Positions 1-64,000 of a stretch of 64,000 nt of DNA are shown piece by piece. Under the pieces are notes generated by a model. The model was not told where the DNA came from, searched no databases, and saw only the letters and a list, made by a program, of their open reading frames with translations. The DNA is from Antedon bifida (taxonomy: Eukaryota > Echinodermata > Crinoidea > Comatulida > Antedonidae): assembly GCA_963402885.1 (NCBI GenBank), contig OY727103.1:5494501-5558500 (forward strand), read 5' to 3'. Every line of letters starts with the position of its first letter. Within the stretch, counting starts at the first letter, position 1. A program made the position numbers and the translations under genes.

Positions 1-831
1 TGGAAATGAGTTATAAGAAAATATTATGTGCTTCGAATGTCATTAAATCAGATTAGTTGAACTTTATACCAGCACATAGTCACACTTCCAAGTGAGCGTG
101 TCATATTAAATGTGTTCTAACTAATTACATTATTTCCCTCATACCTAATTAGGAATAACATGAGTACACTAATTCAGCGCCTAACATAATCTCTTTCGCA
201 TGGCCAAACCAAACATTCGAATGTTCAAACTCTTGCCTAGCATTGTGTACACAACGTCAAGGACGTGATTAGGTGAGTGGCGTTAGTAACGTCACTGCCT
301 TGTTCACACGCGGAGATGAGTTCGCTACATGCATTTACCCTACGTGCAATGGCACGTACAGATTGTCTATTAAACAGGTGTACATTATTGAATAAATTAT
401 CATAAATGATATCTTATTGAATAGAATTATCAATTTTTCAAACATTTCCAGGACATTATTTATCTAGCTGTGTAAATAAGTCTGGATCGATAACAACACA
501 GCAGGCGTTATTATATTTACATTTATGCATAATGTTATATACACCATATTTGTGTTTCAATATAACAATTTAAAGGCATTTATGATTTACATTTCACGTA
601 CTAATTTAGCATAAGAGTAGAAAATCTTGATTGGAATATCTCTGTTTAGCAGTAGGTACCTCAGTAATTATAAGAATCTCTATCGGAGTTAAATATAGTG
701 TAATCGATTTAACATTCCGTTCACACGTGTGATATTATGTGACATTAACAACCTATCGGAGTTATATCGGAGGTACTGTATACGACGGGATTATAGGAGT
801 GAGATTAAGAGTAATACGACCATTTAAGCTT

Positions 832-910
832 GATTCTCACTAGTACGCAACGCAAGGACGTACGCCGGAATAATACATTGCTTGTGATTGGTCAATTCGC
901 GTATATACAC
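832..910. mobile_element. relic of the CGCAACGCAAGGACG MITE family
   Basis: The stretch TCTCACTAGTACGCAACGCA, the following AGGACGTAC and the internal CTTGTGATTGGTCAA match the left half of the much better preserved inverted-repeat element at 47432-47607. The right terminal repeat is not recognisable, so this is a broken copy. Confidence 0.5.
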
Positions 911-2285
911 GCTTAAAGCTACATTCGCACTTGTTCTGGTTCACGGTACGGAAGACGTAACGCCGTGTTGTTAAATAATGGAATAATCGTATTAGCATAC
1001 ACAATTGAATGGCGTCGGCTTATGTTCCATAAAACGGAACAAGTGTGAACACTGTTAGCTTGACTATGTGCGTGTGAACATACGTATTGACACTTACATT
1101 GGTCCGAAACTATTCTATATACAATAATGTCCATTTGGTATGATAAAGGACTAATCTCTGCAACTAACCAAGCGCAAACATAGGCCTAAACAGTCCTTGA
1201 GACTGAATTACAAAAATAGGTATATCCTTCTGAATTTGAATAGGAACAGACTATCACGTTCATACCGTTGTACTTCTTATAATACAACCCCTATTTTTAA
1301 GTGTCTCCGCCATGTTAAAAAAACTTATTGTCAATCGTTCGTTTCACGGGAAAGTGTCCCCTTCATAAGACGAGTCCCATGAATAGGATTGTAGAAAATG
1401 AGTGGTTGTAGGCGGCCTACTGTGTCTTTTAGTGTGTGCGAATGGACGAACTGAAGATTTTCAATGTTGAAAAAGCTATTTGATTAGCTATACAGTAAAT
1501 TAAGATTTTAAATATTAGACCATTACAATTGGTATGTGTTAAAAATTACTTATAATAATTGTGTACTTATTTTAAATTGAGCGTACATAAGGAACCATTC
1601 TACTTTTCTTTTTCATCTTCTTTTTTTTGCCGTTTAGGTAATAAAGGTTTGGACGATAAATTGTTAAATAATATCGCATTTAGATTTATTGATTATTATA
1701 TAATACTGTTCTCTCACATCTCAAACAAGGCCTAAAAATACTAATATCCAAATATATGTTTATTCTTTTATTCCATAATGTTATGACTAAATTAATCAAA
1801 ACACTGACTTTGCGTATAACCAGAAAGCGATTGATATAAAAATTAAATTGAACAGTCGTTTGAAGTAGAATAATACAGCTTTATAAATCTTCAAATTCAA
1901 TTTTCAAGTATATCGAAATACCACGTGAGTAAGTTATTAATACGAAAATGGCATAAATTGATATACTGTTTGTTATTACTGTTAATATGATTCGTATCGT
2001 AGAAAATTGAGTTCTATTCCTGGCCTATATTCTGATCACTGTTTGTTTTGCTAAGCGCTCCATAAAAGAAAAATACAAAGAAATTGTTGATGTTTATCAC
2101 GCCGCTGTACTTTAACCAAAAAAATATTAATGACCGATACACAATCAAATCAATGGCTGTTTTGTTAAGCCGACGAATCGAATTATTTGTTGCAATAATT
2201 ATTAGAAAAATAAATTGAATCTGAATATAATTTTAAAACGAATCGAAATATCTGGTGTAATCTGGTGTAATCAGGCTCACGATAA

Positions 2286-2420
2286 GTAGGAGATGGCCTA
2301 AGTGGAATCAACAGTCCACTGATAATACTGTATATGGCACTGTTGTTTATTCTTCCTGTAAGACAGAGGTCGTAGGTTCAAATCAATAAAAAGTCCTTTG
2401 TTCATACAGGGAGTCTACAA
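2286..2420 (+). mobile_element. tRNA-derived SINE candidate
   Basis: A box-A-like TGGCCTAAGTGG at 2294-2305 and a box-B-like GGTTCAAATC at 2375-2384 have polymerase III promoter order. The ~70-base spacing would suit a long-variable-arm tRNA ancestor (Leu/Ser type). No clean cloverleaf closes, so a functional tRNA is unlikely. A SINE head is the better reading. Confidence 0.35.
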
Positions 2421-2522
2421 CTCCCTGGTTCATACAATTTTTTTATGAAGCCTGTGTAGACCAAGCAATATAATTCTTTCTCGGATTTATGATTTTAGAA
2501 CGGATTTAAGAATAACTGACAT

Positions 2523-2655
2523 TTTAAGAACAAGTGTTTTTTCACTAAAAGTGACATTTTTCACAAAAATGACATTTTTCACAAAAAAGTGACATTTTCA
2601 CAAAAAGTGACATTTTCACAAAAAGTGACATTCACAAAAAAGTGACATTTTACAG
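2523..2655. repeat. short tandem repeat, AAAAGTGACATTTTTCAC unit
   Basis: About six imperfect head-to-tail copies of an 18-21-base unit built on CACAAAAAGTGACATTTT. Copies differ mainly in A/T run length, as expected from slippage. Confidence 0.8.
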
Positions 2656-3450
2656 AAACTAAATTTGTGTTTACGAGGCATTATTATGTAGAACTAACAA
2701 TAATTCTCCGCGAATTTAGGAGTTTAGAACGTAGAAGAAAGTGATATTTTCAGAGATAGTTAGGGCCTACATTTCACAATGTGAAAAAATACAATCGGAT
2801 GTTATTAAACTACGGAAAATGCGATAGATAACGAGACATAGTGTTGTTTTATAACATCTAGTGACACGACACGCATTGATTTCACGTCACACGACATTTC
2901 ACTTTAAAAAAGTATCTTTTATAAGCAAATATAAACCGTTTGATGTTGCCTCATACATAATAAAGGAAGTCATTGCTTCAAATGAAATTAATTAAAGAAT
3001 CACATAATTTGAGTTGGATTAGTATTGGATCATATTCACGGTCTTTGATTTTTAAAAGATTGTTTAGAAAGTTGAACAATGACTCAAAAGAATGAATCAT
3101 CCGTACAGGTGCGTTAATGATATTTTTAATTAAAGTGTTTTTTCTATCAGTTGATAACTCTAATTATTTGCAACGAAAATGTATACACAAACAACTATAT
3201 AGTTTCAATGGAATCGGGGCCGTAGTACTGCGTACCCACGGCGATTGATTGGAACTGGGAATTAATGAATTCAATTACTAGAATACATGTGTTTGTTTAA
3301 GCATACGGTGGTAATACGTGAATTAAATCAAACATCACGATTTTAATGACATGGTGTAACTGCTTAGCGTTTGAGTAATACAGTATAATGCATAAAATGT
3401 GCATTTGAAATCTGTGGCTAAACAGGTGTAATAATATCATTATTATTCAA

Positions 3451-3770
3451 ACTGAAATTATATGGGTTCTCGATTAAGCTACTTTACGAAATAGTAACAA
3501 ACGTAAAAATGGGTATAAACCAACATCGCTATCAACGCGTTAAAAATTGGAAAACCCCAATTATGACTGAAATTATATGGGTTCTCGATTAAGCTACTTT
3601 ACGAAATAGCAACAAGCGTAAACATAGGTATAAACCAACATCGCTATATCAACGCGTAAAAAATAGGAAAACCCCAATTATTATGAGTGCTCAATTAATA
3701 GCAATATGAACGTAAAAATATGTATAAACTAATACAATATCGCAATATCAACAAGTTTAAAATAAGAAAA
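3451..3770. repeat. ~115-bp tandem duplication plus a degenerate third copy
   Basis: The unit starting ACTGAAATTATATGGGTTCT at 3451 recurs at 3566 with only a few differences. A third, eroded copy (GTGCTCAATTAATAG, CGTAAAAATATGTATAAAC) follows from about 3685. Confidence 0.8.
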
Positions 3771-4330
3771 CCTCCTTAAGAGGACCATCCCCATCTAAAA
3801 AAATATTGTTTTTCACAATAAGAAGCTCCGTTAGAGGACCATCACCATCTAAAAAAATATTGTTTTTCACAACAAGAACCTCCTTTAGAGGACCTAACCC
3901 ACACCATATGTCTATGTATAATTATATGCAAATGACATTAAGTGGAAATAATTTTCCACTGATGAATGAATTAATGTATAATTAATATTAACAATACCTA
4001 ATCTAAATAATGCAAAACAATTGAAACTGCAATTTAGTTCTAAATAAACAACAAACCTCCTTTATAGGGCCGTGACACCACCTCACAATATACCACCAAT
4101 ATTTATAATACGGACAATAAATGAAAACTATAAATGGGTTTTAACCTTATTGAAATTCCAATTGATTTTCAAGTACTAAACACAGCAAAACCTCTTTAGA
4201 GGACCATAACACCACCTTAATAATGATATTAAACAATAATAATATGAAAAATACTATTAAAATGGATTAAGGCAAATTGAAAATATGTTTAAAATAAGCC
4301 AACCTCCTTTTATATAGGACGTATAACAAC
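3771..4330. repeat. interspersed CCTCCTTTAGAGGACCAT motif series
   Basis: Six occurrences of an A(A)CCTCCTTTAGAGGACC-like motif lie near 3770, 3825, 3878, 4055, 4189 and 4301. Several are followed by a CACCACC/CATC box. The first three sit in ~54-bp tandem units containing AAAAAAATATTGTTTTTCAC. The CCTC..GAGG core is a short inverted repeat. Confidence 0.6.
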
Positions 4331-5643
4331 AAAGAAAAGCGATTAAAAAGGATTTGCAACTAATATACCGCATTTAAAGAAAATTGTAGAATTATACAAC
4401 ATTGTGAAATAGTTATAGTAGGTCGAAGTTGTTCCTGTCTTTAGACGATCACTGTGTTTTGTCATGAGGTGGGTCTGCAGAACAGAGAGTCGTTGGTACT
4501 ATACGATATCATTAGCCGAAATTTGCAATGGATACCGGGTACCAATCGGGAGTCAAGCCACTGGTGGGCTCAATGATGTTGTATGGGTCTGAGAACACAT
4601 CTCGTAGTCTTCATCAACAGGTTCAGACACCTTTGTAGACCAGTTAACATGCGGCTAATTGGCAATATTGATCGGAATCATCGCGAGCAGATATCCAATT
4701 CATATCATCCATCGAAACCATTAGGCCTAAAGTAAACAAATTAAAATAAAAAAAGACTTACCCATTGCCGGAATACTCCTAATCGTAAAGTCCAAATTCA
4801 TGTTAACTTATAATCTTGCGCAAATTCAACGAGAAAATATGTTTCTTAAATTAATTTGTTCTTGTCTAGGTTCCTTATAAACTTGACTTGCCGGTCCAAC
4901 AACCACACTGAAAAACACGATGTGTATTCATACATTAAATGGGTATTTATTCGACAACCTCGTTCGACGGTGTTACTTAACAAAAGTCTCGTAATTGCTC
5001 TGTTGATCAACAATAAAAATGTGTCACCCTAAATGTATTCATATGATTCCATTGCGTGTTAGGTTGTATAATAGCAATCCGGCTTGATTTCTCAAATCAA
5101 GTGCGATTTTAATCTCATCAGGAACGTAACTTGTCGAGCGAAGTATTTTCTCCAGTTTGATTGTATCAGAGAAGGTGTATGTGACTATACAACCATACGA
5201 CACGTTTATAAATAATCACCAATTGCATTGTGTCTTATCTATAATAGGTATAAACATACGGTTGACTGCGTTTAATGGTAGAATAGGCGTATACAAATCA
5301 AAGGAGTGGGTTCGGTGTACACTGGATTGGTCCTCGCAAAATCAATCATCATTATTAATATTTCATTTTATGCGCGGATTTTGCTATGATTTGTTCCTGA
5401 TCATTTATATCTGTGCTAACAAGGCAATCAACTCAGACATAAAAACATGTATATAAACATGAATAATCAAGTCTAAGAATAGCAAAACAAAATGGTCATT
5501 TTAATACATAAATATTCATATACAGTACAGTCTACGTACATTATTACGTGTAAGTATATATAGACAAATAGACCATACATACCCGGCAGCCGTAGCTGCT
5601 GCATTTATGTAATAATTTATTAAGGTCAAAGTTCATCAAAAAT

Positions 5644-8600
5644 ATGGCAGGATCAAAACAAGATGAAAATAACTCAGTAGTAATAGATGAAAATCAACAC
5701 ACTAAGGAAGATACTGGGGGTGGTACACATGATGAACGGTAGTATAAGAGATTGTTTAACAGCAGACTAAACGATATATCTGTAATGTGTTTTTGTTAGG
5801 CCTAGCGAAGCTTCATTAGCCAGGCCTCTCTCAACGCACACAATCGCTGTCTTTTCTGACTGACTATACGCGCTAACTAGGCCTAGGCTAAACTACACTA
5901 AATTGGGCTGATAGAGGCCTAGCTTAGGCGATTTCTATTGAAAAATTATATACTCTTTCTAGTTAGTAAACTGAACAGTACACAAACGTAACATTATACA
6001 CAGTGTGTGTATGTATGTTTTTTATTTTAATTTAGTTGTTGCACTAGCCTATCCTACGAAAAGGGAAATCCCCTAAATAAACGTAATACCGCATCGCTCT
6101 AGTCTGCAGTGGCGCGTACTGTTACTTAAGATTTCACCTAATAATCTGAAGTGGCATAGATATACAGCATAATGTATACAATAAATTTCTCAAATATTTA
6201 TTTTATTGTTTATTGTTTCCTTTATCTAGGGATTGTGAGGAAGAGGTGCACGACACAAAATTATATTTTGACATCAGTGACAAGAAGTGGCCCATCATCT
6301 ATTCCCCTGAATATAACATCGGATTTCTTGGTTTAGAAAAACTGCATCCATTTGACTCCGGCAAATGGGGAAAAGTTTATGGGTTTTTAAAAGGTAATGT
6401 AGTTTTTTAAAACTGTATTTTAAAGCAAAACACAGTTGATCTTGCTTAATTTTTAAGATGTTCTCCCCCTCAAAAAAAGTGTTTAATATGTTTTTTTAGT
6501 TACTCAGATCAGAAAAAAAATGTATTACCTGAAAACTGTAATTTAAGGCAAAAATAGTCAAACAATGGGTTTGTGGTTAATTTTTTTTATAAGTAAAAAC
6601 ATTATTTGTGTTGGGTTTTTTTTTCTGTGGAAGTGAATAACTTACAAATTTAAATGTCTGATTTTATTATTATTTTTCATGTTTTAAAACCATTTATTAT
6701 AAAATTTGTTTGGTGGGGGAAGGGAGAGACAATACATCTTCAATTATAAATAAATTATAAATAATAATAATTATACACATATCTATAAATAGATGCAGGG
6801 ATGTTAAGTGACGAAACTACAGTGCGTCCACAAGAACCTACAGAAACTGACTTGAAAGTTGCTCACACAAAACGATATCTTAAAAGTTTACGAGTAGGTA
6901 TCAATACTGTAGTAAATTTGATTTTTAGTCATTATTTCACTCTGGTTTCTAAAGCTCTGTCTACACTATCAAACTGTTTGTGAAAAAAGTGTGATGTGCC
7001 CAAATATGGTAGTGGTATGCCCAACTATGGTATTGGTAGTGATATGACATCATGTCCATACCTGTGTATGGGCACATCACATTTTGTTTTCACATAAAGT
7101 TTGATAGTGTAGACAGGGCTTAAGAAAACACTGCTTCGCAACATTTTTATTATTATTGATTATCTATTTTATTAAGCACATTTCATTTTTGATAGCCAGA
7201 CATCTTAAACTCTGTCTACCACTATCAAACTTTATGTGACAAAGAAATGTGATGTGCCCGTAATTATATGGACACGATGATGTCATATTACTACCATATT
7301 TGGGCACATCACACTTTTTTGTACAGTAAAACTAGTTTCTTAAATCGTTCCCACTAGGATACAATTACAGGCGACTGTTTGAATTATCCATTACTTGTGA
7401 TTGGTCAAAGTTCATACAGTAACTTGAAATTTACTTTATTAGTTGTGTACACAGGTTAAAATATAAAACTACTGTATAAATACACATCTTATTTGATCCT
7501 CTTTATATTACCATTAGTTTGTGAGTTTCTCACTACCAAGTTTAAATTATTTCCATTACATTTCACGCTTTTTAATTTTTTATTCTTTTTTTTTACATAT
7601 TTTGCAAAATATATTCACTTCTGGTAGTTTACTAGGCAAATACTCGGCCAATCAAATATTGAATTCTTCTGAAAAAAAGAAAGACAATATAGTAACTCCA
7701 ACAGATTGTTGATGCTGTGTATTTATTAACATTAAACATTGTGTAGACTAATGAACAATATTCCTATGATACAGTTAGTATGTGACAAACATATGATGCT
7801 GTATCATACTGTATATCTTCCCTAACATACAGTATGAGGTATTGGGTGCTTTAAATAGTAGAGGGGTTTCTTTGCTTTGACCTTTCAACTCTTTTCTTTC
7901 TGCAGGAGAATCTATTGGAAGGCCTGCCTGAGGTATTAGATTATTTAAAACTTAATTATATTCCATCACACTTCCATTCTACTACTAAAGCTCTGTCTAC
8001 ACTATCAAACTAGTTTGACAAAAAAATTGTGATGGCCCCAAATGTAGTAGTGATACACCCAAATATGGTAGTGATATGACATCATCATGTCCATATATGG
8101 GCACATCACATAAAGTTTGATGGTGTAGACATACTGAGATTAATGCTATTCTACAGTAGATGTTTTTATGTTGCATGCCTCAATCATATCAACTTTATGT
8201 TTTTATTGCTTGTTACTTAATTTGCATATTCACTGCCAGGGATGAGTCTAAGGCCTTGTTTACACTATACTTGAAAAAATGGTAACTTTACCCATAAGGC
8301 CATGAGTGCTTTGACCATTGTTCACACTTGAATTACTCAAGGTTTTTCCAAGATTATAAATGTTCATCTGGTTTTTCGTAACAAATCAAACTGTTGTTGA
8401 GGTAATTTTTTACCATCTAAGTTAGTCTTTCAATTTTGTTTCTTTTTTAATTTGAAGAAATTGTTTTAATTCAGTTGGTTTTTACCAATATTTAACAGTC
8501 ATTTTACTTTAAAATAAAATTGTTTATAAAACTAATTCTTATTTCTGTATTTGGTTTTACAGTAATCATCAGTAAATCTTTATATTACTAATTACTATAG

Positions 8601-11600
8601 TTTTTACTATTAACGTAACTCCCTATTTATTTGTTAATCATTATTTTGTTCAGTGAAAATTGTATTAAGGAGATTATTTAAAGCTCTGTCTACACTGAAA
8701 CTTTATGTGACAAAAAAAATGTGGTGTGCCCATATATGGACACAATTACATCATATCACTACCATCTTTGGGAACTTTTTTGATAGTTTAGACAGAGCTT
8801 TACAGTGTATATACATATGTTGTTTTAATATGGATCAAATCATAACAAAATGTTTAGAAAGTATTTTATTGTCTGTTTTAAAGATTTTCTTTTTTAGCAT
8901 GATATTGTCGATCTGATGGAGTTATAATAGTGTCTATAACCAAACTAAAAATAATGTCCTGCCCAATATTGACAAATGCCTAAATATTGTTGGGAAAATA
9001 ATAACAGTAAATACATAATTTAAAACACTATGTTGCCTTTTCATAAACATATATCACCACTGTGAATGCCCCTTCCTCAAACCCCCTTCCCCTCCTAACA
9101 ATATACAAGATTACATTTTCATTCCGCCTAGAATGAAACTAAAAATTGCATGTTAGCTAAATGTACAGTAGTATTAGATCTGAAACATACTGTACTGTAT
9201 GTGATATAATTATGGCTTGGCATGCCATAAACTGTATTAATTTGCTATAGGAGAATAAGGGACTTTTTTGTGCAATTATGTATTTATTATATAACACCTA
9301 AATAAATTCCTATCATTTGATTGGATAATTGTTGGTCACATGGCATGCAATAGTACGCACTATGAAACGATCATTTAATAGTTTGTTTTTTTTTTCCTGT
9401 AGGAAAAAAAAAATCTGTTTGCGTTTGGAAAATATTTGGCTGGCATTGCTATAGCAGAAAAAGGGACTTTTTGTGCAATTATGTAAACTGTACTTTAGTA
9501 ACATGTAGTGTTTACATAACCCAAGATGTGAACATTGTACCCACTCATAGTGATTGTCATTGTATAGAAAGCCGTCTCAAATTCCATCTGTGTTTGATGG
9601 CAGATAAGATTAATGTATTGTTGAAACCATATATTATTTAATGGTTGGTTGCACAATATTGGATGAAGACTTTTATAAGTCGTATAAAGTAATATTAATT
9701 TATTGGCACTGTACTTTTTTATCAGTGGCACACGTCTTCAACTTCAATGAAGGTGCGTTTAAAAGAATATGTCAGAAACACAATCTAAAAGAATGGACAT
9801 TTCATTAGTTAAAAACAACAGAAAAAACATTTGTATAATTATATGAATGAAGAACTTGTAATTGTATTCACCAATCACACTTAAGTGAAATATTTCCCTT
9901 AAATATTAAGTATTTCACTTGTATTTACTTAGATTTTTTTTTTATTTTAATGGTTTTAACTTAAAAGTGCTGCCCTTAGCCTAAGTGTGAACGGTATACG
10001 GCCACAGGGCCCAAAGGCATTAAATCCAGCAAGATTTCTAATGTCAAACCGACACAGAGACACGTAAATTGATAATGACCAGACCATTTTGAAATAAAAT
10101 GTATGATCTCAAATTCTAACCTCAACACTCTCTTGTGACATGAGTAGATAATAGCCAAAAAAGGGTTACAGTAATTTATTATAAGACAGTCTGAGTCAAA
10201 GCTTATACACTGCCAGAACCTAACCAGCCTTTCTACTACCGATGGATTATAATGTCCGATCTCAAAAAGACTTAAAACAATCCAGAATTTGCTTCAATTT
10301 TGGTTCAAAAGAAAATCGAAGAGACATACATGTAGAGCAGTTATCTAGCCTAAACAAAATATATAAAACTACTGCAGGCCCACCCAAAAAGGTCTCTCTT
10401 ACAATAAAGAAAGCGCTAACTATATTACCTATTACTATGTTGAAGTTGATTAGAAATGGAATATTGGCTCAGAGAAAAAAGAAAAAATTTAAATGAAAGT
10501 TAAAAAAAGTTTGCAGTTGTTTATTAGTTGGAGCCTAGATTACATATATTCTTTTATAGAGAGGAATTGGTAATAATAATTAACGCATCCGGTATTAAAA
10601 ACTGTATAGATTCTTTCTACTGATAAATCAATTTATTCAGAACTTAAACAATTTTCTTTTACGTCAAACAGAACAAATAATTGTTAGTGTTACCTTTACT
10701 TTTAACAACCCTACATTTTAAGTTAATCTTTAAAAATCCGGCTTTTCAGTTAAAATCTGTGTGATTTGTTAATAGATCATTTGACAGTGTCAAAAAGATT
10801 ATCTACTAATGTTACAATTAATCTCTTTCTGCTTAATCTTTAAACTTAATCCTGATGGACTTACTTTTAAATCCTCCTTGTCATTTGGGGACAATAATTA
10901 AAGTGCATCAAATATTGCAATATTTGATGTATTAGGTAAAAAGATTGCTTTTAGATTTTGACTTTTCCGAGAATTTTGAAAAATCAAAATATGATTATGG
11001 AATATATGACATGCTTGTAATATTTTACTAATCAAGAAAAGTGTTTCTTTTTTTACAAACGAAAATAATGACAAATGAACTTATTAAACATTTTAAAACC
11101 TAACATTTACAAAGATTTTACTCCTACGACAGTGTGTCAACCAGATCTCTTGTTTGTAACTTATTTAGACAAATTTCCATCGATGACATTCAATAGACCA
11201 ACCGTTTTCTAACTGTTTCAATTTCTAGGTGACAATCCTTTTTTTTAATGACAATGGCATCAAACAATGTTTATGTTGTCAAATTTATATAGCGCTTTTA
11301 ACAATCAACAGATTGTTCCAAAGCGCTTAATTAAAATAAAAATGGAAGAAAAACTGATTAAAATTACAAAGAACAAAAAAGATGGTTTTTTAAAAGACTT
11401 TTGAAAACTTCAATAGAAGGTGCATTATGAAGTGAATTAAAAAGATTGTTCCAAAGTTTAGGAGCTGCAACTGCAAAGGCTCGGTGACCATTAGGTATTG
11501 AGGCAACTAAGTGAAACAAAACTACAGATTTAACAACCTCTCAATTAAAAAAAAAATTGCGGGAGCGGAATTTTGCTGAATTAAAAAAATCAGGCTTCAA

Positions 11601-14600
11601 CAGGTTGTGAACCCATGACCCTAGGATTGGCAACCAAGCAGCTTACCCACTAAGCTACAAACCTATGACAATATATACAGCATGATGGTGTGAAGTTTTC
11701 CTTTTTTGTCAAAGAAAAGTTAAAAAGAATTTGCTAGACATTTCAAAACCTACATAGCCTACTTTGCGCAACATCAAAATTCTAGAAAACATCAACATCC
11801 ACGAAATAATAATAATAAGAAAACATTTATCATTTAATTAATTATCAACTTGAACAAATGAAAAATTGTTTTAAAATGTAATCTGGGAAAAAAGCATGCT
11901 GATGTCAGTTATAGAATATCTGTCTGTAAAATTAATAATTATTCAGCAAGATAATTTGTATTATTTTTATGTTTTTTTTTTATCTTTAGTGGAGTATTAA
12001 CGTAGCCACAATAACTGAAGTCCCACCTGTGGCTATGTTGCCTAACTTTCTGGTGCAAAGAAAGGTGCTAAGACCTTTCCGCTTACAGGCCGGTGGTACA
12101 ATTTTGGTAAGGAGTTTTGCTTCTTTTAATTATTTTCAGGGTAGTGATACATGTTCACAATCTTGAAGCTGTAGGTGCTAAATGTCGAAGGTGGATCCAG
12201 GATTTTGAAATAGAGGGGGCCTAGTAGTTTATAAAGATGGCGACTGATTATTTGAGCTATTGTCGTGAAGCGAATTTAGTTTAGACAATACACACATTTG
12301 AGTACTGAATGTTAGATGCACATGTTAGAACCACTGACTGTTTGATCGTTCACCGAGCTCGGTGATTGGATTTGCATTTGAGTTTGTTTTTAATGTGAAC
12401 GTATAGGAAAACAGGGAATAAGAGTGGCGCTTTATTTATTTATGTATTGTTAAGAAAAAATTTCAATTCATTTATTTATTTCCAAACTTCCCAGAAATAT
12501 TTTATCTTTCATTCTACAAATATTATCTTTGATAAATTATGTAAAAACTTTAAAAAGTGATACTTAGTACTTTTCTGATATAGGCCGGTAAACTAGCCAT
12601 GGAGCGTGGTTGGTCAATCAACGTTGGGGGCGGTTTTCATCATTGTTCAGGAGATAGGGGTGGAGGATTTTGTGCTTATGCAGATATAACGCTCACAATT
12701 AAGGTAAATATTAATCTAGTGTGAGTAATACTCAGAAGAAATGTTTCCTATGTATGATGGCCAGCTGAACACAAACTTTATACATAGTATTCACAAATTA
12801 TTGTTTTGTTAAATCATCCACTTATGGTATAAAGTACTGTTTATTAAAAAGTAGAGCAGTTTTGAGTCAACCTATATTTACCTGNNNNNNNNNNNNNNNN
12901 NNNNNNNNNNNNNNNNNNNNNNNNNNNNNNNNNNNNNNNNNNNNNNNNNNNNNNNNNNNNNNNNNNNNNNNNNNNNNNNNNNNNNNNNNNNNNNNNNNNN
13001 NNNNNNNNNNNNNNNNNNNNNNNNNNNNNNNNNNNNNNNNNNNNNNNNNNNNNNNNNNNNNNNNNNNNNNNNNNNNNNNNNNNNTGGGTGGTTTAAGAGT
13101 ATTGCCTATCATACAATCCTTACCTCTTAAATTTAAAATACATTTTATTCTTTATACATAACTATTCTATTTGATTTTCAAAGAAATGTGAAGTCATTGA
13201 AAAACTATGTTTATTACATTTGCAATTACCATAAAATATATAAAAACGGTGGTATATAAATGATGTGGAAATGAGGTGAAAATAGCGTGTTCGTATTTTT
13301 TATCCGGAAATGACCAGATTGTTATATACCTTAGGTCCATGGTTGTCATGACGGTAAACAACGGTGTTATTGATAGTTAACTATAAAAAAACAACGATGA
13401 TATTTACAGTCTTATCACATGGTTTAGATGAGTGAAATTTCCAAATTTATCTATGAACGAAGTTACTCAAAACATCCCTTCGTTTAGTAGAACTTAAACT
13501 TAAGCTAAAGTATAATGCCTGAACAAGTGTTGAGCGGTCATATACATCTCTTGAGCAACGCATTTACAAGTTGAAGTAAAATGCTAATGAAATAATTATA
13601 ATAAATAAATAATATTTTGTTCCTTTCATTTTCAGGCTCATAAAAGATAGGCCTACCGCTATAAAAATGCGGTTTAACCAGGGAAGAGTGTGCACTCTTC
13701 CCTGGGTAAACCGAATTGTACAATTAACCAAACAATTCGGTGATATGTATTTCATGCGTTCCGGGCCAAATCGTCCCGGGCCGATTTATTATATTTATTT
13801 CGTATATAATAATTTTTATTTAGTATTCACGTTTAAATATATATATTTTTTTAATTTATTTCAGTTTAGATCATAGGACTCTTAATTCATGTTTATTTAC
13901 TTTATTGCAGTCCCTGACCAATTCATCTCTTTTTTATATTATGGTTTGTTGGTCAAATAAATAAATAAATGAAACACTGATATTAAGTTAACATTAAGAG
14001 AATAATGAGAGAACTTACGACTGTAGTTATTTTATTTGATCATCAATGGCAACACAATCTGCAATAACCATAGAGTAATAACAGATTGTATTTAGAAATA
14101 AACAATGCTATACGCCTAATAAAGCAATTCCAAAGGCGGCTGATAATGGGGAAATAACTATCATGCAAACATACAGTAGCGTGTTTAATTGCAAACGTGA
14201 ATTGTAGACAGATAGAACAAGTTTAGAACAAGTCAACCCCCATTTCAGCACAATTCTTTCTGGCAATTTGATTTAACACATTTGCTTATTTTATCTCCTT
14301 ACTTTGAGATCCAGTCATAAGCATTGCCATTTTTTCTCAGTGTAATTTGCCTTTTCATTTTTCTACGGCATAGTTCAAAATCAATCAATCGTGATGATTT
14401 AAAACGGCTTTTTAATTAATGTTTTTTTAAATGTTCATCTTTCCGTTGCGCTTGTAGATCCGGTCGCCGGATTACATCATAAACTGTTAAGGGTTATTTT
14501 TGTTATAATTTCGAGGAACTAATAAAGATTTTTCACTCGGCCCAGTCGCGACGCGACGACGGTCAAGGCCTACAGCCAATTACGCTTACAAATTGTAGTA

Positions 14601-17600
14601 GACTACAGAGGCCTACTAATATTAATTTAAACTTGGCCAAATCAGGAGTGCAGTTTAATCATTCGCTGATATTAAATACGATAGGTAAAAATACAAATGA
14701 TGGAGATACACAAGAAATATTAATTCTGTCCACTAAATACTCTTTATAAGATTTTCTTTCAAAGATCAAAGAAACATCTAAAATATGTTTTGAAGACAAT
14801 CGAGTTAGAAAAATGAACGTGATTTTATCACAACGTGATTTGCAATCACCGTAAAATATATTTACATAATGTATATAAAACGGTGGTATAAATGATTGTA
14901 AAGTGAAAATAGCGTGTCCGGTATTTTTTATTCGGACCAGTTAGCTGTTCTTGTTCACGAGAGTAAACGACGGTAAACTACGGTGTTATTGAGTGTTAGG
15001 CCTAACTATAAAAACAACGGTGATATTTACTGCCGTATCACATGGTTTGGATGAGTAAGATTTCCGAATTTATCCATGAACGAAGTTCTCAAAACAGTAT
15101 TTACTATTGAGAACGAAGAGATGTTCGTTTGTAAAATTACACTCAGAACAAGTTTAAGTAAAACTTAAGCTATAGAAAGTAATGTCTGAATAAGTGTTGA
15201 GTGTTCATATAAAATTTAACCCTATGATTTTTTATGAATACATTTTTTCCATTTATATCTTTCTGTTTGGTTTTATTCATTTGAATGTATCTGTTTTTAC
15301 AATGTATAATAATAATATAGTTTATAGGTCAGTAGAGAAGAATGCAGCTTATTCCAAATGGGTCAAAGTGACCACTGTTGGGAATTGGGAAGTCAGGAAT
15401 GTGTTCTTGCCAGTTGCTAGGCAACTAAGGTGATTATCTTCATTATGATGATGATTATACCTCACTTCCACTTGTGCCTGCTGCTCACAAGAAATATCTA
15501 TACATCATGTTTAACAACTTTAAAGCAGGGCCCTGTTTAAAGGATGTCACCTTTTTCATATTTTGGCTCTTTTCTTAGATGATGAAAAAAGTCATATTTT
15601 CATCTTTTGCGTTATAGTTCATCACATTTAAAAGAGCGCGCATCTATATTTAACGTATTCAAATTTCTTCTACGTTAATATATTGTTGCTGAGATAATTT
15701 CCTTCCGAAAATTCCTATCTTTGTGTTTCATTTTGATACCGTCGCCATGTTAAAAATAGGAATAAATGACGGGTCCCGTAATTTTACCTATTCCGCACTG
15801 TATGTAATAATATGTATTCAGAATATACTTGTAACAACATATTATATTCTTCAGTTCAGGTCATAATGCCATAATCTTTCTCTGTGTGCCAAACTCCAAC
15901 GTATGACGTGCACATGGCTTTTATCGTGCGGATAACTAACTCGTCGAGTTCATGTCTAGTTTTATTTGTATCTCCTTTGAGATCCAGTCATCAGCATTGC
16001 CATTTTTTCTAAGTGTAATTTGCCTTTTCATTTTTCTACGGCATAGTTCAAAATCATCCAATTTAATTTTTGATATAAAACGGCTTTTTTAATTAATGTT
16101 TTTTTAAATTTTTATATTTCCCTTGCGTTTGTAGATCCGGCCGCCGGATTACATCATACACTTTTTGTTATTAATGCGAGGAACTAAAGTTAAGATTTTT
16201 TACTCGACCGTCGGCCCAGTCGCGACGCGACGACGGTCAAACATTGTTCATATTACTGTTAGGTACTTTAATACTCTGTCTACACTATCAAACTAGTTTG
16301 ACAAAAAAAATGTGATGTGCCCAAATATGGTGATATGACATCATGATGTCCATATATGGGCACATCACATTTTTTTGTCACATAAAGTTTGACAGACCTT
16401 AACGCGGTAAGCCGAATATTTACCGTAACGCGGTGAACTCAGTCTGGTCTACTGTATGCATGTAATTCATAGCTAATTTACATACAACGAGTTTAGCCTG
16501 AGAGCTATTTGTAGAGTTGACCAAGGACATGCTCTACACAGTTTTCAATGTTATTGTATGTAGGATTATTTATTGTACAAATCCTGTACATGATACAGTA
16601 CCTATATACAGTAAATATCACGGTCTGAAATCATGGCCTCCTACTGTATTAAATAACATTAATACTGTATATTAAATCTCTCGGACTTGGCTAGCTTGGC
16701 ATAATAATAATAATAATAATAATAATTTATTTGGAAAACGATATATATATATATATTTTATATTTTGCTTAATTTAACATATCTGTTATTTTCTATTTGT
16801 CAAGGATTTTTAGTTTTATGTAATTAATTTTATTTTTTTGGTTTTTTTTTTACTTTTCTGTTCTTGTTGTTTTTTGTATATTGTATCTGTTCTGAGGGTC
16901 CCAAATGATCAGCAAATGCTGGATGGATCACCCTCATTAAATATGGTTAAAATAAAAATAAAAAATAAATAAACAATATAAAAATATATGAGTATAAAAA
17001 TATAATAACGGAAGTTCGATAAAACCAAGTCAAAAATAAACTGTAATACTAATACCAATTAAATGCAACCCACATACATAACCTTGGACACTAAATTAGC
17101 ATATTAATTAGTATAATGAACAAAGGAATATACAGTACTTAGAAACTATGTTAATATATACACACTTTTGATACACAGTGTCTACCTGCAAAAAAAAATA
17201 AGGAACAATAGGAACCCAAATTATGGGACATCAATAAACAGGAAAGCATAGATTAGGTTAATTCAGCTGAATAGAATTATTCGATGACTGTACAGACAAA
17301 CAGAATTGATCAAACTACAGTAAGATAGTGGAATATAGAGTAATAATACTAGCCTCGTTTTCAATATTAAAATGCTGATGAGATGTATCAAGTTACAGTG
17401 ACTAAAAGCTTTTATAGTAGAGTAGACCAGTAGCGTACAGCGCGTTTGTCTGGCGGTGCCCTTTTGTACGAATTTTAGAACTATATTTAGAAGTTCGCCC
17501 AGTTCACAAGCGTCGATCTGGGTCATGCTACTGCACATACATCCAGGGACCATACCATACCATAGTTACTTTTAAAATTCTGCCCACCGTCACTTTCGTT

Positions 17601-20600
17601 GTGTTTACAACTCCAACGACTAGAATAAAGCCTGTCGTATACTATTGATAACATTTCGCCCACTCATACAAAAAAAAAGGTTTACGCAAACGATTTTTTT
17701 TTATTTACGAATACGCCACTTGGCCCTTTCATGCGTGGCCGGGTACATTGCACTTTGTTCGCGGATATTTTATTTACCCTTTGGATTTTTATAGTAAATG
17801 TTTTTTCTGCCACTATATTAAAATGTATAAAACTAAATTATTTTTATTATACAGTACCCACTACTGACGTCCATAACGTTATAGAAGTAGAGGGCTGAGA
17901 AGAGAATATTTTTGTTCATCATAGTTTTTTTTGTATTTCCGTGTAGTAGGCCTACCCTATCGGACGTTCCGAACTTTGAAGTAACAGTTCTGCAAATTAA
18001 CTTTGTGTTCAATATTTATTAAAGCAGCTTCATTTTTTGTCAATTTTTTTATAGTTAATTGGTAGGCTAATACTTAATGTGCATTAATTGATTATATTTA
18101 TTAGAAAATGTATTACCGTACCGGAAGTTACCATGACGTTTGCATGGGTTTGCATTGAACCATTGAACGCAAACAATATTCATATATTTTTCATTATAGG
18201 TTTAACCATGGAGAAATAAGTTTCTCCATGGTTTAACTGTTGAACTTTTTAGACTTAACGACACATCGATTGACCTGACCTAGGCTGGTCATCGGTCATC
18301 CCAATTACCCAAATGTGTTTATAATGACTTAGGCCTTCAGGTTGATCGTAACATTTGCTAATTAAATGACAGGTAATACACCAATCAGAAGCTTACAGTT
18401 TAGAAGCTCTGATTTCGTCAATGGTGTTTGATAATTTACCTAAGTTTATAATGGAACATGCTAAATTTATTGTTTTAACATTGTTGGGTTTCAGATATCA
18501 AGGTAACACATGGATTAAACATAGCAGTTAATGATGAATCCTTGTTACGTTGTATACTGTATATTTAGTTACAATCAATATTTAAAAGTTTATAATTAAC
18601 TAAAAGAGTTTTAAAACTTTAATTTTCATTCACTGTAAATTTTTATATTCTCAATAAATGCAGTCGTATAAAATGTTGATGGGTCGCTAACATGTTATTA
18701 CCTATAGACATTACACTGATATACAAAATAACTGATAGATTAACATCTGCAGATTTACATTGCATAAGATACCTTTGTTGCGTTTAGGGTAGATGCAAAC
18801 AAATACATAAACAATCCTCATTACCTATATGGATATTTTGAAAGAAGAGAGACCCAAAACAAATTTAAATATTGACGTTATTGCAGGTCACTGTTTTAAA
18901 GATTTTTCAAAAACACAGACTTCAACAAAAACTTGTGATTTTGTTCCTTACAAACTTGGATTGGTTTACAATTTTTTTTATAAATCATCAAAGTGATGAA
19001 CAAAAATAAAATGTGATTCCAATTTTAACCATACATAATTAGAAGTATCACTTTTAGATTTATCCAATTTTATTTTCCCAGCCGCTGACTCACTATAATC
19101 AACCACTTATTCATCTATATACACCTATCGCCAAAACATTTTTATTGAACAGGTCTCACAGACTACTGTAGGCATACATTATATATCTCGTACACTCTCT
19201 TTTCTTTCCTTGCTTTGGGGTTTGCGCATGCCCAGTCCGAGTTTCAAAATCATCCGTTAATTAGTACGCTTCCGCGTGATACATTCTCCTCTCCGTCCTC
19301 CCAAAGGCACTGCGCGAAATTAGTGGGCACTAAGAACCGATATAAATATGTTACACATTAATAAAAAGGATAGTATTTTGGTATGAAATGCATTATAAAT
19401 ATAGGTAGCAAAATTATTGATTACCGATATAAATGTGTCAAATATTGGAATAATGTGCATAAGTGTATTGTGATGTCGGATACACATAAAGTATAGTTTA
19501 ATGAGGGAAATGTTGTGATGTGTATTTAAAAGGGGGCATGGGAAACATTTTCTGACAATTTCATGACAATTCGCCTTTTCTTCATGTTTATATTTTTATA
19601 CCCATATCAGTTTATGGTAATATTAAATATGACTTGTAGGCCTATATATCATAAAACAACGTTGCTCAACGTTGAAACGGAATATGACAACATTCGCTGT
19701 CAATTCCTGAACAACGTCGGCTACCTAAACACAAATTAGAGGAAATTTATTTTCTGGTTTCAAAATAAATTATATACATTCGATGTCCCTTTTATAGACA
19801 ATTATATTTAAAATGTTTATATTTTTATACCCATATCAGTTTATGGTAATATTAAATATGACTTGTAGGCCTATATATAACACAACGTTGCTCAACGTTG
19901 AAACGGAATATGACAACATTCGCTGTCAATTCCTAAACAACGTATAGGCTACCTAAACACAAATTAGAGGAAATTTATTTTCTGGTTTAAAAATAAATTA
20001 TATACATTCGATGTCCCTTTTATAGACAATTATATTTAAAATGTTTATATTTTTATACCCATATCAGTTTATGGTAATATTAAATATGACTTGTAGGCCT
20101 ATATATAACACAACGTTGCTCAACGTTGAAACGGAATATGACAACATTCGCTGTCAATTCATAAACAACGTATATAGGCTACCTAAACACAAATTAGAGG
20201 AAATTTATTTTCTGGTTTAAAAATAAATTATATACATTCGATGTCCCTTTTATAGACAATTATATTTAAAATGTTTATATTTTTATACCCATATCAGTTT
20301 ATGGTAATATTAAATATGACTTGTAGGCCTATATATTATAAAACAACGTTGCTCAACGTTGAAACGGAATATGATAACATTCGCTGTCAATTCCTAAACA
20401 ACGTAGGCTACCTAAACACAAATTAGAGGAAATTTATTTTCTGGTTTCAAAATAAATTATATACATTCGATGTCCCTTTTATAGACAATTATATTTAAAA
20501 TGTTTATATTTTTATACCCATATCAGTTTATGATAATATTAAATATGACTTGTAGGCCTATAGGCTATATTATAAAACAACGTTGCTCAACGTTGAAACG

Positions 20601-23600
20601 GAATAAGACAACATTCGCTGTCAATTCCTAAACAACGTATAGGCTACCCATGGGCTACCTAAACACAAATTAGAGGAAATTTATTTTCTGGTTTAAAAAT
20701 AAATTATATACATTCGATGTCCCTTTTATAGACAATTATATTTAAAATGTTTATATTTTTATACCCATATCAGTTTATGGTAATATTAAATATGACTTGT
20801 AGGCCTATATATTATAAAACAACGTTGCTCAACGTTGAAACGGAATATGACAACATTCGCTGTCAATTCCTGAACAACGTATAGGCTACCTAAACACAAA
20901 TTAGAGGAAATTTATTTTCTGGTTTAAAAATAAATTATATACATTCGATGTCCCTTTTATAGACAATTATATTTAAAATGTTTATATTTTTATACCCATA
21001 TCAGTTTATGGTAATATTAAATATGACTTGTAGGCCTATATATTATAAAACAACGTTGCTCAACGTTGAAACGGAATATGACAACATTCGCTGTCAATTC
21101 CTGAACAACGTATAGGCTACCTAAACACAAATTAGAGGAAATTTATTTTCTGGTTTCAAAATAAATTATATACATTCGATGTCCCTTTTATAGACAATTA
21201 TATTTAAAATGTTTATATTTTTATACCCATATCAGTTTATGGTAATATTAAATATGACTTGTAGGCCTTTATATAACACAACGTTGCTCAACGTTGAAAC
21301 GGAATATGACAACATTCGCTGTCAATTCCTAAACAACGTATAGGCTACCTAAACACAAATTAGAGGAAATTTATTTTCTGGTTTAAAAATAAATTATATA
21401 CATTCGATGTCCCTTGTATAGACAATTATATTTAAAATGTTTATATTTTTATACCCATATCAGTTTAAGGTAATATTAAATATGACTTGTAGGCCTATAT
21501 ATAACACAACGTTGCTCAACGTTGAAACGGAATATGACAACATTCGCTGTCAATTCATAAACAACATATAGGCTACCTAAACACAAATTAGGAATTATAG
21601 TTAAATCTTATATAACACAACGTTGCTCAACGTTGTTGTGGATTTGAAACGAGGCAGGTAAACATTCGCCGACAATTCATTGGAAACATAGAGTTATAAT
21701 TATAACACAATTAAATGAAATTTTATTTTTGTTGGTTCATAGGTAGGCCTAATTATAAATGTCTATATTCTTAGACACATGTTAGTCTATAATATAAGGG
21801 AGTGATACTTAAATGTTATATAACACAACGTTGCTCAACGTTGTTGTGGATTTGAAAAGCAGGGTAAACATTCGCCAACAATTCATTGGCAACATAGAGT
21901 GATTTTACAAATGCCATGTTTTAGTTCATAGGTAATTATAAATGTCTATATTCTTAGACACATTTCAGTCTATATAAGGGAATTATAGTTAAATCTTATA
22001 TAACACAACGTTGCTCAACGTTGTTGTGGATTTGAAACGAGACAGGCAAAACATTCGCTAATCCCTTGGCAACATAGGCGACCTACCGATATCATTTCAA
22101 CACAACTAGAGGCAATTTCATTTTCTGATAATTAAGTAATTACTGTATTAATGTTTATTTTTTTTTTTATCAGTGCCAATTAAGGCAGAGATAGGCATTT
22201 TATAATGTTGCTCAACCTTGTGTATTTGAAACGGGACAGAGAAAACAATTAGTGGCAACAAAGGCGACCTACCGATATATTATAACACGATTAGAGACAA
22301 TTTCATTTTCTTGTTCAACATTAATTAAAACTGTTTATATTGTGCCAATTTAAGGCAAGGATAGGCCTTGTATAATTATAACACATCATTGTTCAACGTT
22401 GTTGCATATTGTGTATTTCAAACGAGACAGGGAAAACATTCGCTAATAATTCCTTGGCAACATAATGCGACATACCAATGTTAAAACATAATTAGAGACA
22501 ATTTCATTTTCTGATATTTAAGTAATTAATAATTATTAATGTTAATATTTTTTATCAGTGCCAATTTTAAGGCAAGGATAGAATTGTATAATGTTGCTCA
22601 ACGTTGCTGTGTGTATTTGAAACGGGACAGGGAAAACATTCGCTATTAATTCCTTTGGCAACGTTGGATACCTATATTACAACACAATTCGAGACAATTT
22701 TATGTTCTGATACTTTAGTAGTTATTAATGTTTATATTTTTATATCAGTGCCAATTTTAAAGCAGGGATGTGGCATTTTATAATATAACACAACGTTGCT
22801 CAACGTTGGTGTGTAAACGGGACAGAAAAAACATTGGCTAATAATCCCTTTGGCAACGTTGGCTATCTACCGATATTACAACACAATTAGAGGCATTTCA
22901 TTTCTGGTTCAAACTTACTTATAAATGTTTATATTTTATACCCGTGTCACTTTTATGAATAGGGAATTTTATAATATAACACAACGTTGCTCAACGTTGT
23001 TGTGTAAACGGGACAGGGAAAACATTCGCTAATAATCCCTTCGGCAACGCTGGACCTACCGATATTACAACACAATTAGAGGCATTTCATTTTCTGGTTC
23101 AAAATTACTTATAAATGTTTATATTTTATACCCGTGCCACTTTTATGGCCCATAGGGCATTTTATAATATAACACAACTTTGCTCAACGTTGTTGTGTAA
23201 ACGGGACAGTGAAAACATTCGCTAATAATCCCTTCGGCAACGCTGGACCTACCGATATTACAACACAATTAGTGTTCAAAATTACTTATAAATGCTTATA
23301 TTTTATACCCGTGCCACTTTTATGGCCCATAGGGCATTTTATAATATAACACAACATTGCTCAACGTTGTTGTGTAAACAGGACAGGGAAAACATTCGCT
23401 AATAATCCTTTTGGCAACGTTGGCTATCTACCGATATTACAACACAATTAGAGGCATTTCATTTCTGGTTCAAACTTACTTATAAATGTTTATATTTTAT
23501 ACCCGTGTCACTTTTATGAATAGGGAATTTTATAATATAACACAACGTTGCTCAACGTTGTTGTGTAAACGGGACAGGGAAAACATTCGCTAAAAATCCC

Positions 23601-26600
23601 TGTGGCAACGCTGGACCTACCGATATTACAACACAATTAGAGGCATTTCATTTTCTGGTTCAAAATTACTTATAAATGTTTATATTTTATACCCGTTCCA
23701 CTTTTATGACCCATAGGGCATTTTATAATATAACACAACGTTGCTCAACGTTGTTGTGTAAAAAACGGGACAGGGAAAACATTCGCTAATAATCCATGTG
23801 GCAACAACGCTGGACCTACCGATATTACAACACAATTAGAGGCATTTCATTTTCTGGTTCAAAATTACTTATAAATGTTTATATTTTATACCCGTGCCAA
23901 TTTTATGGCCAATAGGGTATTTATAATATAACACAACGTTGCTCAACGTTGTTGTGTAAACGGGACAGGGAAAACATTCGCTAATAATCCCTTTGGCAAC
24001 GCTGGACCTACCGATATTACAACACAATTAGAGGCATTTCATTTTCTGATATTTAAGTAATTACTAATGTTTATATTTTTATATCAGTGCCAATTTTAAG
24101 ACAAGGATAGAATGTTATAAAATAACACAACGTTGCTCAACGTTATTGTGTAAACGGGACAGGGAAACATTCGTTAACATTCCTTAGTAACAGAAGACCT
24201 ACCGATATCATTACAACACAGTTCGAAGCAATTCAGTTTTCTGATACTTAAGTAATTATTAATGTTTATATTTTATACCAGTGCCAATTTTAAGGCAGGA
24301 ATAGCCATTTTACAATAGGCTATATTACACAACGTTGCTCAACGTTGTTGTGTAAACGGGACAGTGAAAACATTTTCGCTAACAATCTACCTAATAATGG
24401 GTAGCACAGACTTAATGTGCATTTTATACCAAAATACTATCCTTTTTGTTAATGTGTAACATATTTATATCGGTAATTATTTGTGCTACCCAATATTTAT
24501 AATGGGTGGCACACTTTATGTGCATTTCATACCAAAATACTATCCTTTTTATTAATGTGTAACATTATATCGGTAATTAGTTGTGATACCCAATATTTAT
24601 AATGGGTAGCACATACATACATGCATGTTATACCAAATACTCTCCTTTTTATTATGTGTAACATATTTATATCGGTAATTAGTTGTCGCCGACCGTAATT
24701 CATTGGAAACATAGAGTGATATTATAACACAATTAGAGGAAATTTCATGTTTTGGTTCATAGGTAGGCCTAATTATAAATGTCTATATTTTTAAACACAT
24801 GTCATTCTAAGGGAATATTGAATTTTATATAACACAACGTTGCTCAACGTCGTTGTGGATTTGAAACGAGGCAGGGTAAACATTCGCCGACAATTCATTG
24901 AAAACATAGAGTGATTAATGGACAGTGGTGTCGTCATTTAAACGGTTTAAATGACGACATACGGTATAGAAAAAAAATGTTATGGCAACAACCAGATTAG
25001 TGTACGCCTAATGCTCAATTTTTAACATACGCGTATCAAAAAGTAAATTACTATATCAATTTAGGCCTAAATGTATCATTTAATAATTTAATACGGCGGA
25101 TTGAGTTCTGATAGTTAAGGGTGTTACTAGAAAAACAACTGAACATAACGATATTCAATACCGTTGTCGTTAAATTAACATTACGGTATCGCTATTTACT
25201 ATCGTTAAGAAATACGTAAAAAATATGAATGCGCGTTGATTCGCCGTTAATTTGTATATTAACAAATAATAGCAAGTTGTAGGCCTATTTGAGTCCAACA
25301 AACTCGCGTGATTGAAAGCCAACACAACAAACTGTAGGCCTTAGTATTAAAAAGTAAAGTACTATATACAAAAATGTATCATAATACATACAGATCGAGT
25401 TCAACCATGTATATACATTTCCTCCATGGTCAAACACATAATATGTAATTGTTACAAAGTGATACGATATTTATAGAGAAACACAACAGTTCTTTTCAGA
25501 GTGGTGTATCGCAAACTTTATATCAACGATATTTATATAAATTAAAACTAGGACTACATCGCTATTTGTAACTGTACTGTCGTTGTCGTTCATTAACTTT
25601 AATCAAAGATGTTTGCGTGCTTTAATAAAGTAAATGTAGAGGGCGCACATCTGATAGGTGGATATATGGTGGTGTTGCCGCGCCGGCGGTAACGTGTATG
25701 AAAGAGTCGAGCGCGATGAGCTGCAGAGATGATGATGGTTTGGCCGCCGTGTAATTGGATATGTGTGCACAAACAGTTTTTGGTACTAGGCCTAGGCTAG
25801 TACTGTATAGGCTTATTTTACAGTTTGAAATAAAAGCGTTTTTAGAATTGGTTAAAATACCAATTTAAGAAACGTAATGTAATATACACTGTAGTAGGTA
25901 AGGAAGCCTATCTAGCCTAGACTCTAGTAGTAGAGGGAGGGGCTTAGTAGTAGTAGCCTTCCATAAATCACCGGCATGTTTATTGATATGACCCTGGTTA
26001 TAATTAGTGGTGACAAGGGATTACCTTGGCGATGTATTTTATGACATTTATAGCAACGTTGTTTACCATAGTTTGCAACGGTGTTTACCATAGTTTACGA
26101 CGGTAATAACCAGTAAAAAGTGTTGTTTTACAGTGATCTACGGTAAACGACGGTAGTTTTTTTTTCAAAGGGTATATTTACCTGAACCATGGTGGGCTAT
26201 GAAAGTGAACATTAACACATAATGGTGACCAGATTGAATCATTTTCAAGCGAACCCCAGGAGTTTGCTATTATATTGATTATTTCAATGTGCGATATCAG
26301 AGACTTTGGTGAGATGGGTCACTATACAGTTTTATGCATGACTAATCACTATAAAACCAATATAAAGTACTATTTGTAATATTTTGTTATCTTTACTCAC
26401 CTCAGATCCATAAAGATCGTTGAGCATGACACAAACTTCACTTAAATGTCTTTGAACTTTCACTGCTTTCTTTCTCTTTCACTGCTTTCTTTCTCTTTCA
26501 CTGCTTTCTTTCTCCTTCTTCTTTTTCTTTCTCCTTCTTCTTCTCTTTCTCCCTGCTTTTCTTGATACAAATCTTTCTTTCATTCTCTTCACTATGGGAA

Positions 26601-29600
26601 AAAATAATGTGTTGTTAGATAAACTCAAAAACTCAATTTAAAACAACAGTGAGACTTTATAATTAATTAATTAAATACATGCTTTGTATGGAAGGTATAA
26701 TGAAAGAATTAACTAGCCTTTGCTAGAATTAAAACTCTAAGACACAAACAGAACATAGTACTGCATGTTGGTAAAAAAAAGGAGAGATTAAGTGATATTC
26801 AATTCAATTCAACTAGACATTTATTTCTTCCTTCAATAAAATTAGGTAATCATAACAAATTCAAGTAGAATATAAAACATGTCAATTGATGATAAAAAAA
26901 AAAAGTATACAGGTATCAATAAAAGGAAGTAGGCAGTGCCCAAGAAGATACAAATCTTGTGGCGGGCCAGCCTATTTACAGACACAGGTAAGACGGTCGA
27001 AAATTCAAAAATACAGGACGTAAGGACAGGGACATAACAAGACAGCAAAAGGAGGAAAAAAAAACAACGATCAGAATGACAGCAAATCATATCCTGACCA
27101 AGAACTGACAAATGAAACTCGAAAAAATTGCCGGAATAAAAAAGAGAGATCAATACTTTGCAATAAGGTATTTCTTAAGTTTGGAAGAAAACGTTTTTAT
27201 TGAAATAGAGTTGCCGATGTCAGGAGGTAAATTATTCCATAAATTGGAGCCGGAAAATCTTATGTTATGTTGAAAATAATTAGTGCGATGTTTCGGTATA
27301 TGGATCTTAAATTGGTTTCTTGTACAGTACGAGTGACGAACAGAATTTGGGATGAAAAAATTACACAGATGCTTAGGAAGAAGGAAATGTATTGATGAGT
27401 ACACGAATATAAATTGTTGAAAAATATTAATGTCAAAAATATTAAGGAGATTCAAGTTAGAAAACAAATGAGACGAATGAGACCGGGGTGGAACGCCAGA
27501 TATAATGCGAGTAGCCTTTTTTTGTATAATGTGAAGTTTGGTGAGATTGGATGGGTAAGTATTTGCCCATACAATGTTACAATAGCTCAGATAGGGAAGA
27601 ATTAAAGAACAGTAAATAATACGGAGGATATTTGGGGGAATGAACGAAGAAAGTCTAAACATGACACCGAGGCTCTTGGAAGTTTTGTTCTCGATTTCTT
27701 TAATGTGAGTTTTCCAAGTTAGACCACTATCGAGATAAACACCTAGAAACTTTGCGCTTTCAACACGTGGAATATCATAATTGTCAATCAGAATCTTATA
27801 TGGCGTAGTATTGATAAATCTGTCTTTTTGGGGACTCCGGAAAAGAATAAAGCTGCACTTTTTATAATTGATAGATAACTTATTACTAGAAAAATAGATG
27901 GACATGTGTTTTAAGTTGGTGTTAAGGTCATCAAAAAGAGATTGGATATTAGGGGAAGAATAGAACACGGTTGTGTCGTCAGCATAGAGAAAAAACGAGA
28001 GAAGATTAGAGCATCGGTATAAATCATTAATGTATAAAATAAATAAAAGTGGACCTAAAAGAGAACCTTGGGGGACACCGCATGTGACTGATGAAAAATG
28101 AGATAGGTGGTTTGAGTATCTAGTACATTGAGAACGATTTGCTAAGTAACTTTTAAACAACTTTAATGCAGGCCCTCGAATACCATAATGGGATAACTTA
28201 AATAAAAGAATATCATGATCGATAGTGTCAAAAGCTTTGGAAAGATCAATAAAGAGTCCAATAGCGAAATCATTGCGTTCAAAAGCGTCCACAATTTTGT
28301 TAGTAAGGTCCATAAGAGCCATGGATGTATTATATTTTTTACGAAAGCCGAATTGTTGAGAGTATAAAATATCGTATTTGGTAATAAAATTAAAAGTTCT
28401 GTCGTAAATAATTCTTTCTAGGGCTTTTGAGAAAACAGGTAAAATAGAAATAGGGCGATAGTTCGTTAAGTCAGATTTACTGCCAGATTTAAAGATGGGT
28501 GTTACACGAGCTATCTTCAATCTGCTTGGGAAAATTCCCTTAGTTAAAGAAATGTTAAAAATATGGCATAAAGGGAGGGAGATAAGTTCAGTAACTTGCT
28601 TGATGACATTCGCATGTAGGTCATCAATACCGGGGGACTTATTACTCTTGAATGAACGCAAAATTTTAATAACTTCGTCCTCATCGACCGGGGATAAAAA
28701 AATAGAATGAATATTTGGGTTAGGAAGAAATTCTTTATACGATGTGTTTGTCTTGGGTATTTGGTTAGCTAAGGTGGGACCAATTTCAGTAAAAAATGAA
28801 TTAAAAGAGTTTGCAATCTTGGTGGGATCATTTGACATTTCACCATTGCAGTTAAAAAAAGTATTACTTTGTTTGTTAGAGGATTGTTTTATAAGGGAAT
28901 TAATAGTTTTCCAAGTGGCCCTGATGTCATTTTTATGTTTAATAAAAGTATTTTTAAAATAATTTGATTTCGCAGTTTTGATAAGACAATTGATTCGGTT
29001 GCGACATTGTTTATATTTTGTTTCATTTTTCGCAGAGGGACGATGAAGAAAGTTTGAGTATAATTTTTGCCTATATTTAATGGACTTAAGAAGAGAGTCG
29101 GTCATCCAGGTCTTGAGTTTAGTTTTAGTTTTTTTGATAGTTTTGTATGGAAATGTTTTATTGTAAAGTAACGAAAAGGTATGTTCAAATTTGTTGTATG
29201 CATCATCTGGGTTTTGGGTATTTAGAATGTCAATCCATTGTTCGCTAGACAATTCTTGACGGAATTTATCAATAGTGATTTGGTTAATGCATCTAAATCT
29301 AAATGATTCATCCCTATCTGAGCTACGTACATCACAGGAAAAATACGAAATATTAAAAACGGGAAGATGGTCCGAAATATCACTAAATAATAGTCCACTA
29401 ATACTAGGGAAATCAAATTTATTAGTTATAATATTGTCAATCAGTGAGAAAGAGGACTTGGTGATTCTGGATGGTCTGTGAATAAGGGGGAGAAAATAAT
29501 TACTAAACAGAGAGTTGACAAATTGCCAAGCTTCATTATTAGATTCATTTTTTAATATATCAATATTGAAGTCACCAAGAATATAATTAATTTTGTTTTC

Positions 29601-32600
29601 ATTGGATAATTTGGCTAAGATTGAATCAAGTTTATCAATAAACAGAAGCGGATCATTTGATGGGGCTCTATAGATACTTCCTGTAATAATATTTTTTGTA
29701 TTAGGGCGGATGATTTCAACAAATATTGATTCGCAAACTAGGGGGTCAAAAGATAGATCATCTCTTATCCAGATAGACTCTATTCTAACAAAAAAAATAG
29801 AAGTATACAGTAGTCAAGTCTCGGGAGCATTCTATATAGTCACCACCAGATAGGTCATCACCAGTACTTGGTATACATACAGTGTATGGAATGACTAGTT
29901 GAAAGCAGGAATGCTAGTTGATCATACTCTATTTTTATTTTGCAATCATTCAAAAAAATTATCTCATGTAGCCGAGAAATCACTCCTTTCCTTCAATTAA
30001 AGGCGCTTCCAGGACAGCATGCTGTTATGCGTTTATTTCTTTTTAGTTTTTACTTCAGCGAATGGAAGGCGTCAAGAAAGCAATGATCGTAGATCTTGAC
30101 GCTCATCAAGGTAACGGCCATGAACGAGACTTTATGGGCGATGATCGGGTGTACATCATGGATGTATACAACAGACACATTTACCCCCATGATGGGTTTG
30201 CTAAAAGTAAGTGTTGAGAAGTGTTGTTAAATAATCTTGACTCGCATAAACTTTTCAAGAGTATCTAAAGCACATAGTTATTGTAAAATAACAAATTTTC
30301 CTAAGCAAAAAGAAAACCACTACAAAAATAAAATACTGCAAAATAAACACTGCAAAAATAAACAATAACAGAGATAAACCACTGCAAAAATAAAAACACT
30401 ACTAAAAAATATAACTACAAAAATAAAACAATGCAAAAATAAAAACAAAACAGAGATAAAAATACTGCAAAAAATAAAACAAAATAAATCCACTACAAAA
30501 ATAAAATAATGCTAAAATAAAACCACTACAAAAATAAAACAATGCAAAAGAAAAAACACTGCAAAAATAAAAACAGTACAAAAATAAAAAAATTAAAAAA
30601 TAAAAACACTGCAAGAATAAAACCACAAAAGAACAAAATGGCGGTTGTAGAACACTAAATAAAGTCACTAAAAAACTGAAATACAGAAAAAAAATAATGA
30701 AAACAAGAATGTTTTCTCATATAAAATGACAAAATAAATGGTCAAATTCAACCAAAAACCCATTGGCTGGTAGCCATTTTGACTATTTTTTGCTTTAAAT
30801 TACAGTTTTTTCAGGTAAATAAATATTTTTAATTTACTATTATGTGACATTAAAATGGCAAACAAAACAAAAAAAATGTAAAAAATTATTTTTTCAGGGG
30901 GAAAATACATCTTTAACAGAAATTTAATTTTTTGTAGGAGCAATTAATCGAAAGGTGGAATTGGAGATGTTTCTCGAAGACCCATTCTATCTTGATCAAG
31001 TTAGCAGGTAATGTTTTACTAATATTTACAATCCATCTGGATTTGCCTTCAGTTCACTAGTACACCCAAATTAACCTCAAAGAAAATAGTAAAATCTTTG
31101 TATAAACGGGTCATAACATCTTAATTACCTTAATTGTAATTGATTGACTGTGGAAACTAGGAATTAAATGAATTAAAACAATTCTCATTATTAGAAAATG
31201 GCAAGCAAACCGAACTTAACAATTTAAGTCTTTTTTTTTTTTCCAATCAGAAATTTGGAAGCAGCGTTGAAAGAATTTACACCGGATGTGATTGTGTACA
31301 ATGCTGGAACTGATATACTACAAGGCGACAGTTTGGGGGCGCTTTCCATAACACCGAAGGTAAACCAATGCATTGAACTCTTACACAACCACTCAACTTG
31401 AAATAGTTCTGATTGAGCATTTTCAAAGAGACTGGTGTTTGGAGATTTGAACTATTTTGAAAATAGAATTACCATAAACAAAATTTGATATTGAATTTCC
31501 AATTTTTAAATTTTTTGTTTCATCATCCTCAGGGCATTGTTGAAAGAGACGAGTATGTTTTTCAGGCAGCCATTAGCCGTGGCATTCCCATTGTCATGGT
31601 AACTTCGGGTGGATACCAAAGAAATAATGCTGAAATAATCGCAATGTCAATTCTGAACTTGCGTAATAAACTTATTATTCAATGTGATGGTGCCACAGAA
31701 ACCCAAGGTGTGAATCGTTGTTAATTTATATGGCAAGCATAAAATAGATGTATGTACTGTCTACAAGCCTGCAGCCAGTACAGGTGGTTCTGTCTCTTTA
31801 TCCCCTTTTTCATGTATATTCCAGCAGGAAGTACATTCAACTCTCCCAATATCATACCAGACACTCTTTGGTTTGTCTAACACACTGGAAAGTCTGATAT
31901 TCTGAATGTATTTTAAAAAAGGATTTTTAGGGAACCTATATTTTTTAACCTCAAGAAAAGCCTGGTTTTGGGAGAGTTTTCAGTTTTCAGAGAGTCCGGT
32001 ACTTGGAGAGTTGACTAATTGTAACTAGACAAGCTCATGAAGATTGTTTTTCAATCCTACGTACTTAACTGCCCCTTTTTGGAAAAAAAATAACCCCTCT
32101 CTAACACTACTGGTTACGAGCTTTTGGTCTACCTGAAAATGAATACCATATGTCCTATACTCTAAATGTTGGATCTGCCATTGAACAACATAAGATTGTG
32201 GACTATTATAACATTGAAAAATGCAAAGTACAATATTTAACAAGGAAACATTTGGAATGTACTTAACTCTCAGTTTTTTCTTTGCTACAGAAAAATTACT
32301 CAGAGCAGCAGCAACATCAAAGAAGCCCGAACCAGTGGAAAGTGAACCAAAACGAGGTCTGTTCTCTCGTTTCTTTCGTAGTTCTCGTTTTTCTCAAAGT
32401 TCCTCTGCAACACCAGAGTACATACCAGATGATGTCACTGAAGAGAAAGCAGCTTCCTCTGCAACACCAGAATACATACCAGATGATGTCACTGAAGAGA
32501 AAGCAGCTTCCTCTGCAACACCAGAGTACATACCAGATGATGTCACTGAAGAGAAAGCAGCTTGTTCTGCAACACCAGAGAACATACCAGATGATGTCAC

Positions 32601-32850
32601 TGAAGAGAAAGCAGCTTGTGGGAATCAAGAAACCTTAGTTCATAATGAAGAAACTGATGAACTAGTGGCAACATCTTCTGATAAAAACTCTGATGCGGTT
32701 TTAGAGAAGCTACAAAGCTTATCAGTTTCTGATGATCCTCAGAATTCATCAGAAGATAATCAGAGTGCATCAATTGTTGATGCAAAACAACAAAACTCAT
32801 CCCTTGCAGAAGAATCACAACTTGCATCCTCAGAGGAACCTCAGAATTGA
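5644..32850 (+). CDS. HDAC11: histone deacetylase 11 (class IV), ten coding exons
   Basis: Zn-dependent deacetylase/lysine defatty-acylase of class IV. Coding exons: 5644-5738, 6230-6393, 6799-6893, 11990-12106, 12584-12703, 30047-30206, 30938-31007, 31251-31359, 31533-31707, 32291-32850. All introns are GT-AG and all phases agree, giving 554 aa. Family landmarks occur in order: KWPIIYSPEYN, LEKLHPFDSGKWGKV, LPNFLVQRKVLRP, GGGFHHCSGDRGGGF, DLDAHQGNGHERDF, VYNAGTDIL, VTSGGYQ. The dyad H176/H177, Zn ligands D215, H217 and D295, and Y338 are present at a constant +34 offset from human numbering. The 32-residue N-terminal exon (start 5644) is chosen by phase and a GTAGTA donor and is less certain. 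Exon 10 adds ~185 residues absent from the 347-aa human protein: an S/K/R stretch, four 18-aa repeats, then an acidic Ser/Gln-rich tail. Intron 5 (12704-30046) is unusually large and repeat-filled. Without the last splice, the frame would end soon after TETQ near 31724. Confidence 0.9.
6951..7122. mobile_element. foldback MITE family 1, copy 1
   Basis: Terminal AAAGCTCTGTCTACACTATC is mirrored by an inverted ..GATAGTGTAGACAGGGCTTA end. The interior GTGATGTGCCCAAATATGG and its inverted partner make the element almost one long inverted repeat. TA flanks both ends. It lies in HDAC11 intron 3. Confidence 0.85.
7206..7338. mobile_element. foldback MITE family 1, copy 2 (right end degraded)
   Basis: The left end TAAACTCTGTCTACCACTAT and the GTGATGTGCCCG / GGGCACATCACA interior match copy 1. 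The right terminus is eroded to GTACAGTAAAACTAGTTT. Confidence 0.75.
7340..7425. mobile_element. relic of MITE family 2
   Basis: CGTTCCCACTAGG followed by CTTGTGATTGGTCAA resembles the left half of the 47.4-kb element. No right terminal repeat is seen. Confidence 0.35.
7986..8131. mobile_element. foldback MITE family 1, copy 3
   Basis: Left end TAAAGCTCTGTCTACACTAT; right end AAGTTTGATGGTGTAGACATA. The right arm lacks the terminal GAGCTT. It is in HDAC11 intron 3. Confidence 0.85.
8680..8801. mobile_element. foldback MITE family 1, copy 4
   Basis: AAAGCTCTGTCTACACTGAA at the left and TTTGATAGTTTAGACAGAGC at the right, with TTTA on both flanks. It is shortened internally to ~120 bp. Confidence 0.85.
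11275..11670 (-). mobile_element. interspersed repeat with a tRNA-like (SINE) segment
   Basis: The right part read on the - strand has a box-A-like TAGCTTAGTGGGTAAG (11642-11657) and box-B-like GGTTCACAACC (11603-11613) at tRNA spacing, so a tRNA-derived SINE is likely. The left part (TATATAGCGCTTTTAACAAT, AAAGCGCTTAATT, then a GCAACTGCAAAGGCTCGG block) looks like a widely dispersed invertebrate repeat. Whether the parts form one element cannot be told from one copy. Confidence 0.45.
12885..13084. other. assembly gap, 200 Ns
   Basis: A run of exactly 200 undetermined bases lies in HDAC11 intron 5, just before the tandem duplication beginning near 13215. A round size and repeat neighbourhood suggest the true gap length is unknown. 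Confidence 0.95.
13215..16245. repeat. ~1.6-kb tandem duplication, or two copies of one element
   Basis: Two blocks recur in the same order. Block A (13215-13560, TTTGCAATTACCATAAAATA..GAACAAGTGTTGAGCGGTCA) returns at 14835-15215. Block B (14285-14570, GAGATCCAGTCATAAGCATT..CCCAGTCGCGACGCGACGAC) returns at 15960-16240. Offsets are about 1.62 and 1.67 kb. The middle parts have diverged or been replaced. Both copies stop just after a GTCGCG-A-CGCGAC hairpin and GACGGTCAA, so two insertions of a non-autonomous transposon are as likely as a segmental duplication. Confidence 0.75.
13670..13713. repeat. long hairpin, 21-bp arms
   Basis: The left arm starting CGGTTTAACCAGGGAAGAG is complementary to the right arm CACTCTTCCCTGGGTAAACC+G with one mismatch and a two-base loop. 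A second hairpin (CCGAATTGT / ACAATTCGG) follows at 13711-13740. Confidence 0.85.
16271..16400. mobile_element. foldback MITE family 1, copy 5
   Basis: ACTCTGTCTACACTATCAAA at the left; CATAAAGTTTGACAGACCTT at the right; intact GTGATGTGCCCA / GGGCACATCAC interior. It directly follows the second copy of the 13.2-16.2-kb duplication. Confidence 0.85.
16701..16757. repeat. (TAA)n and (AT)n microsatellites
   Basis: About nine uninterrupted ATA/TAA triplets at 16701-16727, then a TATATATATATATA run at 16742-16756. Confidence 0.9.
16845..16975 (+). mobile_element. probable LINE 3' end
   Basis: A block running through GAGGGTCCCAAATGATCAGC, GCTGGATGGATCACCCTCAT and an A-rich TAAAATAAAAATAAAAAATA tail has the look of a CR1/L2-like non-LTR retrotransposon 3' end. 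There is no coding remnant here. Family assignment is from memory of similar invertebrate repeats. Confidence 0.4.
18200..18237. repeat. perfect 17-bp-arm hairpin containing CCATGG
   Basis: GTTTAACCATGGAGAAA (18200-18216), loop TAAG, then its exact reverse complement TTTCTCCATGGTTTAAC (18221-18237). The same CCATGGAGAAAT hairpin appears at 57551-57582 and, degraded, near 25405-25437. Confidence 0.9.
19325..19460 (-). repeat. ~105-bp module, inverted relative to the copies at 24.4-24.7 kb
   Basis: Read on the - strand this contains CATACCAAAATACTATCCTT, TTTATTAATGTGTAACAT and ATTTATATCGGT in the same order as the three tandem + strand copies at 24396-24680. A second partial unit (ATTACCGATATAAATGTGTC) follows at 19420. 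The satellite array lies exactly between the two inverted sets. Confidence 0.85.
19584..21595. repeat. satellite array, subfamily A (~230-bp units, 9 copies)
   Basis: Units start ATGTTTATATTTTTATACCC at 19584, 19813, 20041, 20271, 20500, 20747, 20978, 21209 and 21437, so the period is 228-231 bp (one of 247). Each contains the core CAACGTTGCTCAACGTTG, a GACTTGTAGGCCTATATA block and TACATTCGATGTCCCTTTTA. Copies are nearly identical, pointing to recent amplification or homogenisation. Confidence 0.95.
21596..24388. repeat. satellite array, subfamily B (~190-200-bp units, ~15 copies)
   Basis: The core CAACGTTGCTCAACGTTG persists, but units are shorter, more diverged and carry different flanks: GTGTAAACGGGACAGGGAAA, ACATTCGCTAATAATCCCTT, ACCGATATTACAACACAATT. 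A last unit of this kind reappears at about 24690-24912, after the 105-bp modules. The array sits in HDAC11 intron 5. Confidence 0.9.
24396..24688 (+). repeat. three tandem ~105-bp modules interrupting the satellite
   Basis: Units begin AATGGGTAGCACA / AATGGGTGGCACA at about 24396, 24501 and 24600. Each runs through ATACCAAAATACTATCCTTT, AATGTGTAACAT and TATATCGGTAATTA. A single inverted counterpart lies at 19325-19440 on the other side of the array. Confidence 0.9.
24930..24958. repeat. perfect 29-base palindrome
   Basis: GTCGTCATTTAAAC, one central G, then the exact reverse complement GTTTAAATGACGAC. It stands about 18 bases after the last satellite-like unit, so it may mark the edge of the composite structure. 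Confidence 0.9.
26455..26580. repeat. CT-rich simple repeat with a 20-bp tandem unit
   Basis: TTTCACTGCTTTCTTTCTC is repeated three times, then decays into TTCTTCTTTTTCTTTCTCC-type polypyrimidine. It lies on the + strand between the satellite region and the LINE. Confidence 0.85.
26797..29813 (-). mobile_element. 5'-truncated non-LTR retrotransposon (CR1/L2/Daphne-like)
   Basis: The element lies antisense in HDAC11 intron 5. Its 3' end carries a short TTGAATTGAATTGAAT-type repeat tail (+ strand 26797-26812) rather than poly(A), typical of L2/CR1-group LINEs. The 3' UTR is 26797-27149. The 5' end is lost within the endonuclease domain: the in-frame homology stops near 29801, just inside a TGA at 29814-29816. 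No clear target-site duplication is visible. Confidence 0.85.
27150..29813 (-). CDS. LINE polyprotein: partial AP-endonuclease and reverse transcriptase
   Basis: The frame is open for 887 codons, from just inside a TGA at 29814-29816 to the TGA at 27150-27152. The N-terminal ~150 residues are the C-terminal half of an APE-type endonuclease: GSIYRAPSND, LGDFNIDIL and the SDHLPVF motif carrying the catalytic Asp-His. A linker rich in Lys/Asn follows, then a complete reverse transcriptase: KSPGIDDLHANVIK, ARVTPIFKSG, NYRPISILPVFSKALE, FIDLSKAFDTIDHDIL, CGVPQGSLLGPLLF and the active-site YADD (in FLYADDTTVF). The tail FLGVYLDSGLTWKTHI and the C-terminal SGSNLWNNLPPDI also fit the family. The missing half of the endonuclease and 5' UTR make this copy non-autonomous. 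The intact frame suggests a fairly recent insertion. The first ATG is not preserved, so no start is claimed. Confidence 0.9.
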   Translation of the reverse strand, partial: LLYTSIFFVRIESIWIRDDLSFDPLVCESIFVEIIRPNTKNIITGSIYRAPSNDPLLFIDKLDSILAKLSNENKINYILGDFNIDILKNESNNEAWQFVNSLFSNYFLPLIHRPSRITKSSFSLIDNIITNKFDFPSISGLLFSDISDHLPVFNISYFSCDVRSSDRDESFRFRCINQITIDKFRQELSSEQWIDILNTQNPDDAYNKFEHTFSLLYNKTFPYKTIKKTKTKLKTWMTDSLLKSIKYRQKLYSNFLHRPSAKNETKYKQCRNRINCLIKTAKSNYFKNTFIKHKNDIRATWKTINSLIKQSSNKQSNTFFNCNGEMSNDPTKIANSFNSFFTEIGPTLANQIPKTNTSYKEFLPNPNIHSIFLSPVDEDEVIKILRSFKSNKSPGIDDLHANVIKQVTELISLPLCHIFNISLTKGIFPSRLKIARVTPIFKSGSKSDLTNYRPISILPVFSKALERIIYDRTFNFITKYDILYSQQFGFRKKYNTSMALMDLTNKIVDAFERNDFAIGLFIDLSKAFDTIDHDILLFKLSHYGIRGPALKLFKSYLANRSQCTRYSNHLSHFSSVTCGVPQGSLLGPLLFILYINDLYRCSNLLSFFLYADDTTVFYSSPNIQSLFDDLNTNLKHMSIYFSSNKLSINYKKCSFILFRSPQKDRFINTTPYKILIDNYDIPRVESAKFLGVYLDSGLTWKTHIKEIENKTSKSLGVMFRLSSFIPPNILRIIYCSLILPYLSYCNIVWANTYPSNLTKLHIIQKKATRIISGVPPRSHSSHLFSNLNLLNIFDINIFQQFIFVYSSIHFLLPKHLCNFFIPNSVRHSYCTRNQFKIHIPKHRTNYFQHNIRFSGSNLWNNLPPDIGNSISIKTFSSKLKKYLIAKY
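30300..30660. repeat. A-rich tandem repeat, ACTGCAAAAATAAAA-type unit
   Basis: Roughly twenty imperfect copies of (C)ACTGCAAAAATAAAA / CACTACAAAAATAAAAC fill most of HDAC11 intron 6. The apparent Phe/Cys-rich open frame on the - strand here is only the translation of this repeat. Confidence 0.9.
32401..32616 (+). repeat. four 54-bp coding repeats in the HDAC11 tail
   Basis: Exact 54-bp periodicity: copies start at 32401, 32455, 32509 and 32563. Each encodes SSATPEYIPDDVTEEKAA or a one- to two-residue variant (CSATPENIPDD.. in the last), residues 406-477 of the model. Near-identity at the DNA level points to recent expansion. The length is a multiple of three, so the frame is preserved. Confidence 0.95.
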
Positions 32851-33113
32851 TTAGTAGATATATAGAGATTATCAGTATGACTGAATGGAGAACACTTTTG
32901 CAGAGTCACTACTGTACATTGATGTGCTTCTTCAAAGATACCAGATTTCATATTATCAGAAGATACCCAGTTTATCAGTTCTCATGGAGCAGAAGACGCA
33001 ATCTCCATTTGCTTCCTCGGAGAAACATCAGTTATATTCAGTTTCTTTCAAATTTCTGGACTGCTGCTTGGCAGTACCTGTTGCATAGGAACATTCTGGG
33101 CTGAAATCAAACC

Positions 33114-33275
33114 TAAAGCTCTGTCTATCAAACTTTGTGACAAACACAAATGCGATGTGCCCGTATATGGACATGATGATGTCATATCAGTACCATATTA
33201 ATTGGGCATATCACTACCATATTTGGGCTTACACACTATTTTGTCAAACTAGTTTGATAGTGTAGCAAAGCTTTA
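33114..33275. mobile_element. foldback MITE family 1, copy 6
   Basis: TAAAGCTCTGTCTATCAAAC at the left, GTTTGATAGTGTAGCAAAGC + TTTA at the right, GATGTGCCCGTATATGG inside. TA flanks both ends. It lies 264 bases after the HDAC11 stop codon, probably inside the 3' UTR. Confidence 0.85.
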
Positions 33276-34095
33276 GCAATCACACCTACAGTGGTAAAAG
33301 TACTGATTTTTTTTAACCGTTAAATTTAAATTCTATAGTTGACTATTAGAATAACTCTATTTATACGAAAAAAATATATATATGATAATAAGGTTTTTCT
33401 ATAAAAACAAGTTGGCTTACAGTTACACAAAAATACATGGTATTTCCCAAGTTAAGGCTGATGTTGGCTATTAATTGTTTGTGTTACTTATATTATCTAA
33501 AAAAAAATAATAAATAAAAATAGCATATTTATAATTATCTTAAAAAGTTAAAACATTTGTATATGCAACTTCAATTATCAATGTAATATTGTAAATCTGT
33601 TTGTATCTGTCTGTATTCAAGTTTTTTTTATATATGTATGTTTAAATTCGAGGACATTTATTCTCTTTCTATCAAAATAATCTTATTCCAAGATTACCAC
33701 CACCAGAGCTACAAAAAATTATATTATGTTATTGAAAAATAGATTGTTATAAAATAAGTATTACAGTAATAAAATGTATTGAGGTATAATGTTTTTTTTC
33801 TTGTGAAATGTGAGTAGTGTGGAGGTGGTATTACTTTAACAGGGTGCATTCAATGAAATACTTAAGCTTTAAACCTTAGTGTTATAATTATAAATGTAGT
33901 CATTAATATTTACTTGAAATTGATATTAATGTAGAATATTATATTTAGTGCAATATTATCTCTTGTAAGTATGAATATATTATTATACTGTAGTTTTCGA
34001 TTGTTTAATGTGTTTACAAAATATCAGTTGTATGGCTAGTTAAAGTACTAAACTAATCCAATTCAAGTTATATTCAAAATGTAATAATTTTTATA

Positions 34096-34518
34096 TACCG
34101 TATTTATTTGAATAAATGTTCCGGGTATTTATTGTTCAGGAGGGTTTTTAGAGAGGTGTTTGTTCGAGGAAGGCGTTTTTTTTTTATTTTATGTCTTTAG
34201 GCAATGTGGCCAAGGATTACCAATAGTAAATTAATCACTGTCCTATCGGATAGGTGGTAATCCCCTTGATACATGAAATAAATGAAAAAAATCAACACAA
34301 TATTAATATCAAAGTCATAAAGTGTATCAAAATGCTTGGTAAATGTAGATCATGTCAATCAATGAATTCTACTACAAATAGAAATGTGTTGTAAATTGTG
34401 TATATATATATATATGTGCCCCAGGGTGTTTATTCGAAGAGGCCATTTATTCCAAATGATAGGAGGGGGTGGAGGTGCATTTATTCAAAGCAGGGTGTTT
34501 ATTCGAACAAATACGGTA
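34096..34518. mobile_element. 423-bp element with 21-bp terminal inverted repeats
   Basis: The left end TACCGTATTTATTTGAATAA and the reverse complement of the right end (TACCGTATTTGTTCGAATAA) differ at two positions over ~21 bp. The interior carries several GTGTTTATTCGA / GGCGTTTTTTTT segments. A related copy is at 39225-39605. There is no coding capacity, so it is a MITE-like non-autonomous transposon. Confidence 0.75.
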
Positions 34519-35334
34519 TTAATTTTTGTGCAATAACGTTATGTATGGTTTATACATTTCTATTATTATATATTATGATATATTTTGTTCATACTACTGT
34601 AGTTTCAGCCCTGGTTGGTGACGAGGGCGTATCTCTATTCTTCGTTTGGTGCGGCGTGAACATCCAATTTCTCTCTTTTCAATATCTTGTTTTCACACAG
34701 TGCTTTAAGACTCTTTACGCTCTAAGAATTCATAAACTTTAACCAATCAGCATACAGATAAATTCTGTGGTTCGAACAATGTTATCGTTTATAAAGCTAG
34801 CTAAACCTAGCCTGAATTTTTAAAAACTTTTGTTAGCAAACCCAGTTGACTTGTGGCGGGTAGTAAACCGAACTTTCTTTGGAATAAAACTGGTTGAAAT
34901 AGTTAGACAAGAACTGGCTTAATAATGGTAACAAGAAAAAAAAAACATTTTGGCACGCATGTCGTGTCATACCTATACTAGAGCTGGAATCTAGTTAGGA
35001 ACAAAAATCAAAACACCCGCTGGACTATTGTGGTCAAATGAAAGCAAAGGTCGTCAGTACCATAATTTTTGGACTGAATTTTTAAACATACATGCATCAA
35101 TGTATTTTGTACAAATTTTTAACTATATATTTTTTGAAACTATACAGGGTTATTTTACTTAAGATATATCATGCATTCGGAAAATGTGATGACTGTTAAC
35201 AATTTTTGTAAGGATACTTTTGTAAATGCTTGCGAATAAAATTTATGAGAGTAGAGTAAATAAATGTTAAATTATACAAATGAAAGTGTTAATTTATTGG
35301 TTACGAACAACAGCTTCCACTTAATAGTTCACAT

Positions 35335-35587
35335 TACAGTAGCACCCCTCCTTTGATAGACCTCTATTTAGGGGACACTGTCTCATAAACAGACGAGGGG
35401 AAATATGTCTTAACACTACATTTAACGAGGGGCAATGTTTTCTAACACTGCGTTCAAACATTAATCAAGGGACACCCCTATTAAGGGGACACTGTTTCAT
35501 AAAAATAACAAGGGCCAATAATGTTTTACCACTGCGTTCAAATGTTGGGCCCTGACGGTGTTCTCCTTATAGGGTTTTCTACTGTAT
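35335..35587. mobile_element. repeat with TACAGTAG ends and GGGGACACTGT blocks
   Basis: It starts TACAGTAGCACCCCTC and ends ..TTTTCTACTGTA, an inverted pair. Inside, TAGGGGACACTGTCTCATAA and TAAGGGGACACTGTTTCATA form a ~110-bp internal duplication. Fragments of the same family occur near 39690-39712, 55675-55785 and in the minisatellite at 62955. Confidence 0.6.
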
Positions 35588-36169
35588 GACAGTTTTTAAT
35601 ACAAACATCTAGAAGTTTTAAAATCAACTTAGCAGTTTAGGATAAACGCTATCAGACAAAACAGTGGAGGGTGGTTAACAAGCTTACTTTTTTCCAATAC
35701 CAAGGTCAATCCTGACCGGGATTCAATCCTGACCTGTGCCAGGGTTGAAACACACAACACTTCCTACTCCACTCCCTAAACCTCAAATAAGACTTTGTTT
35801 TTAAGCAGGATATATAGTTTATCCATTTTGTAAATGTCGAGTTACTTACTGTTACATGCTTATAAACAAATAAAAAAAACAAATTATTTTTCAACGTTGC
35901 CGGTTAAGTTAATCATTTATTCTAATTGCAATTACATTTTTATGTTTGTTTAAAAATATATACAACATGTACAATTTGTAGCCTTCAAATAAAGTAAGGT
36001 TCAAATGTATTTTTATCAAGCAAAAAAAAATGATAAAATTCTTAAATAATATTATCTACTTTTAATATTACATTAAAAAAAATTTTAGGTTATTGTATTG
36101 TCTATTGTCATGCAAAATCTTCACAATGTGATTTTATCCGTCAACCTTCTTTGAAAATGGTATGTTCCG

Positions 36170-38793
36170 TTATCGACTTGATGTATTCCACTGTTGAAAA
36201 AACTGAGCAGTTGGTTTGTTTGTGTACACCTCATTGTCAAGGTAATCTTTGCTGTAATGAATAAAAAAAGAAATAATTACAATTAAGTAACAACATGAAA
36301 AATCTTAGTATACTGTACCTAGATATTTTTGTTTTAAGTACTCATATAAAGGGTCTTTCACACCTTCTCTGATCGGGCTCCAGAAAATATGAACCTTTCT
36401 TGAAAATAATGGCATATACAGTAGCATTTACTTGACAAGACTTACTGTGATCTCTGTTCAGCACTTAATCGTCTATTTTCATCAGCTTGGTCCTTCTCCA
36501 AAGCTTTCCTTAGTCGATCCTGCTCTCTATCCATAAGGATACCAGCTCTGGCATCCGTGAGTCTTTGCTGATCCCATTCCTTATTACGTTCATCTTCCTC
36601 CTCTTTGATCCTCTTGTTCTCCTGCCTTTGAAGATCCTGCGTACGGCGGACTTCTTCAATTTCCTCTGGTGACATTCCCTTCCATCTGTCCGTGATGACG
36701 CGGTGGGGACCGAACGCACTCTGCGCTACGTCGGGATTCTCTGTTAGCATGTCACCATTTACGTTGTTTACGATTTCTGTGAAGTTGTCGTCGAGGTCTT
36801 GTTGTGTTTTTAGCTGTTCCTTTACTGCCTTTTCATCAGCCTAGAGAATATAAAATAATCTTAGAAATTAATAATGGGTTTTTAATTATCATTTCCTAAT
36901 GACCATAATGTATCTATTCTTATCGTTATTGTCTGTAATAAACAGGCCTTACAACTTTATTTAAATAGAACAGTTTCAATGTAAAAGATAGGACATTACG
37001 TGATTGATTCTCAGTGCTGTACTACAATTTTTGCCCAGTATCATAGAAATATTTGGTAATACAGGATCTCATTGTATCACATGTGTTACCGTATTATGTA
37101 AGGTCAGGTTAAGGATTAGGTTATTATACAATGATACTAGTAGATACATGTAAAACACATGTGATGTAACAAATATTCCCATGATACTGTACCGAAAGTT
37201 TGGAACTCTATTTTAACATTTCTAGGCCTTGGCCATGTACATTTTTTTTCCCCAAAGCCTGTCTCTGAAAGATACGTGAAAGATAGCCAAACTACTAAAT
37301 ATAACTAAATCTAACCCTCTAAATAATCTCTCTCACTATAAAGTAACAAAAAGTTTGTCATGGGATTTAAACCCATACATCGACATGCAAAGTCCATATT
37401 CTAATAGTAATCCATTCGACTAAACAGACGGCTCGACAGAAAAGCGTATTAAAAAGTTCATTCAGAAGGCGAGTGCAGAGCAGATGAAACATGATGCATG
37501 TTCATAATAATGCTCCCTAAAATGGGACACCCTCTTTCAGATTTTCAGAGAAAGTCTTTGGGAAAAATATTTTTGCGCCGCCCCAATGTATTTTAATACG
37601 GTCTCTTACCAATGCTTTATTATAGTCTTTTACAGACTGATTAATGGCGCGACGACAATCCATCTCTGCTTGCGTCAACTCCACGGCTCGCTGATCCATC
37701 TCACGTCGATGAAGATCGTAAAGTCGATCCGCTTCTGTCTGGCGTTTGTTTTGAAGGTCACGTTCAGCTTTCTGTTTCTTGGTCCATTCCCGCATTTGTT
37801 CCTGCATCAGGTTCTGTCGTGCTTTGCTGTTTAAGTCTTCCCCATCAAACTTCTGCAGGCTAGATATCCCGCATCGTGGGTCGTCGTCATGAACTCTAGC
37901 TGGCTTGTCTTTCTTCTTGGCTTCTGGATCGTTAAGATCCCATTCTCTTGCCGCATCTGGCTGCTGGTGAAGTGAACGGAACTCGACCATTGCCGAGTTT
38001 AGATTACGAATGTCCTGTTCCTGTCTTTTTTGTAGTAGCTCAGCTATCATATCATTCCTTTTCATATCAGAGGCTAAGAAAACAAAATTACAGTTAATAA
38101 TAATTTATTGTGGGATCAACAAAGTATCAATACTTTGAATTAATTTATTTACTCTTCGTATCAAATAAAGAAATATAATAAATTACCAAACGCTTCATGA
38201 CGCTGATTTTCCCTTTGCATACGCAGCTTATGGTCGTGTACTTGTTCGTTCAAGGACTGTACATCAACCTTTAGAAAGAAAGAAAAAACATCCTCATAAG
38301 ATATAAGACAAAATAGAAAGTAATAAAGGTTAGGAAGTAAAACCAGACTAGGCAAGCCTAATAGGCCTAAATGGTTAATGATTTTTATCGGTTGAATGAG
38401 AACATGAAACCTCAGAAACTTAATAAAAAATGAACAACAAGCAAAATGAATACATTATTATATACAATCAAATTAATAATAGCCTATATACTACTGTATG
38501 TAGGCCTAATCTAGCTAGCATACCATAGCCTAGCGTATCATACATATATATATATATAGGCCTATATGCCTGCTCTAGCTAGGCCCACACCTCGCACACC
38601 CAGACAGAGGTCTAGGCCTAGCCTATACAATGCGCGTCGAACAACTAAACCAACACAGTCAAAACACAATACTTACTCCGATTGTTCTGACTTTAGAATT
38701 AAAAATTCTACTCTGTCTTTGTTGTTCATGATTTCTACGCCTTTCCGTCGCTGCCTGTTCTTTTAAATCTATTGGAAGATCTAGTTTATACAT
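36170..38793 (-). CDS. RIBC2: RIB43A-like with coiled-coils protein 2, five exons
   Basis: Microtubule inner protein that binds inside the A-tubule of ciliary/flagellar doublets. Exons on the - strand: 38793-38677, 38268-38187, 38073-37610, 36840-36446, 36251-36170. GT-AG junctions and phases agree, giving 379 aa against 382 in human RIBC2. Family landmarks: SRIFNSKVRTIG (residues 29-39), REWDLNDPEAKKKDKPARVHDDDPRC, LQKFDGEDLN, TENPDVAQSAFGPHRV followed by DRWKGMSPEE, and the C-terminal EVYTNKPTAQFFQQWNTSSR. The DDDPRC and REWDL motifs favour RIBC2 over RIBC1. The sequence is highly charged and coiled-coil throughout (KQKAERDLQNKRQTEADRL; QENKRIKEEEDERNKEWDQQ). The start is the ATG at 38793-38791; the following intron begins GTAAGT. 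Everything expected is present, so this should be functional. Confidence 0.93.
37340..37440 (-). mobile_element. tRNA-derived SINE candidate in RIBC2 intron 3
   Basis: On the - strand, box-A-like TAGTCGAATGG (37412-37422) precedes box-B-like GGGTTTAAATCCC (37362-37374) at about tRNA spacing. The GGG..CCC arm pairs as a T-stem, but an acceptor stem is not evident, so a SINE head or decayed tRNA is preferred. Confidence 0.4.
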
Positions 38794-39800
38794 TGTTAAT
38801 ATTCGTAATAAAAGTGTAGATAAAGTAAAGACACTATCTGCCTCCAACCAAGCTAGGCCTACCGATTGTGTTGACTGTGCGGCGGGGAGAAAACGACGTA
38901 CTCCGGCTTTTTGTGTGTTGATTACTATTGTTGTTGTTAGGCACGTTGCTAAGATTACAATGACGTAAGTTGGCGCATAGAGGGCAGCAGCAACATAAAT
39001 TCAAATTCCTCATTATATTGGTGGCGGTGTTTTAGTACTTTTTACCGGTCCATGGTACTTGAAACGGAGTTACATCTTAGGGACCCAAGCATTGTCCGTT
39101 GAAAGATATGCCCCTTGAATTAAGGAGAACATTTCGGTTTTTGGTTAGAGTTTTCGCGGGAAAATTAAACAAAACAAATAAAATACAGTAATACCAAAAT
39201 GAACTCAAGTTTATTGTTCAAGGGGATTTTAGGGAAGTTCATTCGATGATGGAGGCGTTTATTCGGGAGAGGCGTTTTTTTTTTTAAATAATTTTGGGTA
39301 TAATGGTAACATGTGTAATCAAATAAATACCCCCGGCCCTAGATATAAAATACAACAATTGATGGATAAGTGATAAAATTGAGTGCAAAATGTATTGGTC
39401 CCGATATTGGTAGGCCTACATTTGTAGATCATGTCAATCAATGATTATTCAAATTATATAAATAATCTGTTGTAATACGTTTTCAAAATGATGTTATGGG
39501 GGTGAGTATGGGGGGGGGGGGGGGGGGCGTTTATTCAAAATGATGTTCTATATGAGGGTTGGGCGTTTATTCGAGGGAGGCGTTTAATATCGAAATAGGC
39601 CTACGGTAAACCAAAACTTTCTCCGGAAAAGGGGTAGGCCTACGCATTGTTATTAAATATAATTCTTGGCCTTCGTTTAGGGGTGTCCCAAGGGGTTCTA
39701 CTGTATTACCAAACAAGTTTTACAATAATATTCATAATCTTGCTTATTAAGTCTAATTCTAATAACTTGAAGTGTTTTATAAAGTTTTTAATATTATAGA
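38794..39800. other. intergenic DNA between RIBC2 and the first MYND gene (divergent)
   Basis: It contains the RIBC2 promoter region (38794-39000; GTTGCTAAGATTAC at 38945-38958 and a TGACGTAA half-CRE just beyond it), the repeat at 39225-39605, and a TACAGTAG-family fragment ending near 39712. No coding sequence is seen. Confidence 0.55.
39225..39605. mobile_element. relative of the 34.1-kb TTTATTCGA element, with an 18-base poly-G run
   Basis: It shares with the 34096-34518 element the order: TTATTGTTCA(A/G)G, GAGGCGTTTTTTTTT, GTAGATCATGTCAATCAATG, (GG)CGTTTATTCGA. The terminal repeats are poorly preserved. The run of 18 G at 39510-39527 replaces an AGGAGGGGGTGGAGG stretch in the other copy. 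Confidence 0.65.
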
Positions 39801-39843
39801 TGGCGCTGTTAATACCATAACGTCATAACTATTGGAAATTCCC
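39801..39843 (+). promoter_or_regulatory. MYND gene 1 promoter module (GGCGCTG box, CRE-like, kappaB-like)
   Basis: GATGGCGCTGTT at 39799-39810, AACGTCAT at 39819-39826 (half CRE) and GGAAATTCCC at 39834-39843, the reverse complement of the canonical kappaB decamer GGGAATTTCC. This lies ~100 bases before the ATG at 39944. The same three boxes precede genes 2 and 3 in the same order. Function is inferred from motif identity and conservation among paralogues. Confidence 0.55.
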
Positions 39844-39943
39844 ACATTTACATACGGTAAACTTGAAACTTATCGTGTGTGGGTATATTACTATTATTAT
39901 AGGCTGCTTCCTTTTCCTCCATTTCGTTCAATGCCGTTACAGA

Positions 39944-42197
39944 ATGGACGTGGAACGAGGCTTATGTTGGCGTTGTGAGGATAAAAAGTCGGACAAGGGA
40001 AAGAAGTGTTCTAGGTGTAACATTGCTGAATACTGTGGAGAACAATGTAGGGAGCGTGATAAGCAGAGACATCAGGTTGAATGTGATATGTGGAATAGAA
40101 ATACAAAAAAGTGTTCTGCGTGTAGTAAAGAGACTGTCTGCATATGGGTAGGCTATGTTTCAATTGATTATACTGTATTATTATGCACTAGCTCAATATC
40201 TTAGATAATCTCCCTACAACAAATATGCGTTGCAGACGATGCATAAAACTAAGATATCTCAGAATTCCCACATCAAGAATCGACAAAGCAGCTTCCTTCG
40301 CGGATCATATATGTGTGGCGGGTTTACTGTACGACGTCACGAATGTCTAGTACGACGGAAGTATATTACTTCCTCCTTGATTCTACATCATTAATATAGG
40401 ATAGGACTATGTTATGGGTTTGGTCTAGATTCCCGTATAGTTAAGAACGTATTACAAAAAAAAATAAATACATAAAAAACAACAAACATTCCTTATACTA
40501 ATAGGCAATAGGTAAGTAAAATCAGCCTAACCCTAAACCTTTTTTTTTTCATGCAGTGTTCTGCCTGTCGTGAAGTGGCTTACTGTGGTGTGGATTGTCA
40601 AAGGGCCGATCGGAAACGTCATGAAACATCATGTAAAGAAACTCGAAGGGCTTTTTACAACATAGTTACAAATTACAGTCTTCGAATGCTAGGTGGGCGC
40701 CGAACAAAAATCCACGGATACTTTAGTCAAACTATTGCAGTTGATGTTTTGAAGCTAAACTTAAATGAAGCCAAACGTGTGTCTTCGATAGATTCTGAAG
40801 GTCCACTAGCAAGAGATTACAACGTTTTGTTTGGTGATGTAGGTGACTTAGGAAGCATGTTACTTACGACAGCATCGCTTCCAAAAGACTTCACCGGTAA
40901 TGTAAGGTATACATCGGCAGACATCAGTCCTTTTGTTATGGCACGAAATGTACTCTTCATCTACATGATGGTGACACAGAGTTCAAGAGATGCCATTGAA
41001 GAGACAGTTACTAATATCTGGTACTCACTTCAACTTCCTGACGAGGATTTCCATTTTCTTGTATCCATGCTGAAAGAGCTAGCTGTTCATGATGTTGATA
41101 CTCTAAAGTCTAAAACGTCTGGTGAATTGCTTCTTAACCAAGATAATCTATCAAAGATAAAAGAGGTTTGGAGTAAATGGTTGGAATTAGAATGCGACAC
41201 CGGCAAATGGAATTCCATCGATTTGGTTGGGCAGAGAACAAACTTGTTTAGGAACGGTATCTGGTCCAGTAACTCTGAGCGTGCTTCCGGTTACTGCCAA
41301 TTGGTTCCAGAAAGACATGGCGAGTCGACCGCTACATATTTTGTCAACGGACTTTTCTTAAAAGGTGACTGTGAAAGTAGTTTACGATTTGATAACCCAA
41401 CACTTACGGGACCTCCATTACTTTCATGCAAGTGTCAGCAAATTTCAACAAGGGCAGGTAACCTCGAGTATTGTATCCTTCCTCTCGATATTCCATTTCG
41501 TGGATGGGATTACATTCGAGCAAGCAAGATGTTTAAAAACGAAGATTCGATAGTCAAACTATTTCATGGTTACATTACCAGTGTCGTTAGAAATGCCGTC
41601 TCTTTTATTAAAAGACATCAGATCAGCTTTAACTGTTGCGTTGGAGATTTCACTTTATTGTACAAAGAATCAGATGTTAAACCAACGTACGATCGTATTG
41701 CAGCATCGCAAGCTGTAGACGTAGTTGGGTTTAAACAACTTCTTTCGTCAATGCGTCCTCTTCTGAGTACAACCAATAAGCATGCAGTTCTTTTGATGGA
41801 AACTCATGGTTGGCTTCAGTTTATTCCAGAAGCCGATGTAAGCCATCCAGTAAATCTCAAGAGAGCAGAGAAGATGTTAGAAGTCGTCAGGTCTGAAACT
41901 GGGTACCAAGATATAAAGAAATTACAACTATACCCTACGTGCGATTACTTCGATAACACGTCGTTGTTTATTCGTTTTTTACGAGCTGTATTTTCAGCGA
42001 CAACAGATCCAATTGTAGGCCTAGGTGTAGGTGAGCCAATCCAAAATGTTCCAGTTCCTAGCAGATGTCTAGAAGGGTTCAAATTGCGAGACTTTACGAA
42101 GGGTCGGAACAAAGTAATTCCATTTAAACATCGTCAGAATGCAAGATTATGTAACATTATTAATGGATACATGAGGAATCTCGAATGGAATTTGTAG
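39944..42197 (+). CDS. double MYND zinc finger / DUF4470 protein, paralogue 1
   Basis: Two exons: 39944-40147 and 40557-42197, phase 0, 614 aa. Two tandem MYND fingers head the protein. Finger 1 spans residues 8-47 (CWRC..CSRC..YC..C..H..C). Finger 2 spans residues 57-94 and is split by the intron after W68 (CSAC..W | CSAC..YC..C..H..C). All eight ligands of each finger are present. A DUF4470-like region follows at about 130-230 (AVDVLKLNLNEA, DYNVLFGDVGDLGSMLLTTA, ADISPFVMARNVLFIYMM), then a ~380-residue family-specific part with GQRTNLFRNGIWSSNS, FRGWDYIRASKMFKNEDSIV and a C-terminal FKLRDFTKG..KVIPF..RNLEW block. MYND fingers usually bind proline-rich peptides. DUF4470 is also found in the dynein-assembly factor DNAAF3. 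The biological role is unknown. The start follows the shared MDVE; the in-frame sequence upstream has no ATG. A possible AATAAA lies near 42680. Confidence 0.88.
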
Positions 42198-43400
42198 TGG
42201 GGAATCACTAATTAATTGCATACTATTGACGACTCCTTTTGGGTTTAAACACATGTGTTTTAGTAAATAGTAGGCTTGTATTTAACTGTATATTCATCAA
42301 AGTACTCTTGACATTCTATACTATTTGCTGTCGTTCAGTACAACATTTTTAGTCGCGACTCTACAGCTCACTATGTCGGTCGGTCGATCGGTAGACACTA
42401 ACTTGAGCACGCGACTGCAGCCATGTATATGGCATTGTTTGGTTGCACTAAGGTTCAACAATTATAAGGAAAGTCTTCTTGTGGGCGGACAACGGTCGCT
42501 GTTGATGCGATATGCCTGTCATTATGATTGCAATCAATCTCGTTTTGCGAATAAGTTGCACTGTGGTTGCAGTATAGAAGCCATCTGCCAGAACACATAT
42601 TTGCCGAGGAGTGTCTCAAACCCAAACTGATGGTAAACTAAGCATTGATGTGACAGAACAGTAGTGTAGGCCTAACTATCAATAAACTGTTAATTATCTA
42701 TAGTATATCAGCTACATTATTGTCATTTGATTAGAAAAAAAAACAAAAATGCTAATATAAATCAAATATTATTCTTCGAGAAAAAATAATTGGTTTGAAA
42801 TTTGTTCGATTTTGAACTTAGATTTTAATATAATTTATTATATATATATAGTAATAAATAAAAGATGAGCTAATGTGAAAGAAAAAAATAATAAATTATA
42901 GTTTTTAAATGTAAATGTAGGCCTAAGCTTTATTTTATTTTGTTATACTTCGAAGTATAGGGACTTTATATTTCTATTACTTTTATATGTAAACTGAAGT
43001 TAAAATGAAAATATAGAGGAAAAAAACTAATGAAGTGCGATGTTTTTTGTTTTAGAATTAGAAAAGAATAGGAAAGCCTATTATACGAGTAAATTATAAT
43101 TATCAAGAGAATTTAAACAAATAACTACCTTATGATGTATCGGAACGACTGTTGTATTAAGCCTACAAATGTGTATCTTGGTATAGGTGGCGCTATTGTT
43201 AACCTCTATTGACGTCATAGTTTAAAATTAGAATTGGGAATTCCTTATTTACTACAATTACGCCTAAAATTGCAATAAAACGATGCTGATTTGGACAGAA
43301 TTACAATATCATGAATGTCGGACGAGAAAGATAACAACATTATATTTTGAAAAAGCGTGTCTTTGTAGGTTCATGCCGGTTACAATTTCAATTAATTATA
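42198..43400. other. intergenic DNA between MYND genes 1 and 2
   Basis: The 3' flank of gene 1, AT-rich filler, and from 43141 an extra promoter-like segment resembling that of gene 3 (see the entry at 43187-43245). The open frame at 42325-42630 has no recognisable domain and is not called. Confidence 0.55.
43187..43245 (+). promoter_or_regulatory. orphan copy of the MYND promoter module
   Basis: GGTGGCGCTATT at 43187-43198, a perfect palindromic CRE TGACGTCA at 43210-43217, and GGGAATTCCT at 43236-43245. The sequence from 43141 (GACTGTTGTATTAAGCCTAC) aligns with 47863-47965 upstream of gene 3. No MYND exon follows before gene 2's own module at 43401, so this is a leftover or alternative promoter. 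Confidence 0.5.
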
Positions 43401-43453
43401 GATGGCGCTGTTGTAAACATACCAAAGCTTACGTCATTGAATTGGGAATTCCC
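43401..43453 (+). promoter_or_regulatory. MYND gene 2 promoter module
   Basis: GATGGCGCTGTTGTAAAC at 43401, TACGTCATTG at 43430-43439 and the perfect kappaB palindrome GGGAATTCCC at 43444-43453, ending 53 bases before the ATG at 43507. Confidence 0.55.
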
Positions 43454-43506
43454 AAACTTTATTATTTGAAAAGAACATTACACAATTTCATTCAATGCGT
43501 TACAGA

Positions 43507-45946
43507 ATGGACGTGGAACAAGGCTTATGTTGGCGTTGTGAGGATGAAAAGACAGAAGAAGGAAAGAAGTGTTCTAGGTGCAACATTGCTGAATATTGTG
43601 AAGAACAATGTAGGGAGCGTGATAAGCAGAGACATCAGGTTGAATGTGATATGTGGAATAGAAACAGACATTGTTTTGCTTGTGGTAAAACAACTGACTG
43701 CAAATGGGTAGGTCCTTCATGTCCCAATCTATATTAAATAACTAACTAGCCCTCATCCATGTAAAGTAGGCCTACTTAAATAGCCGTAAATGGTTGGATG
43801 GTCGTGTATAGGTTTTCGACGTCACAAAATGTTTCCCATGAATGATGATGTAGTATAACTAAGGTCTAGTATGCCTACAATTACCATGGGTATCGGATCA
43901 TCAATATTTTCCTACTGAGTATTGTGTCGGCCTATTGCTAAAAAACGCACAAATAATACCGGAAAATAAATACTAAAAATGTTAATTTTAGAACCCCGGA
44001 GGACTTGCAGAATAAACATTTCTACGTGTTGCACTTACTTTATAGACCTACTGGTTTTGTTAACCGTTCTCATTATAGGACATCAGGCCGTCTGTTAAGT
44101 TATGAATTGCCTTTGCGTGAGAAAGGTCAACAATGCATGTGCATATTTTCTTTTTGTTTTGTATTTTTACTCATATATTTTTCTTTTTGTTTATTATTTT
44201 AATTATTAAACTGATAATTCAATTCATCCGCGACTCAAAGGAAGTTGTGGAAGAACATAGCATATCATGTCTTTCTGAATGTTTTCAATTATCTTGTAGT
44301 GTACTCATTGTCGTGAAGTGGCTTACTGTGGTCAGAAGTGCCAAAGAGATGATTGGAAACATCATCAAATAATATGCCAACAAATCAAAAATTCTTTTCA
44401 AGCAATGGTTTTAAGTCATCGTCAACGGATGATGCTTAAACCGATCCGATTTTCAAATTTTCAAATGTACTTTGGTCAAAATATTGCAATTGACGTCCTG
44501 AAGCTAAACTTAAATGAAGCCAGTCTGTCTCCAACTGATGTCACATGTCCACTATCAAGAGATTACAACGTCTTATTCGGTGACGTAGGGGACTTAGGAA
44601 ACACGCTTCTCACAACTGCATCACTCTCAAAAGACTTCACTGGTAATGTAAGGTATACATTGGCAGACATCAGTCCATTTTCTATAGCAAGAAATGTGCT
44701 CTTCATCTACATGATGTTAACTCAGAATTCAAGAGATGCCATTGAAGAGACAGTTACTAATATCTGGTACTCACTTCAACTACCTGATGAGGATTTCAAT
44801 TTTCTAGTGTCCATGCTGAAAGAGCTAGTTGATCATGATGTTGATACTCTGAAGGCTAAAACGTCTGGTGAATTGCTTCTTAACCAAGAAGATCTATCAA
44901 AGATAAAAGAAATCTGGAAGAAGTGGTTGGAGCTGGAATGCGATACCAGAAAATTTGATTCAATCGATTTGGTTGGGCAGAGAACAAACTTGTTTAGGAA
45001 TGGCATTTGGTCTAGCAACTCCCAGGATGCATCTGCTTACTGTCAACTAGTCCCAGAAAGACATCTCGAATCGGTTTCTCAATATTATATCGACGGACTT
45101 TTCTTAAAAGACGATTGTCGTGGTACATTACGCTTTGATAACCCGACACTAACGGGACCCCCATTACAGTCTTCGGGAAAAATCCAACAACTTCCACCAA
45201 TGACAGGTAGCCTCGAGTATTGCATCGTTCCTCTCCATAATCCATTTCGTGGATGGGATTACATTCGAGCAAGCAAGATGTTTAAAAACGAAGATTCCAT
45301 TGTCAAGCTATTCCATGGTTATATTACTAGCGTTATGAAGAATGCTACGTATTTTATTCGCAAACATCAGATAAGGTTTAACTGCTGTGTTAGAGATTTT
45401 ACTTTTTTATGTGAAGATGCGGACGCTAAACCAAAGTACGATCGTATTACAACATCGCATGCTGTAGACATAGTTGGGTTTCAACAACTTCTTTCATCAA
45501 TGCGTCCACTTCTGAGTACAACTAATAAGCATGCGGTTCTTCTGATGGAAACTCATGGTTGGATTCAGTTTATTCCAGAAGCCAATGTAAACCATCCAGT
45601 AAATCGTGAGAGAGCAGATAAGGTTTTAGAAGTCCTCAAGTCTGAAACTGGGTGCCAAGAATTAAAGAAATTACAACTATACCCTATGTGCGAGTACTTC
45701 GATAACACATCGTTGTTTATTCGTTATTTACGAGCTGTATTTTCAGGGACAACAAATCCAAATATAGGCCTAGGTGTACGCGAGCCTATCCCAAAGTTTC
45801 CATTTACTGGCACACGTCTAGAAGGATTCGAATTGCGAGACTTTACAAAGGGTCTGAACAAGGTGATTCCGTTTCAATATCGGCAGAACGCAAGATTATG
45901 TAACATTTTTCCTGCATATCCGAGAAATCTTGAATGGCATTTTTAG
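43507..45946 (+). CDS. double MYND zinc finger / DUF4470 protein, paralogue 2
   Basis: Exons 43507-43707 and 44300-45946, phase 0, 615 aa. Same architecture as paralogue 1. Finger 1 is CWRC..CSRC..YCEEQC..H..C. Finger 2 is split by an intron at the identical W|C junction (CFACGKTTDCKW | CTHCREVAYCGQKC..). DUF4470-like region: AIDVLKLNLNEA, DYNVLFGDVGDLGNTLLTTA, ADISPFSIARNVLFIYMM. The C-terminal half is closely alike (FRGWDYIRASKMFKNEDSIV; FELRDFTKGLNKVIPF; RNLEWHF end). An in-frame ATG four codons earlier (43495, MRYR) is possible, but MDVE at 43507 is shared by all three paralogues. The intron (43708-44299) is the longest of the three. The frame is intact, so I call it functional. Confidence 0.88.
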
Positions 45947-46506
45947 GTCTGGACGACTCCATTGCTTTTAGGTTGAAATCTGTTTTGATGAACGGTACAT
46001 TTATCAAAGTATAATCTAAACACTAATCTATTAATACTCCAATATAGTTCTGCCATTTAAACACTAAGACGGACACTATAATTTATTTACATTGATATCT
46101 CTTGCTGTCGGTTACAGTACCGAGGCCCTACCACCGTCGTCGACAATTCCAAGAAACTCATGTCCCGATTTTGCACTGAGGTTTTAGATGATAAGATACA
46201 TCCATTGAGTCAACTAGAACATCTTAGTTCGATATAGACACGGTTACGGTTGCAGTTGTTGTGATATAATACCCAATGCACAGTACAGGTACGTGTGATA
46301 TAGTAACTGTTCTCAATCCTGCTACAATGATGCACTAGAGACGCTGCGTATCCGCATTCATATCATTGACCACCAACGGCGATGTTGCACTTTATATAAA
46401 CAATATGCGTATGGTTTGGGCTATCAGAAAAACCACCTTTAACTATTAGAAATGCTAAATTCAAGATTTCACATTGGCCATCGATGAAAAGAGTTTAAAA
46501 TCTGTG

Positions 46507-47072
46507 CCAACATCAATCAATCGACAACGAGGCGTTTCAACCCCACCGATGCTGAACGAAGCAGTTGGTTGCACAGAACCGAGTAGCCACCAGCATCATC
46601 GACGACGAGAAGTCTCAACCCCATCGATGCTGAACAAAGCAGCTGGTTGGACAGAACCGAGTAGCCACCAGCATCATCGACGACGAGAAGTCTCAACCCC
46701 ATCGATGCTGAACGAAGCAGCTGGTTGGACAGAACCGAGTAGCCACCAGCATCATCGACGACGAGAAGTCGCAACCCCATCGATGCTGAACCAAGCAGTT
46801 GGTTGCATGCACAGAACCGAGTAACCATCAACATCATCGACGACGAGGAGTGTCAACCCCACGGATTCTGAACTAATCAGTTGGTTGGACAGAACCGAGT
46901 ATCCACCAGCATCGTCGACGACGAGAAGGCTCAATCCCATCGATGATGAACGAAACAGTTGGTTGCACAGAACCGAGTAGCCACCAGCATCATCTACGAC
47001 GAGGCGTCTGAAGCCCACCGATTCAGAACGAAGCAGTTGGATGGACAGAACCGAGTAACCATCAAGAACATC
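46507..47072. repeat. 78-bp minisatellite, about seven copies
   Basis: The unit runs GAACGAAGCAGTTGGTTGCA, CAGAACCGAGTAGCCACCAG, CATCATCGACGACGAGAAGT, CTCAACCCCATCGATGCT. Being 26 codons long, it stays open on both strands, which explains the overlapping repetitive frames here. It is GC-richer than its surroundings. I see no start context, splice support or domain, so it is listed as a repeat, not a gene. Confidence 0.9.
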
Positions 47073-47431
47073 GAACGTGCTAATTACAGTTTTGATTTTT
47101 TTTTCAATCAAACATTATAAACATTAAAAAGTAAACTAAATACTGAAGGCCCGATAATTTCGAGTTTAGTTCTTATGTTCGTATTATCAAATAATATGTA
47201 ACTGTTAAGTACAATTTCAGAATTATTTTAAGAAAAAAAAAGGAATTGTTATTTAGTAGAAAATACATATATGAAGAAAAAAAATATTTCTTATTCGTAT
47301 TGTCCAATAATATAACTGTCCATATTCTATTTGACGAATTAATTTAAGAAAAAAAAATGTATTTATTAGTAGAAAATACATATATGAAGAAATAAAATAT
47401 TGTTTGAGCTATTCAAAATAGGGTCTTAAGC

Positions 47432-47607
47432 GTGGTTCCCACTAGCGACGCAACGCAAGGACGTAACGCAACGCAAGTGAATTGACCAATCACAAGCGAT
47501 GGCTTATTCGCTTGTGATTGCTAACTGTCTATAACTTCGCTTGTCATTGGTTAAAACGCTTGCGTTGCGTTTACGTCCTTGCGTTACGTTCTAGTGGGAA
47601 CCAAGGT
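47432..47607. mobile_element. MITE family 2, well-preserved copy
   Basis: The left end TGGTTCCCACTAGCGACGCA..CGCAAGGACGTAACGCAACG is mirrored by the right end CGTTGCGTTTACGTCCTTGC..TTCTAGTGGGAACCA. The centre also has inverted AATCACAAGCGA / TCGCTTGTGATT. There is no coding capacity. Target duplication is unclear. Confidence 0.85.
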
Positions 47608-47906
47608 TTAGTAACGAAATATTAATTTACATTCACTATTTATTCTTTAATTTAAAAAAAACACAAATTACCTGATTGAATACACAATCAGAAAATTATT
47701 GTAAAAGGAGCCAATAGTGAAAATGATCAGATATTTGGGAATTCCGTAATACATTACAAATAGCAGACACAATGAGAACCAAATCAATGTAATAATACAA
47801 CATAGTAAGTAAAGTTAATAAAAAGATATTTCGTTTAAAAAAAGAACTACTTTCTGTTGTGTGGGAATGACTGTTGTACAAGCCTACTTATTTGTGTAAT
47901 GATAGG

Positions 47907-47959
47907 CGGCGTTCTTGCTGACGTCATATTTTTGTCTACAATTAGAATTGGGAATTTCC
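47907..47959 (+). promoter_or_regulatory. MYND gene 3 promoter module
   Basis: GGCGGCGTTCTTGC, a perfect CRE TGACGTCA at 47919-47926 and the canonical kappaB decamer GGGAATTTCC at 47950-47959, ending 74 bases before the ATG at 48034. The order and spacing match genes 1 and 2. Confidence 0.55.
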
Positions 47960-48033
47960 AATTTACAACTAAAACGCTTAGCTTGCAACAATCAAATACA
48001 GTAATACAGTACTGTTTTGGGAATAACATCAAC

Positions 48034-50162
48034 ATGGATGTCGAACAAGGATTATGTTGGCGTTGTGAGGATAAAATATCGGAAAAGAAGTGTTCTAGAT
48101 GTAACATTGCTGAATATTGTGGAGAACAATGTATGGAACGTGATAAGCTGAGACATCAGGTTGAATGTGATATGTGGAATAGAAACAGACAGTGTTTCGT
48201 ATGTTCGAAAAGGACAAACTGCTTATCGGTATGATATAATATAAGCCTCTATTTTATATTTGTTTAAAAAAGTGATGACATAATGGTAGTCGTTGCACTC
48301 TAAATTAGGAAAGTACGTATGTATGTATTTGAATTACCATGCATTAGTAGTATATAGTACAGCTGTATATCTATAGTGTAGTGCTTACCGTGGACTGCAT
48401 GTTAGGAAGTATGAACAAGTGTGGTAGGTGGGGTTGGTCGCCTAATGTAAGGCCGTATTATTCAACATCGTCACTCGTTTTTCCGAGAAAACTGCCCTAA
48501 CCATCACTGTTTTGATCTTTATTATAGTGTGCTGCATGTTGTGAAATTGACTACTGCGGTAAGAAATGCCAGAAGGCCGATTGGAAGCGTCACAAACCAT
48601 CGTGTAAACAAGTTCAAAAGGCTTTTCCCGATCTTGTTAATATGTACCGTTTTTGGTCGGGTCCTACAATAGAATATTGCCCTGAATACTTTGGCTGTAC
48701 CATTGCAGTTGATGTTTTGAAGTTGAACGTAAATGAGGCCAATTCTTCAGAAGATTTAGGAAGATCACTCGAAAAAGATTACAGTGTGCTGTTTGCTGAT
48801 GTTGGGGACTTGCGAAATGTACTTCTCACAACAGCGTCACTCCCAAAAGACTTCACTGGTCATGTAAGGTATACATTGACAGACATCAGTCCATTTGTTA
48901 TGGCAAGGAATGTACTCTTCATCTACATGATGGTAACTCAAAGTTCAAGAGATGCCATTGAAGAGACCGTTACTAATATCTGGTACTCTCTTCAACTACC
49001 CGATAACGATTTTCATTTTCTAGTATCCATGCTGAAAGAGCTAGTTGATCATGATGCTGATTCTCTAAAGGCTAAAACGTCTGATGAATTGCTTCTTGAT
49101 AAAGAGAATCTATCGAAAATAAAAGAAGTTTGGAAGAAGTGGTTGGATCTACAATGCGATATCAGCAAATTTGATTCAATCGATTTGGTTGGGCAGAGAA
49201 CAGACTTGTTTAGGAATGGCATTTGGTCCAGTAACTCGCAAGGTGCATCTTCTTATTGCCAATCAGTCCCAGAAAGACATGGCGAGTCGACCGCTAACTA
49301 TTTCATCAACGGACTGTTCTTGAAACATGACGTCGACGGTATTAAATTACAATTTGATAATCCTACACTTACAGGACCTCCGTTACCAGCAAACCGGCGG
49401 GGTGCCAACACAAATCAGCAATTTATACCAGAGACATGCAACTTCGAATATTGCATTCCTTCTGATAACTTTCCATTCCGTGGATGGGACTACATCCGAG
49501 CAAGTAAAATGTTTAAAAATGAAGATTCCATTGTCGATCTATTTCATAGTTACATTACGAGTGTTGTTCGAAATGCGATGTCTTTTATCCAAAACCACCA
49601 GATAAGTTTTAACTGTTTTGTGAAAGAATGCACTACGCTATGTAAAGACGTTGCGATAAAGCATGACCGCATTATGGCATCGAATGTTGCAGATTTCATT
49701 GGCGATAAGCAACTTCTTTCATCAATGCGTCCTCTTATAAGTGAAACTAATAAACATGCAGTTCTTATTATGCAAACAGTACATTGGGTAGAGTTGATTC
49801 CGCAAGCAAACATACGCAATAAACTTACTCGTGAGAGGTCAGATCAGCTTGTAGCCGTCGCCAGAGCAGACACTGGTCGCCAAGATTTAAAACAATTACA
49901 ACCCTTTGAATACTTTGATAACACTTTGTTGTTTATACGTTATTTACGTGCTTTATTTACAGCGGTCACAGAGGAAAGTGATTTGTTGAGTAAAAAAGTA
50001 AATATTCAAAATGTTCCTTCTTCTAGAAGTAGTGTAGAAGGATTTAAATTGAGAGATTTCACAAAGGGTCTAAACAAGGTTATTCCATTTCGATATCGCC
50101 TGAATGCCAGAATGTGCAATCTTCAGTCGGATCATCTAAGGAATCTTGAATGGTATCTGTAA
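48034..50162 (+). CDS. double MYND zinc finger / DUF4470 protein, paralogue 3
   Basis: Exons 48034-48228 and 48528-50162, phase 0, 609 aa. Finger 1: CWRC..CSRC..YCGEQC..H..C. Finger 2 is split at the same point (CFVCSKRTNCLS | CAACCEIDYCGKKC..H..C). The DUF4470-like region AVDVLKLNVNEA, DYSVLFADVGDLRNVLLTTA, TDISPFVMARNVLFIYMM is followed by the shared family tail (FRGWDYIRASKMFKNEDSIV, FKLRDFTKGLNKVIPF). It is the most diverged of the three: Trp replaced by Ser at the exon junction, GDVGDL changed to ADVGDL, a shortened inter-finger spacer and a different 320-480 region. The frame is fully open. The role is unknown; co-regulation with its neighbours is inferred from the shared promoter boxes. 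Confidence 0.88.
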
Positions 50163-52470
50163 AGTATTGGTGTAGACTTGTCTAGGCTTACTTACTGTAT
50201 ATTTTAGTTCGCTTGAACTAGGCCTAATATCAGAAATCAGACCGTATCGTAGGCCTATTGATCATCTTTATAGGCCTACTACGGCATTAGCTATTCAAGG
50301 TGTCTTGCTTACACTGTAAGCTTACTTGCTGGATAAGTATAGTTCACTGGCTCGCTTGAATTGAGCCTTTAATTAAACAACACCGTACAGTAGGCCTAAG
50401 TTGACAATCGTACGAATAAGCAACATTAACTATAAACTGAGTCAATGTGCTTTGAACTGTTATGGTTTTTCATCGTGTAGGGTGCGAGTGTATGTTTCGG
50501 GCGGTGTTTAAAGCCCTACTACCAGTAGGCCTGTTAATGATAATTATACCATAATACGCACATACGCACGTAATACAGAACAAACATGTTCCAGGTTCAC
50601 TCATTTGATTTATATTTAGTCGTCTCAAAACAATAAAATACACAAACATAATACATATTATGAGACAGGGCAAACCAAAATGTCTTTGAGTAAGAATGCT
50701 ACAGCACTAATTAAGTAAATACTGATTACAATGCTAATTATAATTCCCAGGTGTATGTCCTAACATGTATTTCATCCTACATCTTTCATTCTCAGTACCA
50801 ACGGTTTAATAATATGCCTTGCATGTGTATTTGCGTCCCGAAGGCCTGCAGTATAGCCTACTAAACGTAAAGTATGTGTGAAAAATTGCAGGTAGTAGGC
50901 CTACACCTGTAGCCTACACGTTGTTGTTAGTTTGTAATTATTGGATTACAATTGATAGTATTTACTTACTTGAATTTGCTTTTACCATCTTACAGTCTGA
51001 TTTTCAATCCGGTATAAATGCTTTCTAATCGAGAATTAAAGAAGGATTGACACCAGACATTGAAGAACCAAATGCGTGCGTGGAAAACGATTCTAATATC
51101 CCGCCGCGCGGTGGTAGTAGCGGTTTGACATAGGGCAGTTCACGGCTGAGTGAACATAACTGATGTGGAGTTAAAGGAAGAGGGCGATATATTCAACATG
51201 AAATAAAACTGCAACATGTTTACTGCCATACATGCCTACATCGACGGGATACAATTATTCATTGACTAGGCCTAGATTAATTTTATTTAAATAAACCATA
51301 CTGTACATTATTTAAATTTATATTAGAATTATTATAATTATTTAGTGATCAATAAAGTTAAAATAGAAAACAATATAGTATTCTTCATCTGTGGTAAAGG
51401 ATATAACAACCGTAGCGATATAGAATAACTTTATTTGGCACTGACTCTATATGTAGGCTATGTATTCTGGTCATATAGACAACGCCACCACACGATGGGT
51501 GTCGTCTGTTCGCTCATAAAAGGTAATGATTGGTCGGGGAATGTTACGTCATGCGCAATTTAGATTGAAGGTTATGAATGATGAAATAAGTTTTTTTCAC
51601 CGGTGTTTTTTTATTGATACATTTTAAATTTTGTATATATATTTTTGGATATTTTATTGAAATATTATATTTCATCTTAATGTGCTACGTGGTAAGAGGG
51701 GGACAAACATTGTTAGTGAAACTCTAGGACTAGAACCATGATTCCGCACGTAACAAACAGCTGATCCTCGAATGTAACACGAGTATAACACGCGAGGCGA
51801 TGGTTGTATTGTATGTACTATTATATCATCGGCATTCTATTGTTTAAAAGTCGAATGTAATTTAATTGTTTACATATTGCTTTTATAGATGAAACTTTCT
51901 ATTTTGAAATGTATGAAGTTGTAAAACAAAACAACAAAATAATGTAAAATTGAAATAGATTTTATGTAAATTTATTCATAAAATGGTACGATCTTCTCCG
52001 GATACAGCAACATAAATACATAGCAAACGCACACCATTTACAGAGTCAAAAACAGTGACATCATTTAATTAAACTAATTATAAAACTAGGCCAGCTTTTT
52101 TAGAACCATACAAAAACAACAAAAAATATTTATTTTTTAAACCCCATTATGTTGCCAGTATTAAAGAAGATTAAATCTAAGACATGCAAAAGTTATTCAC
52201 CGTCTATTTTTCCCTTGAATTTGCTACCTGGATTGTTCCATTGAATTGCGTTGACAGGAATTTGTCTTCAGAACCATTCTAGTAAAAGGTTCTAGTTTGA
52301 ATGTAATTGTATATTAGAAAACAGTTTATATATTTGGTAAAGTTTGCAGCAAGTCAATCAGAAGTCAATCAGAGGTCAATTTGTGTGTGAACGCGATGTT
52401 AGTTTCCAGAATCGGTCGTTTTGTTTCTTCAGCGCAGAATCATGTTTTTCTTCAGCTGCTGTAAAGTATG
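50163..52470. other. intergenic DNA between MYND gene 3 and caveolin A
   Basis: No gene is recognised. TAGGCCTA-type octamers are dense at 50210-50530. The sequence just before 52471 is the caveolin A 3' flank, including a small AAGTCAATCAGA duplication near 52350. Confidence 0.5.
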
Positions 52471-53779
52471 CTAGGCGTTGGTCACCCTTATGTCACTTAA
52501 GACCCTTCCGCACGCCTCAAAGCACGGATCGCAACATGTCCTCACACAAGCTCCATAGATGATCTTGATAGACTTCAACCAGACCATGTACATACTAATG
52601 CATGGAGTGATGACCCAGATGTGAAGAAACGAGAGGTAGGCAAACTCACAACCCCAGAAGAAGGCATAAGGAACTCCGTAACAAAGTGCGAATAAAGTGT
52701 AAGCGATGTCTCTGGAGCAGGTAAAGCATTTGTGAGCTAGCTTCCATACACACTGCGGACTGTGGACACCGTCTGGTTCAGCAAGTACGTCTTCAAATCC
52801 AACCTAACAACAAGAACAATAATAATTTTACGATTAAAACACTATTTTCATATTCACAAACATTTCATTTGAATTTCTTCATCAACCTCTCTGTAAAACG
52901 ACGAAAGTCAAAAAGGCTGAAGATAACTGATATAGTTCTATTGTAAAAACCAACAAAATAAGTTTTGTTTTTCGCACTTTCAATGCATAACAATACGATT
53001 ACATATTGACAAGTACGTCTCCAAAGTTATAATTAATTTGAATGATTTAATTGTATGTGGACAATTCAGCATAGTTATCAATACTAGATTTTGTGTTAGA
53101 GCAGATTATATATTCTAAAACTCTGTCTACACTATCGAACTAGTTTGACAAAAAAGTGTGGTAGTGATATGCTTAATGGTAGTGATATGACATCATCATG
53201 TCCGTATATGGGCACATCACATTTTGCTGTCACATAAAGTTTGATAGTTTAGACAGAGCTTTAGAAACTGAACCTGAGATATGATTGTTAATGAAATCCA
53301 CAACTGGAAAATGCTAATTGTACTAATTAGTAGGCCAACCAAAGCCAACTCCAGCGTATAAATGATAGGCCTCGTGGGCCTACTTAAGCTCTAGGCTTCT
53401 AGTAGTACTAGACTATAAGTCATGCCTATTCCTATTTACAAATATACGTTTTCTTTATTGTATTAGGCCTACTGTTTGTTGATGTATTTCAATAATTTTT
53501 TTAAACTGTCGCCAATACGAGACTATATCAGAAATCAGAAATCATGTTATATGCCATGAGCCCAGGTTTCGTTATTAGAGATTACAAAGAAAAAGATTTA
53601 TTACTATAATATATCTATCAATCAATGTGATGGTGTTCCTACAATGGAGATGAAACATTTCCATACGAAATAAAAGTTCACATAAAGTATGATGATAATA
53701 ATAAAGATACACATACCTGTACATGGGCGTTAATTGAACTAGGATCTCTGTTGAACATATCAAGCGGGGCTGGATCCAT
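52471..53779 (-). CDS. caveolin paralogue A
   Basis: Hairpin membrane protein of caveolae. Exon 1 is 53779-53717 (21 codons) and exon 2 is 52803-52471; the splice is phase 0 with a GTATGT donor, giving 131 aa. Exon 2 opens VGFEDVLAEP (caveolin signature, Ile to Leu), then a scaffolding-like QCVWKLAHKCFTC (38-50) and a hydrophobic hairpin (LFALCYGVPYAFFWGCEFAY; LSFLHIWVITPCISMYMVW) with the conserved FLHIW and TPCI. The C-terminus is cysteine-rich: CVRTCCDPCFEACG, ending RVLSDIRVTNA. The N-terminus before the signature is only ~23 residues against ~65 in human CAV1. The promoter differs from that of paralogues B and C. It faces paralogue B head-to-head across 2.6 kb. Confidence 0.9.
53116..53263. 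mobile_element. foldback MITE family 1, copy 7
   Basis: TAAAACTCTGTCTACACTAT at the left and GTTTAGACAGAGCTTTA at the right, with TA on both sides. It lies inside the caveolin A intron (52804-53716). Confidence 0.85.
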
Positions 53780-56230
53780 CTTGGCTATTTATTTGTGTAA
53801 AATATAAATACAAAATCAATGCCTGCTTTTACCGAGTATTGCCAGATTCACACTGTTTCATTCTTGAAGTTAGAACTTGCAAAAAAGCTGAAAATGGACG
53901 AAGGTGAGTTGTGAATTCCACTAATTGGAATTAATAGGATTCGTAATTTAAATTAAATATATACATTGTGTTAATAATAATTAAATTATTCTAAAAATGT
54001 GTATAGATTGAGTATGAATAATCTTATAATTTTAATTTAATAATTGTGTAAAATTAAAAATAAAATGTTTGATCGAAACATTTCTTGGTGTTTGTTTTAG
54101 CAACGCGCTTTATGTTTTCTCCTATCTCTAGGACTCATGATAACGACGTACTTAACAGTTTTATTTTGTTCCACAAATGACAATAGGATTAGCAGACCGA
54201 AAATTTCGTAACTTAGTGAAATATTCTTTAGAACCCCAAAACAAAATAAAAAGAAAAAGAAGGCATTACGTAGTGTTACAGCAGTTAACACCTATAACTA
54301 GTAGGTCCTACTGTTTTAAATAGACTAGACCTAACTAGTTAGTAACTAGCTAGTAACTGAACAAATCTAAAATATACAATACCATACATTTCACAACTTA
54401 AATTGGCCTTATTTCTAATTTTTGTTATGCTTGGTTTAGAATGTGGTTTCAAATATTAACAAATATTTTATTTTCATTTTTTATTATAAATATTCTATTG
54501 TGTACATCTAATTTCTATTTTTTCTAGGTTCCGTGGTTTAAAATGTATTATATTTAGAATATTATTTAGAATTTGGAAATTCACACCTCCTTCCCAAATA
54601 ACATGACCTAAGAAGCGAACTCATAAAGTGCGGACATTGCTTCTTGTGGATACCAGCATAATATTGAACGATTTTTGTTATATATGTTACTAGTTAGGTA
54701 CTATATAGTTGATTTTAAAAGGAAAGCATATTTGTTTTTCGAGAAAAATTGTTTGTATTTGTGTTAAATATAAAACCGTGTTTCAATTAAAAACGTATAG
54801 GTTTAATACTGATCACATAAGGTGAGATATTTTTAGCATTGTATTTACTAATTCTTGACGATTTCTCACCGTGGCAACTGTCAATTACCTCTGTAGCGAT
54901 AGATAACATATGACATCATAACACTTTTTACGTAGTTTTTTATGTTAAAAAACAGTGCTCAAATCTTTTACAATTTCGCTTACACAACCCGTAATTGGGG
55001 AGTTGTGATATTCAATAAGAATTTGTTACTATAGATATTAAGAATGAATGGGTATATTGTTAGCGTTAATAATAGGATTAGCGTAGTGTAAGATCGATTG
55101 AAAATAGTAGTCATGGAAATTGAATAGATAATAAAGAATAACAGTTGTGAATTATACTACAGATACTGGGCAATAACCTGTGTCTAGCATTACAAAAAAC
55201 TCGCTAGATTTAAAAAAACTGCAAACACAGTGATCATCAACCTTTTTTCATTTGAAAACCGTCAAACACTCACATACTATTAGTTCATGATCTTTTAAAG
55301 CTCTGTCTACACTATCAAACTTTATGTGACAAAAATGTAATGTGCCCATATATGGACATGATGATGTCATATCACTGCCATATTTTGGTAACAAACTAGT
55401 TTGATAGTGTAGACAGAGCTTGAGAACTGTATGTGTTCATCGGATTTTTCAGACTTGTTGAACAGGAGAATCTTACTAATTATAAGCCTAGTAAGTCAAA
55501 TTCTCTTAGTATAATGTAATTAGTTTGACCATTAATGACACACCTTTAGAATTGTACACCTTTGGAACTACTTTGTAACTAACTAGTAACTATAGCTGAC
55601 TTAGTAAATAGCCAGTAACTGAACAATATTCTAGGCTTAATATATAAAAGTGTCCTTTTGTTTCTAGTTCGTTTCAAGGTGAAAGGTGTCCCCTTAATAG
55701 GGTGTCCCTGAATAGAGTTGGCTGTAGTAAAGGCCTATTAATGTATTTTTATAGTTCGTTTCAGGAAAGTGTCCCGGGTTATAAGGGCGTTTCTTACGTC
55801 TTTGGTATAATTGTGCTACCAGTATACGTATATTATACAAACACATCTTCAAATACCTACAAATCAAATTACTTCGCTTACAATTTAAATATTATTCATT
55901 GCTGTTTATCATGCATAAATAATTTTAATAAGATTGGATAGGTGAACATAATAATATAACTGATTGAATACTAGTTTATTTTGATATAAATAGCGTTCAC
56001 CTTGGTAACAAAATAACGGAACTATGGATTTGTGAGATATTCTACTTTTGGGTATGTTCGATTATTTTCAAAACTATTGTTTTGAAATGTTAACAGAGCT
56101 TGGAAAAATTGATCTATTTTCATAGTAGTCAAAATTGGAAGTGCAGCCAATTACAGTATCAATAAAAACAATAGTGTATTGTTTGAACTAAGTCTAATGA
56201 GCGTTCGAGAGTAAGTCAATTCTGAGGTGT
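53780..56230. other. intergenic DNA between head-to-head caveolins A and B
   Basis: Promoter side of both genes. A TATA-like TATTTATATTTT lies ~30 bases upstream of the caveolin A ATG on the - strand. The rest is AT-rich, with a MITE (55296-55421) and a TACAGTAG-family fragment with GTGTCCCCTTAATAGGGTGT (55675-55785). No gene is called. Confidence 0.5.
55296..55421. mobile_element. foldback MITE family 1, copy 8
   Basis: TAAAGCTCTGTCTACACTAT at the left and TTTGATAGTGTAGACAGAGC at the right. This is the cleanest pair of termini in the window. The interior is shortened to ~80 bp. Confidence 0.9.
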
Positions 56231-56237
56231 AATAATA

Positions 56238-56380
56238 ATGGAATGTTCCATCGATTTTTATTTCACCGCCAACGACGTAGTTACGAGGGACGCCAGGTGA
56301 TTATAGAAAACACATGCAACACTAAACATTGCTACATCGACAGCAGAATCAACTTAGCTCCGACAATTTATTTAATTACT
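56238..56380 (+). promoter_or_regulatory. caveolin B proximal promoter shared with paralogue C
   Basis: ATGGAATGTTCCATCGATTT at 56238-56257, then TTCACCGCC, TAGTTAC, ACACATGCAAC and CAGAATCAACTTAGCTCC. All recur in order upstream of caveolin C on the - strand (62386-62405 and onwards). GGAATG is a TEAD-type core, and GAATGTTC is also a two-pentamer heat-shock-like site. Which, if either, is used is unknown. Confidence 0.5.
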
Positions 56381-56412
56381 TTTATCTTGTAACATAAAAT
56401 AAAAAATTCGCC

Positions 56413-57409
56413 ATGGATCCAGGAGAAATTGACATGCAAAACAGAGACCCAAGCAGTATAAACGCTCATGTCCAGGTAAGTTGTAGTTTTAGTAGTTTTA
56501 TTTCAAAGTTTTTGTTGCTATGGTGTTGCATTTAGTCTAAAAAAATAAGATAAAAATAAAACTGCCTAGCAACAAGTTGTCTTTGATTGTCAGTACTTTT
56601 GTTTTGTTTTATATTAATATTATTATTATTATATGCTATGTTTTAATGAATATCATTGTTAATAATCGGTTTCGTAGTGACAGTTTTCGTGCAAAAATAC
56701 TTTAGTTAGAAAAAGTGGAAATAAAGTAATGGATATTCATCGGAAAAAATAAAACGTATTGAAGCGTATATCAATTGCGAATGCACGCACAGATTAAAAC
56801 GTTGCAGCATAAATAAAATAACTGGTTTAACAGAAGTTGTTATGTTATAATCAACGCTTATATATTTTAGTACAGGGCGTATTTTAGGTCAATTATGTGT
56901 GTGTTCGGCAAATTATCTTAACATTAATATGAATTTGATATAATTTCAACTGAATTAATCATATTCGATAATAATATAATTGTTTACAGTATTGAGATTT
57001 TCGTAAATAAAAACAAATGTCTATGTTATTATTAGCTTCTTCAGTATCAATTATTCTATTATCTATTTTTTACTAGGTTGGATTTGAAGACGTAATTGCT
57101 GAACCCGATGGTGTCCATAGTCCGCAGTGTGTATGGAAGTTAGCTCACACATGCTTCACATGCGCAAGAGACATCGCCTACACTTTATTCGCGCTTTGTT
57201 ACGGAGTTCCTTATGCCTTCTTCTGGGGATGTGAGTTTGCCTACCTCTCGTTTCTTCACATTTGGGTCATCACTCCATGCATCAGTATGTACATGGTCTG
57301 GTTGAAGTCTATCAAGATCATCTATGGAGCTTGTGTGAGGACATGTTGCGATCCGTGCTTCGAGGCGTGCGGGAGATGTTTCAGCGATATACGGGTTACG
57401 AAAGCTTGA
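56413..57409 (+). CDS. caveolin paralogue B
   Basis: Exon 1 is 56413-56475 (donor GTAAGT); exon 2 is 57077-57409; phase 0; 131 aa. Signature FEDVIAEP at residues 24-31. Scaffolding-like segment QCVWKLAHTCFTC 38-50. Intramembrane hairpin ~58-96 with the invariant Pro of YGVPY (P66). C-terminal CVRTCCDPCFEACGRCFSDI with six cysteines within 16 residues (107-122), more than the palmitoylated cysteines of vertebrate caveolins. The role inferred from the family is membrane curvature and caveola formation through oligomers at the plasma membrane. The N-terminus is very short, with no counterpart of the CAV1 Tyr14 region. A hairpin repeat (57551-57582) lies in the probable 3' UTR. The start ATG is in an ACC-like context (CGCCATGG). 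Confidence 0.93.
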
Positions 57410-57550
57410 TAGCCTCCAAATGTTTCCACCAAGTCTTTCACCGATTCCAGATTTATCTGTACATTATTCGATGCTCTATACTTGCCCAGTCAAGTTTTCC
57501 AATAGACAATTATACACACATATTTAAACAAAGAAACTTGTTTTGATAAA

Positions 57551-57582
57551 CCATGGAGAAATAAGTTAGGATTTCTCCATGG
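57551..57582. repeat. CCATGGAGAAAT hairpin, second copy
   Basis: CCATGGAGAAAT, loop AAGTTAGG, ATTTCTCCATGG. Same arms as the hairpin at 18200-18237. It lies 142 bases after the caveolin B stop, so it is probably transcribed. Confidence 0.85.
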
Positions 57583-59814
57583 ATAAACTATTACGGTACT
57601 TATTATACAAGGGACCATGTCAAAAATATTCTATTCTGACTGTAGTGACTTTTTTACAACAATATTGTATTATTTGAGTCTGTTCCAATGTAGAACTTGA
57701 TGAATAAGTCAATGAAAAAAAACAATGTTTATAATTACTCAAAAAAGCTTGCTAAATAGATCATTATATAGGTAAAAAATAAACAATATTTTTATAAGAA
57801 GTAATGAACTTACTATTCTCTGCACCATGATTTCCAATTTTCATTAAGCTGAGGTGATAAGGGCAATATTCAATAGTAGCCTACAAGAAAAAGAAAATCC
57901 GTGTATAAAATTGCGTTGTGAATAGACCTACATATAATTAGCTAACAAACGATTAGTACACCGTAGCCTATATATTGTATTCCATTTCTGACAGGGTTCC
58001 ATTTGTAAAGCATTTCCTAGTATTAACTACCTCCAAAATTGAAACTTAGTGTTTTGTTAAGTTAAGAAAATGCAAATGTGCTTGTAATGTTTATAGTAGC
58101 TTAACTGTTCGTTAAGAATTGATTATCATTTGTTTTTTTTTTTAATTATCTGGTTTGTGTTTTATGAACAACAAAAGTGAAATGTATAGGCCTAATTGCG
58201 ATATTGCAAACTTCTCTACATGCTGTAGGCCCTACTTGCAATCAATTATGTATTTCGAAATGATAAAACGATTACATTATTTTCTTTTAAAAAGTATGTC
58301 TATACTGTTGCACGTATTAACATTATAATTTGTCTTCATTTATATGGGTTATGTTTGTATAAAATAAATTATTCTGTTCTAATTATGTTTTTTTTTCTTC
58401 TCTTTTTCTCGTGTTCGTAGAACTAATAAATAAGCCGTGAGTGTGAGCATTTATTCTACATAGGCCTAAACAAAAATGAATGCGATGATTAGTCCCCTGT
58501 ATAGATTTGATTGAACCGCAGCATGCATATGACAGAATGGCTGGATGACGAACAAATCGAATCATTTTTGTTTGTGTTGCCAAAAAGTGTGGTAAACTTT
58601 CTTGACGAAATGGTATACTGAATCCACATTCACGTTGCCGGAAGCTGAAGAAGTGTTTTCAAAATCTTTATTCATAGTTTTTTTTTCTTCAAAAAGCTAA
58701 ATATCCGAATTGTTAAAATTATACAGGCCTAATTTTGTTCATATTCATTATTGAAATATGCTTTTCGAGAGGTTCCATAAAAATAGAGTAATACTCTACT
58801 CTAAAAAGATGATACGATATTTTCATTATTATTTTGAATCTACTAATATTCTGAAATTCGTATTCTCTGGGAAAAAAATGTAATAGGCCTATATGTTGAT
58901 TTAATAACCGGACTGACCATCACATGAAGTATTCTCCTATTTAGGCCTATATTAGGCCTAATAATAGTTTACTCATGGAGAGACACACAGGCGCGATCAG
59001 CCTAAAATGTCTCAAGATCAAGGTATGCGACAAACAAATTGAAATTTAGATAAACGACTTGCCTAACAGATGATGAAAACACCATTAGGCCTATGTTTTA
59101 GTTTTGTCTTATAGCAATATCAGAAAAAAATAACCCCGCCAAAAAATATAGTAGGCCTAGTGATTAACCCGCGTACACCCTACTTGGTGGTCGTGTTGTA
59201 ATTGTATTGTAGTCGAGGCAACTCCTCAATTTGTTTCAGTTAATTGATTGGGAGAACCCTGGCTAGTTAGCTTTGTGAAAAGGAACACAGGGGAGACAAT
59301 TAATTTCTTAAGCCCATTGTTATAATCGAGTTGTAACAGTTCCGTTGCTACAACACCGTTGCTATAGCCTTTTGTTTTCCTAGAGATACGATCAACAGTG
59401 TGAATACGTTGCTAAAGTAAAAGAAATCGACCAGAGAAATAGTTACAATTATGGATGAATGAAGCTGTACAATAACAGGTGAAAACAACACTTAACACGG
59501 TGATCCTGACGTAGAAAAAGTTTCATGAACTCTACGACGCCGAAAGACAGGTCGATTTCAAATAACACTACGCTACTATGTTTTTTTTAAGAACCATTCT
59601 GTGATAAATTTCGGACAATTATAAGAGAAAAAATAGAAAAAAAGATTGAATTTGTAACAATTATAACATTGTTTTGTTATTAAATCAAGAATAATTATTT
59701 TTCAAAACAAAATAAAGAAGTAATAATAGATAAATAAAAGCACTGGACTGCGGCCATGTCAAAGAAGAAAAATAATATATTTAAAAACCGTTATAACACA
59801 GTATTTTATAACTT

Positions 59815-59885
59815 CAAAGGCAAATTACTGAAAAAATGACAATGGTGTGGGTATCAGTAGGGGGATCTCAATGGAGATACAAAAA
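59815..59885. repeat. dispersed repeat shared with 63665-63730
   Basis: CAAATTACTGAAAAAATGAC, AATGGTGTGG and TCTCAATGGAGATACAAAA recur in the same order and orientation at 63665-63730 (CAAATTCCTGAAAAGATAAC, AATGATGTGG, TCTCAATGGAGATACAAAA). The pair brackets caveolin C. Confidence 0.6.
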
Positions 59886-60261
59886 AAAAGCGAAAAGCTA
59901 AATCAAAACGATAACTTTATATAAATACTTTTCTTGAATTTGTTTTTGTCATATTGTTTAGGCTTAAATATAACAGCTGACAACCAGAAAGTATTTAATT
60001 TATTTTATTTTCCCATTCTTTCGCTATTGTTGCACAGTAAAAAGAGAAAGTTTTATGTTGATGACTATGATGATGATAATAATAATTCAGAAAATAATAC
60101 ACGATTGATATTCATATAAATGCATTAATTCATTATGTTCATTTATTTCAATATTGCAAAATACAATTCTGCTAACAACCCCATGGGCTTAATAATGACA
60201 CAAGTGTATATCTTATACAAAACTTATGACCCTGTGAAGACATTCATCGTCTGTAAAAAGA

Positions 60262-60402
60262 AATATCTGTCTACAATATCAAACTTTATGTTACAAAAAA
60301 TGTATGGACATGATGATGTCATATCACTAACATATCTGGGATATCGCTACCATATTTGGGCATATACCATTTTTTTGTCAAAATAGTGTAGACAGAGCTT
60401 TA
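60262..60402. mobile_element. foldback MITE family 1, copy 9
   Basis: ATCTGTCTACAATATCAAAC at the left and ATAGTGTAGACAGAGCTTTA at the right. The interior is rearranged but keeps GGACATGATGATGTCATATC. Confidence 0.8.
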
Positions 60403-61083
60403 GTCGTAAATTATAGATAACTTATCAACTTCATAACAAAATTCCAATTAGAAGGCAAACTCGTTGAAAGAAAAAAAGAGAAAAAAATGATAAGTTTCGG
60501 AACTTCTTGGTTGGACCAAAGTTTAAATTTTGGTTCTAAAATATCTATTAATCTACAAAAATATACTTTTCTGAATCTTATTTTTTAAAGCTACTCTCTG
60601 ATACTGAGTATTAGTGTAATTCAAATTATGATAGTGTATTTGGGGAGGTAAGTTTTAAAATACAAATTAATACTTTGATTTTCAATTAACTATAAAATAT
60701 TGTTTTTAATAATTATAGAATATAGAAAGTTAATTAACTTATTATTTTTTTATTAGAAATCATAACACTATTATTCTAATTAATTAATTAAGCATAAGTA
60801 ACCACGACGAATTGTTATGGCGCATTTGCATAGAAAATTAGGATGTGATGGAAGTACCAGTTGAACATTCTATACCTGTTGTCATTTCGTTGCATTTATT
60901 TAAGTTAAGTTTAAATTAATCAGTTTTTCAACTTTTAATTCAAGTCCTTAATACCGTGTGCATTGTCTATTGAAAACTTTCTCGGGCATGTTTTAGTATT
61001 GACTGTTTGAGATAACTGGAACTGGAATACTGAATTGAAGAAGATAGGCCCATTCCTCCATGATAGGCCTAATAGAGCCGTTA

Positions 61084-62246
61084 TCAAGCGTTCGTAACCC
61101 GTATATCACTGAAACATCTTCCGCACGCCTCAAAGCACGGATCGCAACATGTCCTCACACAAGCTCCATATATGATCTTGATAGACTTCAACCAGACCAT
61201 GTACATACTGATGCATGGAGTGATAACCCAGATGTGAAGAAACGAGAGGTAGGCAAACTCACATCCCCAGAAGAAGGCATAAGGAACTCCGTAACAAAGT
61301 GCGAATAAAGTGTAGGCGATGTCTCTAGAGCAGGTAAAGCATTTGTGAGCTAGCTTCCATACACACTGCGGACTGTGGATACCATCTGGTTCAGCAATTA
61401 CGTCTTCAAATCCAACCTAATAAAAAATAGATAATATCAGTCATTACGTTTAAACAGATTTAAGATTTTAATAGAACACTGGTAGAAATGCAAATGTAAT
61501 CGAAATATTATATTTTGTTTTTAATTTCATTGATGAACACTGGTTTTCATAATAATTTAGATTTTGGCTGATGTACACAAACAATAATTCTCTAAATTAT
61601 TTAAAATGTCACAATGTGCATAGGTATTTTATTTATTGATCTCTTACAATTGTATAATGATCATATCTTTTAAATAAATGGGACACTTAATAATTATAAT
61701 TTTACAGACTGTTTGCAAAAAAATATATTAAAAGAGTAAAAACAGCAACTTCGGTTGCAAAGTAAGGTTATTATTAAAATGATGTGAAAACAGTGATATA
61801 TAAGCCTAATATAAGAGAGTGAATCTTATAAAAATAAATAAACATGTGGAAGTAATCACAATCTTCAAAGACAGCATGAAGAGGTACGATATATGTGTAT
61901 ATGTTGCTAAGTTAAATCATTTTTTTTAAATCAGGTATTCTGGTGCAAAGTTGTGGAATGATCCCAGATGATTTAATGTAGTTTAACAAAAACTAAATTA
62001 GAAAAAAGATTAAGATATTTATTGCTATGTTTATAAAAGAGAATTATATATTTGAGAGAAAACAAAATGTATTTATACATTAAGTTTAGAAAGGTTGCCC
62101 TTATAGATTCAACTATTTTTCAACGTTTTCAAATGGGAAACAAATTATCATCATTAAATAAAGATAAATTATCTAGAACTTACCTGGACATGAGAATTAA
62201 TGCTGCTTGGGTCTCTGTTGACCATGTCAATCTCTCCTGGTTCCAT
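61084..62246 (-). CDS. caveolin paralogue C
   Basis: Exon 1 is 62246-62184 (MEPGEIDMVNRDPSSINSHV..) and exon 2 is 61416-61084; phase 0; donor GTAAGT; 131 aa. Signature FEDVIAEP, then QCVWKLAHKCFTCSRDIAYT, YGVPYAFFWGCEFAYLSFLH, IWVITPCISMYMVWLKSIK and the cysteine-rich CVRTCCDPCFEACGRCFSDI, ending RVTNA. Exon 1 and the promoter resemble paralogue B. The first half of exon 2 (GCTAGCTCACAAATGCTTTA, GCACTTTG) resembles paralogue A at silent sites, while its last 40 bases resemble B. That mosaic suggests gene conversion. The frame is intact. Confidence 0.92.
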
Positions 62247-62289
62247 TTTGAAGGTATATCTACTTCTACGTGAAATATGATTATATAAT

Positions 62290-62405
62290 TATTCGGGGAG
62301 CTAAGCCGATTCTGATGTTGAGGTTGCAAAATCGTCTTGCGTGTGTTCTTAAATCAACCAGCATTGTAACTATGCTCGCGGTGACAAATCGATGGAACAT
62401 TCCAT
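62290..62405 (-). promoter_or_regulatory. caveolin C proximal promoter shared with paralogue B
   Basis: Read on the - strand: ATGGAATGTTCCATCGATTT (62405-62386), GTCACCGCG, TAGTTAC, ACACACGCAAG and CAGAATCGGCTTAGCTCC, in the same order as before caveolin B. The motif starts ~160 bases upstream of the ATG in C and ~175 in B. Confidence 0.5.
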
Positions 62406-64000
62406 TAATTGAAAATTAAAAACCATGGAGGCTTATTCTTGTAGGGCATACAATAAAATACGGTAAACATGTTTTATTGATATGATTTGATGTCTTTAAA
62501 ATTCTAGCCAAAAAACGACGAAAAATTATTATTTTAAACGTTTCTTTGAAAACAGTGTTGAAAAACAATTAATCGAACCGACTAGATTCACACGTTAGCT
62601 GCGATACAATCTTGTACGTTGTTATGGTTACCTATTATGCTTACAAATTACCGGCCACTTATGTATTCAATCAGTGGAAACTTATACATTAATTTCAACC
62701 TATCATTTGTACACTATTTTGCAATTACTGTCGATGATAAATGCCTAACCGCATTAAAGTTGTTAAAAAGACAGAACTAAATATGTTGATTTAAACTAAC
62801 ACAATTATAAAGGATGACTTTATTGACCTACAGGAAAAGACCAGCCAAAAAACTTGAACGTTTAAAAACACAATAGGGTCATAACCCCATTAAGTGTACA
62901 CCGCTGGGGCTCGCCGTATACAGTTTTAAAACATCTCCTTTCGGTCCCTTAACGGAAAGTGTTTATTTAATAGAAGTGTCCCTTTAATAGGAGTGTCCTT
63001 TTAATAGGAGTGTCCCTTTAATAGAAGTGTCCATTTAATAGGAGTGTTCCTTTAATAAAAGTGTTCTTTTAATAGGAGTGTCTCTTTATTAGAAGTGTCC
63101 CTTTAATAGGGGTATCCTTAAATAGGAGTGTCCCTTTAATAGGGGTATCCTTTAATAGGAATGTCCCTTTAATAGGGGTATCCTTTAATAGGAGTGTCCC
63201 TTTAATAGGAGTGTCCATTTAATAGGGGTATCCTTTAATAGGAGTGTCCCTTTAATAGGGGTATCCTTTAATAGGAGTGTCCCTTTAATAGGAGTGTCCC
63301 TTTAATAGGAGTGTCCCTTTAATAGGAGTGTCCCTTTAATAGGAGTGTCCCTTTAATAGGAGTGTCCCTTTAATAGGAGTGTGCAAATGTACTGTAACTA
63401 GATAAGAAATAAATATTATAAATCCAAATTAATCACGTAATGTAAAAAAGAAATATTTATTTAAATGAATTAATTAAGTTTTGCCAACGTCTTGATGCAT
63501 CTCAAATAAATCAAGTGTAATATCAGCATGTAACCACACGCAATCATAATAATAAAAAAACATTACAGAGAATAACATTCCAACAGCCTGGAAGAAATGT
63601 TGATATTCAGGACCCTCTTAAATGACAATAAAATACACATTAACAATAATTTAATTAAAAGATACAAAGACAAATTCCTGAAAAGATAACAATGATGTGG
63701 CTGCATCTCAATGGAGATACAAAATAAAATAAGCTTCAGCAAAAAGCATCAGCTGTATTATTTGATTTAATTATAAGATATATAAAAAGATAATCCTAAT
63801 AGAATGAGTGGAGGCGAATAATATTAATCATTTTAGTAAACTATGATATATGTAATCAAATTGTATGTGTTTTTTGAACCCGATAATTTTGTCAAGGTTG
63901 TTCGATTCTTACAAGTTATGCTAATCTTGCTTCGCTTTATGTTTTGAGGCACTTGGACACATACTTACTATCTGTACGTAGAAAAAAATCATCTATTTAT
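62406..64000. other. intergenic DNA upstream of caveolin C
   Basis: It contains the 17-bp minisatellite (62955-63383) and the 63.67-kb repeat copy. No coding sequence is recognised to the window end. Confidence 0.55.
62955..63383. repeat. 17-bp minisatellite, TAGGAGTGTCCCTTTAA unit, ~25 copies
   Basis: Head-to-tail copies of TAGGAGTGTCCCTTTAA with a TAGGGGTATCCTTTAA variant that alternates in the middle third. The last seven copies are identical. The unit resembles the GTGTCCCCTTAATAGGG blocks in the dispersed TACAGTAG-ended repeats at 35.3 and 55.7 kb, so it probably arose by expansion from one of them. Confidence 0.95.

Follow-up and report, generated by a model that had tools for sequence, protein, structure and literature searches.

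The E-selectin promoter pairs an ATF element, the CRE/ATF variant TGACATCA, with kappaB sites. A CRE/ATF-like site in the neighbourhood of kappaB-like sites is likewise seen in promoters of a MYND-DUF4470 gene family in the crinoid Antedon bifida, and two of the paralogues (C7b and C7c, below) carry TGATGTCA, the complement of the E-selectin variant; the gene, however, is unrelated, and the number and arrangement of sites differ. The IFN-beta enhancer, in the passages available from two accounts, has ATF-2/c-Jun, IRFs and NF-kappaB on adjacent sites (PMC3116919; PMC3192840). Our module appears to resemble that enhancer in principle, with ATF/CRE-type and kappaB sites close together just upstream of a gene (an inducible one in the case of IFN-beta), yet the gap between ATF and kappaB sites is 6–23 bp here, whereas the enhancer as described there has them separated by IRF sites, and the genes are not homologous. 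Mouse rapid-response NF-kappaB genes (Cxcl1, Cxcl2, Tnf and others) have kappaB sites clustered within 150–200 bp, according to passages of a study that gives the NF-kappaB site consensus as GGGRNNYYCC (PMC12507517). Several kappaB-like sites likewise fall within a few hundred bp at genes 2 and 3 of our locus and at the paralogue C15c; ours are near-palindromic matches (weak sites were left unscored), whereas those passages describe one strong site with many weak ones. This kind of promoter is already known, and what is new is its deep retention on an uncharacterised gene family.

The window, meaning the whole 64,000-nucleotide stretch of A. bifida DNA under analysis, lies on contig C16 of a genome of 315.6 Mb in 27 contigs. 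Three genes stand there in head-to-tail tandem, each with two coding exons. These genes and the sites upstream of them are as follows.

39799–39843, forward strand: module of gene 1, with GGCG box GATGGCGCT at 39799–39807 (GGCGCT at 39802), CRE-like ACGTCA at 39820–39825 and kappaB-like GGAAATTCCC at 39834–39843, −110 from the ATG
39944–42197, forward strand: gene 1, exons 39944–40147 and 40557–42197, 614 aa, MYND in exon 1, MYND and DUF4470 in exon 2
43186–43244, forward strand: distal module of gene 2, with GGCGCT at 43189, TGACGTCA at 43210–43217 and kappaB-like GGGAATTCC at 43236–43244 (written as a 10-mer, GGGAATTCCT at 43236, −271 from the ATG)
43401–43453, forward strand: proximal module of gene 2, with GGCGCT at 43404, ACGTCA at 43431–43436 and the kappaB palindrome GGGAATTCCC at 43444–43453, −63 from the ATG
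43507–45946, forward strand: gene 2, exons 43507–43707 and 44300–45946, 615 aa, layout as gene 1
47737–47745, forward strand: extra kappaB-like GGGAATTCC, about 300 bp upstream of gene 3, no CRE-like site within 26 bp
47905–47959, forward strand: module of gene 3, with GGCG box GGCGGCGTT at 47905–47913 (GGCGTT at 47908), TGACGTCA at 47919–47926 and kappaB-like GGGAATTTCC at 47950–47959, −84 from the ATG
48034–50162, forward strand: gene 3, exons 48034–48228 and 48528–50162, 609 aa, layout as gene 1

The exon-1 MYND finger scored above the Pfam cut-off in all three genes, and DUF4470 was matched in exon 2 of all three. The second finger of gene 2 fell marginally below it in the partial stretch scanned, and the stretch scanned for gene 3 excluded the second finger. 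Compared with MYND-DUF4470 proteins and DNAAF3 (PF14737), the products here also combine MYND fingers with DUF4470, but two fingers precede that domain. A separate match, at C12:855 kb, looks like DNAAF3. Among solved structures, 37 sequences matched with E no higher than 1, the best being the DEAF1 MYND (E 0.00062); almost all were MYND fingers, one was a chance-level match, and nothing convincing covered DUF4470. The predicted structure of the second exon, for which only the three proteins of the window were aligned, was set aside (mean pLDDT 30, pTM 0.24). In the literature we found no paper combining DUF4470 with MYND and none joining zinc finger MYND and coelomocyte; searches of MYND with echinoderm, crinoid, NF-kappaB, innate immunity and gene-family expansion turned up nothing on the MYND-DUF4470 family among the papers listed.

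Paralogous clusters were found on two other contigs. The C7 cluster has four genes with a first exon (C7a to C7d) and one fragment, and the C15 cluster has three genes (C15a to C15c), of which C15b is without a recognisable first exon. Their proteins share 43–47% amino-acid identity with those of C16 over exon 2. The reading frame of C7a is broken 65 codons into exon 2. Without this gene, dS between C16 and C7/C15 runs from 1.6 to saturated, so that synonymous sites are near saturation, and dS between C7 and C15 is 0.51–0.59, a moderate relatedness; with C7a included, C16–C7 dS reaches infinity and C7a–C15 dS is 0.76–1.23. Among genes 1, 2 and 3, dS is 0.44–0.80.

Contig C27, the smallest encountered in the same assembly, is the mitochondrial genome (15,844 bases). 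Its nad4L lies between nad4 and nad5, in open reading frames read by eye; nad4L is reportedly rearranged within crinoids, as the title of a paper has it. The cox1 strand (15,500 bases read) is 26.4% A, 46.9% T, 11.3% C and 15.4% G. This is close to the composition of a Florometra mitogenome, for which passages of a published description give 26.9, 44.9, 12 and 16.1 (A, T, C, G) and call the high T and low C crinoid-specific (PMC7748595).

The original prediction placed a GGCG box, an ACGTCA site and a kappaB site before each of the three genes, and all of these are where it put them. Gene 2, however, has two modules, 208 bp apart, the distal of which it had missed. The perfect CRE credited to gene 3 is indeed there, TGACGTCA at 47919, but is not unique, standing also in the distal module at 43210; and the statement that the kappaB sites all fit GGGRNWYYCC fails for the added distal site, GGGAATTCCT, which fits on neither strand. 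Alignment showed the upstream DNA of gene 1 to be homologous to the proximal module of gene 2, and that of gene 3 to the distal module. The boxes were said to vary less than the DNA between them. This holds for gene 1 against the proximal module (23/24 box positions identical, 102/155 over the whole alignment), as it stands. For the distal module against gene 3 the kappaB core is identical at 8/9 positions and the GGCG box at 7/9, with 118/163 overall; the CRE, perfect in both, is shifted by 5 bp and hence scores 2/8 in the alignment. The common ancestor of the three genes may have had two modules, of which one was lost in gene 1 and the other in gene 3; later duplication or exchange is a possible alternative origin of the pair in gene 2. 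By eye we also saw TTACAG immediately before the ATG of genes 1 and 2, which could be a splice acceptor, the start site then lying elsewhere.

The strict form GGRAWTYCC was derived from the window before the C7 and C15 clusters were retrieved. In the 47 kb of those clusters it has seven matches, every one of them upstream of a MYND first exon, at 82–219 bp from its ATG (one each in C7a, C7b, C7c and C15a, three in C15c), which supports well the suggestion of selection on a Rel-type site. Five of the six paralogues with a first exon have GGAAATTCC in that interval and the CRE/ATF-like AYGTCA nearby; in the sixth, C7d, the kappaB site is degraded to TGAAAATTCT and there is no CRE-like site. Upstream of C15b, for which no first exon was found, GGRAWTYCC has no match. 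Within the C7 cluster, three of the four genes retain ATGTCA followed by GGAAATTCC amid otherwise altered DNA.

Motifs were counted on both strands of 147,053 bases: the window, two 10-kb flanks, both clusters and five other loci, leaving out further retrieved loci that mostly overlapped. Within this DNA the promoter set was nine MYND promoters of 300 bp, three from the window and six from paralogues (C15b, with no first exon, was left out). The pair AYGTCA-N4-26-GGRAWTYCC, its spacing range picked after the sequences were seen, occurs nine times in the 2.7 kb of promoter, in eight of the nine promoters, and never in the other 144,353 bases. GGRAWTYCC has 12 matches in promoters and three outside, two of the latter within 6.4 kb around Rel-homology exons; for GGAAATTCC the figures are nine and one, the outside match falling within 3.1 kb of sequence that surrounds a Rel-homology exon. 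AYGTCA is about 2.9-fold denser in promoters (nine against 168 outside, or 3.33 against 1.16 per kb), ACGTCA occurs five times in promoters and 33 outside, and GGCGYT three times and 41. As a search consensus GGGRNWYYCC was discarded as unspecific: the nine promoters contain it four times, once away from every module, and the remaining DNA 17 times, of which 11 fall in a repeat array at the window end.

Because dinucleotide shuffles take no account of how tandem copies are related, the counts make the promoters look more independent than they are, and the deep contrast is essentially C16 versus C7/C15. GGRAWTYCC is in eight of nine promoters against a maximum of two among 3000 shuffles, and the CRE-like and kappaB pair in eight against a maximum of one in 3000. 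AYGTCA alone, also in eight, was equalled by one shuffle of 3000. The triple of GGCG, CRE and kappaB boxes stands in three promoters, all in the window, and 0/3000 shuffles hold any. In a motif-free search a single 10-mer, TGGAAATTCC, recurred in each of the three clusters, being present in seven of the nine promoters; any such 10-mer appeared in 16 of 300 shuffles, in none of them in more than three promoters. Taking one promoter per cluster, 12 of the 24 combinations share TGGAAATTCC, and 5 of 2000 shuffled trios share at least 10 bases.

Of the three boxes in the original prediction, the kappaB site has stronger evidence than had been stated, the CRE-like site has moderate evidence, and the GGCG box has none beyond the cluster in the window. 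The kappaB half is the stronger evidence. The CRE-like half is less certain because the ATGTCA form was admitted after the paralogues had been seen, and strict ACGTCA alone occurs in four of the nine promoters. The CRE/ATF-like site takes the form TGACGTCA at 43210 and 47919, ACGTCA in gene 1, the proximal module of gene 2 and C15a, and only ATGTCA in C7a, C7b, C7c and C15c, in the last on the opposite strand between two kappaB sites; C7d has none. Distances from CRE-like to kappaB site are 6–8 or 16–18 bp in eight of nine pairs and 23 bp in gene 3. This hints that the two sites lie on one helical face, and is suggestive only (phase clustering p ~0.01, or ~0.05 with close copies merged, the spacing range having been set post hoc). 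Missing from all six paralogue promoters, the GGCG box was rejected as part of the deeply kept module and appears to be an addition of the C16 cluster.

We consider it probable that these sites form a conserved proximal promoter module of the MYND-DUF4470 family, bound by Rel/NF-kappaB and bZIP dimers, kept by selection and signal-inducible. The GGRAWTYCC palindrome would be occupied by a Rel/NF-kappaB dimer, and the neighbouring TGAYGTCA-like site, usually 6–8 or 16–18 bp off, by a bZIP dimer of ATF/CREB/Jun type, with the module placed some 60–300 bp before the ATG; Rel-activating signals such as infection, injury or stress would switch on the tandem genes jointly. Immune or stress induction is proposed because Rel factors usually act so; the binding proteins, activation by their binding and the signal are all what we infer from sequence. 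The genome has Rel-homology domains above cut-off on C11, at two places on C12 and on C14. The DNA-contact motif RFRYxCEG is found on C11 and C14, where it reads RFRYECEG, and one C12 gene has RFRYQVEG. The published NF-kappaB consensus GGGRNNYYCC (PMC12507517) is matched fully on one strand in three of the four window modules (GGGAATTTCC twice, and GGGAATTCCC), and is missed at one position by GGGAATTCCT of the distal module and by the C7/C15 sites TGGAAATTCC.

Unlikely, though worth weighing, is that the palindrome is under selection for a reader other than NF-kappaB/Rel, for example NFAT5 (TGGAAA-type sites), a Schnurri/HIVEP zinc finger, or CSL/Su(H) on TGGGAA. TGGAAATTCCC in genes 1 and 3 fits the NFAT5 consensus, and the TT/AA flanking the kappaB site, unneeded by a Rel site, is often kept too; but the NFAT5 and CSL consensus sequences miss some sites, gene 2 having TGGGAATTCC and C7/C15 TGGAAATTCCA, and what the sites have in common, GGRAWTYCC, is made of two half-sites of Rel type in a nearly palindromic arrangement. 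In favour of this reading, motifs for NFAT are noted to overlap kappaB motifs, in passages of the study from which the GGGRNNYYCC consensus comes (PMC12507517).

Less probable still is simple shared ancestry, the module being part of a duplicated unit and still undiverged. Within the C16 cluster this would account for the homology beyond the boxes in both aligned pairs, for the dS of 0.44–0.80 among the three genes and for the confinement of the GGCG box. It is poorly compatible with the 10-mer search, the background counts and the shuffle tests. Genome-wide DNA searches with the promoters (very common words skipped) returned only copies from the same cluster and no relatives beyond, and the upstream DNA is not conserved evenly throughout, as recent duplication would predict: those searches see no similarity between the C16 promoters and the C7/C15 clusters, yet the site is kept. 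More than recent duplication is indicated because the kappaB site, with its CRE-like neighbour, persists where synonymous sites are near saturation and DNA searches with the promoters find no resemblance. That the motifs match by chance, or that the boxes belong to a dispersed repeat, is very improbable: GGCGYT (41) and AYGTCA (168) are common outside promoters, but the shuffle tests, with 0/300 shuffles near the k-mer count, speak against chance, and a repeat was rejected on the promoter searches matching only their own clusters.

The Rel-bZIP module that we favour may also have a wider meaning, which we put forward tentatively from the sequence comparisons. The composite promoter might be ancient and mark an inducible gene family that had escaped notice: the MYND-DUF4470 genes on three chromosomes might make up a regulon under Rel control, the invertebrate equivalent of the interferon-type inducible effector families, recognisable in the sequence because the kappaB site has outlived all remaining promoter similarity. 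A composite promoter traceable through both tandem and between-chromosome duplication would be a clean case for testing spacing rules: gene 2 with its second module and C15c with its three sites show gains, C7d a loss, and gene 3 a shift of 5 bp. If the proposed control is real, it would give the first functional handle on MYND-DUF4470 genes, which would become candidates for effectors of stress or immune responses in a class of echinoderms whose immunology is little studied.

One paralogue of the C7 cluster, C7a (locus L018, C7:11014.5-11016.2 kb), has an early frame break in its second exon, yet keeps in its promoter the pair formed by a CRE-like AYGTCA and a kappaB-like GGRAWTYCC. The second exon of C15b, a paralogue of the C15 cluster (locus L014), is intact; neither a recognisable first exon nor a kappaB site was found at this locus.

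Genes 1 and 2 were seen by eye to have an extra ATG just 5′ of the MDVE start (window 39931 and 43495, respectively), out of frame in gene 1 and in frame in gene 2, with one base differing; an acceptor-like TTACAG follows this ATG in both. Their first introns, other parts of the window and locus L052 hold further features, with the inverted-repeat elements and the long reading frame recognised by eye:

Window 27150-29252, minus strand: 700-aa reading frame
Window 40334: GACGTCAC site, first intron of gene 1
Window 43819: GACGTCAC site, first intron of gene 2
Window 46520-47061: tandem repeat between genes 2 and 3 (78-bp unit, 6.9 copies)
Window 47430-47620: MITE-like inverted-repeat element
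Window 52474-52803, minus strand: caveolin exon (Pfam Caveolin)
Window 53130-53270: MITE-like inverted-repeat element
Window 55296-55420: MITE-like inverted-repeat element
Window 57077-57406, plus strand: caveolin exon (Pfam Caveolin)
Locus L052, 1310-1480: MITE-like inverted-repeat element

The caveolin exons, downstream of the window's MYND cluster, are near-identical and oppositely oriented. The last three MITE-like elements listed apparently belong to one family by eye, and the 700-aa frame, similarly judged, resembles a reverse transcriptase of the non-LTR retrotransposon type.

Exons encoding the Rel-homology domain occur on other contigs:

C12:26854463 (locus L037): Rel-homology place
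C12:26868595-26869244: Rel-homology place
Locus L032 (C14), position 2236: kappaB-like site GGAAATTCC in the stretch around a Rel-homology exon
Locus L033 (C11), position 2223: kappaB-like site GGAATTCCC in the stretch around a Rel-homology exon

The C12 places lie ~14 kb apart, and in one of them RFRYQVEG replaces the usual DNA-contact motif RFRYxCEG. The kappaB-like sites on C14 and C11 are what autoregulation of Rel genes would predict.
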